NCBI RefSeq assembly: GCF_024713945.1 | Contig: NC_134677.1 | Coordinates: 3,103,001 to 3,167,000, forward strand | Source: Dermatophagoides farinae | Lineage: Eukaryota > Arthropoda > Arachnida > Sarcoptiformes > Pyroglyphidae | Length of the DNA stretch: 64,000 nt | Reading direction: 5' to 3' | Shown: positions 1-64,000 of the stretch, piece by piece | Layout of the letters: each line of letters begins with the position of its first letter | How positions within the stretch are numbered: the first letter of the stretch is position 1 | Notes under the pieces: model-generated | The model's input: only the letters and a program-made list of their open reading frames with translations | The model's database searches: none | What the model was told of the DNA's origin: nothing | Position numbers and translations under genes: made by a program

Positions 1-3000
1 CTACTGGCCCAACGGGACGAGATCGGTGACTTTTTGGTTTTCGAATGGAATTTTCTTGCTTCTCTTGAACGCATCTTCTGCCCCTACTCAAATAAACTTG
101 ACTAGCTGTGCAAAACTTCTTCGACAATTGTTCAACTGATAATTGCCGACAATTTCCGTTATCAACAGATTCATAGTGATCATCGCATGCACATATCGAA
201 TGACGATTACCAGATGTTCGTAATGTTAGCTGTTGGCAACTGTGTTTTCTTTTTCCGATTCTACCACCAAGACATACCTCTGACCGAGTATCATTATGTT
301 TTGGAAGCCATACCTTGAGTTGAAATAAGGGTCCACGTTCTTCGTGTATGAAATGGCTAAGATTAGTTTTTAAATCAAATTGTTGAATGGAGCCATGTTG
401 AATTTCAATCCAGAACAAAGTATTGTTAAAATAAACCAGTGAATTGGCTATATTAATGCGCGATGATTGCCATATTCGTTCTCGTCTCGGCATATTCTCT
501 GTCAGATAATTCATTCGATTAATTGTCTTTTCGCCTGTATCAGTCCAATAAAGTAATGCCTGATCAATATCAATGGCTAATGAACTAACATAACTAGTGG
601 AACGATCCAAATGTTCTCCAAAAATGGTCACCTGTGTTCCATCCATGTTGGCCTTACGTATAGCATATGGATACAACGTTGTAATCATGGTATCATCATC
701 TCTTTCCTTATTATCAGTCATAATTGTAGCAGTGAAAAACATGAGACCACGTTTCGAATCTAAAACCAAGGCTCTTGGCTCAATAAGATTATTGATAAGA
801 ATTTTTCGCCAAACTTGCCTCTCGGATTCAGCAACGAAATTGATCACCGAAATAGCAGATGATTCAAGTAGATAAACATTGTAATTACACCAATCAAATG
901 AAATTGTTTCGATTTGTATAGGATGGTTTGTTGTTGTCGGAGTGAAAAATTTCAAATCGATTCTTTTGGTTCGATTCATGTGACTTATCTCTTCAATTGA
1001 TGATAATGATTGCGTAATACGTTGGCTAAGATCCTCATACAGAAGATTTGTTTTGAAATCGTCAAGATAATAAATATTGTTATCGAATGGATCAATATCG
1101 AATGTAGTGGGCGATCGACTAAATGTGATTGGCGACGCATTAATAGTTGTATTGTCGTTGTTACCTTGCTCATTGGATTTTCGGGCATAAGCTATTTGTC
1201 TAAATTGTATTAATCCTGGCTGTGAACGAGAATATATGAGAACTGGATCATAATGAGCTTTAAAGTTTTGATCATTATTCGAAATCATCAATTCGGTTAC
1301 ATTTTGATTTTTCTGTTTCTGTGTTGTGCTTATCAGTGTTGAATAAATCATCATCATATCACCGTATACACTTTGATCGCTTTGTCTCATAATCATCATC
1401 TGACCATCATTCTCATCCATCGTGATCAACGTCAAAGTCAATGTTATAATTGTATTTTTCATGGGTGTTGTGCTGTTTGATTTTAAAGGTATTTTTATAT
1501 TGCTCGCATTAGTGGGTGTTATCTTTTGATGTATCGTTTTCTTAGATGTTTCATTTCGACTCAACAAATAGAGTGAATTATCATTGGCAATCATAGCCAT
1601 GGATGCCATCTGTAACCAGCTTTCCATTGTATATCTACCCGAAGACATTATTGATCCAGTATGTTCGATTTTGAATCTGTATCGTTTATTACCGTCATAA
1701 TCGACTGATTGAAGAAGATCTATATGAAATTTTCGCCAACTTAGTCAACAATTATGTCAAGTTATTTCTTGCTTACCTAATTTAGTATCGATCCAATATA
1801 AACGCTGTTTAACATGATCTAATGCTAGATATTTTGGTTCGACTATAGAAATACTAACGATTCGTTTCATTTGTTTATATCGATCATCACCATCATTATT
1901 ATTTATTTGAAATCGTATAATTGCAGGTGATAATAATTGACTTGGTCGTTGCACTCGATCTCCTTGTCTTGATATAAACACAAATCCTTTATTTGAATCG
2001 TATTGTAAATCCAATGGCCTACTTAAAATTCGGTGATCTACTCGTACGATACATTTGCTGATGTCACATTGGTAGAGCAATTCATTCGTTCGATCTAATA
2101 GATACCATGAATTTCGTTGCCAATCATGGGCGATTCGATCAATCTGATTAGCATCTACATATGTAGGCAATAATAATCTCGATGGTTCTGATGATGATCC
2201 AAATCTTAGGCAATCGATAGATTGTCGTTCAATCCAACAGAAATCTGGTCCTCTAATCGGCCAACCTGTTGTTGTTGTATGTTCGCCATAATGAATAAGA
2301 GGTGTTCGTTTTATTGTCGAATTGTGCGACCAATATTCGAGAGCTATCTGTCTTATATGTGTTTGATTGAAATGTACAATTGAAAGTGATTTCGTTCGAT
2401 TCCATTTCCACTGGAAATCGTTTGAATTCAATAATTTCAGCCGTCTTTCATTGATTTTTCCGTAGCAAACGTCATCTGATTCATCACTTTCGTCTTGTCC
2501 ACCATTATGATTAGAGTATTTACCACAATCCGGTTGGCCATCGCACATCCAACCACGTGGGATACATTCACCTGATCGTTGACATTGAAAAATTTCTTCA
2601 TCACGACCATGATGATCATAACCACCACATGGTTGACACCATTCATCAGTGATTGTAATGGTCGCAGCACTTTGGCCAGATTGTGATCCATCATCATCAT
2701 TATGATGATTGGTATCGCTATGATCATTAGCCAATATTAATCCTTCATAAGATTTGAATACTTGATCATCGAGAACGACATCCTCGTCGAATAGATTAAA
2801 ATCTGATTGTAACCATTCATCAGAACCATCACGGCAATCAACAATCTGATCACAACGCCATGATTTCGGTATGCATTCGAATGATGTTAAGCATTGATAT
2901 TCATTGTGACTGTCACAACTGAAGCTACCATTCTCTGTATGTAAGCCATATTCAATTGTTGATGCTGTTGACAACATAAACACTGTGAGCAAATGGATTG

Positions 3001-3037
3001 TGATCAATAATTGTATATTCCATTTTGTATGATCCAT
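1..3037 (-). CDS. LDL receptor-related protein (LRP-like), 3' end beyond window
   Basis: A secretory-pathway receptor of the LDLR/LRP type, probably for endocytosis or signalling. Exon 1 is 1777-3037 and exon 2 is 1-1719, still open at the edge. The 57-nt intron has clean GTAAGC/ATAG ends and splits the Asp codon after WIDTKL. From Met 3037 there is a hydrophobic signal segment (residues about 8-27), then two LDLa cysteine modules (from about residue 41 and about residue 134) with CDxxxDCxDGSDE-type calcium-binding acidic residues. YWTD-propeller repeats follow, including LYWIDTKL at the junction and LLYWTDTGEKTINRM in exon 2. A cysteine cluster near the left edge resembles a degenerate EGF-like module. 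An upstream in-frame ATG at 3133 exists, but the later Met gives the better signal peptide. No transmembrane segment is in view, so it should lie to the left. The LRP subfamily cannot be assigned. Confidence 0.8.
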
Positions 3038-3133
3038 TTGGATGTATTCACAATGACACCACTGGTTTGTTTCGGGCACCATTAAAAAGTAGAGAAAAAA
3101 TACATCAAACAAACAGCAACAGTTTTCAAGCAT

Positions 3134-4176
3134 TTAAGATGAAAATGGCTCCACCGTTACTAACGATCGATGAAAATCTACGTATCCTACATACGACTTG
3201 AAAGTTCTTGCTCATCATCGATCTTTTTCTTTGGCAAAGACTTAACACTCCCCAAACACAGAAACATACACACCCTGTGGTTAGCATTTGCTATTTTGAA
3301 CGAAAACTAGCATTCATTTGATTTCATCATATATGTCGATCATCTCAATCTATGCATATATATGCATATTCTGTTTGTATCAAATTCTGAATGGTGAATT
3401 TTGTTTCCTTCCATCAGAATTGATTTCATTTTGTCATCATTCATATCGATTAGATTGATGAGAAATGATTTAATGTAGTTTTTATTTTCATTTCTGTATT
3501 GCTTCATTGAACAGTTGAGTTTTGTGATAATAACCTTGTATGATGATTATTGACAGTTACCAATGCCTGGTCTATATTGTATCCACATTGCTATAATTTA
3601 ACATAAAAAATAAATAAAGTCAAGTTTCCAATCGATAGATTCAATTAGCTTTTACATCTGGATACTTCATGGCTTCAATCAAATATATTTTTTGTTTTCT
3701 TTCGTTTCCTATTGTGTGGTGAGAATTTCAAATACACCGATACAAAGCACGTACATATTATTAGTAATAATATTTCTACAAACTCGCACATACACACACA
3801 GCATACATCGCTTGGTTTTTCTTTACAAAGATTTTGGCTTCTCTAGTCGGATGTTTCCTTGCATTTAATGCATTGATATCATTCATCAATCATTTGGAGC
3901 AAAATGTTTTAGTTGTATTGTGCCAAAAAAAAAGTTATTTGAGCGAATGTCTATACATTCGTTATGTGAACATCAATCTGTTCCCAGTTTTAATTCGAAT
4001 GAAAAATGAAAGTAAGCAACGGTCGATTGAAACGAAAATTTTTGTTTGCTGTGTATGTAAAACACAATAACACAGTGTCCAGATTCGAAACAAATAATCC
4101 ATTTAATCAATAGATAACATTTATCCAACTTCTGACAAATCGAAAATTTTGATTATCTTTTTTTGAAAGGTTAGAT
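3134..4176. other. Intergenic, promoter side of the LRP-like gene
   Basis: No convincing coding region. It holds the upstream flank of the LRP-like gene and the 3' flank of the Lys/Tyr protein gene. The only notable sequence is an 18-bp perfect palindrome, TATGCATATATATGCATA, at 3351-3368, about 220 bp before the first LRP ATG. Confidence 0.5.
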
Positions 4177-4182
4177 TTTATT
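4177..4182 (-). terminator. Poly(A) signal of the Lys/Tyr-tailed gene
   Basis: AATAAA on the minus strand, about 150 nt past the stop codon at 4331. It is the first canonical hexamer downstream of that gene. Confidence 0.5.
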
Positions 4183-4330
4183 TAAAGGCATTTTCATTAC
4201 AAATGAATGATTACAGGATTCAATAAATATAAAAATAAATATATAAGCCAAACGTTCGGTTCAAGTGGCCAAATTTGAGCTTCATCAATGATATTACCGT
4301 TTTTTTTTGGTCATCATCATTTAGTTGAGC

Positions 4331-4781
4331 TCAATACTTTTTCTTCTTTTTCTTATATTTCTTTTTCTTCTTCTTCTTTTTCTTTTTCTTATACTTCTTC
4401 TTCTTTTTCTTCTTATATTTCTTCTTTTTCTTTTTCTTGTATTTTTTTTTCTTTTTTTTCTTTTTCTTCTTTTTATATTTCTTTTTGCCATAACCATCAA
4501 GCATATAACCTCCACCGTTTGGTGATGCTAATAATGTACCAACTTCCGATGCCATCGGCATTATCGAATCAGGACCATTTTTATTGATGGTTTGAATGAG
4601 CGCGGTACTATCCACCGAATCTAGCGATGTTAATCCACGGCATTCGATCCAATGTATCCAGGTGAAAATGACCACCAGGGTCAGGACACCCAATCGGGTT
4701 GTCTATGTAAACATATATAATTGGATAAATAATAGAAACAAACTATGTTTGTTTGCCAAACGGGAATTAATCACTTACCAT
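4331..4781 (-). CDS. Small secreted protein with a polylysine/tyrosine tail
   Basis: No family recognised. The first coding exon holds only the ATG (4779-4781). A 76-nt intron (GTAAGT...CATAG) joins it to exon 2 (4331-4702), giving 124 residues. Residues 1-24 form a classic signal peptide (basic TTR, then LGVLTLVVIFTWIHWI, ending ECRG). A short acidic/Ser-rich segment and a Gly-rich linker (NGGGYMLDGYG) follow. The last 51 residues are 45 Lys and 6 Tyr. Tyr spacings are 4, 12, 8, 8, 12 and 7, as if built from KKKY tetrapeptides. A TATA box and a canonical splice pair support a real transcript. The role is unknown: a polycation with regularly spaced Tyr could bind anionic polymers or membranes, or be cross-linked in cuticle or a secretion. 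The alternative is that the tail is a slipped purine microsatellite. Confidence 0.7.
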
Positions 4782-4796
4782 TTTCACCGTAATAGA

Positions 4797-4838
4797 TTTC
4801 GAATTGTCAAAATCTGAATTTGATTTGACAATTCGAAA
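4797..4838 (-). repeat. 15-bp perfect inverted repeat in the 5' leader
   Basis: Arms 4797-4811 and 4824-4838 are exact reverse complements (TTTCGAATTGTCAAA) around a 12-nt loop. In the minus-strand transcript this would be a strong hairpin ending about 15 nt before the ATG of the Lys/Tyr-tailed protein. Confidence 0.85.
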
Positions 4839-4884
4839 CTATGTTTGAATGATGAATGATGTTTGTTGATATGAATCGAATTCA

Positions 4885-4892
4885 TTTATATA
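4885..4892 (-). promoter_or_regulatory. TATA box for the Lys/Tyr-tailed gene
   Basis: TATATAAA on the minus strand, about 105 nt upstream of the ATG at 4781. It predicts a start near 4860 and a leader of about 80 nt that contains the hairpin. The same octamer precedes the apolipophorin and Id-1 genes in this window. Confidence 0.6.
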
Positions 4893-7800
4893 CTCTAAAT
4901 CGAGGCTAACTTAAATCAAGCATTTCTTTTGTCATTTGTTTTAACCATTTGGACGATTAAGGAAATCGATTCAATCTTCCAGTTGATCAAGGTATATAAA
5001 TGTGTGTGTGTTTTCAACATTGTTATCGTATACTTATTGAATTGATCGACATTGAACATTAAGAATGACTTGTTACTGCCAATCGTCATATCATAGATAT
5101 CGATCTGGCTGTATGTGTGTGCGTGTGTGTGTGTGTGTGTAACGAGAATGATTTTAATTTAGCAATCATTGAATCGCTCATCGAACCGATTTTTTAAAAT
5201 TTATTTCAAATCAATTCGAAACCATTATGTAACTTGTCATATGTACACACATTTATACATCAATCCCCTCCTCATTGGTGATCTATTACGACTTGGTTTT
5301 GATGGCCATGTTCCTATTTCCGTCAATGTCTTAGATGTATCATTCATGCAGACAAACCAAATATATATTGTGGTATGGATAAATCAAATACAAAAAAAAT
5401 TGAGTAATTTGTTCATGTGTCATATGGTTGATGTAATTTGTCATTTTTAATATTTGTTCCATTTTTGTTGTGTTTGTATATATACATGTCTGTGTTGCCT
5501 ATTACCATTCAATGACATTTTTTTTTCTTTTGGTTCACACTTTTTCATGTGAACGACATGATGGGCGATGAATGTACAATGTATGTATGTATTATTTGGT
5601 TGGAAAATTTATTTCGAATTTCCGTATATCATACCAACGACTATGAATTTTGTTGTTGTTTCTGTATGTGTTTTTTTTCTATGAAATTTATCTCTCGGCA
5701 TTGTCATTAGTCGCCGTTTTTATTTTGCCAATCGTCCATTATATAATGTTATATCGCTATTGGCTTTGTGATTTAGATCATTGATTTCCAACCGTTGGTC
5801 GGCATTTGTCGATTCACAATTTAAAAAAAAGTTGGATACCATTGATCTATATGTTTGAATAGATGAATTGTTTCGATGTCTGTTGGTTTCATTAGAATCT
5901 AATGACTTGCTTATAGTGCATATGGTTTAATTCATGTTTATTTCAACGGGGCTTTGTTCGGCGGTAACGGCTTGTGGTTTTTAACAAACATTTAAACTCA
6001 ATCAGATCAATGAAAACTAATTATTTGTCGCCTATCATATGGTTAATAGTAATATTGAAATTTTGATTCTGTTTCATAGAGAATATAGAGTATAAATGGT
6101 TGCGTTTTTTATGAAACAGGATAGACAACTAGACGAGATAGCAATACTGGTCTCATATTGAGCAATTAATGCTATTAAGAAAGCTCTTTCTCTCTCTCTC
6201 TATGGTCTTATTATAATTGCAGCTTGTTTATTGTGGCGAAAACTGCAAACTAAAAACTATAGGAACGAAAGGAAAAATTTCTTTTCATTCCGAAAAGGCG
6301 CAAATTCTCAATTCCAATTTATAGTTAGCAATTCAGCAGCAGTAAACATAGGCCAAAAAATTTCATATTAAGATAGACGCCATGTGAACAACAGGCAAAT
6401 AATGGTATTGTGGTATTATCGTAGTTTTGCCTTCGTTTTCATTGGGCCCAGTATTTAATGTATGCAATGACAAATCTATATACTATTGTGTTTTGTGTAT
6501 TGACTTGTCGTTAATTTGGTAGCTTTCACAACAATTTGATGTGTAGTAGTATTTGCTTGAAACGAAATGAACGAAAATAATTTATATGATGATGATGCTA
6601 AAGCATTAGTTCCTGTACATTTTACCAAAAAAAAAAAAAAAAAAAAAATAAGCAACCATTGACGCATCACGATATTTTGTAGTCGTCTTTTTTTTCTCAT
6701 TCATTCATTCATTGAATTTTTCCATTTACTCACACACACACACACACGTACTTACGATACGGACACGCATAAGCAAAAGTTTCATTCACTAAAAAAATTT
6801 AATCTTCTTTATTGTATTTGATTACTATTTTTTTTTTACTTTATTTTGGCCCTAGAATTGACTTAATACGATGATGATGATGTAGTCCGCTCAAATTCAT
6901 TCACGAAATTCGATTCACAATTTTCGATGTTAAGAAAAAAAAAGTCGGTCTGGTTGCTGTTTTTTTTTTGTTTGGTAATGGCAATTAACAATTTAGTTGG
7001 TGGTGTCAATAGAATAATGTTCACACACCCACACACTCACAAACATACAGAGACAATCTTTAACAATCATCGATCAGATCGATTCAAGATCAATGTATGA
7101 CAATGATAATGTTGGTTATTGTTTGCATCCCCATAAAGTGTGATGTTTTTTTTTTTTTTTTTTTTTTTTTTTGGTGCCGAATGCTCAATATGGCTGCCAT
7201 CAATGTTTTTAAATTCAATTTTCGATAAATAAATAACAAAAAAAAAGAAAGTGAAAAAATTTTGCTTTTAGTAAGAAGAAAATGTTTAAACTCATATACA
7301 CATCAATTTTTTAAATGAAAAAAAGAATTTTTTTTTTTTTTTTTTTTTTTTTTTTGATAAAAAACATCATTCATCTACCAGAATTATTAAAGTTCAGAAT
7401 TGTATGGCGATAGGCGTCCTATCAGTAATTTGTTGCCTTCAGGTTTTTTTCTGTTCATACGAAAAAATTGATTGAAATTAAATTTTCTCCATCCGTTTCG
7501 GCTATGTAATATGTTTCTCTTTGTTAATTTCGATTGAAATAATAATGATGATTAAAATTGGTGATAATCAAATCGTAGTTTCTATAGAATAGGATAGAAT
7601 AAAAAAAATTCTCTATCCGTCTGATGACGTCTAATGTGTGTGGAGCCATCTTTTATATCTTGTGGTTGCCTTTTGTTTGTCTATTTTTTTTGTTATAAAA
7701 TCCAATGATGGTCTTCAAAGATTAGTTATCGGTTTTGTGCACTACCCACAACACATACACACACACACATTCGATTCATTGATTATTTATTCTTTGTCTC

Positions 7801-10662
7801 TGCGGCTTTTTATGATACAATTTCCAATACACACACACACACACACACACAAACATTAAGATTTGGGATCAATGTCAAGTGGCTTATTCCGTTTCATAAT
7901 ATGAATGCATTTTACCACTAGCCGCCCATTTCTATACGCCCATCAATATTTTAGCAAAATTGGGTGAAAAAAATTTGTTTTATTTCTTGACTATAATGAA
8001 CGAATCGAACCCCAACATACCAATGACTATTGTTTTGGCACAGTTTTCTCTTTTCATCAATTCCAATTTCATTTTGTTTTTGGTTTTTGTTTTGTGCCAC
8101 TCACTCACACTGTCAGATGGTTAGGATGAAATGTAATAGATTCGGATCGAATATTTCTAGCGGATGCATCTTTTCTAGGTTATTTATTTCCATTAAACTG
8201 GCTGTATACATGTATTATACGGCATTGTCGATTATATATCGGCTGGTTTGCCTTACCAGACACACTGATACTGCTGGTGTCATCGTATACACCGGAATTA
8301 TTCGGTTGTCGTAGTGGTGAGCGCCCGCGCGACAAAACTCATCTTTTTTTTCTGGTACCGCTCTGCTGATGTATAGGTCACCAAACCAGCCAATACATGA
8401 GACATGAGGAAGAAAAATTTCCCTCACCATTTTTTTTGCGGACGAAACTTTCATTCTGTATTCTTCTTCTATACGTTGCTGATACCCATCGGTTCGATGT
8501 TATTGATCACCACTTTGGCTTGGTGGTGTTCCCATTCTCAGTTGCTTTTTGATGTTTTTGGCTATAGTATCTATTGTAATTGTTTGACTGATCGTTGTTG
8601 TGGCTATAACACCAGTATATTCAATCCATCCGTCCATATTCTAAATCTATACGGAAACATCTTTTACGCGGTCGTCGAATGGCCAACCCTATACACTATT
8701 CTTTCAATTGACTTGTGCTCTAATCTGAGGTTCTTCTACGATCTTCAAGAGGTTTTGGCTTTTCACAATCAGATCTAGACTATCTCTCTCTCTTTATCTT
8801 TCGTTTTACTGTTGGCCCTAGTAAAAGTACTGAACTAGCTGTGTATTTATATGGCAATATTATATCAGGGTGCCAAACAACGATCCATATATACATGTTT
8901 TATTTTTCTTGATTGTTCGAGGCCCCTTGGATTCAATATTTTGTAAGTGTTTGTTTGTTTCTTCAAGTGAAAAAAAAACAACAACACAACATCACATCGG
9001 ATTCACCTCATGAGAATTACAATCACAATTTTATTTCCATAATCGCACTCATCTTGACTTGTTCTTTCTTTTCGTTTGGTCTATGTGTCTGTTGTTAACA
9101 CACACACACACACACACACAAATGTTAATAGCAGCGAGTGTTTTTTTTCGAAAAAAAAAATTTTGATGTCATCAAAATAATTGAGATGAATACTAAACTA
9201 TATGTCTTTAAAATTGTTTTTTTGTGTCTGTTTCAAACAATCATTGTAAATCAAAATATGTGATCAACAACTCTACCTACAACAACAAGCATTGGGTCAA
9301 GTGAACCGTATCCATTTTTAATTTTTCAAGAAATAGTTCTGAGAAGATGTGATCATTATTTGTTAAATTATTTTCGAAAGTGAAGCTTACATTTCAGGAA
9401 TAAAAACAAATACTCATTCATAGCAAAGTTCATTTAATTCGTGAAATATTATCATCTAATCGAAAAAAATCTGAATTGGAAATTAGCATCATGATATCTA
9501 TTTGTTTGTAATCCCAGCATTGAGTTTGTTTCTAATATCAAAAATCTGATAAAGAGAAATTATTTCAACAGTGGTCTTGATCATATATTGATATTCAACT
9601 TCCGTTTTTTTTCGTTCTTACTTAAGTTATTTAAATTTATGACCATCACATCAATTTCAATTTGTCATCTTCAAATGGAGAAATGTATTCATTGTGAACA
9701 AAAATCCAAAGAAAAACTCAACGACAAATACTTTCATGTAGATTTTTTTTTTTTTTTTTTTTTTGATACAGTAAAATAAGATCAAATCAACAATCATAGT
9801 CCCTTGATTCTTTCACATTCATTTGAATTAAGTTTCAAGCAATAATTCTGTTATTACATGCTATCCCCAAGGAGAGAAAGATAGATTGATAGTTACACTC
9901 GATCCGTGATGAAATTTGAAACTCTTCTTGAAAAAACACACACACAAATGCAACACTTTTCATGTCGACAATTTGAATCAAATTAGCAAGAATTGCTTGA
10001 AAAAACTAAATTTATTTTTTTTTCGCAAATTAACTTTTGAATTCAAAAGAAAACCATTCATTATCATTTGGATCATTGTTGTCGTCGTCGAAAAAAGTTT
10101 CAAAGCAATCGTTTTCTGCTATAAAATTTACCCGTAGTGATTTGATTTTTTAAAAAAATGATGAAAAAAACGACAATGAATCGTTTCTTATTACACAACT
10201 CTCATAATATTAAGCATTGATTTTGTAAATCGCATCCTTGCCACTCATTGTGATATATGTCATCTCAATATCGAAGAAAATACTCAAGAACTTTGCAAAA
10301 CAAAACGGTTTACCATCCAGATAAGTAAAAAAAAAGTTACTATTGTCATTTCTTTATTCGTTCTATAAAATTTAAGCGAATCATACTACTCCCAGGTATC
10401 AGTAACCGTATCGATCAAATTCTAAACAATCATTATACGGTGACTAAAGACAAGTTATATTTTTTACATCAATAATCGCTGCGTATACATGAAAAATATT
10501 GTCGATATAACCCTGTGATCTTTATATCATTCGATTGAATTTCATCAGCAATTAATCTATCGCCATCATAATACGTCCAAACCAAACGAAATCCTGTTCC
10601 CTTACATCATTCAATTTTACTTGTCATCAATCATACCAACATCAATATCAACAACAATAGAA
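4893..10662. other. Gene-free, low-complexity intergenic stretch (about 5.8 kb)
   Basis: I find no ORF here with family features or credible codon bias. The longest (8404-8778, 124 aa) is hydrophobic and featureless. The stretch is rich in simple repeats: (GT)n at about 5110-5140, poly-A 6627-6648, poly-T 7146-7172, 7328-7355 and 9743-9764, and (CA)n near 6730, 7835 and 9100. A local GC-rich patch sits near 8300-8335. It could hold enhancers or a non-coding 5' exon of the downstream plus-strand gene, but nothing here proves that. Confidence 0.55.
7146..7355. repeat. Two long poly-T runs
   Basis: A run of 27 T at 7146-7172 and one of 28 T at 7328-7355, separated by AT-rich DNA. They are simple-sequence tracts likely to vary in length. 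No target-site duplications or element ends were seen around them. Confidence 0.8.
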
Positions 10663-11749
10663 ATGCAAAATCAAAAAACTAAAACGACAGATTTTGAACA
10701 TGATAATCGTCCGAGTGGTGATCATCCGGATGTCTCCAACGATGGGGGCGGTGGTAAAAATGGAAATTTAAGTAACAACAATCATAATGATAATGATGAT
10801 ACGACCGGCCGTTCAAGTCTGCAGCCAAATGTTGAACAATTGGCTGTTGATCCTTCCAGTGTTGAAGAATGTTTAAATTTATTCAAAGCTTGTTGTAAGA
10901 AAAAAGCCGATTTCGGTGAGTTTTATTTTTAATTCGATTGTTATGATATTTATTGTTTTTCTTTTAGGTCTTGAAGATCTGTTTTGGATCATGTTCTTGT
11001 TAATCATCATACTGTTTTCCATATTGAAAGGCTTAACACGTTACACGTGGTCACAGATCACCTACATGATGTTAGGTTCAATCGGTGTCCTACTATTACT
11101 GTACATTGGTGCAGCCATATTCAATAAATTTGTTCTTGAAGATTCTAGTACAGCACATTGGAATGCCCATGCAAGATACACTCAAGCTGCCATTCATTGC
11201 CGACTGAATGAAGAAGAACAACGTGTTCATGTGATTGCACCACCAAAAATGGGTGGTGCCAAATTGAATATTATCTATTCGGTGGGCGATGTTCCATTAG
11301 CCAAAACTACATCATCCGGTTCATCGTCAACAATCAACGGTGGTAATCCACATTCACGCCAGGGTTCAATAAGCAGCGGAATAGGGATCATGCCAAATGC
11401 ATTATCTAACATAACCGCCCAGGCTATCCAAACGGCTGCCGCATTACTTGGGCCACCATCCTCCATGACGTCAACGATTCAACCGTCGTCTAATCCAGTG
11501 GCCACTACTTGCTCTACAACAACAGCCATGACGATAGTGAGCAAAACGGCAACTAGTCATACTAATGATTCCTTATCATTGACGAATCAAGCAATCGGTG
11601 CTAGTTCTGTGGTCACTTGTGGTCTGTTGCCATCATCATTGAAAAACGATATCATTGCTGAAGAAGATGATCGTCCTGAAACGCCTAGCTTTCTTTCAAC
11701 CTACGGTAACAACAATAATCATGATCGTTCTCGTCAACATATTGATTAA
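10663..11749 (+). CDS. Unrecognised two-pass membrane protein
   Basis: Exon 1 is 10663-10915 and exon 2 is 10968-11749, joined by a 52-nt GTGAG/TTTTAG intron that splits a Gly codon (KADFG-LEDLF). The product is 344 residues. The start is the first ATG in frame; the frame is open further upstream without an ATG. Residues 1-80 are polar, Asn/Asp/Gly-rich and probably disordered, ending in a Cys/Lys patch (KACCKKK) just before the membrane. Two hydrophobic segments lie at about 88-107 and 116-138, with a short loop GLTRYTWSQITY between them. A moderately conserved-looking region follows (about 148-190), then a Ser/Thr-rich tail. The basic cluster before the first segment and the short loop suggest both termini are cytosolic. 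I do not recognise the family. Confidence 0.75.
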
Positions 11750-12752
11750 TGTAATCTGTTCATTTTCAATCATCTGATCATTGCCATCGTGACCCTTGAT
11801 TGATCGAAATTGATAAATTTGATAGAAATCCATCTAGAAAAAAGCAATGCTCTCTCCACTCATCCATACCTACATGAATGTAAATGTGCTTATATAATAC
11901 TATGAAATCTATGTATTACTCGTGTAAATATTTCACATCATGAACAATCAGCAACCCTATTGTTGTTACCATCATAGAGTTTTATTGATGCCAATTTGGC
12001 TATAATCACGATCGTTCAATGAAATACAATCGATACAATCACATGAATGATAAATATTAGTTTGATTGTTTCGATTGGTGACAGACGACATACACACACA
12101 CACACACATACATAAACAAACACTATCATTTGGGTGATGATGATTTTATTTATTTTTCTATTTACTTCATTTTATCCTATATATTCGGACTACATATACA
12201 GGAAAAACAAATCGAACCTTAACAGTGTTACTAATTGTTATCATCATTATCATCATTATCTAAATTAGATAATATTATATATTCAAATTCTTTTTATTCT
12301 TCCAAAAATTCGTATATAAACAAAAGAAAAAGCTTAATCTTTCTTAATCTTATTTGTCTGTTGTTAATCATGTTATCAGACAAAAAATTTTTAATTGATT
12401 ACCATATATACAAATCCAAACAAACAAACAAACAAATGATTAATTAATTATCTGTACAAAACAAAACAAAACAAAAAAGAATATTCTAGCAAATTCAAAC
12501 AAGAATAAAAGCAAAAAAATGTTAGTTTTTAATTGAATTCAAAATTAATTTCAATCATCAGGATATAATAATAATAATAAAATCGATAATAATGTGCTAA
12601 ATATTTATGTTAAGAATAATTGACTGTATGATTGAAATGATGAAGATATACAAAAAAAAATAATTATAAATTAAATTTAGTACTATAGTACAGATACACA
12701 TACAAATAGCGATAGACTTAAACTAAATTTTTTTTTCGTTTAAAAGTGGTTT
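11750..12752. other. AT-rich convergent 3' flanks
   Basis: The space between two convergent genes. It is AT-rich with (AC)n near 12090 and stretches of A and AAC repeats. An AATAAA at 12504-12509 (+) is a possible distant poly(A) signal for the two-pass membrane gene. No coding region is supported. Confidence 0.5.
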
Positions 12753-14192
12753 TTAAAACCAATGATGATGATTAGGTCGCTTTATAAATCGCCAAATTCC
12801 ATTTGTTAAGTTTCGTATAAAACGACCTATCATTTTATTTAATGTTTCTTGTCTATGTCCACGAGTAAGACGTCTTTCAACATTTTCGATTCGATCAATA
12901 ATCATTGAATCTTCATCCATCGAATGTTTTTTAATCATCATACGGCCCATTGTGATTACATGATACATTACTTTCCATAATGGTTTTAATGAAGGTTTAC
13001 GTCCGAATAGACGATGTTTGATAGTCATATGATAGATGGATGTACGAAATTTATTCAACAAAGATGACACTATATGGTCATAGGATCGTTGTTCTAGTCG
13101 TTTAGCTTTTCGTAGTAATCGTCTAAAATGGCTTGAGCTTGTATCTTCGATTCGAATGATGACCATATTGATTAATGATTTTTTATTATGATGATGATGA
13201 TGATTATAAAAAGCTTTGATCCATGATTGCATATGTTCAATAGATTCCAAATCATTTGGATCATAATAACCTATTGCTATATTGGTCATATCGAAATAAG
13301 GAGCAAATGTTTGTTGATAAAATTCCGATTTAGTTTGAAACGAATCCGACCATTTCAGAAAACAAAGTTCGAGACAAACATTCGATAAGCCACACGCATA
13401 ATTAATGTTGTACGTCGAAAGTAGATCACTATTGCTACCTTTTCGTTGGTAATTTGGTTCCATAATAAAATTATGACGACATTTCCTTAGGAAATTATTG
13501 TCTAGACGATGACCATCATAATTATAATTGCCTCCACTATTGGCAGTGATACTATTTTTGTTCATAGAACCAAACACAAGTACCCGGAATGATTTTAATT
13601 TCCTCAAATGAATTACTCTGGGTCTAATCAATTCAGACCATTGAAATGATGTCTTGTTCGATGATTGGCTTTTCTCTTTTCGTCTTGATGAATTATTTTT
13701 CTCTTTGATTGGCAATTCTGATGTTGGGCAATATTTTGGTTTGAAAGAATCTTGCTGATGGTTAATATAATGATCTTTATTATAACCACATGAACGCATC
13801 ATTCGTATAGCTGATCGTGTCGTTATACCGACTGGCCATGTTTTACGTGATTCAATTAATGTATCGATATGATTAGTGTTGGAACTTTGACTATTGTTTG
13901 TCGTTATTGTCGTAATTATGTCATGTCGATCGCTATTGCTTGAAACTGGTGACAATGTTGATACAGTTTGCATTGTCGAATCATTATGATTATGAAATTG
14001 GTGATATTGTTGTTGTTGACAATGGTTAACATAAGTAACTATTGAATTAGACCATCGATAATTTTGTCTACCTTTTTCTTCATGACTGTTGTCATGGATA
14101 TGAACCAATCGTTCACGTCTACATTTACGAATATTATTATCATCATCATTGTCCATCGTTATTATTGGATAAACATTTTTTGGTGCCATCAT
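12753..14192 (-). CDS. Small-GTPase-like protein with degenerate nucleotide-binding motifs
   Basis: A single exon of 479 residues from the tandem ATGs at 14192/14189; the frame extends further upstream without an ATG. Residues 1-200 are low-complexity (Asn, Ser, His, Gln). From about 202 the order of elements matches a Ras/Rab domain. FRVLVFGSMNKNSI sits where the P-loop belongs, but it lacks the GKS/T lysine. LELCFLKWSDSFQTKSEF falls where the WDTAGQE strand belongs. TNIAIGYYDPNDLESIEHM is close to the usual 'AILVYDxTxxESFxxx' strand and helix. MVIIRIEDT replaces the NKxD strand. A basic, helical C-terminal region of about 120 residues follows, ending in a HHHHWF-like tail, with no prenylation CAAX. 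This suggests a pseudoGTPase. RGK-type GTPases also have long extensions and unusual G motifs, but a link is only a guess. It may instead be an unrelated lineage-specific protein. Confidence 0.6.
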   Translation of the reverse strand: MMAPKNVYPIITMDNDDDNNIRKCRRERLVHIHDNSHEEKGRQNYRWSNSIVTYVNHCQQQQYHQFHNHNDSTMQTVSTLSPVSSNSDRHDIITTITTNNSQSSNTNHIDTLIESRKTWPVGITTRSAIRMMRSCGYNKDHYINHQQDSFKPKYCPTSELPIKEKNNSSRRKEKSQSSNKTSFQWSELIRPRVIHLRKLKSFRVLVFGSMNKNSITANSGGNYNYDGHRLDNNFLRKCRHNFIMEPNYQRKGSNSDLLSTYNINYACGLSNVCLELCFLKWSDSFQTKSEFYQQTFAPYFDMTNIAIGYYDPNDLESIEHMQSWIKAFYNHHHHHNKKSLINMVIIRIEDTSSSHFRRLLRKAKRLEQRSYDHIVSSLLNKFRTSIYHMTIKHRLFGRKPSLKPLWKVMYHVITMGRMMIKKHSMDEDSMIIDRIENVERRLTRGHRQETLNKMIGRFIRNLTNGIWRFIKRPNHHHWF

Positions 14193-14754
14193 CGAAGATT
14201 TTAATTTATGAATTCTTTTCGATATTAATGTTGTTGAAAGAATCAATTCAAAATTAATAATAAAAGGTATTGAGATTTGTTCGATCGAGTTGACAAAAAC
14301 AAAAACTAATCCATTGACCAGCTATATTATGAATGCATCAGACAAAACATATAGCAGCATTTGTTGTTTTGTTTTGATGCTATAACACGTCTAAATTTAG
14401 TGCAATTGTCTTATGATACACGTCAAAGTTGATTTTCGAAACAAAATTCGAATTGATCACATTTGTGAAAAAGACCTAAAAAGAAGAAATAGTTTAGAGA
14501 AAAAAATCAAACACTTCTTGATAAAAATAAATTAACTTTTAATTTAATATATGCATCTCAAAAAACATCAAGGTATTCAGGGATTAAATAATTAATCTTG
14601 ATTAACTAAGGGAAATTAATGAAGAAAAGAAAATCAAATCATCTAAAGATTGACATGAATCTGTTTCAAATAATAAGAAATAATAATTTAGAACACTAAA
14701 ATTCGATTTAGTATGATGGTGATGATTTTTGGTCAAATCAAATCAAATGGCCAT
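14193..14754. other. Intergenic between the GTPase-like gene and the apolipophorin gene
   Basis: About 560 bp, AT-rich. It includes the upstream flank of the GTPase-like gene (no TATA seen; a possible acceptor AG near 14322 leaves room for an unseen 5' exon) and the 3' flank of the apolipophorin gene, without a clear minus-strand AATAAA. Confidence 0.45.
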
Positions 14755-17700
14755 TTAAAACCAGCTAGTTTTAATTATATTTTGGCCAATTTTGTTTACA
14801 TTGCCATCATTATGATGATTGGATGAACCATAGAATTCGTTATCATTGTTGTAATTGTTTGATTCGAATGATGTCCAATTTGTTTGTTCATTTTGATTTT
14901 CGAATTTTTTCTGTTGTTTTTGTTGTTGTTGTCCATAAAACAATGAAGAGAATTGATTTGCCCATTCGTTGACGAAATTCGATACGGTATTGTTTTTGAG
15001 TAGTGTTCCATTCTGAAGTTGGTCGTAAATTTGATCTACACGTTTTGTTAGACTTGGTTGTTGTTGGTTGAAATCATTCCAAACATTCATCATTGTTTGT
15101 GGAATATATTTCTCCACATTTCGTCGTACTAATTGATGAATTTCGTAGTCACGAATCTTACGATACAATTGTCGGCAGTGTTCATACTGAAAACAACGAT
15201 CTTCGACCATGTTGAGAAGTTTCCATTCGAATTGTTCAACATATCGATATAAAGCTGTCAACATTTCGTCTAAAATAAGTTCAATATCGTATCTATCGGA
15301 CCATTGTTCATAGCATTGGCTAACTTTATCCAATGTTTGAATAATCATTCGGGCAATGTAATCATCACTGTTTTGCATTTTATGCCGAATTTGTTGACAT
15401 TCATCTACAATCAGCATGACCAATTCACGATCAATTATTTGTCGTTTAAATAGAAGCCATTTATAACGAATTTCATCTTTAAGTTCTTCAAACATTTGGT
15501 TTCGCCATCCATAAAGATCTGTTCTTTCGGAAAATTCTTCGATACGTTTAGGTTGAGAACCATCAAAGACGGATTTGAGCAATTGCCATACATTGAATTT
15601 AATATCCACATAACTTTGTCTGATGTTTTTCGGTTCCAAATGAATAGAGTACGAGCTTCGGTCACCACCAAAAATGATGTCATAATATTTTGTAACATTT
15701 AATTGCTGGTTAGTTCCAAAGTAGATTTGACCCCATTGTTCTCTACCATATCTGTTCACATTGTGCCATTTGGCACCGATCGATACCGGTGATAAATGAC
15801 TAAACATGGTAAAGTTGACAACTCGATTAGGACCGCTTTCATTCATTGTTTCCACTGCGAACAAAATACTATGATTCACTGCGGTTGGTTGTTTTACGAA
15901 TTCCATTGAAATAGAAACCGTTGGCTTTTGTTGGGAATTTCGTTCATCACCAAAAATCATCTGCAAACTTGAACATTTATGCTGCATTTTTTGCTGTCCA
16001 TCTACTTCAATGAACTTTTTGCTCTTTTCACAAACACTATCAATTGAATCAAAATTGTATCTCAATTTGAAAACTTTCGGTTCATTTGCTAAAAATTTTG
16101 GTGATCGCCATTCGACTCGAACTTCTTTTGGATCTTGTTCTTTGTGAACATATTCCACTGTCATGTCGACAATCGGAGTTCGTGAACCTTTTTTCAATAA
16201 TTTTGATTTGACATGCTGTATGGGTCTATAATTGGATGGCTGAGAAGATGGTGTCTCATCTTCATGAGCATAGTTGATTTCATTCAACAATTGATAATCA
16301 ATATCTCCTGGAAGATACAAATGTGCCAGCGTATTAATTCGAGTTTGCATTTGAACTAACATTGGCGGTGGTTCCACATAGGTTGCAATCAATACCGGTT
16401 TTCCATGATCTCTTTCGATGGCCATTCCGGATATTTGCGGTGATTCTGATTGTTCTTGGTAACGGAAAAACAATTCTACAAGGTACCGTTGATTGTATCG
16501 AGATTGTTCTTGAGCTTCCACACGCAATACTTTCACCTGACCAGTTTGTTTATCCAAAACAATTTCAGCTTTTCCTTCGCCACTATAGTCACCACTCAAT
16601 CGACCTTCATAACGTACGATCTCATGTGTTGATGGTCGTTGTGAATCATCACGATGTATTCGATCCAAATTCAAATGCAATACTTCATGGCCATCAACCT
16701 GGACGGTTGCTTCACGTTGCCAATGTCGATCATCACCAAAGCGATCATTCCATTTAGCTTGAATTTCTTGGTTTTGATATTTGAATCGAGCATCCACATT
16801 ATCGAATGTAGCCGGATGATGCGATTGGATCATCATTTCGAATCTTGGTTCAGCCCATCTCTGGAACATGATTTCTGCCCGATAATCGCGACGCCATTTG
16901 CCGAACCAGTTCAAAACTAGTTCCAATTTTTTTTCTTGTTGATAGCTTACAGCAAAGACCAAATGTGAATTGTCACCGAAAGCAGCTTCCACATCGATTG
17001 TTGGAATTCGATCCGTAAATGAAACAATTTGAAATTTTTTCTGTACTGCTTTAGCAAATAGATCAACATTCACGTCAACAATACGACCGTTTTTATCATA
17101 TACGTTAAGCTGCAATTTACGTTCCGGTTTATTCCATTCTAGTTTTGCCTTCTTCTCTACAGTTGAGTTTGGTGAATCAAAATTCAATTCATAAGTGATG
17201 GCTTTTGAATCACTTTGGCCTTTTATGTGGATCGATTTTTTCTGATCATTTGATCCCATTTGAAGCGATAAGATTTGTCCAAAATTTTTCTTTTTATTTG
17301 ATCGATGTTCATATTTAGCTTGTGTGTTCATGAGATCCCATTCATCTTTCAAATCAGTTTCGGTTTTCATTTCGAATTCCACTGATCGACTATTCCGTAC
17401 TTTGAGCCTGGCTTGACCAGTCAACAGATTTGTTTGACCATTACGGCATTCGACCAAAACATCATGTGTGCCTTCTTGTTGTTTGTATTCATGTTCAAAT
17501 TTAGCCAATTTCTTATCATTACTTTCCAGATTTGAATATTGAGCTTTCATTTTGATCTGACTTTCTAGGATATTTTCAAGTTTTTCCATCTGGCCTTCAC
17601 ATTCAATGTGATGTTCAAACCATTGCCCTTGAATCTTGGCTTTATTCTGCTGTGATTGAATTTTAGATTCAATCATAATCTGTTTGGTTTCATCTTGTGG

Positions 17701-20700
17701 TTGTCCCCATGCACAATGTACGCGAAAATCTTTGATATTTTTTGCTTTTGTTTCAAAACGAGCCCGTCGATCTTGAAGTTTGTCATGGAATTCAAAATCG
17801 ACATGTCTATTATTTCTGTTGATCATTGCGTTTAATTTGATTGGAAATTTTTTCAGGTTAGATTCAGCATTTAATTGAAATGATTGCCTTGCTACGAATG
17901 CTGCATCAAAGGAAATCAATTTATGGCCAGATTTGTTGGTTTCCGAAGTTAGACTGAATTCTCGCCAATCTGGATCCCATCGAGCTTGACTATGGTGTTC
18001 GAAATTGTCGTTTTTTTCGTTCTTCTCGCCGATCAGATCAAATCGAACTAAACGATCATTAAGTCGATGCTGCAGTTTTCCATGAATTGTGGATGATTCC
18101 CATTCGATATCGGTGTGATCATGACATTCGTGATCAACAATGACTTTGAATTGTGATGAATGTTTCTGACCGTTGATCTTCATTAGCCATTGCTTTGGTT
18201 CCGTACGTGTCCATTGTAACGAACCACGGTAAATACCATCTCCTGATTCAAATTGAGTTGATAATTCTTTCATAGGCACAAATCCCATATGCACAACATT
18301 CTTATCACCAATGATTGCTTCCATCGATGATTTCTGTCCATTTCGGAACATCAAATCACCTATTAATTGGATCAATTGATGATTATTTTGTTTAGTTTTT
18401 GATAAAAACTTTATTGTTGGAAAATTAAATTCCTCAAATTCGGTTCGATGATCGATACCGTTGAATAATTTTGTCTTCAACACGACCAATGCTTTTTTCG
18501 GTGACCAAGCGAATTCAGCCTGTGAGAAACGTGTACTAATTATCAATTCGTGTACATATTTTTGAGCCATTTGTTCTTGTCGATTGTAAACTACATCAAA
18601 CAACATTCGTTCACCAAGATAGTTTTTCATGTCAAATGTAATTAATTGACAACAATCAATGATTGTTGCATATGGATGATGTTGCCATTTAGCTTTTGTC
18701 TGATGAATGATCTGTTGTCCAGGAGCTTTAATATCGACCATCAACTGATAAAAATTTGGTTGAACTTGTTCGATTTTAATCTGACCATGTAAATCACCAC
18801 CAAATTGACCATCAAATACGGACATTTGATCTGATTGAGTGTGGAAATTGAATTTTAACCAATTTCTTTCATAATGACGTGTTTGTGAATCAATTTGTAT
18901 CTGAGATATTTCTTGATTTGATTGTCCGTTGACTTGAATTTTGCTTTGATGTTCAATTTGAAGTTGTGGCAATTGAAATTCAACCATTACATTTGAACCA
19001 TTTTGTTTATTGTCCAAATGTTCGTATTGGACATTTAGAATGAAAAATTCAGATTCACTTTGAATATCGAGCTGATTTTGTTGGTTCAGATGTGCTTTAA
19101 ACATGAAGATGGTTTGATCTTGTTTTTTGGTCAAACTTGATACATCCAACACGTTTTGGTTCATGTCAACTGATGTTTCATGACTGTAGCCGGATTTTTT
19201 AGCTGTAAATTTTCCATTCAGTTGATTATTTCGAACGTTCCTTTTTAAATGGGCACCAATTTTTACGTTATTATACGATCCGGTGTTAAATGCCAATTTA
19301 CATTCACAATTATCATTATCATCGTGATGATGATGAATATCCAATTCGTAGATCATTTCTCCTTCACGTCGCATGGCGTTTTTCAATTCGAAATTGCCCA
19401 TATGTTTGTCGTGCAATTCAAAAAGTCCCATTTGTCCACAATGACCCAAGAGATTATTCTCAAAGAATGTTTCATATTGAAATTTACGTACATTGGCGAT
19501 CAAATCTATCATTCCTTCATATTGATCAATATCACTTTCGAGCGTGTATTGAATATGTAATTGTTTTACTGCCCATTGTGGCAATTCATTAGATCCAGAT
19601 TCCGGTACGGCTGCCATTTCAATCTTTCCACGATATTTACCAGTTTCAATTTCATCAATTTTATCCTTGTATGAGACGGTAAATTTAAATTGATGGAATT
19701 TGATTTCACCATCACAATGCGAATGAAATGGTTTTGATAAAGTTTTTTCAGAATGAAAATTAGATTCAATCAATAAAAGATGCCGTTTTTTTTCTTCGAT
19801 TTTTACTTGATTTGTCGACACTTTTCGCTCTTCACCATATTTGGTTACATCGGTGATGGCATTCATGACATAATGAATGTTTTTTGGTGTAAATTGAACC
19901 TGGATTTCCGTATCTAAACGAGTTGATTCTCGATCATGAACATTGTGAATTTTTCTTGTGGTTCGTTCGATTCGAAATTGATTCATTTCAAGATTCTTAC
20001 CGAATTTCCAGACAAATTCATCGTCCATTAAATCTGGTTGTCGTTTTTGATTGTATGAAATGTCCACATTCAATGATGGATATTGTGACGAAAGTAACTT
20101 GTAATGGAGATATCGTTTCAAGTTTTCGATATTATCAGTTAGCCATGGCAAACGATAATCGTAACCGTTTAATTCATATTCAATATCGATTGTTTCGTAT
20201 TCATTCACATTAGACCATTGATTGTATCGGATTTGGTTTGTTGATTTAATTCGTTTCGAATCTTTGACAAACAACCATCCATGTTCAACATGAGCTTCGT
20301 AGATTTTTATTTTTGTTTCAGTTGAAATTTTGAATGGCCCATTATCATATTGACCGTTTTGGTTGATGATCATATCGACGAAAGATTGATCATTAAAATC
20401 AAATTTAATCCATACTTTTTGTTGGCCATCTTGCTGTTTTTGATAAGTGATCATCCCTTTACTATCGATAATTTTCATACCTTCTAGAGGTTGTAAAACA
20501 GCTTTAACATTGAATTTTGCATCTTTGGGAGAGTTCGATCCATCTGATTGAACTTGTCCATCAACATTGACATGAACAAGTTTAACGTTTTGTTCGTTTA
20601 CAATTTCAAAGAGAAATGACTTTTGTTGAGTACCATCGAATAGTTGGAAATGTGCCTGGAATTTTCGTTTCAATACATGAATGAAAAAATTAGCAGATAA

Positions 20701-23700
20701 TTGATCATCGGTTTGTTTCACAGGTAATTCGACTACAAATTCTGTTTCGAATCGTATCTGTTGATCTGATTGATTGGCAATTGGTGTTGCTATACTAAAT
20801 TCAAATTTCATTCTGCTTTCATCTTCTGGAATCAACAATGGTGCCAAAAATTGTTCAGGCATCTCGAGGGTCATTTCAATACCTTGCATTTGTTCGGTTT
20901 GCTTACGTAAAGTGATTTCATTATAATCAACCATTATTTCTTTCATTTCACTTTGTTTCAACAATGAACTGGTCAATATGGTTTTTTTACAAAGACTTAC
21001 ACCCAAAAATTTGGTCATTAAATCAGGCGTACATTTTGTAACCATTGTTGGTTCATTATTAAAGTGACCAACTTGTGAATGTCGACCTTTGATGATTTTC
21101 GTTTCAGATTTCCACCATACTTGCTCCTGTTCGGGCAAAAGAAATTTCATTCGTAATTGTTTAGCTTGCTTGATTTCCATTTGAAAATGTAATGTAGGTG
21201 CCGCAAGTACTTGACTGACGATTCGGAATTGATCCATCATGTTTTCTTGGCCTTCAATTCCAAAACCAACATTTGTATGAGCCACAAAAGTTGGTTTTAG
21301 CATCAACTCCATGAATCCATCCATACCATCGGTTGATTGATACTTATTGACAACGATTGCTTCCAATGAACCAATATAGGTAGAATTAAACTCGAAATAC
21401 ATGGGAACACCTGAAGAAGTTTGGTCAATGACTATACGTTTTTGCCATGGCATAATGATCATTGTTTCATCTATACGAATTGGCAACCGTTTGCTTAACT
21501 GTTTCCACATGTTAGACAAACAATTTTCACGGTCATCGCTATCATAGAGGAATATATTTTTACCATCAACATTGACTAACAACTGAATTCGTCGATGAGA
21601 TGACATTGTAGCATTTGATGATGTCATTGATTTAACGATGGAATCTAATTGGCCAAATAATTCGCTATCGATTTGATGTTTTGACAATGTATGTTTGATA
21701 TTGGATAGAATTTTATCGCTGATCGAACCTTCAAAACCTTCTTGACGAATAGTGACTTCTGCTACTCCCATTTGTCTATCGGTTTTGCCCATCGGAATGG
21801 TTACGTTGACCGTAATTGAACGTGGAATTTTGAATGTCTCGTTTCCATTAGGCATAATTACATCGGTTTCAATGAAACTTCCAAATCCTGTTTTTTGTTC
21901 TACATAGTCGTATTCATAGTGTCGGGAAAGGAATACTTGCATTAATGATGCTGGTTCTGGAAATTCAGGAGCATTATCAGGCAATGATGAGTGTTTGACT
22001 TTGTTGAGTGTATTCCTTAGAATTTTCTGATGTGAACAAACATAATTGTACACATGTCTGTGTGGTGATTGTTGTTCTTTTTCAATTACGTTTAATATTT
22101 GTTGCAATTCTTCTACAGTGGTTCCAGTTTTAATCAACGTACGATAACTGATTATACGAATCTCGTTACTTTCATCTGGATTGGCAAAAATTTTCAGTAA
22201 ACTTTGTCGTATTGTTGGTGTAGGTTGAACGGCATCGAAGGATTTGATGGCTACGACTCGAATCAGATCGCTCCATTTTGAATTTACAATTACTGGCAAT
22301 AAACGTTCTTGTTCGGCTACCATAGTCCATGGTGAAACATTTTCCAATGCAATAAACAATCGTACATTTTGCACTTCGGCTTTTTCATTCTGAATATTTT
22401 TCATGATAATGTCGACAATTTTCTTGTACATTTCTTCTTTGAATTTAATATAATCTTGATGTTGTTGAATGGGAGATTTAATCAAAGCTGAAATACTGAG
22501 TACAATATCTGAATCATGGATGTTATCCAATAATTCTGGTAAAATCTGTTGTATAGCCACCATTGATGGATATTGAGCAAAAGCCATTGAAGTAGCTAGA
22601 TATCGTAAACGTTCATTGGCCATTGGATCTTCATCTCGTTTCTTATTCAAACGTAACAATTCATCACGAACAATTGTTGCCGTATTTTCATGCATAATTG
22701 AAGCAGCTGTATCGACAAAAATGTCTTTCAATTTTTTTCCTTGATCACCACAAAAATTTTGTTGTTCATCAATATTAATTTGTTCATCCCAAATTGATTT
22801 GATCGTTTCGGCCGATTCATATCGGAAAGCTTGTGTCAATTGTTGAACATAATCTACGGTTTTCGTACTGACACGATTCCAATTTTGTTTAATGTCTTTG
22901 CAAATCTTTTGTAAGACAGTTTTGAGTTCAACTTTTTCCATCACCGACGATTTAGATCGAGATTTTAATGATGATGATTTTTTTAATCGAAAAATATCCT
23001 GTAACCATTGTTGTTGATTGTTCAATAGAATAGAATTGCTTTTTTTGAATTCTTGAGAATTCTTACTGGCTGATACTTGTTGCAGATGAACACGTGATAT
23101 CAAATCAATGTCGAAATGATCGAACAAAGTATCCAATGAACGAGATGAATGACATTCCGATTCAACAACACGATGCGATTCAATTCGTTGTTCACATTCC
23201 GAATGAGCTTCACGGCTTTCTTCGATAAGGAAACCAATGTCGGAAAATTCATCCGATTCTTCAAGATTGATGCCTGAACAAGATAATCGATTGTCAACGT
23301 TAAAACACGGTTAATTGACAAAACTGAACTTACATTTCAGCAAATCTTTTCGTTTCGAAACGGAATATCGATCTTGACCATTCTCGATGACATGATAATC
23401 GGTATTACATTCACCATGGTAATCAGTTTCGACCACCTTTCAAAAGATTCATCAATTGTAAATGATATGTGGTTTGATATTACAAGTTGAAAATTACTTA
23501 CTGTTTGATCCTTTTTGTTGTTTTCAATATTCGAGATGGTCTGCAATGCGGAGATAATACTTTTTTTAACATTAATCACAAATGGTTCCTCTTGTTCGTG
23601 TTCCGGAGAACAAACTTCCGTAACAATACCATCTTTATAAGAGAAAATGATTGGAATTTGCAATTGACGTTCATAACGTTCGATTTCTTCATCTTTATCT

Positions 23701-24150
23701 GGGGAAGAGGACTCAGTGCTAGACATTCGAATGTTGACATTCTCCAAATGCATTGATACTTCACAAGCGTTGATCGAATCCAATCGTGCTTGACCATCAA
23801 TCTGGATTAGATTATCGGCCACAGTACCATCCGTTTGGGTTTTATTGATTTTAGCTAAAATTTCATTGGTAACTTTTACCGCATAAACGTATGATTTTCC
23901 AGTTTCGAACTTTATGAATTTGTCATTATTAAACTCATCGTCCAGATGACAATGTTTAATACAGATTAGCTTGGATTCATTAGGTCGATTTTCACGATCA
24001 AATGAACGGGCTGTCATCGTGTTGAATGATTATTTTAAAAATTGATTTCAATATAAATTTCGATTATGAATACTCACCTGTAGTTGTGTGAATGCTGTTC
24101 GCCACCAGCACAGCGGTCAATAAAAATGATGAAAGTATAATTTTCACCAT
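14755..24150 (-). CDS. Giant apolipophorin/vitellogenin-type lipid transfer protein
   Basis: Four exons: 24078-24150, 23502-24010, 23334-23436 and 14755-23273, 3067 residues in all. All introns are 60-67 nt with GT-AG ends and consistent phase. Residues 1-about 20 are a signal peptide (MVKIILSSFLLTAVLVANS). The N-terminal lipoprotein domain (vitellogenin_N type) follows. It includes the short exon encoding NTDYHVIENGQDRYSVSKR, which matches the conserved strand before the 'K-DL-KC' cysteine of this family, and then a helical region with FVDTAASIMHENTATIV. The rest is a very long beta-rich body of alternating hydrophobic residues, as in apoB and apolipophorin II/I, and an amphipathic helical C-terminus with a Gln/Asn tail. 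No von Willebrand D domain was recognised and no clear furin site. It probably carries lipid in haemolymph. At about 3070 residues it is far larger than the roughly 1660-residue group 14 mite allergen family, so it should not be equated with that. Confidence 0.88.
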
Positions 24151-24855
24151 TTTCGTGTTTTTTTTTAAATTGACCACTCAATTGATTGTACACTATGATT
24201 ATGAAAAAAAATTATTTTATTTGTATCACAAATCAAATCCTACGGAAACATAAGAAAGATTCGTTCGGATGAAAATGATATTTTTTTATTTTATATACTA
24301 AATAGTCTTTGGGCTAGAAATGGCCCGAACATTATCAACAATCTTATTTACTATATGGTGATAATAATTGTTAATAATGATCGAATTCAATGTCCAAGTG
24401 CTAAAAAAAAAAAATTCAATAATCAGCAATGCATCCTGCTGACTCATAACAAACATTGATGATGGCCAAAATCCCGATACATAATCAAAGATGATAGGAA
24501 CCAGTGTAATTCAAAATAGAAGCCAATATTGAAATCGATCGAATAATCAAATCAAATGTGACGAAAAAAAAATGCTAATTTCAATTATAATTATAATATA
24601 TTTGTGCTGACATCGACTGTTGTAGTTGACAGTAACTATTCAGTATTTGTCCAAACGTTAGCTTGTAATGAAAATCTGTACTGAGATTGATGTGTCAGCA
24701 TAACCCTGGCTACAAATGAAATCAAATTTTCACTTGTTGAATTGCGTATTATTTATGATTAGGTACAATTTAAACAGTCCATTAAAACATGAAATAAATT
24801 CTTTAATGAAAAAATTATTCAATAGAAAATGTAGATTTGATTCATTCAAACAATT
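24151..24855. other. Apolipophorin promoter and LTV1 3' flank
   Basis: About 700 bp, AT-rich. The right-hand gene (LTV1) ends at 24856 and the apolipophorin gene starts at 24150, both on the minus strand. The apolipophorin TATA box lies within it; no other feature stands out. Confidence 0.5.
24290..24297 (-). promoter_or_regulatory. TATA box of the apolipophorin gene
   Basis: TATATAAA on the minus strand, 140 nt upstream of the ATG at 24150. It predicts a leader of about 110 nt. Confidence 0.6.
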
Positions 24856-26478
24856 CTAATTGACGGTCACTTTTTTCTGTACTGATTTATTCATATCGGC
24901 TTTATGTAAACGAATTTTTTCCTCATTGAAAGCTAATCGATTTGCTTTCTTTTCTGCCCGACGTTCGGCTCGTAATTCTTTAAGTTCTTTTTTACGCTGT
25001 CTCCTTTCATCGGTTGTTTCGTTTTTAAGTCGAACTGAGAGCTCAGATAAACGAGACATATTGCTCCTTGTGGATTTACCATCTAAATTGACCAATGTAT
25101 TCATCCCAAGATTAGAACCAGTTTTAGTAGGCATTCCAGTTCTTTGATCGATACGGATATGACTGTTCTTGACAATTTTATTTCCATAACGGTCAATAGA
25201 TTCATTCAATACTTTCGGATGATAATTAGTGTTGCTATATACGCTTAGAATTGATTCACAATCGAAACGATCCTTGTCGCCTTTTCTTCCGGTATCAACA
25301 ATTACAACTTCTTCCTTTTCACTGTCACTTGAGGATTCAATTAATTCATCATCACCATGAGCCATGATTTGATTATCATTATTTTCTGATTTCAAATATT
25401 TTCTTCGAACATAATCGATTGCCTGTTCATTACGTTCATATTCAAGCCACGTTCCGGATTTGAATTGTTCATATTCTTCTACCAATTTGGCCATCAAATC
25501 ACTGCGATTAGGATCGATATCGCCACTGATTTCTTCAGTATCTAATGCACCGATTTCCATCTGATCGGCATATTCTCGAATGAACATTTGTTCAAATTGC
25601 TCATCCAATGTTTGAAGTTTTTCGTTTCGAGGTAAAACTGATGATGACATTGAATATTCAGTGAAATGTGTAGAAGCTGACGTTTTTACGGTTTGTCCAT
25701 CGTCATCTTCAGCAAGACCAAAGAATCGTTTAATATTCTTTTTATTCATCACTTTTGCATCAATATTGAATTGATCGGTAGCTTCGTCATCATCATCATC
25801 ACTGCCATTAAATCCACAGACTGACAAATTATCTTCTGCATCTTCAACTTCATCTTGTTCGATTCGATAATCATCGATAGTGTCATTGATATCAACGATT
25901 CGTTCATTTTTATTTCCATTGTGAGGATGCATGGCTTGCATGACGAAGTCATCATCAATTTGATTGTTTGGATCGTCGAAATCAAAATCATCTTCCATGG
26001 CTTCGACTACATCTGGATCCCAATCCAATTGTGGGCCCACAGGTAAAGCAGCTTTTTTATTGAGATCATCTTTTTCCACTACAGTAGATTCAAATACCGA
26101 TGAAGGCAGCATTAACAATGGCTTTTTATTTTCCCGATTCTTTTTGATCGTCTCGTAATCGATACCTTTTGGTAGGGCAATTTCAGTGACATCAGTCAGA
26201 TGTTGAAGATAATTATAATCATCATCAAAATAAATGCCATATTTGATTTGTTCTTCACGGCGTTTTTGACGATCTTTTAGGGATTTTTGTGGATCACTGC
26301 CATTTGGTTCAGGTTCTTTCGAATCAATCGAAACCTCTTGTCCGGATTTCTTTTCCACAAGAACATATTGTGGTGCTGTTTCATCGACAAATAACGGATC
26401 ATTCTGGCTACGACCAACTAATTGAAATGTTATCGAATTGTTTTTATCGATAAATTTTTTTACTTTTTTACGTCCCAT
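24856..26478 (-). CDS. LTV1: LTV1 ribosome biogenesis factor
   Basis: A single-exon gene of 540 residues. LTV1 is a non-ribosomal factor bound to pre-40S particles near uS3/eS10; its release is part of late cytoplasmic 40S maturation. The N-terminus is diagnostic: MGRKKVKKFIDK..ITFQLV followed by GRSQNDPLFVDETAPQYVL, the conserved 'HRSQRDPL..DETAPQ' block of the family. The middle is acidic with Asp runs (DDDFDFDDPNNQIDDDF). The C-terminal part has a basic coiled segment rich in RRQRKKELKELRAERRAEKK, as expected for LTV1. Length is close to the family's usual 470-540. It lies 258 bp downstream of CACYBP on the same strand. Confidence 0.92.
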   Translation of the reverse strand: MGRKKVKKFIDKNNSITFQLVGRSQNDPLFVDETAPQYVLVEKKSGQEVSIDSKEPEPNGSDPQKSLKDRQKRREEQIKYGIYFDDDYNYLQHLTDVTEIALPKGIDYETIKKNRENKKPLLMLPSSVFESTVVEKDDLNKKAALPVGPQLDWDPDVVEAMEDDFDFDDPNNQIDDDFVMQAMHPHNGNKNERIVDINDTIDDYRIEQDEVEDAEDNLSVCGFNGSDDDDDEATDQFNIDAKVMNKKNIKRFFGLAEDDDGQTVKTSASTHFTEYSMSSSVLPRNEKLQTLDEQFEQMFIREYADQMEIGALDTEEISGDIDPNRSDLMAKLVEEYEQFKSGTWLEYERNEQAIDYVRRKYLKSENNDNQIMAHGDDELIESSSDSEKEEVVIVDTGRKGDKDRFDCESILSVYSNTNYHPKVLNESIDRYGNKIVKNSHIRIDQRTGMPTKTGSNLGMNTLVNLDGKSTRSNMSRLSELSVRLKNETTDERRQRKKELKELRAERRAEKKANRLAFNEEKIRLHKADMNKSVQKKVTVN

Positions 26479-26680
26479 AATATTGATTCAAAAAAAAATC
26501 CAGAAACATTCAACATAAACTCAGAATTTTCTAAACATGCTTACGCCACTATATCCACATCTGTATCTACTTACAGTGGATACAGTATCCCCCTTGATCG
26601 ATTCGTATTCGTAAAACATGGAAATTTTATCGTTTATTAGCAAATTAAAGAATAGTGCAATGTAAATTTAAAAATTTTTT

Positions 26681-26686
26681 TTTATT
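26681..26686 (-). terminator. Poly(A) signal of CACYBP
   Basis: AATAAA on the minus strand, 50 nt past the CACYBP stop codon at 26737, followed by an A/T run. It implies a very short 3' UTR before the LTV1 promoter. Confidence 0.6.
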
Positions 26687-26736
26687 AATTGATTGATTTA
26701 AAGATAGTTTATAATGGATGGATGTAATAACATGCT

Positions 26737-27453
26737 CTATGGCGAAAAATCTGGCATTCCTTGCTTATGTTGTGATTCGTACCAGGATTTAGCAATTGTC
26801 CTTTTCATTTCATCATCACCTTCATCGTACATCTTTTTCATTAGATTCATCAGTGATTTTTCCGGATCACCCGAATCAATGTCTTTCTTATCATCCATCA
26901 ATTTGGGGCTAGTGCCTGTTGTTGATTGAAGCGAAGACCAATGTTCCGATTTGGCTTTGTACAATGTAATTACCAATTTGTTCGATTTGCTTATAATGAC
27001 TTTGCTTTTTGCTTGATCCAATGGTTTAAATAGACGCCCCAATGTAAAACGGAATTTACCAAAAATACAGGTAAACTTGGTGTCAGACAAGAATTCTAAA
27101 CGAATTTCGCCATTGTCGACTTTTTCTGTTTTGTCCAATTCAATATAGATTTTGATATGTTCGTTACTTTGATCCCACATGTAATTGGTAACCGCAATGA
27201 CGCCCAATTGGTCACTTTGGCCAAAATTACTTGTCAACTTGGCCAGTTCTTTTTCATGATTCAGTTTAACCAATGACAAACGATTGATTTCATTCTGGAT
27301 AAATTGTCGATTACAATCCAATTGAGCTTCACCTTTCAACCGGTCAAGTTCTTTGATCTGCTCTCCAAGCTAATAAAAATGATGATACATTAAATAGATG
27401 TTTTTATAAAAAATGTGACTTACATCTTGGACAAGTTTATTCAAGCTAGCCAT
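26737..27453 (-). CDS. CACYBP: Calcyclin-binding protein / Siah-interacting protein
   Basis: Two exons: 27424-27453 (ten codons, MASLNKLVQD) and 26737-27369, with a 54-nt GTAAGT/TTAG intron, giving 220 residues against about 228 in vertebrates. In order there is an N-terminal helical hairpin (residues 1-55), a CS domain (about 68-150, with NYMWDQSNEHIKIYIELD and ITLYKAKSEHWSSL) and an SGS region at the C-terminus (SLMNLMKKMYDEGDDEMK followed by KSWYESQHK). The family bridges Siah/SCF ubiquitin ligase components and S100-type proteins. It is divergent from NOL11: the two ATGs are 166 bp apart and probably share a promoter. Confidence 0.92.
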
Positions 27454-27619
27454 TTTATATAGATCAAATGGATTTGACGACAATGGTTTGAAGAAGCAAC
27501 TTTTTGACAAAATATTTTCATCACTCGCAATCAGCGTGGTTAAATTCCCATCATAGACAACGTAACCATCCACGTGCTTAAATGTTAAAAATTCGACAAT
27601 TTTATTCTTTTGATTCGAA

Positions 27620-29392
27620 ATGAATTGTTTTGGTGAATCGATCAAATTACCTACGCTTTGTAATGACTCTTTTCAAACATATCATCGGAGATTTATGGTT
27701 AGCCGAAATAATAATGATCACTTGATCATAAACGAATCGGCTAATCTCGTAAGCAAGTATGATATGAGCGTTAAGCCAATGGTTGCCTTACAAAGTTGGT
27801 CTTTCGAAGAACTTAATCGTCTCGTTGTTCCCGCAGTATTTGATGATAGCTGTTATCCTAATCGTATGGTCGCCGTACATAGTTGTAATACGTTAATCGA
27901 ATGGATTATCCATAATGACGACAATGGCAAGCAATTATCGCAGATTTTCAAAAAGAATTTCTCATTAGAAATAATCGACATTCTGCTACCAAAGGGTAAA
28001 CATTCAGATGTATTGATTGTATTTGCAAATGGTTCGATAACATCGCTGAAACAAGTCAAAACAGCTCACTTTTCTGAAGAAAATAGTCAAAATGTAATTG
28101 ATGAAAAAGAAAAGATACTAGAGATCGAAATGTCCATTTTGAAACGTAGAACAGTGATTAATTATAGAACAATTGACAGCCATGGACAAAACATGTATGT
28201 TTATCGTCTAGAGATGAGAAAAGGTATGGTCGATTTGTTTGGTATTTATTGTGATAGACTAAACCTATTTTCATACATAGATCGTATTGAATTAAGTGAA
28301 AAATCACAAATCAAAGGTCACTACGATGCTTTTGGATTCGATGGATATCGACTTCTCGGCGCTACAAGACACGAAGAATGCATTAAAGTATACGAACTAC
28401 TTACGGAGAGTAAAGTTCGTCAATTTGAACGACCATCATTCGAGACGCTATGCTCAATGGCCATCTGTCAGAGTGGAGCCTATGGTTTTATTGGCCGTAG
28501 ATCAAATGGTCAATTCGTTGTCGAAGTTTACGAATCTACCTACTGTATTCGGATTGGTTCGCTCAATCTTGATCTTAGGGATGTGTTTTTCCAGAGGTTT
28601 CGCGCACTTGCTGATACATTGGTGGTGACTAGTACCAATAACATTCTCTTTCTGCCAATTTCAAACCAAAAACCTTTTCTTTCGCAATTACTGACTAAAG
28701 GTCTTTCCGAATCCAATATTGACTGTCCGACAAATGAAATCCGAATGGCCAATCACAGCCAATTTAAAGAACAATTGGGCATCCTGATTTCTTCCATAGA
28801 TGAAGACGAGCATCAAACTATATCATTAGAACGACTAATTCAAATAAATAAAAATTTTGGTGTGATTGTCCGTCAACATCAAGGACTACCGGAGGAAATT
28901 ATTGCACAAGTGCTCTTTTTCTGTACGCAGAAACATCTTGAATTATCGACAGCCACGACTGACCTTGATGACCAAAGATCACAACAAATTCGCCAATTGT
29001 TCCAGAAGCTAGTTAAATTACCATTCAATGAGACATTTATGATCTCTTGTCTCAAATCATGCCGAGTTTCTGCCTCACAATCGCTATTGGCCATAGAATG
29101 GATACTTGACCTATTACCAAGCGATAATTGTTATTTACTTTCATGGATATCGGTCTTGTTGGATGCAAATTACCATCAATTCATTGTTCGTCCGAATAGC
29201 CAAGTGTTACAAACATTGAAACATATTAGCCACCGAATAGACGATAACATCGATTTTTATCAACAGTTGAGCCCGATTGAATCGTTGATAGAATTAATCG
29301 GAAAACGAAATAGTTCCTTATGGAAAGCTATCCATTCCGATTCATCGGAAAATATTGGTGACTATTGTATCGAACTTTTGACAATACCCTGA
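27620..29392 (+). CDS. NOL11: NOL11-like nucleolar protein
   Basis: A single exon of 590 residues. In its first half, beta-propeller-like repeats contain motifs such as NTLIEWIIHNDDNGK and FANGSITSLKQ. The second half is helical. The C-terminal block IEWILDLLPSD..LSWISVLLDANYHQFIV and HISHRIDDNIDFYQQLSPIE follows the pattern of the NOL11 C-terminus (Trp-Ile-x3-LLDAN-x-V, then S-x-YxxL-xxIE). NOL11 is a small-subunit processome (t-UTP) component needed for rRNA transcription and early pre-rRNA cleavage. The protein is shorter than the vertebrate one (about 720). The ATG follows an in-frame TGA, so this start is firm unless an upstream exon is spliced in. The assignment rests mainly on the C-terminal pattern. 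Confidence 0.7.
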   Translation: MNCFGESIKLPTLCNDSFQTYHRRFMVSRNNNDHLIINESANLVSKYDMSVKPMVALQSWSFEELNRLVVPAVFDDSCYPNRMVAVHSCNTLIEWIIHNDDNGKQLSQIFKKNFSLEIIDILLPKGKHSDVLIVFANGSITSLKQVKTAHFSEENSQNVIDEKEKILEIEMSILKRRTVINYRTIDSHGQNMYVYRLEMRKGMVDLFGIYCDRLNLFSYIDRIELSEKSQIKGHYDAFGFDGYRLLGATRHEECIKVYELLTESKVRQFERPSFETLCSMAICQSGAYGFIGRRSNGQFVVEVYESTYCIRIGSLNLDLRDVFFQRFRALADTLVVTSTNNILFLPISNQKPFLSQLLTKGLSESNIDCPTNEIRMANHSQFKEQLGILISSIDEDEHQTISLERLIQINKNFGVIVRQHQGLPEEIIAQVLFFCTQKHLELSTATTDLDDQRSQQIRQLFQKLVKLPFNETFMISCLKSCRVSASQSLLAIEWILDLLPSDNCYLLSWISVLLDANYHQFIVRPNSQVLQTLKHISHRIDDNIDFYQQLSPIESLIELIGKRNSSLWKAIHSDSSENIGDYCIELLTIP

Positions 29393-29397
29393 ATATG

Positions 29398-29403
29398 AAT
29401 AAA
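29398..29403 (+). terminator. Poly(A) signal of the NOL11-like gene
   Basis: AATAAA begins 6 nt after the TGA at 29390-29392, so the 3' UTR is about 25 nt. It faces the RPL24 signal head-on. Confidence 0.65.
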
Positions 29404-29433
29404 TTCAATATTATATATACGATTAATCATCAT

Positions 29434-29443
29434 TTTATTTATT
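29434..29443 (-). terminator. Overlapping poly(A) signals of RPL24
   Basis: Two overlapping AATAAA hexamers on the minus strand, about 30 nt past the RPL24 stop codon at 29472. They are only about 35 bp from the opposing NOL11 signal, so the two mRNA ends nearly or actually overlap. Confidence 0.65.
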
Positions 29444-29471
29444 GACAAAATATAAAAATTCCCAAAGACAA

Positions 29472-29945
29472 TCATCGTTTTCCACCAACACGTGGAGCCT
29501 TGGCCATGACGGGTTTGGTTGCTTTTTGCGCTTGTTTTGCCTTTTGGCCAGATTTCTGGCCAGCTTGGCTTGATTTTTTCTGTCCTTTGGTTGATCGTTG
29601 TTTTTCCTTAGCAGCACGTACAGCCTGTTCACGTTGGGCTTTTCGGACTTCGGGTTTCATATTACGTTTAGCCAGAATATCATTCAACGATGCACCCACA
29701 ATGGCCCGTTGGTATTTAGTTGTTTTACGGCGTCGTTTTTTGGCCAATTCAACTTCCGAACCTTTCTTGTGTTTACGACGGTAAAGGACAGTCCAGGTAG
29801 TTTTACGTGGATTTCTTCGCATCAAATGAGATGATTCACATTTGGAATTCATGAATTGGAATACTTTTCCATCGATTTTAACCAGGCGTTTACCGTGGCC
29901 GGGGTATATTTTATACCCACTAAACGAACAAAGTTCAATCTTCAT
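29472..29945 (-). CDS. RPL24: Ribosomal protein eL24
   Basis: 157 residues in one coding exon. It begins [20 protein letters not shown] and contains [48 protein letters not shown] and [18 protein letters not shown], ending KAPRVGGKR. All are signatures of the large-subunit protein eL24. The Lys/Gln/Ala-rich C-terminal extension is normal for metazoans. The ATG is 9 nt into an exon preceded by a TTTTTAAG acceptor. A 67-nt intron (29955-30021, donor GTAAGA) separates it from a non-coding first exon, a usual arrangement for ribosomal protein genes. Confidence 0.97.
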
Positions 29946-30021
29946 TTTGATCACCTTAAAAATATAGCACAAAAAAATTATAATTAACTATCAAAATTAA
30001 CAATTTATTTCATATTCTTAC

Positions 30022-30072
30022 CAACAATAATACAAGCTGACACAAACAATCACACAGTGTGTTGGGAAAAGG
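30022..30072 (-). promoter_or_regulatory. RPL24 non-coding exon 1 with a TOP-like start
   Basis: The minus strand reads CCTTTTCCC at 30072-30064, a 5'-terminal-oligopyrimidine-like start, followed by about 40 nt to the GTAAGA donor at 30021. No TATA box is seen upstream. This fits growth-regulated translation of ribosomal protein mRNAs. Confidence 0.5.
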
Positions 30073-30289
30073 AAATTAACAAACGTTGCTCACGTGTGAG
30101 TCACGTTTGCTATGAATGGCGCGCAATTTATTCGAAATTAATCAAAGAAAAATTAGAAAAAAACGGATTTTTGAAAATTTGAAAAAATAATTGCTTTGTT
30201 CTTTATTTCCATTCTTAATTTAATGAGTAAATAATTTTTTCGTTTTAATTTTATATATAAAAGAATCTATTGATTTGATTTCTTGTAAT

Positions 30290-30295
30290 TTTATT
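30290..30295 (-). terminator. Poly(A) signal of CACHD1
   Basis: AATAAA on the minus strand, about 130 nt past the CACHD1 stop codon at 30426. The 30073-30425 stretch otherwise holds only AT-rich flank and the RPL24 upstream region. Confidence 0.55.
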
Positions 30296-30425
30296 TGCAT
30301 GAAAATGATTAAAATCAACCGACAAATTAAATTAAATTTTTGATCATAAGGCGATGATTGGGAACACGTTACGTGGATAATTTTAATAATATTATATAAT
30401 AATATATGTACAAATGAACAAAATG

Positions 30426-33400
30426 TCAATTAGCCGGAACAGAAAAATTGCAATTCTCTGCATCAACGATCGATCGCTCTTGAACCGTGGATAATCGAGT
30501 CGCTCTCGAATGTTCAGTGTCGACGAATATTTGCTTACTGCGATTTTTGCTTTTTGATCGTGTAGGCGGTGGGGGTGGCAATCGACTCATGTCCTCGTTG
30601 TTGTTAAGCGATAATGTCGATGGTGACGATTGTATAGATGAATCGCCTTCATTTGATACAATCGATGCCACCGACGATCTTGAATCCATGTTTGACTTTT
30701 TTCTTGTACGGATAATGTCAGGGTTGATATAAATAGGTATATTATGTTCTGAATCTTCATTCGGAGTCATGGTAGAATAGCCATAGTCAGATTCCGCTTC
30801 CATTCTTCGTCTGATTAATGAATATAGATTACAAACTAAGAATGAACATGAAAAACGATCTAACAAACCTGTAGTTGGAGTTGTATTGATATGGAGATGC
30901 GATCCGTGCATAGTTGGCGTTGACAACTGCTTGAGCCAAAGATTCAATGTTTGAACCATTTTCCTGACTATCATCAAACATGTCGTTATGATTGTTCGGC
31001 TGCAACATCTGGTGATCATTGTGATTGGAAGAGTTAAGATATCGATTGGTCGCCAGATTTCGATTGGATTGAAAATGGAAACAGTACACAGAAAAGGTAA
31101 GGATGATAAAACAGATAATCAATGTGGCTGTCAATGGTCCAATTGGTGCAGTGCTCTGTGTCTGCTGCATCGGCTTGTCATTATGTCGATAAAAGTGAAG
31201 ATAAGGCTGTTGCTGGCTTAGATAAGGATTTTCTGATCCGAATATTCCTCCAAAGCAAACCATCTGATTGCTACAGAATGGATTGGCTAATTTTGTCATT
31301 CCATTATCCATGATACACCATTCACAGCCAAGAATTCCTTTGCATTCGCTATAGCAATTAAAAATACAGTGTTTATCAGAATAGCTAGTGTGTATGATCG
31401 GCTTACCTTTCCAATAGTTTATTATGACAATCATTATGAATACAGCTGTTGTATGAACCAAGATGAAGCTTGGATCCATATGGTTCGCGTAACTGTTGTT
31501 CATAAGGAGGTGATACAGCCGCTGTTGTACAGATTGGATGTCGTCCATCATCAGATTCTATAAATTGTCCATTACATACATTCATGACCAATGGACATTC
31601 GCATGGACATTCACAATCGGTTTGTTCAATCCGATGGCAATTGAGACAGAGACGATCAGTTAATGAACATGGACAGAATGTAGTCGTCACATTATCACAG
31701 CTATGATCGACCATACCGAATAAAGAATTGGTTGTCGTGAGCGAAATGATCATGTATTTGGCACAGGAAATCTGCTCATTACGGTAGACACTGGTGACAA
31801 TACCATTGAGACTCGTGTTAAACCGATAGAATCGTTGCATGGTACGATCAGTGTAACTGTTGCAAATTATTTTTCGTATAAAACGATCCTCTTGGCTCAA
31901 CAAACTATTCATCATATGGGGTTCCTTGTGCGTTAAATGTTGTCTTTCAATCATGGCCAATGTTGGCATATTGGACAACGACGAATGTACGATGATATAA
32001 CCAAATTGATCAACAAGGAAACATGAAGCTTTATCACGCCGACAGATGGATACCATCGCATCGAGTATACGATGAAAGTATCCAAGCGTTAAATCGATAC
32101 CAATAACAGCCCATACCTCGTCATTTTCCGAATACTTGCTTTGGTTGGTAGTTTTGTAGATTGCCTGACTGATTGTCACAATGTATCCACTGCCTCCTAC
32201 GTCCATATATGGCGGCAATAGATGAATCTTTTCTGGTTCAGCAATCGCTCGAATGTACCATGGACGATTTTTTGGTCGATAAGAAAGATCCATAAGTGAA
32301 CCCGGAAATACGGTAAACAAACCACTTACAACAGCAATGTATTTACGGACTACATATTTGGAACATTCTGTTATTTCTTGATTTCTCCGTTGCCAATGAT
32401 CAATCAGTTCATTCACTAGAATTAAATCTGGCCGTACATTTGGTTTAAAACCAGGATTGACAATTAAGTCGCTACGATCGGTTAAATATGACCATTGACG
32501 TTGTATTGTATGTGATGAATCTAAATTCATTTCGATTTGGTAACTATCAATGAATGCATTTGGGGACAGATGAACAGTGGCTTTGTCCATAGTTGCCAAC
32601 TGATTGAAATGTTTGCATAGTGTGACATGACCTTTTAATTGCCAATCATAATCTAAACGATGACTGACTAGTTGCCATTCTGCTTGGCCATGTGGTTCAA
32701 TCGAACTTTGTTTATTATTATGGGTTGTCGATGAAACGATAACTATGATATAATGGGTGGCTTGTATTCGACGCCAATGATACACCAGAGATTTATATGG
32801 ATTCAGTAGACATCCTCTCCATTCATAAGACCAATCATTGACTGTTTTGTTCCACATATATTTAGTCGAATCGATTTGATATTCACCACTGTGTGTGGTG
32901 AAAATCATCTGTTTCAGAAGAGCATCATTCAATTCAAGCTCAACCAGATGAGCATTTATAAAGGAATTTTCCAATGAATCACTTGCTTGATTCGTATACA
33001 GGCCGTATTTACTCATCACTTGTCTTGGTTTACAAGTTTCCTGGAAGTATTTGGCAAATACTGGATGGTAGATGAGTTTACCCGTAAAGCCATCCATTAA
33101 GAATGCGTATGAATTCTGGTGGCCATCATAATGAATAACGTCGGCAGCCCAATCAAGCAAAGATATGTCAATGCCTATCACACCAATCAAGCCATCTTGG
33201 GGGTGGTGGTAGGCCTTACTCAACGATACATAGGTATCTGTTCATATTTATTAATGAATTTATTATTAGCCAGAAATTTGGAACAAGCAATAAAAAACGA
33301 ACCTTTTGATATAAGATCCTGATGAGGAAGTGAGACGTACAAAGAATTCGTTTGGTTCAAATGTTGGTCGTTTTTAAATACTGTGTAAATGGTTTCGAGT

Positions 33401-35245
33401 ACTGTGCTTAGTTGATCGGTACTGTTAATGGCAACCATAATTCCAGGTCTGATCATCACTTGAGCTGGTGATTGAACATTGAATTTTCGGAAATTCATTG
33501 CAGCAACTTCCCTTAAGAATATTGTTTCCAACATGATAGGGATCCGTTCATCAATTAAGGCATAAGTATTGATGATGAATTGGTAATTTGCATTAGCTAA
33601 TTGATCGGCTATCAATTGCATAACTGGTCGGGCATCAGCCAATGATGCTAGTAGACCACGGCTGATGTAAGCAATGAGTACTGGTGGTTCCATTTCTATT
33701 TGTTCTGTATTTGAAAAGATATAGGCAACGTGATTCAATGCAATGGCGCGTAATAAACTTACCTTTAAATGATAAATAGTTGGCCTCAACTATTTCGAAG
33801 GCTTTCTTTAGTCCGAGGTAGTGATTGGTCGAATTGAATGAACGTTGTAGTCTATCAATGTATTTTCCATAGATATGTTTACTTTCGTAGTCGGCATTAG
33901 CCATGGCCAGATTGGATCCACAAGTATCACCACTAACATCATGGGCACTTGATGATAGATCCACCAGACTGATCTTGTCACGATGGGACAATGAATTTAG
34001 AATATGTTTGACAATCGATTTAGCTACTCTCAATTGATGATCAGTCAATGCCGATCCTCGATCTAGAACTATGATGACCATTTTTGGTCGAGGTAATGCA
34101 GCAGCCATCAAATTACTCTGATGTCTTTGAGCGAAAAATTGCCTTTGGTCGTCGTAGGCTTTATAGTGATGATGATGATTTAACCAATGTTGATGTAGTA
34201 TTTTTTTCCCCTTACTATTGGGATATCGCTTCAGGTTGCCATTGGTGGTTGCATTAAATTCATTTGTAAAAAATTTGGCTTTCATATTCAATCGGTTGAG
34301 AAAGCAATAATTGTTTGGAGGATAATAAGCTGGATATTCGATGTGAACACCGTTGAAAGACATGTAATACTGCCATTTGATATGCACATTGGCCACAAGG
34401 TTTCGGCGAAATTGTTCGGTCAAAGCGGGATGGAATTCTTTGTAGTGGTTCCAGTAGTCCATATCACAGGAAAATGATTTGCTAACCCAACTGTAGAAGC
34501 GTTTATCATAGTCATAATTGTAATTTCTGATCTGTTGTTCTTCTAATTTGATTTCTTGGAGCTCTTTGGCATCGTAATAGCCACTACCATTGTTTTCATG
34601 GTATTCGGGCCATCTATCTTCGTATGGATTGCAACAATCGAACGTATTGGTTGTAGTTGTATTTGAATGTTGCCCATACGTTTCTTGTAGGAGTTCACCA
34701 ACCATTTCGATGGCTGAATGGATATCCTGTACTTGTTGGCTCATCTATAAATACTTTGATATTAAATGCGTTCTAACTTGGGTAGTAGAACTTACCTTGT
34801 CGACCATGTTGTCGATAATATCTGCTGTTAAATCAACCGTTTGCTGGTCATGGTTACGATTGACTTTGTTCAATAATCGCTTCATGAAAGTGGCTCCCAA
34901 TTCTTTGTTTACGATGGATTGCAGTAATTGTGATGTCAACTTGGAATAGGCACCAAATTTGTTCAATTCATCAAGAAAATGATCGGTCATTTGGTCAATA
35001 GATACATTCTCAATTACTAACGATGGGTAAAGATTCTTACGGTTGATTTCTGATGTCACATTACTAGTCGATGATCGAATCTTGTCCACATTGACAAAGA
35101 ACAGCCTGGTCATTTTGGTGTCATTTTTGATCATTCGTCCATGATCAGGATGATCATGATAATTGATAGAGTTGACGATTCCTAGCCATAGCATCAGTAA
35201 AACAATAACGTGGGCCATGGCCATTCTTTGCTTTTGATGTATCAT
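30426..35245 (-). CDS. CACHD1: CACHD1, VWA and cache domain protein (alpha2delta-like)
   Basis: Six exons: 34796-35245, 33763-34744, 33303-33704, 31407-33237, 30869-31348 and 30426-30810, giving 1509 residues. All five introns are 51-65 nt and phases agree. Order: signal peptide (VIVLLMLWLGIVNS); helical N-terminal region; VWA-like domain (about 370-600, MVIIVLDRGSALTD); tandem cache region (LIGVIGIDISLLDWAADV, YMDVGGSGYIVTISQ, NSYTDRTMQRFYRFNTSL); a cysteine-rich block (DRLCLNCHRIEQTDCECPC); a membrane segment (about 1290-1315); and a cytosolic tail with ESDYGYSTMTPNEDSE, ending near VDAENC. These match vertebrate CACHD1, a modulator of CaV3 channels and a Wnt co-factor, down to the tail. 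The MIDAS motif reads DRGSA, not DxSxS, so metal-dependent ligand binding is doubtful, as reported for CACHD1. Divergent from VPS39. Confidence 0.95.
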
Positions 35246-35798
35246 AATTGATATTTTTTTCTATGTCATTGTGTATCTTGAAATAAGAACAATAATCAAA
35301 ACAACAATTGTGATAAATAAAAGAGAACCAGTGCCATAATGAATAGGATGACGGAATCTAGTGCGCTCACAAGACCAACAACGAAGGGTAATATTGTGGC
35401 CAAGCTAGAGTCATTGCTTGTTTTTTTCATTAATCTTTTTGCCGTAGCTACGATTGGCCAATCCCACCACTTAAAAAAAAAATCTTGTCTGCAAGAAATT
35501 TCCCTGAGAATATTCCCTAGAATCTTTTACTAGCTTTGATCATGTGATTTTTTTTTAATATTAATTCTCAAATTCTGTTTCTGATTATTCAATTAAAAAA
35601 TGCTATAAATGGATGTTTTTTTTCGTTTGGAATTTTAAATATGCCTTTAAACATGTATAATCTTTCGTAAACAAAATCACATGGAATGCAATCACACACA
35701 AGTTGTATCAGCTATTAGTTGTTTGTTTTTTTTATGTGTGTGCTTTTAAAAACGCCTATGTTTCATTGTGAATAATAACAATTTACAAATCTATCTAT
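35246..35798. other. Shared divergent promoter of CACHD1 and VPS39
   Basis: About 550 bp between opposing ATGs. It is AT-rich with no TATA box at a sensible distance on either side. A short plus-strand ORF here (35339-35533) has no family features and is probably leader or flank. Confidence 0.5.
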
Positions 35799-38700
35799 AT
35801 GGAGCTGTACAAGAATCTGGTTTTACTTCGAAAACTTCCGCTCACGATTGAATGTACCTATTCATATGGTCTGTATTGTCATTGTGGATGTCTTAGATTT
35901 ATGACCTTTTATTACTTTTTATTTTCCATTCATTAGATGACTATCTGTTGATAGGCACTAAGGAAGGACACCTTCTCATGTACAAAATTGATCTGAAACT
36001 TCAAAGTCCCACAGGTAATTCATATTTATTCTGTTATTGTTCAATCTAATGTTCTAAATGTTGATAGAATATGAATTCAAATTGCATTTATTGCGTTCGG
36101 CAAAACAATTTAGCCGAAAACCAATTGTCCAGATTGAAGCTATACTAGAATACCGCGTTCTCGTATCTTTGTCCGATCAACTCATAAGCATACATAATTT
36201 GGATAAGATTTCCTTTCCATTTCTGTCTTCATTGGCCAAAAGCAAAGGAGCAAGCTACTTTTCATTGGATATCAGCAAACAACAGACACTGTCTGGCCAG
36301 ATTCAATCGACCATACGACTTTGCGTGGCCGTCAAACATAGTTTACTTTTTTTCTATTGGAAGAACAATGAATTCTATGAGCTTAGACCTGCCATTAAAT
36401 TGCCTGATATGGCTCGGGTTGTAATCTGGGTTTCCAATCGATTATTTGTCGGTCTTCGTAACCAGTATATTCAAGTGGACATTGACACCGGTACGGTGAC
36501 CAAAATGTTTCCAGTTACATCCGAACCCTTGATTGTACCGTTAATTGCCGAACGCAATCTGGCCATTTGCCGAGAAGACAAGACTTACATATTCGATTAT
36601 GAAGCTCGACCATTACTTGATTGTGCCATAACATGGACCGATCAGCCATTATCCATGACTGATGATCTGCTCTTCCTGGTCGCTATCGAAACCAACTCAT
36701 TGGTCGAAGTTTTGACTAATACATTACGTGATGTGATAAAAGATCCATTTTTGCAGAAGAATGACCTCTCTTCGCAGCTAACAAGACCGCTAAAAGCTAT
36801 TAGCAAATGGTGCAATAGACCCGGTCAATTAGTTCTCCATTCTGACAATGATATTGTCATGATGAAAATTGTACCCAACGAACAACAGATTCGAATTCTA
36901 CAGAATGCCAGACATTTCGAATTGGCCATCAAGGTAAATTCTAGCACGTTTTTTCATTGAATGATTTTGTTTATTTTTTTTTTAAATAGATGATTGAATA
37001 TTACAATATGGCTAACAACAATAGCTTGAACGAATTCGACAACTCTGGTCTGATGGCTGGCGATGAATATGATCAATTAAAGCTGAAAATTCGAAAATTA
37101 CATGCTATTGATTTGTTCTCAAGGTTCAAATTTAGCGAAGCTATATCTCTATTTCAGACATTGAAGACTGATCCTTCATTTGTCATTGCTTTATATCCTG
37201 GTATATTACCTGATCGATATCGAAGTCAATTACTAACGAACGAACCAATCGTTCATACTCCACCACTTGAAGGTGCTATTTTGGAACGAGGTCTATTGAC
37301 ATTGATTGAATATCTAGTCGAAATACGGCAACGAACGCAAAAACAAATTAGTCAACAACAGGAACAGAAGCAATCATCATCGGCAACCAACGATCTTCGA
37401 AAACTTTATGAACTTCTTAGTATAATCGATACAAGTCTATTGAAATGTTATCTGCAAACCAATGAATCGTTGGCTGCATCATTGCTACGAATCGATAATC
37501 ATTGTCATCTCGAAGAAAGTGAAATGGCTCTCAAAAAGCGAGGCAAAACCGCCGAATTGATCATTTTGTACAAAACGAAAGGCCTACACAAGAACGCTTT
37601 AAACATGCTACAGCATCAAGCGCGCGATGGTGCTGCAAAGAATCCAGCCCAAGCTCGTAAGCAACTTATACAGTATCTACAAGAACTGGGTAGCGATCAT
37701 ATGGATCTAATATTTGAATACTCTGAATGGATACTTCGACAATATCCAGAAGAAGGTATGCATATATTTATTGATGATGTCTATGTCTACTCACAATCGG
37801 CGGCCTGGCCGAAAGATGACATTGTTCAATACCTGGAATCGATCAATCCAGATCTAGCACTCACCTTTCTAGATCACTACATAGAAAATCTCAAATGGAA
37901 CGAAACCTCCACCAAAATGATCGACACGCTCATCAACAAGTATCGGGATTCTATACGGCCATTGATTGCTCTATATCGGGCCGAACTTCAACAACAAGGC
38001 CACAATGATAACCTTATGGAGATTCTCAATACTACTTACGATGACGAAAAAGACGCAGAATATCATTATTTGAGGCCTGAACCTGCCGGTCAAGAACCTG
38101 GTAAACTGGGCCAACTAAGGCGTAAATTAATGCACGTACTTGAAATATGCGATTATTACACAATGGAAACGCTGTCTGCTTATCTATTGCATGATGGTCT
38201 TTTTGAGGAACGTGCCATTGTACTTGGAAAGATGGGTAATCACCGGGAAGCAGTAATGATCTATGTGCATATACTTAACGATCTGGAAATGGCTGAACAA
38301 TATTGCTGGAAACAGTTCCATCGTGCAGCCCATTGCAAAGGAGCAGACCGTCGAGTTTTTTACTATCTGTTCGAACAATGTCTTCGTAAACCGATGCGAA
38401 ATGAGTTGTCTAAATACTTGAATGATAATACCGCTATAAACACATTCAACATGCCTTTATTGCTTCCAAGTTCAATTCATGCTTTCCTAAAAGATCCACG
38501 TAATCAATCCATTCTAGATAATCTCGATCTTAACGTACGGATTGCAATAGCCATATTAGCCCAACATTCCACACGAATTAATCTGATTGATGCTATCGAA
38601 TCGCTTGATGATCGATTACCGTTACAAGCACTTTATTTAATTCTACCACCAGCTATACATCATCTTTCTAGTAACCATAATCATAGTCGTATGCTGAGAC

Positions 38701-38970
38701 GATTGCTCAAATCACAAAGACTCAAAGTACATCAACGACGAATTCAAGTGGAACAAGCTAGCCGTGTCATCATAACCGGAACGGAAATATGCCAGGCTTG
38801 TATGAAACGTATCGGTAAAAGGTAAACTATTGGAATCGATTTTATACTATATACTTTTATTAATTTCAATTATTTTTCACTCTAGTGTCTTTGTACGTTA
38901 TACAAACAATGATCTGGTTCATCTTGGATGTCGCGATGGATATGAATTAATGACCCATTCTAATCATTAA
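35799..38970 (+). CDS. VPS39: VPS39/Vam6, HOPS tethering subunit
   Basis: Five exons: 35799-35868, 35937-36014, 36068-36933, 36990-38821 and 38886-38970, 976 residues. Introns are 53-68 nt and phases agree. The joined start (MELYKNLVLLRKLPLTIEC, then DDYLLIGTKEGHLLMYKI) matches the beginning of VPS39, and the CNH beta-propeller covers about 1-300. The helical clathrin-repeat region includes HCHLEESEMALKKRGKTAEL and IILYKTKGLHKNALNML. The C-terminal zinc-binding-like Vps39 domain (ICQACMKRIGKRSVFVRY...GC) spans the last intron. VPS39 links Rab7 membranes to the HOPS complex for late endosome/lysosome fusion and, in its paralogue TGFBRAP1, to CORVET. The match is better to VPS39 than to TGFBRAP1. 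Confidence 0.93.
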
Positions 38971-39612
38971 TGCTGAAAATCTTGTTAATTGTTGTAGGCA
39001 TTTTTGGCTGTAAATATCATCTATCTCATCTATTCATCGTCGCCTTTATGTATTTGATTTGAGTGATATATAATTTTTAAAATTTTATATTTGTAACTAT
39101 ATTTATATTTTTATATTTATTATTATTTTTAATAATTAATCATTCTCGTTATGTTTAATGTTTGATTTTGTTTCATTAAGCTACTTGGTACTTCCTACTG
39201 CTTCACTTTATTCAAATCGGGGTTATATTGTGTAATTGAATGCATGCATAGCATTACAACGGAAGAAACCAATGTGTTTTTCGTTGCCAAGTTTCAAAGT
39301 CCCAGTTAGTCAGAGTGTAAGTTTGTAATTGCTTTAATTGCCCCCAATGACACCAAATAGGCAATAAGATTGACACAGCTGTGTGTTTGTATATATATGA
39401 GTATATATCGATACGAGAAAGGCCAGATTGTTGTTTGGACAAACACGTGCACACGTGTCCAGATAAAACTTTCCCATGAGAAATGAACAAGAACTGTTCA
39501 CTGTGAGAGATTGGCGCCAGTTACCATCAATGCTACTAGCATGAAAGCCAACTCATTTGATAGAAGTGGCATTGTTAACGAACACTGGACCAGTAAATGA
39601 CGGAGACCAACA
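38971..39612. other. VPS39 3' flank and Id-1 upstream region
   Basis: No coding region. Two adjacent CACGTG boxes (39444-39449 and 39452-39457), a CAGCTG (39376-39381) and a GGCGCC (39513-39518) lie within 250 bp upstream of the Id-1 TATA box. Confidence 0.55.
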
Positions 39613-39620
39613 TATATAAA
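39613..39620 (+). promoter_or_regulatory. TATA box of Id-1
   Basis: TATATAAA, 81 nt before the ATG at 39701. It predicts transcription from about 39645-39650. Confidence 0.65.
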
Positions 39621-39700
39621 TTGATCGATCTAAAACATTTACTCATTTACTTATTTTCTTGCTCGCTGTTTTGATCTTGTCGTTGTGTTTACCTCTAAAG

Positions 39701-39970
39701 ATGATTATGGAAACCTCGCGAACAACAATGGCTCCAGCCTCGGTCAATCAAACCAACGAAATATCTCGTATGTTAAACAAACTACGGACACTGGTTCCGG
39801 GAATTTCACCTGAACAAAAAATGTCTAAATTAGAAATAATGCAGCACGTTATCGACTATATCAACGATCTCGAAACTGTTCTCGATCAGCAATCGAATGG
39901 ACCTGATGGTCAGGAAGATGCAAACAAAGCAAAGGGAACTTTACATCAACTGCGGCAATTGGTCAATTAA
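39701..39970 (+). CDS. Id/extramacrochaetae-type HLH protein, short form
   Basis: A single exon of 89 residues. The HLH spans about 23-61 (MLNKLRTLVPGI, then MSKLEIMQHVIDYINDLETVL) and is nearly identical to Id proteins. The residues before helix 1 (NQTNEISR) are not basic, so it should dimerise with bHLH activators and keep them off E-boxes. The ATG at 39701 is the first in the transcript predicted by the TATA box; a second Met follows two codons later. There is little beyond the HLH: a short polar segment and a Lys/Gln-rich end. A second Id gene lies 8.3 kb downstream on the same strand, pointing to an old tandem duplication. Confidence 0.92.
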   Translation: MIMETSRTTMAPASVNQTNEISRMLNKLRTLVPGISPEQKMSKLEIMQHVIDYINDLETVLDQQSNGPDGQEDANKAKGTLHQLRQLVN

Positions 39971-40278
39971 AATGGCTACCTCTTTCAATTTTCTTCATCC
40001 ATATTCTGCCATCATATAATTAGCGTCCGTATCTTGAGTTGTACGTACGATTGGCTTTCCTAGTCATCGATGACCATCGCAATTGGCCATTAGCGAACAA
40101 CCTGAAACGGCCATTTCTTTAGTCTGTTGCAATTTTCCCTCATCCTTCCTTGGCAATCATTGGAAACATTTATCTCTGTCCTGTTTGTGTGTTTTTTTTT
40201 ACATTATTGTCTCATTGTAAATAACCGATTTATCTTCTCTTGTAATTGTATCATAATCAATACGATTTTTCGTCAATG

Positions 40279-40284
40279 AATAAA
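40279..40284 (+). terminator. Poly(A) signal of Id-1
   Basis: AATAAA, 309 nt past the stop codon, giving a 3' UTR of roughly 330 nt. Confidence 0.65.
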
Positions 40285-40874
40285 ACGTTCAAATTTAATT
40301 TCAATGATTTTTTGTCCATATGAAATATCCATTGTTGAATTGATTGATATCAGCTTCCATATTCCTTTTGATCCATTTTTAATTTAAACACCGATGATCG
40401 TTAGTGACAAATGATGATGATGATTATGATAATGCTAAACATTTAAAGGCAGGCGTCATTTGATTCAAAAAAAAATAAACAGCATATATTGTAATATATA
40501 TTCTATAGAAAACGATAGTTATTGATACTCACGAATTATTACAACTTAACTCGACATTTGTCTTTCTTATAGTTACGATATGAATGACCAGATGTGCAAC
40601 TTTTCAAATGATGCATGTCATGTGTGTGTGTGTGTGTGTGTGTGTATGCATTTGCTACGGATGAAGAATTTCTGGTAAAGTCCATATCACATGTATCTGT
40701 GTAACATATGTTTGACGATTAAATGATAGAATCTCGGGTCTGCCATGTGAATTGTTGCCAAATAAAATGTTGAATGGATGATTTGCCAGATGACTGAAGC
40801 TGATGATGTTTCTCAGGATTCGATGATCAAACCAATGTGAACAAATTGAATAAATATGAACAAATGTGTAATGG

Positions 40875-40983
40875 CAGGTGCGCTTAGCATCGTTCCATTA
40901 GCGTATTGGCCATTATATTGTCTCATAGTGACGGTTGCAGCTTAAAGAATCACATCCAACCTAGATGACAAACTCCCCAAAAA

Positions 40984-41015
<32 letters not shown>

Positions 41016-41483
41016 TGTGTTATAGGGTGCACCTGTGATGTAGACACCTGTTCACCAATTTGTGTGCGTGCCATTCAAATAGTAATTAAAGAAAGTTGTA
41101 CACATTGCTCGCTTGGGTAGGCTGACTCAGATTCTCTGACCAGGTTCGATAAGACCAAAAATGTCAGGTGCGCTTTAAATTAGCAGCTTAAAGACGGCCG
41201 ATCATCAAGATGTATTGGCCAATGACCCAATCAGTTTATACCAATAGTTCGACTAATCGACAGGTGTCAATTAAATCACAACTCATTGATTATAGGCCAT
41301 AATAACCGGATGTCCTACGGACCAGGTGTGCAGCCAAATGGAGAATCCAGGTGCTAGGCGTTTGGAATTGAACGATGAATCCTAATGAATCCTAATAGGC
41401 CATGTCAACCATGCAGATGCCAAAAACATTGATAACTATTTGCCTGAAAATGTCTAGATCTATGTTTGTGTGTTATGCAGGTG
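40875..41483. promoter_or_regulatory. CAGGTG E-box cluster downstream of Id-1
   Basis: CAGGTG or its complement CACCTG begins at 40875, 41030, 41045, 41165, 41261, 41323, 41348 and 41478: eight in 609 bp. This is the preferred site of E-protein/Daughterless dimers and of Snail/ZEB zinc fingers. An 11-bp CAGGTGCGCTT is repeated (40875 and 41165), each copy followed by GCAGCTTAAAGA (40937 and 41183). Confidence 0.6.
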
Positions 41484-44400
41484 TCATTGATGATAAAAGT
41501 GTGTATGTATGTTTGATCAATGGCGCCCAATAGGATAATCGGCAAACATAAGTAATGTGCACATATTAAGACAGCTGCTGACGGTTAGTGGTTCTGGCGG
41601 CCATTTCCATCAGAAACTTTTGATTCTTTTCCAAATGGAATGGACAGCCGCCTACGCTACGATTCTGCACCCAATGCAATCATTGAATAGTCTCTCTGGT
41701 GAAGCTGATGATGGCTAATGGCCAACATCTGTTGTTAGATCTTATAAACAAGTGAATGTTCCTATTTGTCAAGTGCAGCATGTGGCCCATATGTGCAGTG
41801 TTTGGTTTATTTTTTGATACTATAGTGTTCTCGAATATCAATGCACAGATGCCTAATCTAAACAAAAACACGTGTTGAGCCAAATCAAAAAACTAATTGT
41901 GTCATTCACAGCCAATGAATGACCCATTGCGGCATTTGAATCTATTTGTATTCAGTTTAAACAAACACGTGTAAATTCTAAAAAAAAACCAAACGGAGAC
42001 AATCCTTTGGCCAGATGGCAACATCAGACAATGTCAACAACATTAGTGCATTAGTCATCGATAAACACACAATAAAATCCTCCTCGGGCTATTGATGATA
42101 TATTCAGATCAATGGCTACTAATTGGCGACACGATGTCTGTATTGCACCTGTGTGTGGTGTGTCGTTTATGCTTCAAAATGCCGCATGCTGTGTTTGTCA
42201 GGGTAGATCTATTGCTTTGCAATGGACACTTGTTTGTTTGATTTGAATGGTCTACTATAATGGTATGCCCATTCAACACATAAAAAACGAAAATCATCTT
42301 TGGCCGTTGTTCATTGACGAAAACGGCGAATTGCATGAATGGCCGATTGGCCATCCACCGTCTTTTCTCATCAATCGCGATCTACGTTTAAATCATTCAG
42401 ATATTTCGATGATGGCTTATAATAATAATATATTAACCCGTTTTATGGCGATTATATTGATACAAATCGGCTTGCACTAATGATTTGTGACAATAAATCC
42501 ATGTGTCGGCGTTAAATTATGTCGTTAAATTATACGGCTAAACATGGATTACATCGACATGCACAATCGATTACATGGTCGACATATGTTCGATCGATGT
42601 GTGTGATGACAAGATAACCACGCATTTGATCGCCACTATATCAGCAATGGATGGGTTAAAGCTTTGGATATATATGTTTTGTTTAATAAAACGAACCAAA
42701 TTTGGTTATCATCATCACCAGCACTGTGTTGGCGGCAAACTACTCGACTACCTTACTATTCTATCGATGCTAAGATGAGAGTGTATGGCCATTGACACCT
42801 GTGAGATAACTGGCCCCATCACATCATCATGTCTCATCACCTGTCCATATAATCGAATCATTTGCAACAACAATGTTCGATCCATTCGGATTGATTGATC
42901 TGTTCCTCATGACTAGCTCTCATATAAGGCAAGATTGAATCATTCATTCCATCTGTTTTTACTTTGATCAAATCATGTGAATGGCCATTTGTAGCACTAT
43001 ATAGGGCGGAAGTGTCACCTACACTAAGTATTTTTATTTTCGTTGGTTGTGTTCATCAATTGCTATAGAACCCAGCTATGTGATGAAAAAAAAAAAAAAA
43101 ATATTCGAAGGCCATATTTGGCCCTAGCGATCAAAGTTTGTAGTCGATTCGCACTTGTTATTTTACTGGCCGATGACCATATCTCTGTCGATTGAATGAA
43201 AAGTTGGAAAACGCCAACGCCTATGATGATCGTATATCTCATCTTTTTTCAAGTTAGTTTGCCAAATACACCTACCCTATTTATTCATTCAGTCTATATT
43301 TCCTGGACCAGTGTGGGTGTTGTTGGCAATCACATAACCAGCGTGTAGGAGCATAAGCAAACCCAATTCTACTGATATTCGCTTTGATGAGGATGTGTGG
43401 TTGGCTTTGTTATCGTAGGTAGGCCAAGTATGCCTCCAAGCTTCCATACATCTACACACACACACTCAATGGCTAACAACCTGTGGGCAGATAGAGTGTG
43501 TCTGACTCAATTAATTTGTCGGCCATATGAACAAAAGCACGATCCACATGGACTATTCTCAATGATCCTAGATCCATCTGGAATCCTGGTTCATCTAGTG
43601 ACCAGCATAACGACTAAACATCTAGTAATCAGCATCTGAATTCCGGTTGTAATGACCAACAACCGGCATCACAATCGAACAGATGGCCAAAACATTCTTT
43701 CATGTTTGTGTCGGTGGCGCCCACCATCGAATGGATTAGTGTCAATTTAGTTTTAAACTATATTTGAATGAGAATGGTTAGATTTTCTCATCATCACTAA
43801 ACATGGCCGATGTCTTAACGGAAACGGTGGCGATTAACTATAGAAATATACTGTTTGATGGTATTTGTTTTCATAAACACAAAATGTACTACGACGGTCA
43901 TAGGCGCCAGTCTGTCTATCTCACACCTGCATACAAAATCTGTTCGTCTTTGTGTGTGTGTGTGTGTGAAAGAATGTTATCGTGGTCATAAAACTAATAG
44001 TTGAATGGTTCGGTCGGCTTCGATTGTCGATTGAAAGGGCAATCGTTCAAATGGTTAATCTGGTCATTGATGATGAACACTTGTTGTTGGACCAGTATCA
44101 GTCCATCGGTCAATATTGACCAATACACTTCTAACTTTTATTTGTGTTTCTGTTCTGAAAGATCCGGCTCCTGGTCTCTCACCATTGTGATTTCTAGTCC
44201 CTACAAGGTCTTGTTATTATTGTTTGAAAGGTCAAACCCCAAATGATGATCACTTATGGTGAGGGTAGACCATAGTCGACCTTTGCTTTGGGCTTGGCTT
44301 TTACTCAACAACTATAGTCACGAAACACACACATTAACGCGATTCTATTGATTGTAATGACAACATTCCAAACGCGATACACAAACACCAATCATTACAA

Positions 44401-46823
44401 TGACTCAATAACTATCATAATTGGTTTACTTGTTGTTTATTTCGAACTAGGCCGATCAAAGCCTGGTTTGCCTATTAATTAATTATACCTGGCGCCCAAG
44501 TTATGATTTATATAAAAGTTCTCAATTAAAGATGTTTTTGCCTTTAAGCTAAACACCTGTGTGTGTGTGTGTGAGAAATTTCTTTTCCTGACAAAACATA
44601 ATTTGATTCATATCGACTATAGATGAAATATATAATACTCATCACTTGAAATTGAACGTGTTTTTTAACATAAATATAATCTTTCAAATTCTTCTAATAA
44701 CGCTTTTCTTGTTTGATAACATTATAAATTCATTTTCAGAGATTGAACCTAGACCAAAGTTGAAAAATGATTATTGCAGAATTGAGCCGCCAACGCACCA
44801 AACGAATGGTGAGATCTGGTCTGGCCCACGTTGATGATGGCTAAGATGGTGGTTCCAAATAGGGACCGATTCATCCGTGGGTTGTTGTGATCATCCTACG
44901 CAATACATCCGTCCACCCAAATGCCCACACAATGAAAACTCTTAAGGTTAACCTTGCTGACACACGCACAACCCACGGACTGACCCAAGATATTCGTTTG
45001 TTTGTTCTACCTGACGATGTAAGCAGACTAAACACACACACACACAGTCACACACACACACATTAAATTTCATTTGAGTGTGATTATTACCAAAACATTA
45101 CATATCGAAAGCAATGGCATTGGCCCATGGGCATGGCTTCCGAGAAATTGAGTCACTGAGCCAGCCAGATCAAACATCATACCATCTAAGGCATCCAGGA
45201 TGAATTTCTAAGTCTTATGGCTATGACCGTTGACCTTATCTGATTGGCGCAGATTTTTTTTCAGGTCAAAGGTGAATGGAGAAAGGAACAGTATGGGCCA
45301 ACATTATCACCTGGAAAATGTATATGTGTTTATGTGTAGTCAATAGATTGGCAATAGCCATCACTCTCACTCATTCATTCATGCTCTTTGACCTGATATA
45401 AGCGAACAAGTAGCTTTTTATTTCTCTCAAGGACAGTGGCCGATTTCATTCGGATGCCATGAATAGGTCGACACACCGTTGTTATGATGTGATGATCATC
45501 CAACCAATGATCTAATCGGTAGCTTTGAGAATTAATTGTATCGTTTCCGGCTCTTAAACAATGTTCATCCAACAAATCAACCAACTGTGACAATGATGAA
45601 CGCCCCCGCTTTGGCATCAATCTGGTGTCGGTGGCAGTCCTGTTATCTCAATCACACACATTCAGTCATTCTGTCTTGGATAACACGTGTTTTCTCACAC
45701 TTTTTTGTCAGACCAAATCAAACGTTCGCGGTCCAGATGCCATTTATATTGTAAGTTTGTGCGGTAAGTGAGAAGACAGCTGCTTGTTGAATTGTTTCCC
45801 ACAGTACTATTTTACCACAAAACAACTGAGGCTATTGAGTGATTGAATGGATGAAATCCTGGAACAGTAAGGTATTTCATGTAACTGTTGCATGCAAAAA
45901 TCATAGTTGGTCATTGGCTAACTCTTTTTGACACACCTTAACTAAGGGGTTACAATTTTCATCCACTCATCTTCATGAATTCAGATGTCTAAGTGTTTTC
46001 CGGTTGCAGGCTACACGTTAGATTTAAAATACTCAGATATATACCATTTGGTGATAACAGATGCTCGATGTTACTAACCAAGCTAGATTAATTTCTTAAT
46101 GTAGACGGTCACGTCTATCCAAATTGTCGGAATGGAACGGAACGGAAGGCAAAAAAGTATGTATGCCAAAAAATAGATTTGATAGCTTCGTTATTCACCT
46201 GGCTGCCGATTGCAGTGTGCCATATGCTCATTGCTTGCTGAGAAGCACCTGTGTTTGTGTGAATAATTTCACCTGAGAAACAAACAAACATATATACACA
46301 GTTTGCCTGTTCTGGTCATGGTATGGCGAGCAAAGCCATTGATCGACCGATGGCCATATGGCACCTTCAAATCGATCAATGGATCCATATATTTTCAGTC
46401 CGTTGGCAGCGTTGTTCGTGAGTGTGACTCCCAAATGTCATGGAAAAACATCTGTTTTTTAGTTGTCCGGCTGGATTTTCTTTCTCTTTCACACCACACT
46501 CTCTACTCTGATTGATTCATCGACGAGAACAACGCAGATCATAGCTAGACCAGATCATTGAAAACCGTTGTAACTAACAAAATAACGACATTCCTCGCAT
46601 ATTTTTCTATCATTCATTTTTTCGGTTATTGGCCGCTGTTCATTCAAAGGTCACACACTTAGTGAACGTGCAAGCAGATGCACGAGCTACTAAAAAAGAT
46701 CCCATATCCAATAAGTCACAAACACGCGAAACATTACCGTTGAAAACAATGTTCACTACATTTGTATCAATCGAATTGAGCTTTGTGATTGAGTTATGGC
46801 AGATGTGGACCACCAAGAAAGGA

Positions 46824-46889
46824 GGAAACATAAACGATGGTAGAGAATGGTGGAGAATGTTGGAAACATATACGATGGTAGAGAATGGT
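46824..46889. repeat. 28-bp direct repeat, 38-bp period
   Basis: 46824-46851 and 46862-46889 match at 27 of 28 positions (the only difference is A at 46833 versus T at 46871), with ten bases between. A small local duplication. Confidence 0.85.
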
Positions 46890-48024
46890 ATTTCAATGAC
46901 TATTGTTTTTTCTTTTACTCCTCAGTGGACAATCTCAATTATCGTGCTTTGTTCCGAATTCACCTGGCCGAAAGGCCGTGTTGTCTGTTTGGAATCGATG
47001 CTACCTATCGTTGTTCAAAAGAAATCGATCCTTTCAAGAAATTGATCAACCTACCACAGAGTCACGAATCTCATAGTCATGATGATGTTTATTAAACGAT
47101 CTGTGAGGTCTTTTGGATTACTTGACCAAGTCCTGTGTATTTAGGATATCTTGCCATAATAAGCTACTGTGAGTCTTTAACTGTTGACTTGTGGCCATGT
47201 GGTGGTCAACACTGTATGGTGTGTAGCACAGCGAAGGATTTGAATGGTGCCCGAATAGCTAATTGAGTGATTGACCTATGACCTATACGACAAACGTATG
47301 ATGAGTGATAATCAAACCAGATGTCAGATTGTCGTTGAAGCTTGGGATTCGGTTAGATTCACACACGTATCACACAGACCAGCTGCCATTCTGGTCTCGT
47401 GAATATAGCGCCCAAACACACAAACATATACAGACCAGACCGTAGGGTCCAACATATGACCGTTTAGTTGAGATGTCACACGCTAACAACATAAAAGCAT
47501 CTGGTAGCATCTGGTTTGGCCGTTTGGTCCCGTTCTGTCCTAGCCATACCATATGTTTTCCCACCAACCAATGTTACCGGGAAACCGTTGAGTTGTCGGT
47601 CGATACCACCGACACCACCACCACCAGTAGCAGCTGTGTAATTGTGTGCGTGGGATACATGGACCAGATCAGATCCCAGGATCGAATGATATAATGGTGG
47701 TTACTGTTTGACGCACACCTGTTTGTCCAGCAGCGATGACCGTTTCCATATTCGTACGACTAGATGTCACTGGCGACAGATGCTTTTCATTGTTATCAAA
47801 TCCTCCCCCAGTTCCCATGAGATTTTTCGTTCGATAGCGGGTTCCAGATTGCAGGCCACATTAGTTAAAACCTGGCTAACTGCTGCTATATGCTGTGGAT
47901 GTTATGTATACATTGATACAAAGCAAGCAATCTGTTTGCTGTGTTCGTTATATATGCTTCTTCTTCAACTTCTTCTACATTCGTTTGGAAAAACAGACAG
48001 ATGGATTGATGATGGAGGCTCGAG

Positions 48025-48031
48025 TATAAAA
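48025..48031 (+). promoter_or_regulatory. TATA box of Id-2
   Basis: TATAAAA, 228 nt upstream of the ATG at 48253. It predicts a leader of about 195 nt. Confidence 0.65.
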
Positions 48032-48252
48032 ACGGAATGAATACATTGAATGGCCATTCATTATTACATTGGATGTTCATGTTGAGATACACTAACATTC
48101 CGAGTTATATCATCGACTGCTTTCGACTAAACTGACCACCACTAAGGAGCCATTAAACAGACTAGTTGCAATCGGTCAACTCGTTCTCTTATTAAAGTTA
48201 AATTGTGTGCTTCGGCTAAATCACATAATTTTTATCGGATAAAAAAAATCCA

Positions 48253-48861
48253 ATGAATAAACAATCATCATCATTTAATTCATTACAATTTGAAACAAAG
48301 TCGCTGAAATCACCAAACGAAAAAATGGTCATACATAATCAACATTCACCCATCAACGGTAGTCGGATTAAAATGCTCACCGCAAATCAACTACGTCAAC
48401 GACAACTTGATCGTCAGGAGATGCAATCACTATTGGCTAAATTAAAGCAATTAGTACCTGGAATCCCTAAACATCGACGTTGCTCTAAATTGGAAATCAT
48501 TCAGCATGTCATTGATTACATTTTTGATCTACAAACTGCACTGGAACAACATCCGATTGCTTCATCATTGGCCGCAACGGCATTTGCTACCGCAGATTTT
48601 GTTGCCGTTGCAACCAATTCAAATATCCAAAGCCATTCAACCAACTCTATTTCCGATCAATCTACATCTCAATTGGCAACCGCGAATGTATCCTGTGATC
48701 GTTACCTCAGCATGACAACAACCGTATCGCTGAATTCGAATAGCCATGAAATGGCCAATATATCGCTACAACCATCACATCATCAATCATATCAACAATC
48801 ACAATTACCGCAAAGGATACCAGGTTCCAATAGGCAACCTTTAGCATCGATCGTTCTATAA
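48253..48861 (+). CDS. emc: Extramacrochaetae/Id-type HLH protein, long form
   Basis: A single exon of 202 residues. The HLH lies at about 57-98 (MQSLLAKLKQLVPGI, then CSKLEIIQHVIDYIFDLQTAL). The segment just before it (QLRQRQLDRQE) carries a few arginines but not a DNA-binding basic region, so it should act as an Id repressor that sequesters E-proteins. The N-terminus is Ser/Asn-rich and the C-terminal half is Ser/Thr/Gln/Asn-rich, resembling Drosophila emc in layout more than the 89-residue Id-1 does. The conserved-looking end (RQPLASIVL) may be functional. The symbol is given for the better structural match; which of the two is the true orthologue cannot be decided here. Confidence 0.9.
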   Translation: MNKQSSSFNSLQFETKSLKSPNEKMVIHNQHSPINGSRIKMLTANQLRQRQLDRQEMQSLLAKLKQLVPGIPKHRRCSKLEIIQHVIDYIFDLQTALEQHPIASSLAATAFATADFVAVATNSNIQSHSTNSISDQSTSQLATANVSCDRYLSMTTTVSLNSNSHEMANISLQPSHHQSYQQSQLPQRIPGSNRQPLASIVL

Positions 48862-50014
48862 ATCTTTCTATAATGTATAATATTCGTTGTCGTTATTGGA
48901 CACATATACCTCCTTCCTTTTTGTCCATATCCCTGTTTTACTAGTTGTTATATCACATTCAGTCATGACTAAGTTGTCAAGTGCAACCACACACACTTAA
49001 GATATAATGATCATATCTATTACTTATGCTGTAATCGATGACGAAAAAGTATAGATTAGGTGGCCACATAAATACATGAATATATAGCTCTATTTATTAC
49101 GATTATATCATACTTGATGATTGATGGATCACTCACTCAGTATTTGTCTATGTTTTAATACTAATCATGTCATTAAAGGCCAATTTGGCCCACTGTTCGT
49201 TCATTCATATCGATTCTTGTATTATTTCAATGTTTTATCCGTTTTGGGTTGTACGTGCGCGCGAAAGGCAGATATGTGTATCACACACTTATTACCATAG
49301 CCATGACATATGGCGCCTGATTTCCATTCACGATACGATTCAATGACCATGTCATGTCATTGTTCAGTATCATGGATACCATATGTCACTCGTCGTTCAC
49401 ACACAAACACATGGCGCCCGTCGGTCATTACACTACAGAAGAGGATATTCCCACGCGACTCTTGTTTTTTGTAAAAAGAATCCGGGTTTCTCACGGAACT
49501 GGTCATGACCAACAATGACAAGCCGTGAGAAAGCCGGAACCATCCAATCAACCAAACAAACAACGATCTTATCAGGGCGACAATCATCTATTAGTAACTG
49601 CATCATTCAAGGTCAACCCTCTGTGTTTCCGGTCGATTTGAGCAGCCATCATTAGCCTTTTAAGAATGATTGATCTAGCTATTAATCTAGCACTTTCTCG
49701 TTTGACTTGAGCTGGCAAGCTGTTTCCGGACCAATAGTGTCAAGCCATATGTTGTGTGGGCATCTCAGGCAAAAACGATAATCGAAGAAACATTTGGCTG
49801 GTTAACTTGAGTCATTCGAACATTCCAAGGCAGGAATTGTTTCGATTGATTGGAACAGCTTGGTTTATAGCATGTATTTTATTAATCGAGGTGGAACATA
49901 TGTCGTAGCAACGAACATTCGGAAGTGATAATGTCGACCACACGAACACATGGCTCATACCTGGCCTTTAGGTTATGCAAGTCAACAGATTGACAGCTGC
50001 ATCCATCTGGTCCA

Positions 50015-50045
<31 letters not shown>

Positions 50046-53000
50046 TTTTTTCTTTGTCACTGGGTTAGCAAGACTAACTTATGGCCAATATGTCAACCCT
50101 TTGGACTATTGTCGTCGTGCGCCTAGCCTTTGTTTGCCGAAAACTAATCCCTTATTCATATGAAGGTGAAGGCCAGATTGACTTATTAGAATGGGCTTGA
50201 AAGCGTACCGTTGCTTAATGCGATTACCGAAATTCAAACGATTGTCTATCAGTTACACGATACACTTTTCACCAAGGTATAATAGCTTACTCGGAAGTGA
50301 TCATTATGGCCTATCGCCATTGGCAATTTGTCTTCAAGGCTGGGCCAGTTTAATGAGGTGCTAAACCTGGATCGACACGTGCCAAGAATCACCTGGTCAA
50401 GTTTCACCAGTCAATGGTCATTTCTTTGATCATCAAATAAGCAGCTGGCCATTTCCTTGAAGACGTTTCGCTCTTCTCAAGACAATCTGTCCCAATCTCT
50501 ATATCGACCGAAATGGGGCCCTATACGCTAATCGAAATACAATGACTGCCATTCAACCATTTGGCCAATCGATTCAAATGCAAGATGAGCCATTTGGTTT
50601 GTCGTTTGGAACAGATGATACGTGAAAATGAGACAAATTCTAAAGCTAGTGGCTAGCCAATTATCATTATCACGGCCATGTGTCTCTTTATGTTTCAATA
50701 TGTTTGTGTGTGTGGCAGTTGAAATTTTGATTTAATTAACCAAAACAAACAGCTGTTATTAGGCTCATCTGCACAATTTATGTCCATGTTTTATATTTGT
50801 CAGTGTGACCACAAACATGGATAGATAAGCCAGTTTTATGTGTGTAAAAAAAAATCTGATGCTCACGACCAAAAATCAACCAAAATCGATGATACATCCT
50901 TACACTATTTTTCAATTTACCAACAAATTCATTCATATTGTAGAAAATCTGACAATATCCGAATAAGATAATCATTACAATACAAATGAATCATATTCAA
51001 AATAAAAAGTTATATAGTGTAAACATATGTCCAAATATCAATTCAAATTATGTTAATGCAAAGAAAACAAAGTTGATTCATACAACTCATATATATATGA
51101 TAAGATGTCGGATACATCACAAAATATACAAGCACTTAGGACCAATGTTAAAACAAACACATTTATTTCTTATTAACTCATTTTTAATCATAAAGTGTTT
51201 TATTTATTATTCCTTACCACCTTGAGATAGTCAGCAACACAAACATTAAATTCGATATATTTTCTTATTTTCAAATGTTTTTTCAATTTTGATTGTTATC
51301 CAATACAGTGAATTTGATAATTTTTTCGTCAACCATCATATCTTTAACATTTTCAAAAACAAACTATAAATTGTGAAAAAAATTCTCAGAAAAAAAAACA
51401 ATTTCATATTAAACAAATCAAAATACAATTAAAAATTAAAAATGAGCATTATGACATCTTATTGATCATCTTGCTTTTATTGGTTTTTCTCAGCATTGAT
51501 TAAGCTCCAAATCATAGTTTAAAACTTCATGGTCGATTCACCAACTAAGATGCTACTGGTTATTTATTTATTATTTATTAGTTTATTTTCCTACACATAG
51601 TTGAAAAATAAAATAAACATAAAAAATCAAAAATAATCAATGATCTTATAAAATCAGATAAGACCTTGGCCTTGTTCTATACGCGCGTTGATGACATGAA
51701 ACGACAATGCACGTGTTCTAGGTCAGTTGGATGTCCACCAAGTTTTTAGCCTTCATATAACCTTTATTCCAATATTGTTGGTAGTGTAAATGAGAAAATT
51801 GATTTTCGCTTAGCTTCAAATCGATTGAATAATAGCCAGATTGTAACTAACTGACAAGATTCTATCGATCCAATGAAATGAGAAATCGATACTTTCACTT
51901 GACAGGCTTTGATCTCTGGCGTTCATAGTCATTATGTTAATTATGTGCCACCAGAACCTTTTGGATCGACAATCGGGCTGCTTATCAGGATTCTACTGGG
52001 TTTCTGGTTCTTTTCTTTCGTTTATCTTTGTTGATTGGACATCATTGATAAGAACCTGAGTGCTGTAATTAACCTTCGAGTCGTTTTTTAAACAGCGCAT
52101 GTGTATGGTTGGAAATGATTATTGTGACCGGAAGAAAATGGTGGTGTTTATTTGTAGGTTCTTTAGATAAACATGGAAAACATTTTAGCTGTCCAATTTC
52201 TACTACACTTCGTTGCTATCCCCGAGAAAAAGCTGGCCACCAACAGATGTATCCAAGACTCCCAGAGAAACATAACACTTGTCTCACAGTCCCCGTATAA
52301 TTCTCATAGGATTCGATCCAAATGTTTCTTTTGTTCTCGATGTATTATTGTCTAATACCAGAAGTTGTATACGCCATGGATTCTGTCTCTGGTCTGATCG
52401 AATCTAATCGGATCTGGTGTATTCTAATGCAGCTGCTTCGTATGGTGGCACCAGGATGGCAGGAAATGATGCAGCCTTGTTGACTGCCTGTGCGATCTGT
52501 GATCATTCAAATTTGATCGCCAGACAAGTTTCGATTCAATTCGATCCATAAGCTACTACTGCTGATATTGATGATGATGATGATGATGATTATGATGATG
52601 TTGAATGGGGTCCAGATGGCTTCAGGTCAATTTCGACCCAAGCCATGTGGAAATAAGCCAGAATTCTGAATGATAACTCTGAATGATAAGTTCCAGGGCG
52701 CGCCATCTGTTCTATGTTTATACGATGAAATATGCTGTATCGAAATGCAGAATTTCTGGTCTATTTACCTCAACTGCTGCTGCTGCTTTAGTTGTTTTCA
52801 GTCAAAAAGAATCGATCCAACAAACTGAACGCGTGATATCAAGTGGCCAGACTGGCTGGTTGATCGTAAATCTTGGCTTGTCCTTCCATCCGTTCCATCC
52901 ATCCATCGGTCGTTGTCGACCAAGCGAAAGAATCCAACATTAGATCTTGATCGAGCAAAAGTTTTCAAATACATCTGGCGTCATCACACCAGTTGGTTGA

Positions 53001-56000
53001 CGAGGCGTCATCACCATGTGGCCATCATCATAACCACCATCAACAGCAACACCGGTGATTTTAATTGGCTAAATTCCATTGGCTGTTAATGGATGCTTGA
53101 TTCGATTGCCCGATAGGTTCTGTGACGACCAAAGCGTGAAGAATGAAACAAGCTGTGATGCTAATCGCCTTAGTTGGTTGGTTGGTTGGTATGCGTATAT
53201 ATGTGATGTCTCTTTTGAACAACTTTGGACAGCTGTGGACCACCATCACCACCGTCAATTCCATTTACAGATCTATTGGAACACAGGCAACCAACAGATG
53301 CATGTTCGATGGCGCCCATATAAAAGCTCTTACCAGCTTGGCCATCTAAATTGAATCAATCGATCTGGCTTTGATAAAATTTCGATTTCAATTATGGACA
53401 TGCTGCTTGTGAGGTGTATTTGGGGGATAGTAAAAGGGGAAATATATTTCCTAATTAGGGTTGTGTTTGTGTGTGAATTAGTAATGTTTGCTTGTCGTTT
53501 GTTGGTTGGTCGTCGTCATCATCATCATCATCATCATCATCATTGGTTCCGTCATTGATTCGTTTGTTCGGTTTGTTCCAGATGTATTGCGAATAGCAAT
53601 GTGAATCCATACAGACATATACACAATAAGCCCAATTGGTGAGAGAATAACGCCAGATGAGACGTTTTATTCTCTTTATTCCTGGTCGTCGCCTAACACT
53701 CTCTGAATTCTCATCATCTGGTTTCGTGTGTGTGTGTGTGAGTGTGGACGCAGATGTTTTGTTTCTTCTTGTCTTGGCTGGCGTGTATGTGTATTTTTGT
53801 GTGTGTGTGTTTGTGTGTTATGTAGAAAATCCAAGAATCTGGTTTTATCGGCGAAAATTTCGCTAGCCCATCTCATTGCTATTACTTTAGCCTATCGTGT
53901 TTCTTATGTTCATTCTTCGTTTTGTTTGAGTCTGATTGAATAGGCTGTTTTAATGTATGTTGGTTTGTGGCCATGCACATATACACACTAAACTGGGTTA
54001 ATCAAGTCTCTAACCAGACAAACAGGACAATATTGGCAGTTCCAATCAACGATATTCAATCGAATCTCAATTTATCCAGATTAGAAATACAATGGCGGTG
54101 GACATGATTCCCTAGGGAAATGGTCCAACACTATTTCAGATAACACATATACACTCTTACTAGATTCAATGGATACAGTGAATCAGTGATGATGGCGCCA
54201 AATGGAAATCTTATGCTACATAGGTTTAATGAATCTAAGAATAGATGGATGAATAAATGAATGGTTTGGTAAGACAGATGGCCAATTGATTTTTCCATTT
54301 GTCGCCATTTGGCCAAATCGAATACCAATCACATCCAAATGTCAATTTAATATGCCTATCTAAGACAGCTTAACCACGTGGCTCAATCCATTCTGTCCTT
54401 ATACAACTGAATTCATAATTGAATTATGGCCGTACATCCCGTATGGAGACATTGAAAATTATTCACCCCCCATACTGAATTTACACACACACACACACAC
54501 ACTAATGGGCTAAAGAATCCAGTCACATGGCCCCTTAACATCTGGCTTTGATTTGTTCATCTATAGTCAAATAGTTGTTGCGAAAAGACGGTCGGTCAAA
54601 TCTGGCCAAATCTGTCGGGCAATAACCAAATACATCTGCTTGTCTGGCCGTTGAGACATCTGTACATCGAACGTGTGTCCACCAACGCGCGCATCTGCGT
54701 TTTCGTATTCGAATTAGGATGACATTTGGAACCCCAAATGCTAAAAAAAGTGAGAGCAGGTTGTCACCAGAATGATGCCATTTTCTATTCTCCAAGAACC
54801 AGATGCATCGCCTGGAATACACACACCTGGATTGGATGATGATCCATGCCTGATCCGGCCAGATCACTGTGAAAGAGAACATTTGTATCAAAATGGATTT
54901 CCATTTGTTTGCTTTAAATTTGCTTCATCACAGTGCTCTCTGACACGTGTCCGTTTTCCAGACCGGAGGTCAGCAACGGTCGTTTGGTCAGCAAATGAAC
55001 ACGTGTATTGGTGCAATCTATTCTTGTCTTTGACCTTGATGTAGATGGTCTGGCTGACTGGTTGATTGTAAGCCAGTCAATGACGCCTGGATCTGGTTAT
55101 TGTTGGATTGTAATACATACTATAGTTTTGGCCTATTCATTCATCATTCTGGTTGTTGATTAAACTGAATGACGGCATTGTGTGTATGTGTGTGTGTGTG
55201 TGAATGAATGCAAACAACATGCCAATCAAATGAATAAAACCACTGTGTATATCTTCACCAAACACTCACTCACTTGGTGGTGTTGGCCAGAACCAGAAAT
55301 CCAGCCAAAAAGCATTCGATAATCGGAAGCAGCCCTACTGGTATTATTGATATGACTGTGAACTATTGTTTTTCCAGTCAGAGAAAAAAAGAATAAAGCA
55401 TTGTTTGTATGAGTGTGTGTGTGTTTGAGTTTGACTGCCTGCTATGGATGGATGAAACAAATCCGATCATTCTCAGCATTCTGTTACCGCATTTCTGCAT
55501 TCAATCAACAAAAACCAACAACCGACCAAATAGACAAACGATTTGATTCAATAGTAAATAGAAAAAATATACAAGACAAAAAACCATAAACATACACACA
55601 CACACACAAACACACATAAATATACAGGCAAATGCCACCAGACAAAAAGCAAAAGAGTATGATACATATTTGGATGCTAATACTCTCAATCCATTGCATC
55701 CAATGTGTCGACCCAAAGACCAATCAACCAATAATGGACGCTTTCAATCGATCGAAATTCGATGAAAACCAGATTTCAGCAATCGAATGGAATCCATGGC
55801 ATGCAAGGTTGTGATGATCAAGAAGGATAGAGCTATCAATGTGTTTGCTGTGATTGACATACACTTGATCGACAATCGGTGTATATGGTCTGGCCTCTTT
55901 CAATCCATCATCAAGCTATCGATTGATTGAATTTTCGGCCGTTGCCTTCAAAAATCATCATTGCCAAATGATCATCATCAAATGTTCGATGGTTTGACGG

Positions 56001-59000
56001 TGTCATACTGGCATCAATTACGCCGGATGTGATTTCGGATGGCAATATCGTGATCAGAGAAAGTGAATTAGAGTCATATTGCATCAACTATGTGCCCTAT
56101 GGTCTGCAGTATGAAAAGAAATATTTTATCTGGCTTTGTTAAAAAGATTGTATGTGTGTGTGTGTGTGTAAGTACAAGAAAACAAGCATGCAGCACCTGT
56201 CCTAATCGTGGCGGCAAGAGTCATTCATTGATAAGAATATTTATTATGGCCTAGTAAAAGAATGGCTTGCCATAGACCGTACAACAGATTCATTAAATGA
56301 GACAAGACTATGATCGTGGCCTTTGTTAGCTACGGTATGCTAGCCTTCAACATTCAAAAAACAAGGGTGGACAGGTAAGCAAAATTCTCAGGTGTTGTCA
56401 AGACAGACTGGCGTCGTTGGCCATTATTAACATTCATTTGGAATTCGGCTTTGCTTTGTTGCCGTCGATCACTATTGTTGACTATTGTTATTGGCCAATG
56501 GGTCCTTCGTTTTTGTTTGTCAATTGTAGGATAGGCCAACACACACACACACACACATACACACACAGGGAAAGCAACAAGTGTATGGTTGATGACCAAC
56601 CCGATGATTAGCCAAATGTCTTAATCAAATGCTATTATCAATCATGACAGCTTTACATCAATAATGCGCCCATGAAACAATGGATTTAGCTTGATATAAT
56701 GATCAAATGTTCAACTAAAGTTAAAAGATCTATTGTTTATGTTTGAATTGATTATCTATGATTATAACCAATTATACATCATAATCACCATGTGTTTATA
56801 TTATATCATAGCAATTATTATGGATAAAGCACCCATCTATTATTGTACTGTACCTGATCAAGATGAGTTAGCCAAATGGCTCCAAATGATTGTATACTAT
56901 GGATATGATGATGGGCTGATAAACAGATGTTGTCTAACTAAGATATTGTCCTAATGAATAATGAATGGGGGGACTGGATTAATTCATATCTCAAACATGA
57001 CCCAATGAATTTGTCTTTTTTCTCTTTGTATCTGTATGAGTGTGTGTGTGTGTGTGTGTTTGTATGTATAAATAAATGGACAAAAATCGCATCTGTTCAA
57101 GCAATCGAAATGTTTGCTCGATTGGCTGGATTTATTAGTTTACTCCCGATCGACGGCATGCAATACACATCCATTGGGAGTTTGTGCTAAAAAACAAGAT
57201 GACGCACCATTGGCAGATGTGTGAGCCGCTAATGTCATCAAATTTGAATCGCCATCAGTATTGCTTAATGGATCGTATCATCTGTATGTGTAAGTGTTTC
57301 TGGACGATCATTCAATCCATTCATCCATTGGCGGCCCTTAGTAATTCAAAATTATTGAAAGGCACACATAGTAGATTTAGTCTCAAGTCTCTATGATTTG
57401 TCAAAATTTGGAAATGTCATTCTGTGAGCAGGTGTTCAATGCTGGAATGATAATCAGAATTAGAAAGGCATACAGTGTGGACATGTGCACCAGAATTGCC
57501 AGAAAACTTGTGAAATGGCCTGATTGGCTCCCAACTGTTAGGACATTCAATTCGATTAGATTGGCTATTGATATGCTGGTCAGATGGAGCTCTTTGATAA
57601 TTCGTGCTGTTGATGCTGGATTAGTATGTAAACTAATAGATACCGTTTTCTCTTTTCTCCCAATTTTAAGCTCTATCCGATTAATCGAATCGGTAAGGAT
57701 ATTTCTATTTTCACTAAATCCACCATTCTCTCTCTCTCTTTTTCTAACAGTATTTGGATGGCAGATTGCATTCAAATGAAAAAAATTCAGTGCAGATGGC
57801 TGCCTTTGAATCGAACATTTGGACAGTGATGGCTGCTGTATTCATATACTCTGGGGATATAGTATGTCCTGTCTGTTTGTGTGTGTATGTTTGCCCAATC
57901 ATTCAATACATCTGCCCATCTATACATATCTCAATACTTAATCATGGAAACTATTTCGCTTACGGACACCTGATTCGTCTTACACCATTTATATCGGTCT
58001 GATTGCCTGATTCCATATATATTAGTTTGGTTGTTTGATTGCGCCTCAAATTCATAATATTGAACTGTTGTCTTATATATGAATCATGTTATGACGAATT
58101 GTCACTGATTACATTACTATTGAAAGCTAACTGTCGTCTGAATATAAAACCATATGCTGGCCTTCTATAATTAGATGCCATCGGCCATATCGATGCACGT
58201 GTTGTTGGTGGTCCAAAACTGCAGAATGACTGGTTGGCCCTTTTGGAACTCACGTAAACCGAGCAAGCCTTAATTCTGCAAGCCTCAATTCCGGACCAGA
58301 TGTCATTGGATACATTCAGGGCTTATCAAGCTGAGGTATTTGACCTTTTGGATAACACACACCACAAATGAACCCAACCACTCATTGCTATTGCCATTCG
58401 ATTCAATTTGATAATGACTTACTTGCACGGATTCCTCAAAGCGAAGCATCAGAGTTGATGGATCGATTCTTTGCGCTTTGGCCAAAGAATGCACGTGTCC
58501 GTATGGTTAATAATCGTGTGGCACATGCTGTCATCATAATCATTTTCAACGTTAGTCAGTTTGTCATCAATTGGATACACATATTTCCATTACAAATTGG
58601 TGATTCTTACTAGAATCATACATTAATATAACCGACGACGAGTGCCATCTATCTGTGTAGACAAAAAACTATACTGGTTTGTAGTGTATCAATCATAGAT
58701 GGTGCTAAATAGATTCGATTGTGCAGTAGATTCACAGAATTAATGCCGTTCAAAATAAACAACTGCTGATGGCCTCGATTCAGATTCTTGTGTTGATTGC
58801 CATAAATGGAATGGCTCCAAACTTTAATACATTGGATGAAACGAATGAACGTCATAAGAAGAGATGAGGTTATTTCGGGCATCGATGCCAAAGATTGCGT
58901 CTTGATGTACATATGCGATTTCGTGGTTAGAGTGTCACCACATGAACCACTGTCGTCGTCTGCTTTTTGCTATAGGTGTGTCGGTTTATTCATTTATTCT

Positions 59001-59492
59001 TTTGATTTGAAATTCATAAAATATCAACTGGAACAAACAAGCCGTACATGTATGTTGATTGGTATGATGCCAACTGAGCTGTTTTTTTTTTTTTTTTTTT
59101 TGATGAAATTCTAAATTTGTCTATTCTGCAGGCATCTGTTTTTCTGATTTCAAAAAGGTCTAAATATAACCATTGGGTGATATTGCCCAAGTGAAATTCC
59201 GTATTTTCGATATTCGTTTACAATTGGCGTCATTTTGCCTTGAACATGTTTAACGCCCATCATTCACACTCCTGGGGATCCGCCTAGCCTGCTCCTTCAA
59301 GATGGAATTTGGCTTGTTTAATTCAGTGCATCTGTTTCGATGATCAGTAGGCATCTAGCCATCACCAGGACCAGTCGTCGTACATTTTGTTTTGTTTTGT
59401 TCATTCGGTTAGTAGTATTGGTTAGCTTGTGTTCATTTTAACCTTTACTTTGTTACCTGTATTGAAGTTTTTAGCTTAATTCGCCCGTAATC
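48862..59492. other. 10.6-kb non-coding tract between Id-2 and troponin T
   Basis: No supported coding region. Candidate ORFs (for example 57393-57779 and its antisense partner) show no motif. It contains a clustered set of CSL-type sites at 49448-49531, CACGTG sites (50376, 51710, 54944, 55000, 58196, 58492), GGCGCC sites (49312, 49413, 53311, 54194), a (CT)n at about 50015-50040, an (ATC)n at about 53516-53543, several (GT)n/(AC)n tracts and a T20 run at 59082-59101. It probably contains enhancers of Id-2 and of the muscle gene troponin T. Confidence 0.5.
49448..49531. promoter_or_regulatory. Triple CSL/Su(H)-type site cluster with nested palindromes
   Basis: Sites fitting YGTGRGAA occur at 49448-49455 (-, CGTGGGAA), 49488-49495 (-, CGTGAGAA) and 49524-49531 (+, CGTGAGAA). 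The last two lie in 15-bp inverted arms (49482-49496 and 49523-49537, 14 of 15 matching), and the loop begins with the perfect palindrome TGGTCATGACCA (49500-49511), which resembles an inverted nuclear-receptor half-site. The position is about 590 bp past the Id-2 stop codon. Confidence 0.5.
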
Positions 59493-61088
59493 ATGTCTGA
59501 CGAAGAAGAATACAGGTATTTAACTTTACCTTATTAAAATTTAAACGAATATTCTAACTTAATTATGACCACCAGTGAGGAAGAGATTGAAGAGCCAGAG
59601 CCAGAGGTCAAGAAGCCTCAGCCACCGAAACAAGCAGAAAAACCAGCTGAAGCTCAATCGGAAGCTGAAGCTGCTATGGATGAAAAAATCCGTAAGAAGA
59701 AACAGGAAGAAGAAGAACAATGGTCTGAGTACATTGAACAACGGAAAAAGCAAAAACAAAAAGAAGAGGATGATTTACGAAAGCTTAAGGAGCGACAAGC
59801 TCTCCGTAAACAAAAACGAGCTGAACAAGAACGTATGCTCGAAGAATGGAGATTAAAACAGGAAGCCCAGCGTATTAAGGAACTCGAAGAACGACGATCG
59901 AAAGAAGCCGAAGCAAAACGCAAACGTCTTGAAGAAGCCGAAAGGAAACGAGCTGCCATGCAAGCTGCATTGAACAAGCAGAAAACCGGTCAAGACAAAG
60001 TGGAACGAAACTTTGTCATTACAAAACGATCGGATGGAGGACCGGGTGCCGCCCTTGGAAATAGTGGATTTGATCGAGTAAGTTTCAGTGCATTTCCTTT
60101 TAGTTTCTGTCTCTCTCTCTCTCACACACACAGTTACTGTTTTAGTTCTCGAACGTAATATCGGCTCGATCCGAGATGGGCAAAACCAAAGAACAACTTG
60201 AAGAAGATAAACGTATCGCTATGTCGTTTCGTGTTAAACCCTTGGACATTGATGGTCTTTCGGTAGATGACCTCAAAAAGAAAGCTTCTCAACTCTGGGA
60301 TATGATCGTACAACTTGAAAGCGATAAGTACGATCTCGAGGAACGTAAAAAACGCCAGGACTATGACGTGAGTTTCAAAAGAGATTCTATAGAATATTCA
60401 ACACATTTACTGATTTTTCCAATTGTCTTAGTTGAAAGAATTGGCCGAACGTCAACGTCAAATCAATCGAAACAAGGCCTTGAAAAAGGGTCTGGATCCA
60501 GAGTACGTGTATTCTACTCATTAGTAGGAATAATTGTTCCATATATAAATAAATCTCTTTGTTCTTATAGTGCTCTGTCAGGCAAATTCCCACCAAAAAT
60601 ATTGACCGCATCCAAATACGAACGACAAGTCGATCGTCGAACATTCAACGACAAAAAGAGCTTGTTCGAAGGCGTATGTTTTCTATTTCACATTGGTTAA
60701 CTCGATAAATGACCTTTCTTTTTTTTACACTTGATAGGGCTACGACGCCATGGTCGAAGCACAATTGGAAAAGATGTGGCAAGAACGTGTTAAAGAATTC
60801 AAAGATAAGGATAAATCCACACTACCTAAATGGGATCCTGAACATCCCAAAAACAAGGAGACCTATGAACCTGGCGCTCGCACCTATGATGTGAATGATG
60901 AAGATGACCTCGACCTGTTGGATGCCTTCATTAAACCACCGGGCTTTGATTCCGCCGGTGGCGACGAGGAATCGACACCAGCTCAAGTACCAGCATCCAA
61001 ACCTCCACCGCCTGCCCAAGAGGAAGAAGAAGAAGAGGAGGAAGAAGAAGAAGAAGAGGAGGAAGAGGAAGAAGAAGAAGAGGAATAA
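59493..61088 (+). CDS. TnT: Troponin T with glutamate-rich C-terminal tail
   Basis: Six coding exons: 59493-59515, 59576-60077, 60146-60367, 60432-60502, 60571-60673 and 60738-61088. Total 423 residues; introns are 60-68 nt with matching phases. It begins MSDEEEY-SEEEIEEPEPEVKK. A long charged coiled coil follows (KKKQEEEEQWSEYIEQRKKQ, the tropomyosin-binding region), then KRIAMSFRVKPLDIDGLSVD, LKKKASQLWDMIVQLES and YDLEERKKRQDYD, which are the TnI/TnC-binding T2 signatures, and KFPPKILTASKYERQVDRR. The C-terminus ends in an uninterrupted run of more than 20 Glu encoded by GAA/GAG, a feature known from arthropod TnT. It anchors the troponin complex to tropomyosin on thin filaments. A possible 5' UTR acceptor (TTTTTAG near 59473) hints at an upstream non-coding exon. 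Confidence 0.96.
61020..61085 (+). repeat. GAA/GAG triplet tract encoding the TnT tail
   Basis: An in-frame purine microsatellite of about 22 codons immediately before the TAA stop. Mixed GAA and GAG codons suggest selection for glutamate and not only recent slippage. Confidence 0.85.
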
Positions 61089-61195
61089 TCTTGTATACAT
61101 GATGCTGAGCTTTGCTTCTCATGTGTCTCATTTATTGATTGTCTATTTATTTCTATTTATGTAAACGTACGTAAGTACGCCGACTAATTTGAACC

Positions 61196-61201
61196 AATAA
61201 A
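61196..61201 (+). terminator. Poly(A) signal of troponin T
   Basis: AATAAA, 108 nt past the stop codon, giving a 3' UTR of about 125-130 nt that ends before the tRNA-derived repeats. Confidence 0.65.
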
Positions 61202-61389
61202 CGATTGTTTGATTTGTCCAATGTAGCCAAGTGTTAATTAATTTTTTTTTTTTAGTTTTTTTTAATAACAAAATGAAGAACAAAAATACACAAAATAGCC
61301 GAGTTCTTTATTAATTGATGATTTGAATTTCACTTTTCTACTTATTTCATGCAAAAGAAAAAGTTGAACGGCACGTAAAAATGTAAAAA

Positions 61390-61434
61390 AGTGCGGACTG
61401 ACTACTACCGAATTCGAATCCTGTAGTCCGCACT
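61390..61434. pseudogene. Inverted tRNA-derived remnant (hairpin)
   Basis: AGTGCGGACT at 61390-61399 faces its exact complement AGTCCGCACT at 61425-61434, with a degraded T-arm sequence (CGAATTCGAATCC) between. It looks like two tRNA 3' ends fused head to head, one from each strand. It is not a functional tRNA. Confidence 0.65.
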
Positions 61435-61572
61435 TTTAGTTATTTTTTCATTTTTTTAATAACGTAATGAAGATCAAAAATACACAAAATAGCCGAATTC
61501 TCGTTTGATGTTCTCTATCTGATATCAAGCGTTGAAGCCTACTGTTAGGATAACTTTACATGGCCCTTCTTC

Positions 61573-61601
61573 TACCGGATTCGAGTCCTGTAGTCCGCAT
61601 T
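61573..61601 (+). pseudogene. tRNA 3'-end remnant
   Basis: CCGGATTCGAGTCCTG followed by TAGTCCGCAT and a T run: a T-arm plus acceptor strand related to the intact gene at 61972-62067, with the rest of the tRNA missing. Confidence 0.55.
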
Positions 61602-61798
61602 TTTAGTTATTTTTTATTTTTTTTAATAACGAAATGAAGATCAAAAATACACAAAATAGCCGAATTCTCGTAATCATTGTATAAAATGTTTTTTATTGCG
61701 ATAATTTAACGAAAAATACAAGAAATGATTTGAATTTCACTTTTCTACTTATTTCAACCAAAAGAAAGTTTGAACGACTTGTAAAAAATGCAAAAAAG

Positions 61799-61866
61799 TG
61801 CGGACTACCGGATTCGAACCAGTGACTTTTAGATTTCCTTTAAATAACCGGAAGTTCTTCAGTCTT
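61799..61866 (-). pseudogene. 3' half of a tRNA-Phe-like gene
   Basis: On the minus strand this reads AGACTGAAGAACTTCCGGTT, a variant intron segment, then TCTAAAAGTCACTGG, GGTTCGAATCC and AGTCCGCA. It keeps the anticodon loop, intron region, T-arm and 3' acceptor strand of the intact neighbour. The 5' acceptor strand and D-arm are absent and replaced by AT-rich repeat, so it cannot fold. Confidence 0.8.
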
Positions 61867-61971
61867 TATTGAGATAATTTAACGAAAAATACAAGAAATG
61901 GTTTGAATTTCACTTTTCTACTTATTTCAAGCAAAAGATAGTTTGAACGACTTGTAAAAAATGCAAAAAAG

Positions 61972-62067
61972 TGCGGACTACCGGATTCGAACCAGTGACT
62001 TTTAGATAACCGGAAGTGAACAGGAAGTTCTTCAGTCTAACGTGATACCCAACTACACCAAGTCCGC
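61972..62067 (-). tRNA. tRNA-Phe (anticodon GAA) with a 22-nt intron
   Basis: Read on the minus strand from 62067. Acceptor GCGGACT pairs with AGTCCGC (7 bp). The D-arm has stem GTGT/TCAC (three pairs plus a T-T) and contains the box A-like TGGTGTAGTTGG. Anticodon stem TTAGA pairs with TCTAA (5 bp), with loop CTGAAGA, so 34-36 is GAA. A 22-nt insert after position 37 begins AACTTCC and ends CCGGTT. The variable loop is AAGTC, the T-arm is ACTGG/CCGGT with a perfect box B GGTTCGAATCC, and the discriminator is A. The mature length is 74 without CCA. G34-A35-A36, A73 and a D-loop G20 agree with known tRNA-Phe identity elements. A T6 Pol III terminator follows at 61970-61965. The intron sits at the canonical site and its TTCC could pair with the anticodon. 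The acceptor sequence is not that of typical animal tRNA-Phe, so it could also be a tRNA-derived repeat. Confidence 0.75.
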
Positions 62068-63352
62068 ACCTGTATACCGAATAAAGGCCCGCGTCGGTAA
62101 ATCGAGTGGAATGAAAAATTGGTTTTTTTCTGTAAACAATTGTCAATCTTGTAAAATATTAGAAATGTTGTAACATCAGATACACAAAATACAAACATTT
62201 TCATTTTCCATTTCGTTATAGGATATAGATATTTTTATTTGTTCATATTATTCAAGTAAACATTTGTTATGATTTTCAATATTGAAGCCATGTAGACATA
62301 TGTCAAAAATCAAAGTTAAAGCAGACAGGTATAAATTACTTGATTCTGTATATGATGAAAAATTTAAAAAAAATTTTGAATTTGTTTCTAAATTGGGGAA
62401 ATCTCCACTTCAGATACAATCAACTTTTGGAAATCATCGATATCACTCAAAATTGAATTTTTCTCCCCATATTATTGCTAATATTGTCGTTAAATCTGTT
62501 AGAGATTACGTAGAATTCTATTTGCATTAATCGGAATGCTTTAACCAGTTATTTAGTACCAGATATGGCTCAATCATATTACAAATCACAACACCACAAT
62601 TGACTGATGGATTGATTGATTAAATTAGATAATGAACCAGAAGATCCACTCCTTCGGGAGTATTATAATGAAATATATAAAATAAAGTCCATCAAAAAAA
62701 ACATACAATAGTTCAACAAAATTAAAAATCAATTATAAATTTCATAACAATAAATGACATGTAATTCAAAGAATTGATAATTTTATTGAACTTTTTCTCA
62801 ACAATTGGAGTTTGATTTTACTTAAAAAAAATTATATGACAATTTTTGTTTTAAAAAAATTAAATTAAATTTTGATTCAATTCAAATTGATTTCCAAAAA
62901 AAAAATCAAATCATTTATCCAATGATTTGAAAAACTTTAAAAAAATCAAAAAAATTCTGACAACAATTTAAATATCTGACCAAAGAATTTAAAGTAGTGC
63001 ACTGATAATTAAAATTACCTTTGATCTCCATTCTAGATTGTTTGTCAATACAATAGTTTTATTATATACAGTAGGCAAATATCAATGATTACTGAGATCA
63101 AAGAGGGCTCAACCTCCGTTTTTCCATCCAAGAATCTGTCAATACATGAGATGGCAATGTTTTCGGAAAAAGAAATCTCTCAATCCGAAACAAAAAAAAT
63201 TTCCAAGCAAATGTATTCTGTTTTCAGCTGTTTGTAATTGATGGACAACGTGGCTTTTTTTTTGGATTTTCTGATGCAACAGTTTTGACTGGAACAAGTA
63301 TTTATCACGTAATTTTTGTATATTTATTTATTCTTAACAAGTCTGATCAGAT
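62068..63352. other. AT-rich spacer upstream of valyl-tRNA synthetase
   Basis: No convincing gene. A short ORF at 62300-62530 (MSKIKVKADRYKLLDSVYD start, about 76 aa) has no recognised motif and is probably chance or a relic. The ValRS promoter lies in the last few hundred bases with no clear TATA box. Confidence 0.45.
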
Positions 63353-64000
63353 ATGGCCGATAATCAACCCAGTGTTAATGTTGTTGCTGGTGATCAATCA
63401 TCACAGACAACATCTCAATCAACCAAAGTGAAATCCGAAAAAGAGTTAAAGAAAGAAGCAGCTAAACAAGCCAAATTGGAAAAACTCAAAGCTAAACAAG
63501 AAAAGTTGAAAAACAAAACTGCGACCGATCAGGAAACTAGCCGTAAAGAAAAAAAGAAAAAAGAAAAGACTGTGGTCACCTATGAACGATCCATACCTAA
63601 AGGCCAGAAGAAGGATGTTCATTCTGATCCAATGCCTGATGCCTATTCACCTAAATATGTAGAAGCCATATGGTACGATTGGTGGGTGAAATCGGGATTT
63701 TTCAAACCTGAATACGGCCGTACTGATATTCTGGCACCCAACAATCCTCGTGGTCGCTTCGTCATGGTTATACCTCCGCCTAATGTGACCGGCTACCTAC
63801 ATCTTGGACATGCTTTGACCAATGCCATCGAAGACTGTCTCACCCGTTGGCATAGAATGTCAGGCCGTACGACATTGTGGAATCCAGGTTGTGATCATGC
63901 TGGCATCTCAACACAGATTGTTGTTGAGAAGAAATTATGGCGTGAACAGAAACTCACCCGTCATGATCTTGGCCGTGAGAAATTCGTGGAAGAAGTTTGG
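63353..64000 (+). CDS. VARS1: Cytosolic valyl-tRNA synthetase, N-terminal part
   Basis: 216 codons open to the right edge with no intron so far. After an N-terminal Ser/Lys-rich charged extension (about residues 1-75), the class Ia catalytic domain begins (about 77 on, [33 protein letters not shown]). The HIGH signature is [15 protein letters not shown] (about 141-155), followed by [20 protein letters not shown] and [17 protein letters not shown], diagnostic for ValRS and not IleRS or LeuRS. It attaches valine to tRNA-Val; editing and KMSKS regions lie beyond the edge. No mitochondrial presequence is obvious. The animal enzyme's glutathione-transferase-like N-terminal domain is absent, so this is the shorter, charged-extension type unless an upstream exon is missed. 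Confidence 0.95.

Follow-up and report, generated by a model that had tools for sequence, protein, structure and literature searches.

The tick basic tail secreted proteins (BTSPs), which include Salp14, ixonnexin and BSAP1, are acarine, small and secreted, and are described as carrying a lysine-rich C-terminal tail (PMC9779611; PMC8294578; PMC5859130). The canonical BTSP domain has six cysteines before the tail, and the tail itself may be acidic or missing. In KRMP-3, a lysine-rich matrix protein of the pearl oyster, a lysine-rich region of 43 residues is followed by a Gly/Tyr region (PMC4498902). The hypothetical cuticular proteins (CPH) of the mite Dermatophagoides pteronyssinus are short, secreted and of low complexity, and have no known domain; 89% of them have no cysteine in the mature part and more than 90% consist of over 50% nonpolar residues (PMC12105342).

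Here we analysed a 64-kb stretch of the Dermatophagoides farinae genome (the window; C1:3103001-3167000 of a 62.4 Mb, 22-contig genome), which contains a predicted gene for a secreted protein with a tail of lysine and tyrosine only. By function, this protein is nearest to the tick basic-tail proteins and the pearl oyster KRMPs, and by the features tested it is a member of neither. It shares with the BTSPs an acarine source, a small size and a lysine-rich C-terminal tail, in which 45 of the 51 residues are lysine, and like ixonnexin it ends in an aromatic residue (Phe in ixonnexin, Tyr here). Unlike the BTSPs, its predicted mature part contains none of the six conserved cysteines, and its tail consists of K and Y throughout. 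Compared by description with KRMP-3, the order of the regions is reversed: the Gly/Tyr part is limited to about 10 residues, GGGYMLDGYG, and the pure K/Y tail follows. The protein resembles the CPH proteins in being short, predicted to be secreted and low in complexity, in having no known domain (nothing above cut-off in Pfam) and in having no cysteine in its mature part. However, it does not share their predominance of nonpolar residues, as lysine and tyrosine alone account for 54 of the 102 mature residues (46 Lys and 8 Tyr). We tentatively favour the reading that the Lys/Tyr-tail protein is an orphan, secreted as part of a matrix or of a secretion.

The locus and its predicted protein

The gene lies on the minus strand, which the preliminary description had not given (Table 1). 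Its ATG directly adjoins a GTAAGT donor, and joining it to exon 2 yields a product of 124 amino acids. In the unspliced frame a TAG is found directly upstream of exon 2, and the hydrophobic start therefore depends on splicing. The reading frame, the ATG/GTAAGT join and the hydrophobic start bear out, as a prediction, the earlier proposal that this is plausibly a gene of two exons with a secreted product. Exon 2 ends, as described before, in 51 codons for lysine and tyrosine only. The tyrosines occupy tail positions 4, 16, 24, 32, 44 and 51, in agreement with the spacings first reported (4, 12, 8, 8, 12 and 7).

Table 1. Predicted features of the Lys/Tyr-tail gene, in window coordinates
Feature	Position	Strand	Basis or remark
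TATA box, TATAAA	4885-4890	-	exact match, motif only
Inr-like TCATTC, presumed transcription start region	4854-4859	-	A lies 33 nt from TATA start
Start codon and end of coding exon 1 (Met only), context GTGAAAATG	4779-4781	-	sequence, splice join
Predicted phase-0 intron, 76 nt, GTAAGT...TTTACATAG (ends ACATAG)	4703-4778	-	sequence only
Exon 2	4331-4702	-	reading frame
Signal-peptide-like stretch, residues 2-22, TTRLGVLTLVVIFTWIHWIEC; predicted cut after Cys22	4640-4702	-	hydropathy, -3/-1 residues
Cys-free linker, residues 23-73 (51 residues), ending GGGYMLDGYG	4487-4639	-	only stop-free frame of six
Tail, 51 codons (45 Lys and 6 Tyr), last residue Tyr	4334-4486	-	codon reading
Stop codon TGA	4331-4333	-	sequence
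AATAAA, candidate poly(A) signal, ~150 nt past stop	4177-4182	-	motif
Second AATAAA, within coding exon	4580-4585	-	motif

The N-terminus resembles a signal peptide, as judged from its hydrophobic core (best 11-residue Kyte-Doolittle mean of 2.70) and from the -3 and -1 residues (Ile and Cys) only. The predicted mature part of ~102 residues, 51 in the linker and 51 in the tail, contains 46 Lys, 1 Arg, 8 Tyr, 5 acidic residues and 0 Cys. Its computed net charge of ~+42 and pI of ~10.5 bear out the earlier statement that the tail is extremely cationic. A Pfam search with the 72 residues that precede the tail found no match at E 10, and a search that included the tail gave eight weak matches, all under the cut-off. 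The single match of a PDB sequence search (E 5.2) is meaningless. An AlphaFold prediction from the single sequence presented the tail as one long helix with high pLDDT, and blocks of the linker below 60; we distrust a helix in a free poly-Lys chain. RNA folding of the tail and 3' UTR revealed nothing special (z -1.19). No domain is recognisable in the protein, and its tail would be lost in proteomics that relies on trypsin; the two predicted tryptic peptides are GLTSLDSVDSTALIQTINK and NGPDSIMPMASEVGTLLASPNGGGYMLDGYGK.

Judged by the search patterns employed, no other genome site equals the tail. In the window, the next-longest run of K/Y-only codons in any frame is 9 codons, all AAA. The DNA-level pattern K3-Y-K3 occurs at 35 sites in the genome, five of them in the Lys/Tyr-tail gene. 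Of the other 30, the 25 read in context (14 on the plus strand and 11 on the minus strand; the remaining five are all on C10) extend to a maximum of 9 K/Y codons. The reversed control of this pattern matches more often than the pattern itself (24 and 26 versus 17 and 18), and therefore the short pattern is not enriched and the long run is the unusual part. The longer pattern Y-K7-Y is found three times in 62.4 Mb, twice in this gene and once in a pure A21 tract, and its reversed control once. Searching the genome with the whole of exon 2 for a second gene copy gave 26 scored candidates with one match at E 0.001, and no paralogue. The same search with the pre-tail part, at E up to 10, gave a single scored candidate and could miss distant relatives. 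A query of 35 K/Y residues had zero matches and missed its own locus as well, and was hence uninformative.

Possible function

We tentatively propose that the tail serves as a gene-encoded polycation, either in a coat that the mite secretes or in the product of a gland, with a structural or adhesive role and with its tyrosines as anchor points. The small secreted protein would consist of a signal peptide, a Cys-free linker and the Lys/Tyr tail. Polyanions, surfaces or acidic matrix proteins may be bound by its tail lysines. The tyrosines, spaced along the tail, could be coupled by peroxidase (dityrosine) or through quinones, and lysine may be the second partner in such cross-links. The terminal tyrosine may shield the lysine run from basic carboxypeptidases. 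We infer secretion, binding and cross-linking from the sequence. Lysine together with tyrosine or DOPA are also the working residues of mussel foot proteins and of synthetic Lys-DOPA or Lys-Tyr copolymers. Natural Lys/DOPA adhesive proteins contain other residues in their repeats, and any DOPA in the mite tail would be hypothetical. The cysteine-free mature part, a trait of 89% of the CPH proteins, speaks for a role in a matrix or secretion. Points against it include the lack of the nonpolar predominance of the CPH proteins, the low number of tyrosines, with 6 in the 51 tail residues few for a cross-linked matrix protein, and the slowing of ribosomes on poly-Lys, which would limit the abundance of the protein.

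In its most specific form, which we regard as rather doubtful, this proposal describes a gene-encoded copolymer of Lys and Tyr that the mite secretes. It would be a polycation of just two residue types with aromatic anchors at intervals, constrained at the amino-acid level, encoded by mixed codons that keep poly(A) runs short, and acting as a cross-linkable glue or coating. Such a secretion would be a type of protein for which the open-access literature yielded no description, nor did we find a described K/Y-only secreted protein there. If expressed, the protein would be nature's equivalent of the Lys/Tyr and Lys/DOPA polymers made in the laboratory, and a natural experiment on how animal ribosomes make 45 lysines in 51 residues. 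In that case it might also be a component, so far unstudied, of the cuticle or secretions of house dust mites.

The genome encodes enzymes that could perform such cross-linking. It contains 61 matches to haem peroxidases and three to lysyl oxidase, the latter at one locus and one of them with an internal TGA. The multicopper oxidase (laccase) domains PF07732 and PF00394 had no genome match by the method that found the peroxidases, lysyl oxidase and histones; the control genomes that gave laccase matches are prokaryotes, and an intron-split animal gene could be missed. Since the former enzymes are encoded and the laccase domains gave no match, coupling through dityrosine or lysyl oxidase is likelier than laccase tanning. 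Lysyl oxidase and haem peroxidases are common in animals, and their presence does not make the Lys/Tyr-tail protein their substrate. Laccase is the enzyme that tans insect cuticle. As a separate observation, D. farinae may lack it.

The main rival of the structural or adhesive reading is a soluble cationic effector, in which the tail would be antimicrobial or would neutralise polyanions (DNA, teichoic acid or heparin-like sugars) and not be built into a structure. We consider this possible but on the whole improbable. The net charge is well suited to such a role, and there are precedents in ticks: the basic tail of Salp14 is described as governing its anticoagulant effect (PMC8294578), and the lysine-rich C-terminus of ixonnexin is the part through which it is proposed to act (PMC5859130). 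However, the Salp14 authors cite that the charge of polylysine alone is insufficient for inhibition of prothrombinase (PMC8294578). The cysteine-rich carrier domain is absent from the mite protein, and the spacing of the tyrosines would be superfluous in a soluble effector. Dust mites are not known to feed on blood, which also counts against this role.

Codon usage in the tail

The preliminary description argued that, because long lysine runs stall ribosomes, keeping the tail implies a purpose. This argument is weak. Iterated AAA codons lower output more than AAG codons (PMC4363877), and the tail is rich in AAG (26 AAG, 19 AAA, 5 TAT and 1 TAC) with a longest A run of 9. In another study, endogenous yeast polybasic proteins are reported not to be targets of ribosome quality control (PMC8102910).

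Variation among the tail lysine codons is synonymous only, with all 26 G at third positions. At first and second positions no A-to-G change is seen, versus ~19 expected from a crude neutral, transition-only estimate that uses genome GC and assumes that AAA arose from AAG by point mutation. AAG accounts for 26 of the 45 lysine codons in the tail (58%), compared with 80 of 500 (16%) in 11 long open reading frames nearby (binomial P 2e-10) and 24 of 132 (18%) in 10 histone stretches (Fisher P 1.6e-6; these are 10 of 38 matches, several of them near-identical). The long open reading frames and the histones are AAG-poor, so that neither general codon choice nor that of histones accounts for the excess in the tail. 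We also used as a codon control an exon at 29475-29987 (minus strand) of the window, which we take to resemble that of ribosomal protein eL24; 5 of its 29 lysine codons are AAG. High expression as the cause of AAG richness was not supported, as the histone stretches and the eL24 exon are mostly AAA.

The codon choice of the long open reading frames would give a longest A run of ~26 in the tail. A run of 9 is not unusually short given the tail's own AAG share (shuffle mean 12.3, P 0.18), and therefore the AAG share itself is the signal. Neighbouring AAA-AAA pairs are rarer in the tail than in shuffles (3 versus 6.8, P 0.02), and the result for AAG-AAG pairs is less clear (10 versus 12.8, P 0.09). 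Selection may have acted against ribosomes sliding along stretches of AAA (PMC4363877), or the tail may derive from (AAG)n; the AAG richness fits both. Because the variation is synonymous only and AAG exceeds the controls, the tail differs from a random purine tract and seems to be preserved as protein, with an (AAG)n origin possible.

The suggestion that the tail grew from KKKY units found no support at the codon level. No repeat is detected at lag 4 (P 0.84), and the longest repeated codon string is no longer than in shuffles (6 versus a mean of 6.8). Lag 5 scores best among 16 lags, with a P of 0.03 that is not significant for this number of tests. The spacing of the tyrosines, with five of the six lysine runs equal to 3 mod 4, has a P of 0.005 for one class and of up to 0.019 for any class.

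These data bear on a second alternative, that the gene is a genuine orphan with a secreted product, and that its tail arose as a by-product of (AAG)n-like slippage and is tolerated without a function of its own. The AAG enrichment fits such an origin, and triplet slippage of (AAG)n would also produce phase-coherent G without selection. Four tandem-repeat calls with 75-77% matches cover the tail, and simple repeats are reported to make up 11.41% of this D. farinae assembly (PMC11074847). Nevertheless, the six in-frame TAY codons of two kinds, the absence of a repeat unit among the codons and the unchanged first and second positions lead us to regard slippage without function as unlikely. Two other purine-rich tracts passed the same filter among 59 sources and 255,489 bases, too few for a firm control: one has G over all phases (10, 9 and 12), and the other is an AAG/AGG array with 72% in one phase. 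At 61018-61093 of the window, an AAG/AGG array has a plus-strand frame that encodes Lys/Arg, and a shifted frame encodes Glu only, followed by TAA.

Evidence for a gene

Several features indicate that the Lys/Tyr-tail locus is very probably a real gene. The pre-tail part (216 nt) is open in one of six frames, and its GC content of 0.458 exceeds that of the intron (0.26) and of either flank (0.29 each). Its codon score of 3.0 is within the coding range (median 5.7) and above 26% of 696 coding windows, which come from the open reading frames on which the score was trained. Of 433 overlapping stop-free windows outside the long open reading frames, 122 match or exceed this score, and they may include unannotated exons. 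On both strands of the window, ATG/GTRAG sites occur five times. Only the one in Table 1 can be joined to a frame of at least 60 amino acids with a hydrophobic N-terminus, when introns of 40-159 nt are allowed and with a hydrophobicity threshold set with the Lys/Tyr-tail case already known. Transcription and splicing of the gene are predicted from these features. The TATA box, intron and AATAAA put forward earlier are present as sequence motifs; the pairing of TATAAA with an Inr-like motif is weak evidence, as 5 of the window's 76 TATAAA sites have it. The AATAAA within the coding exon could lead to premature polyadenylation, and the A-rich tail is prone to internal priming by oligo-dT.

A chance open frame or a decayed gene would agree with the small number of codons (124), with intron and promoter signals that are motifs, and with a search that turned up no homologue. 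The sole open frame of six, the jump in GC and the splice join to a hydrophobic start, allowed at one of five such sites, make this very unlikely. Finally, an intracellular protein, with its hydrophobic start unused and its lysine tail directing it to the nucleus or nucleolus, is highly improbable: poly-Lys is a common nuclear or nucleolar signal and in-frame Met codons are present downstream of the start, but the n-h-c pattern of the N-terminus is that of a signal peptide, and its -3 and -1 residues are acceptable.

Other features of the window

The neighbouring gene, at 1760-3133 on the minus strand, has LDL-receptor class A domains. On the same strand, an open frame at 14758-23310 continues for 2851 codons without a stop, which would be a great length for one exon. 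At 61692-62038, a 173-bp unit is present in two tandem copies that match at 93%.
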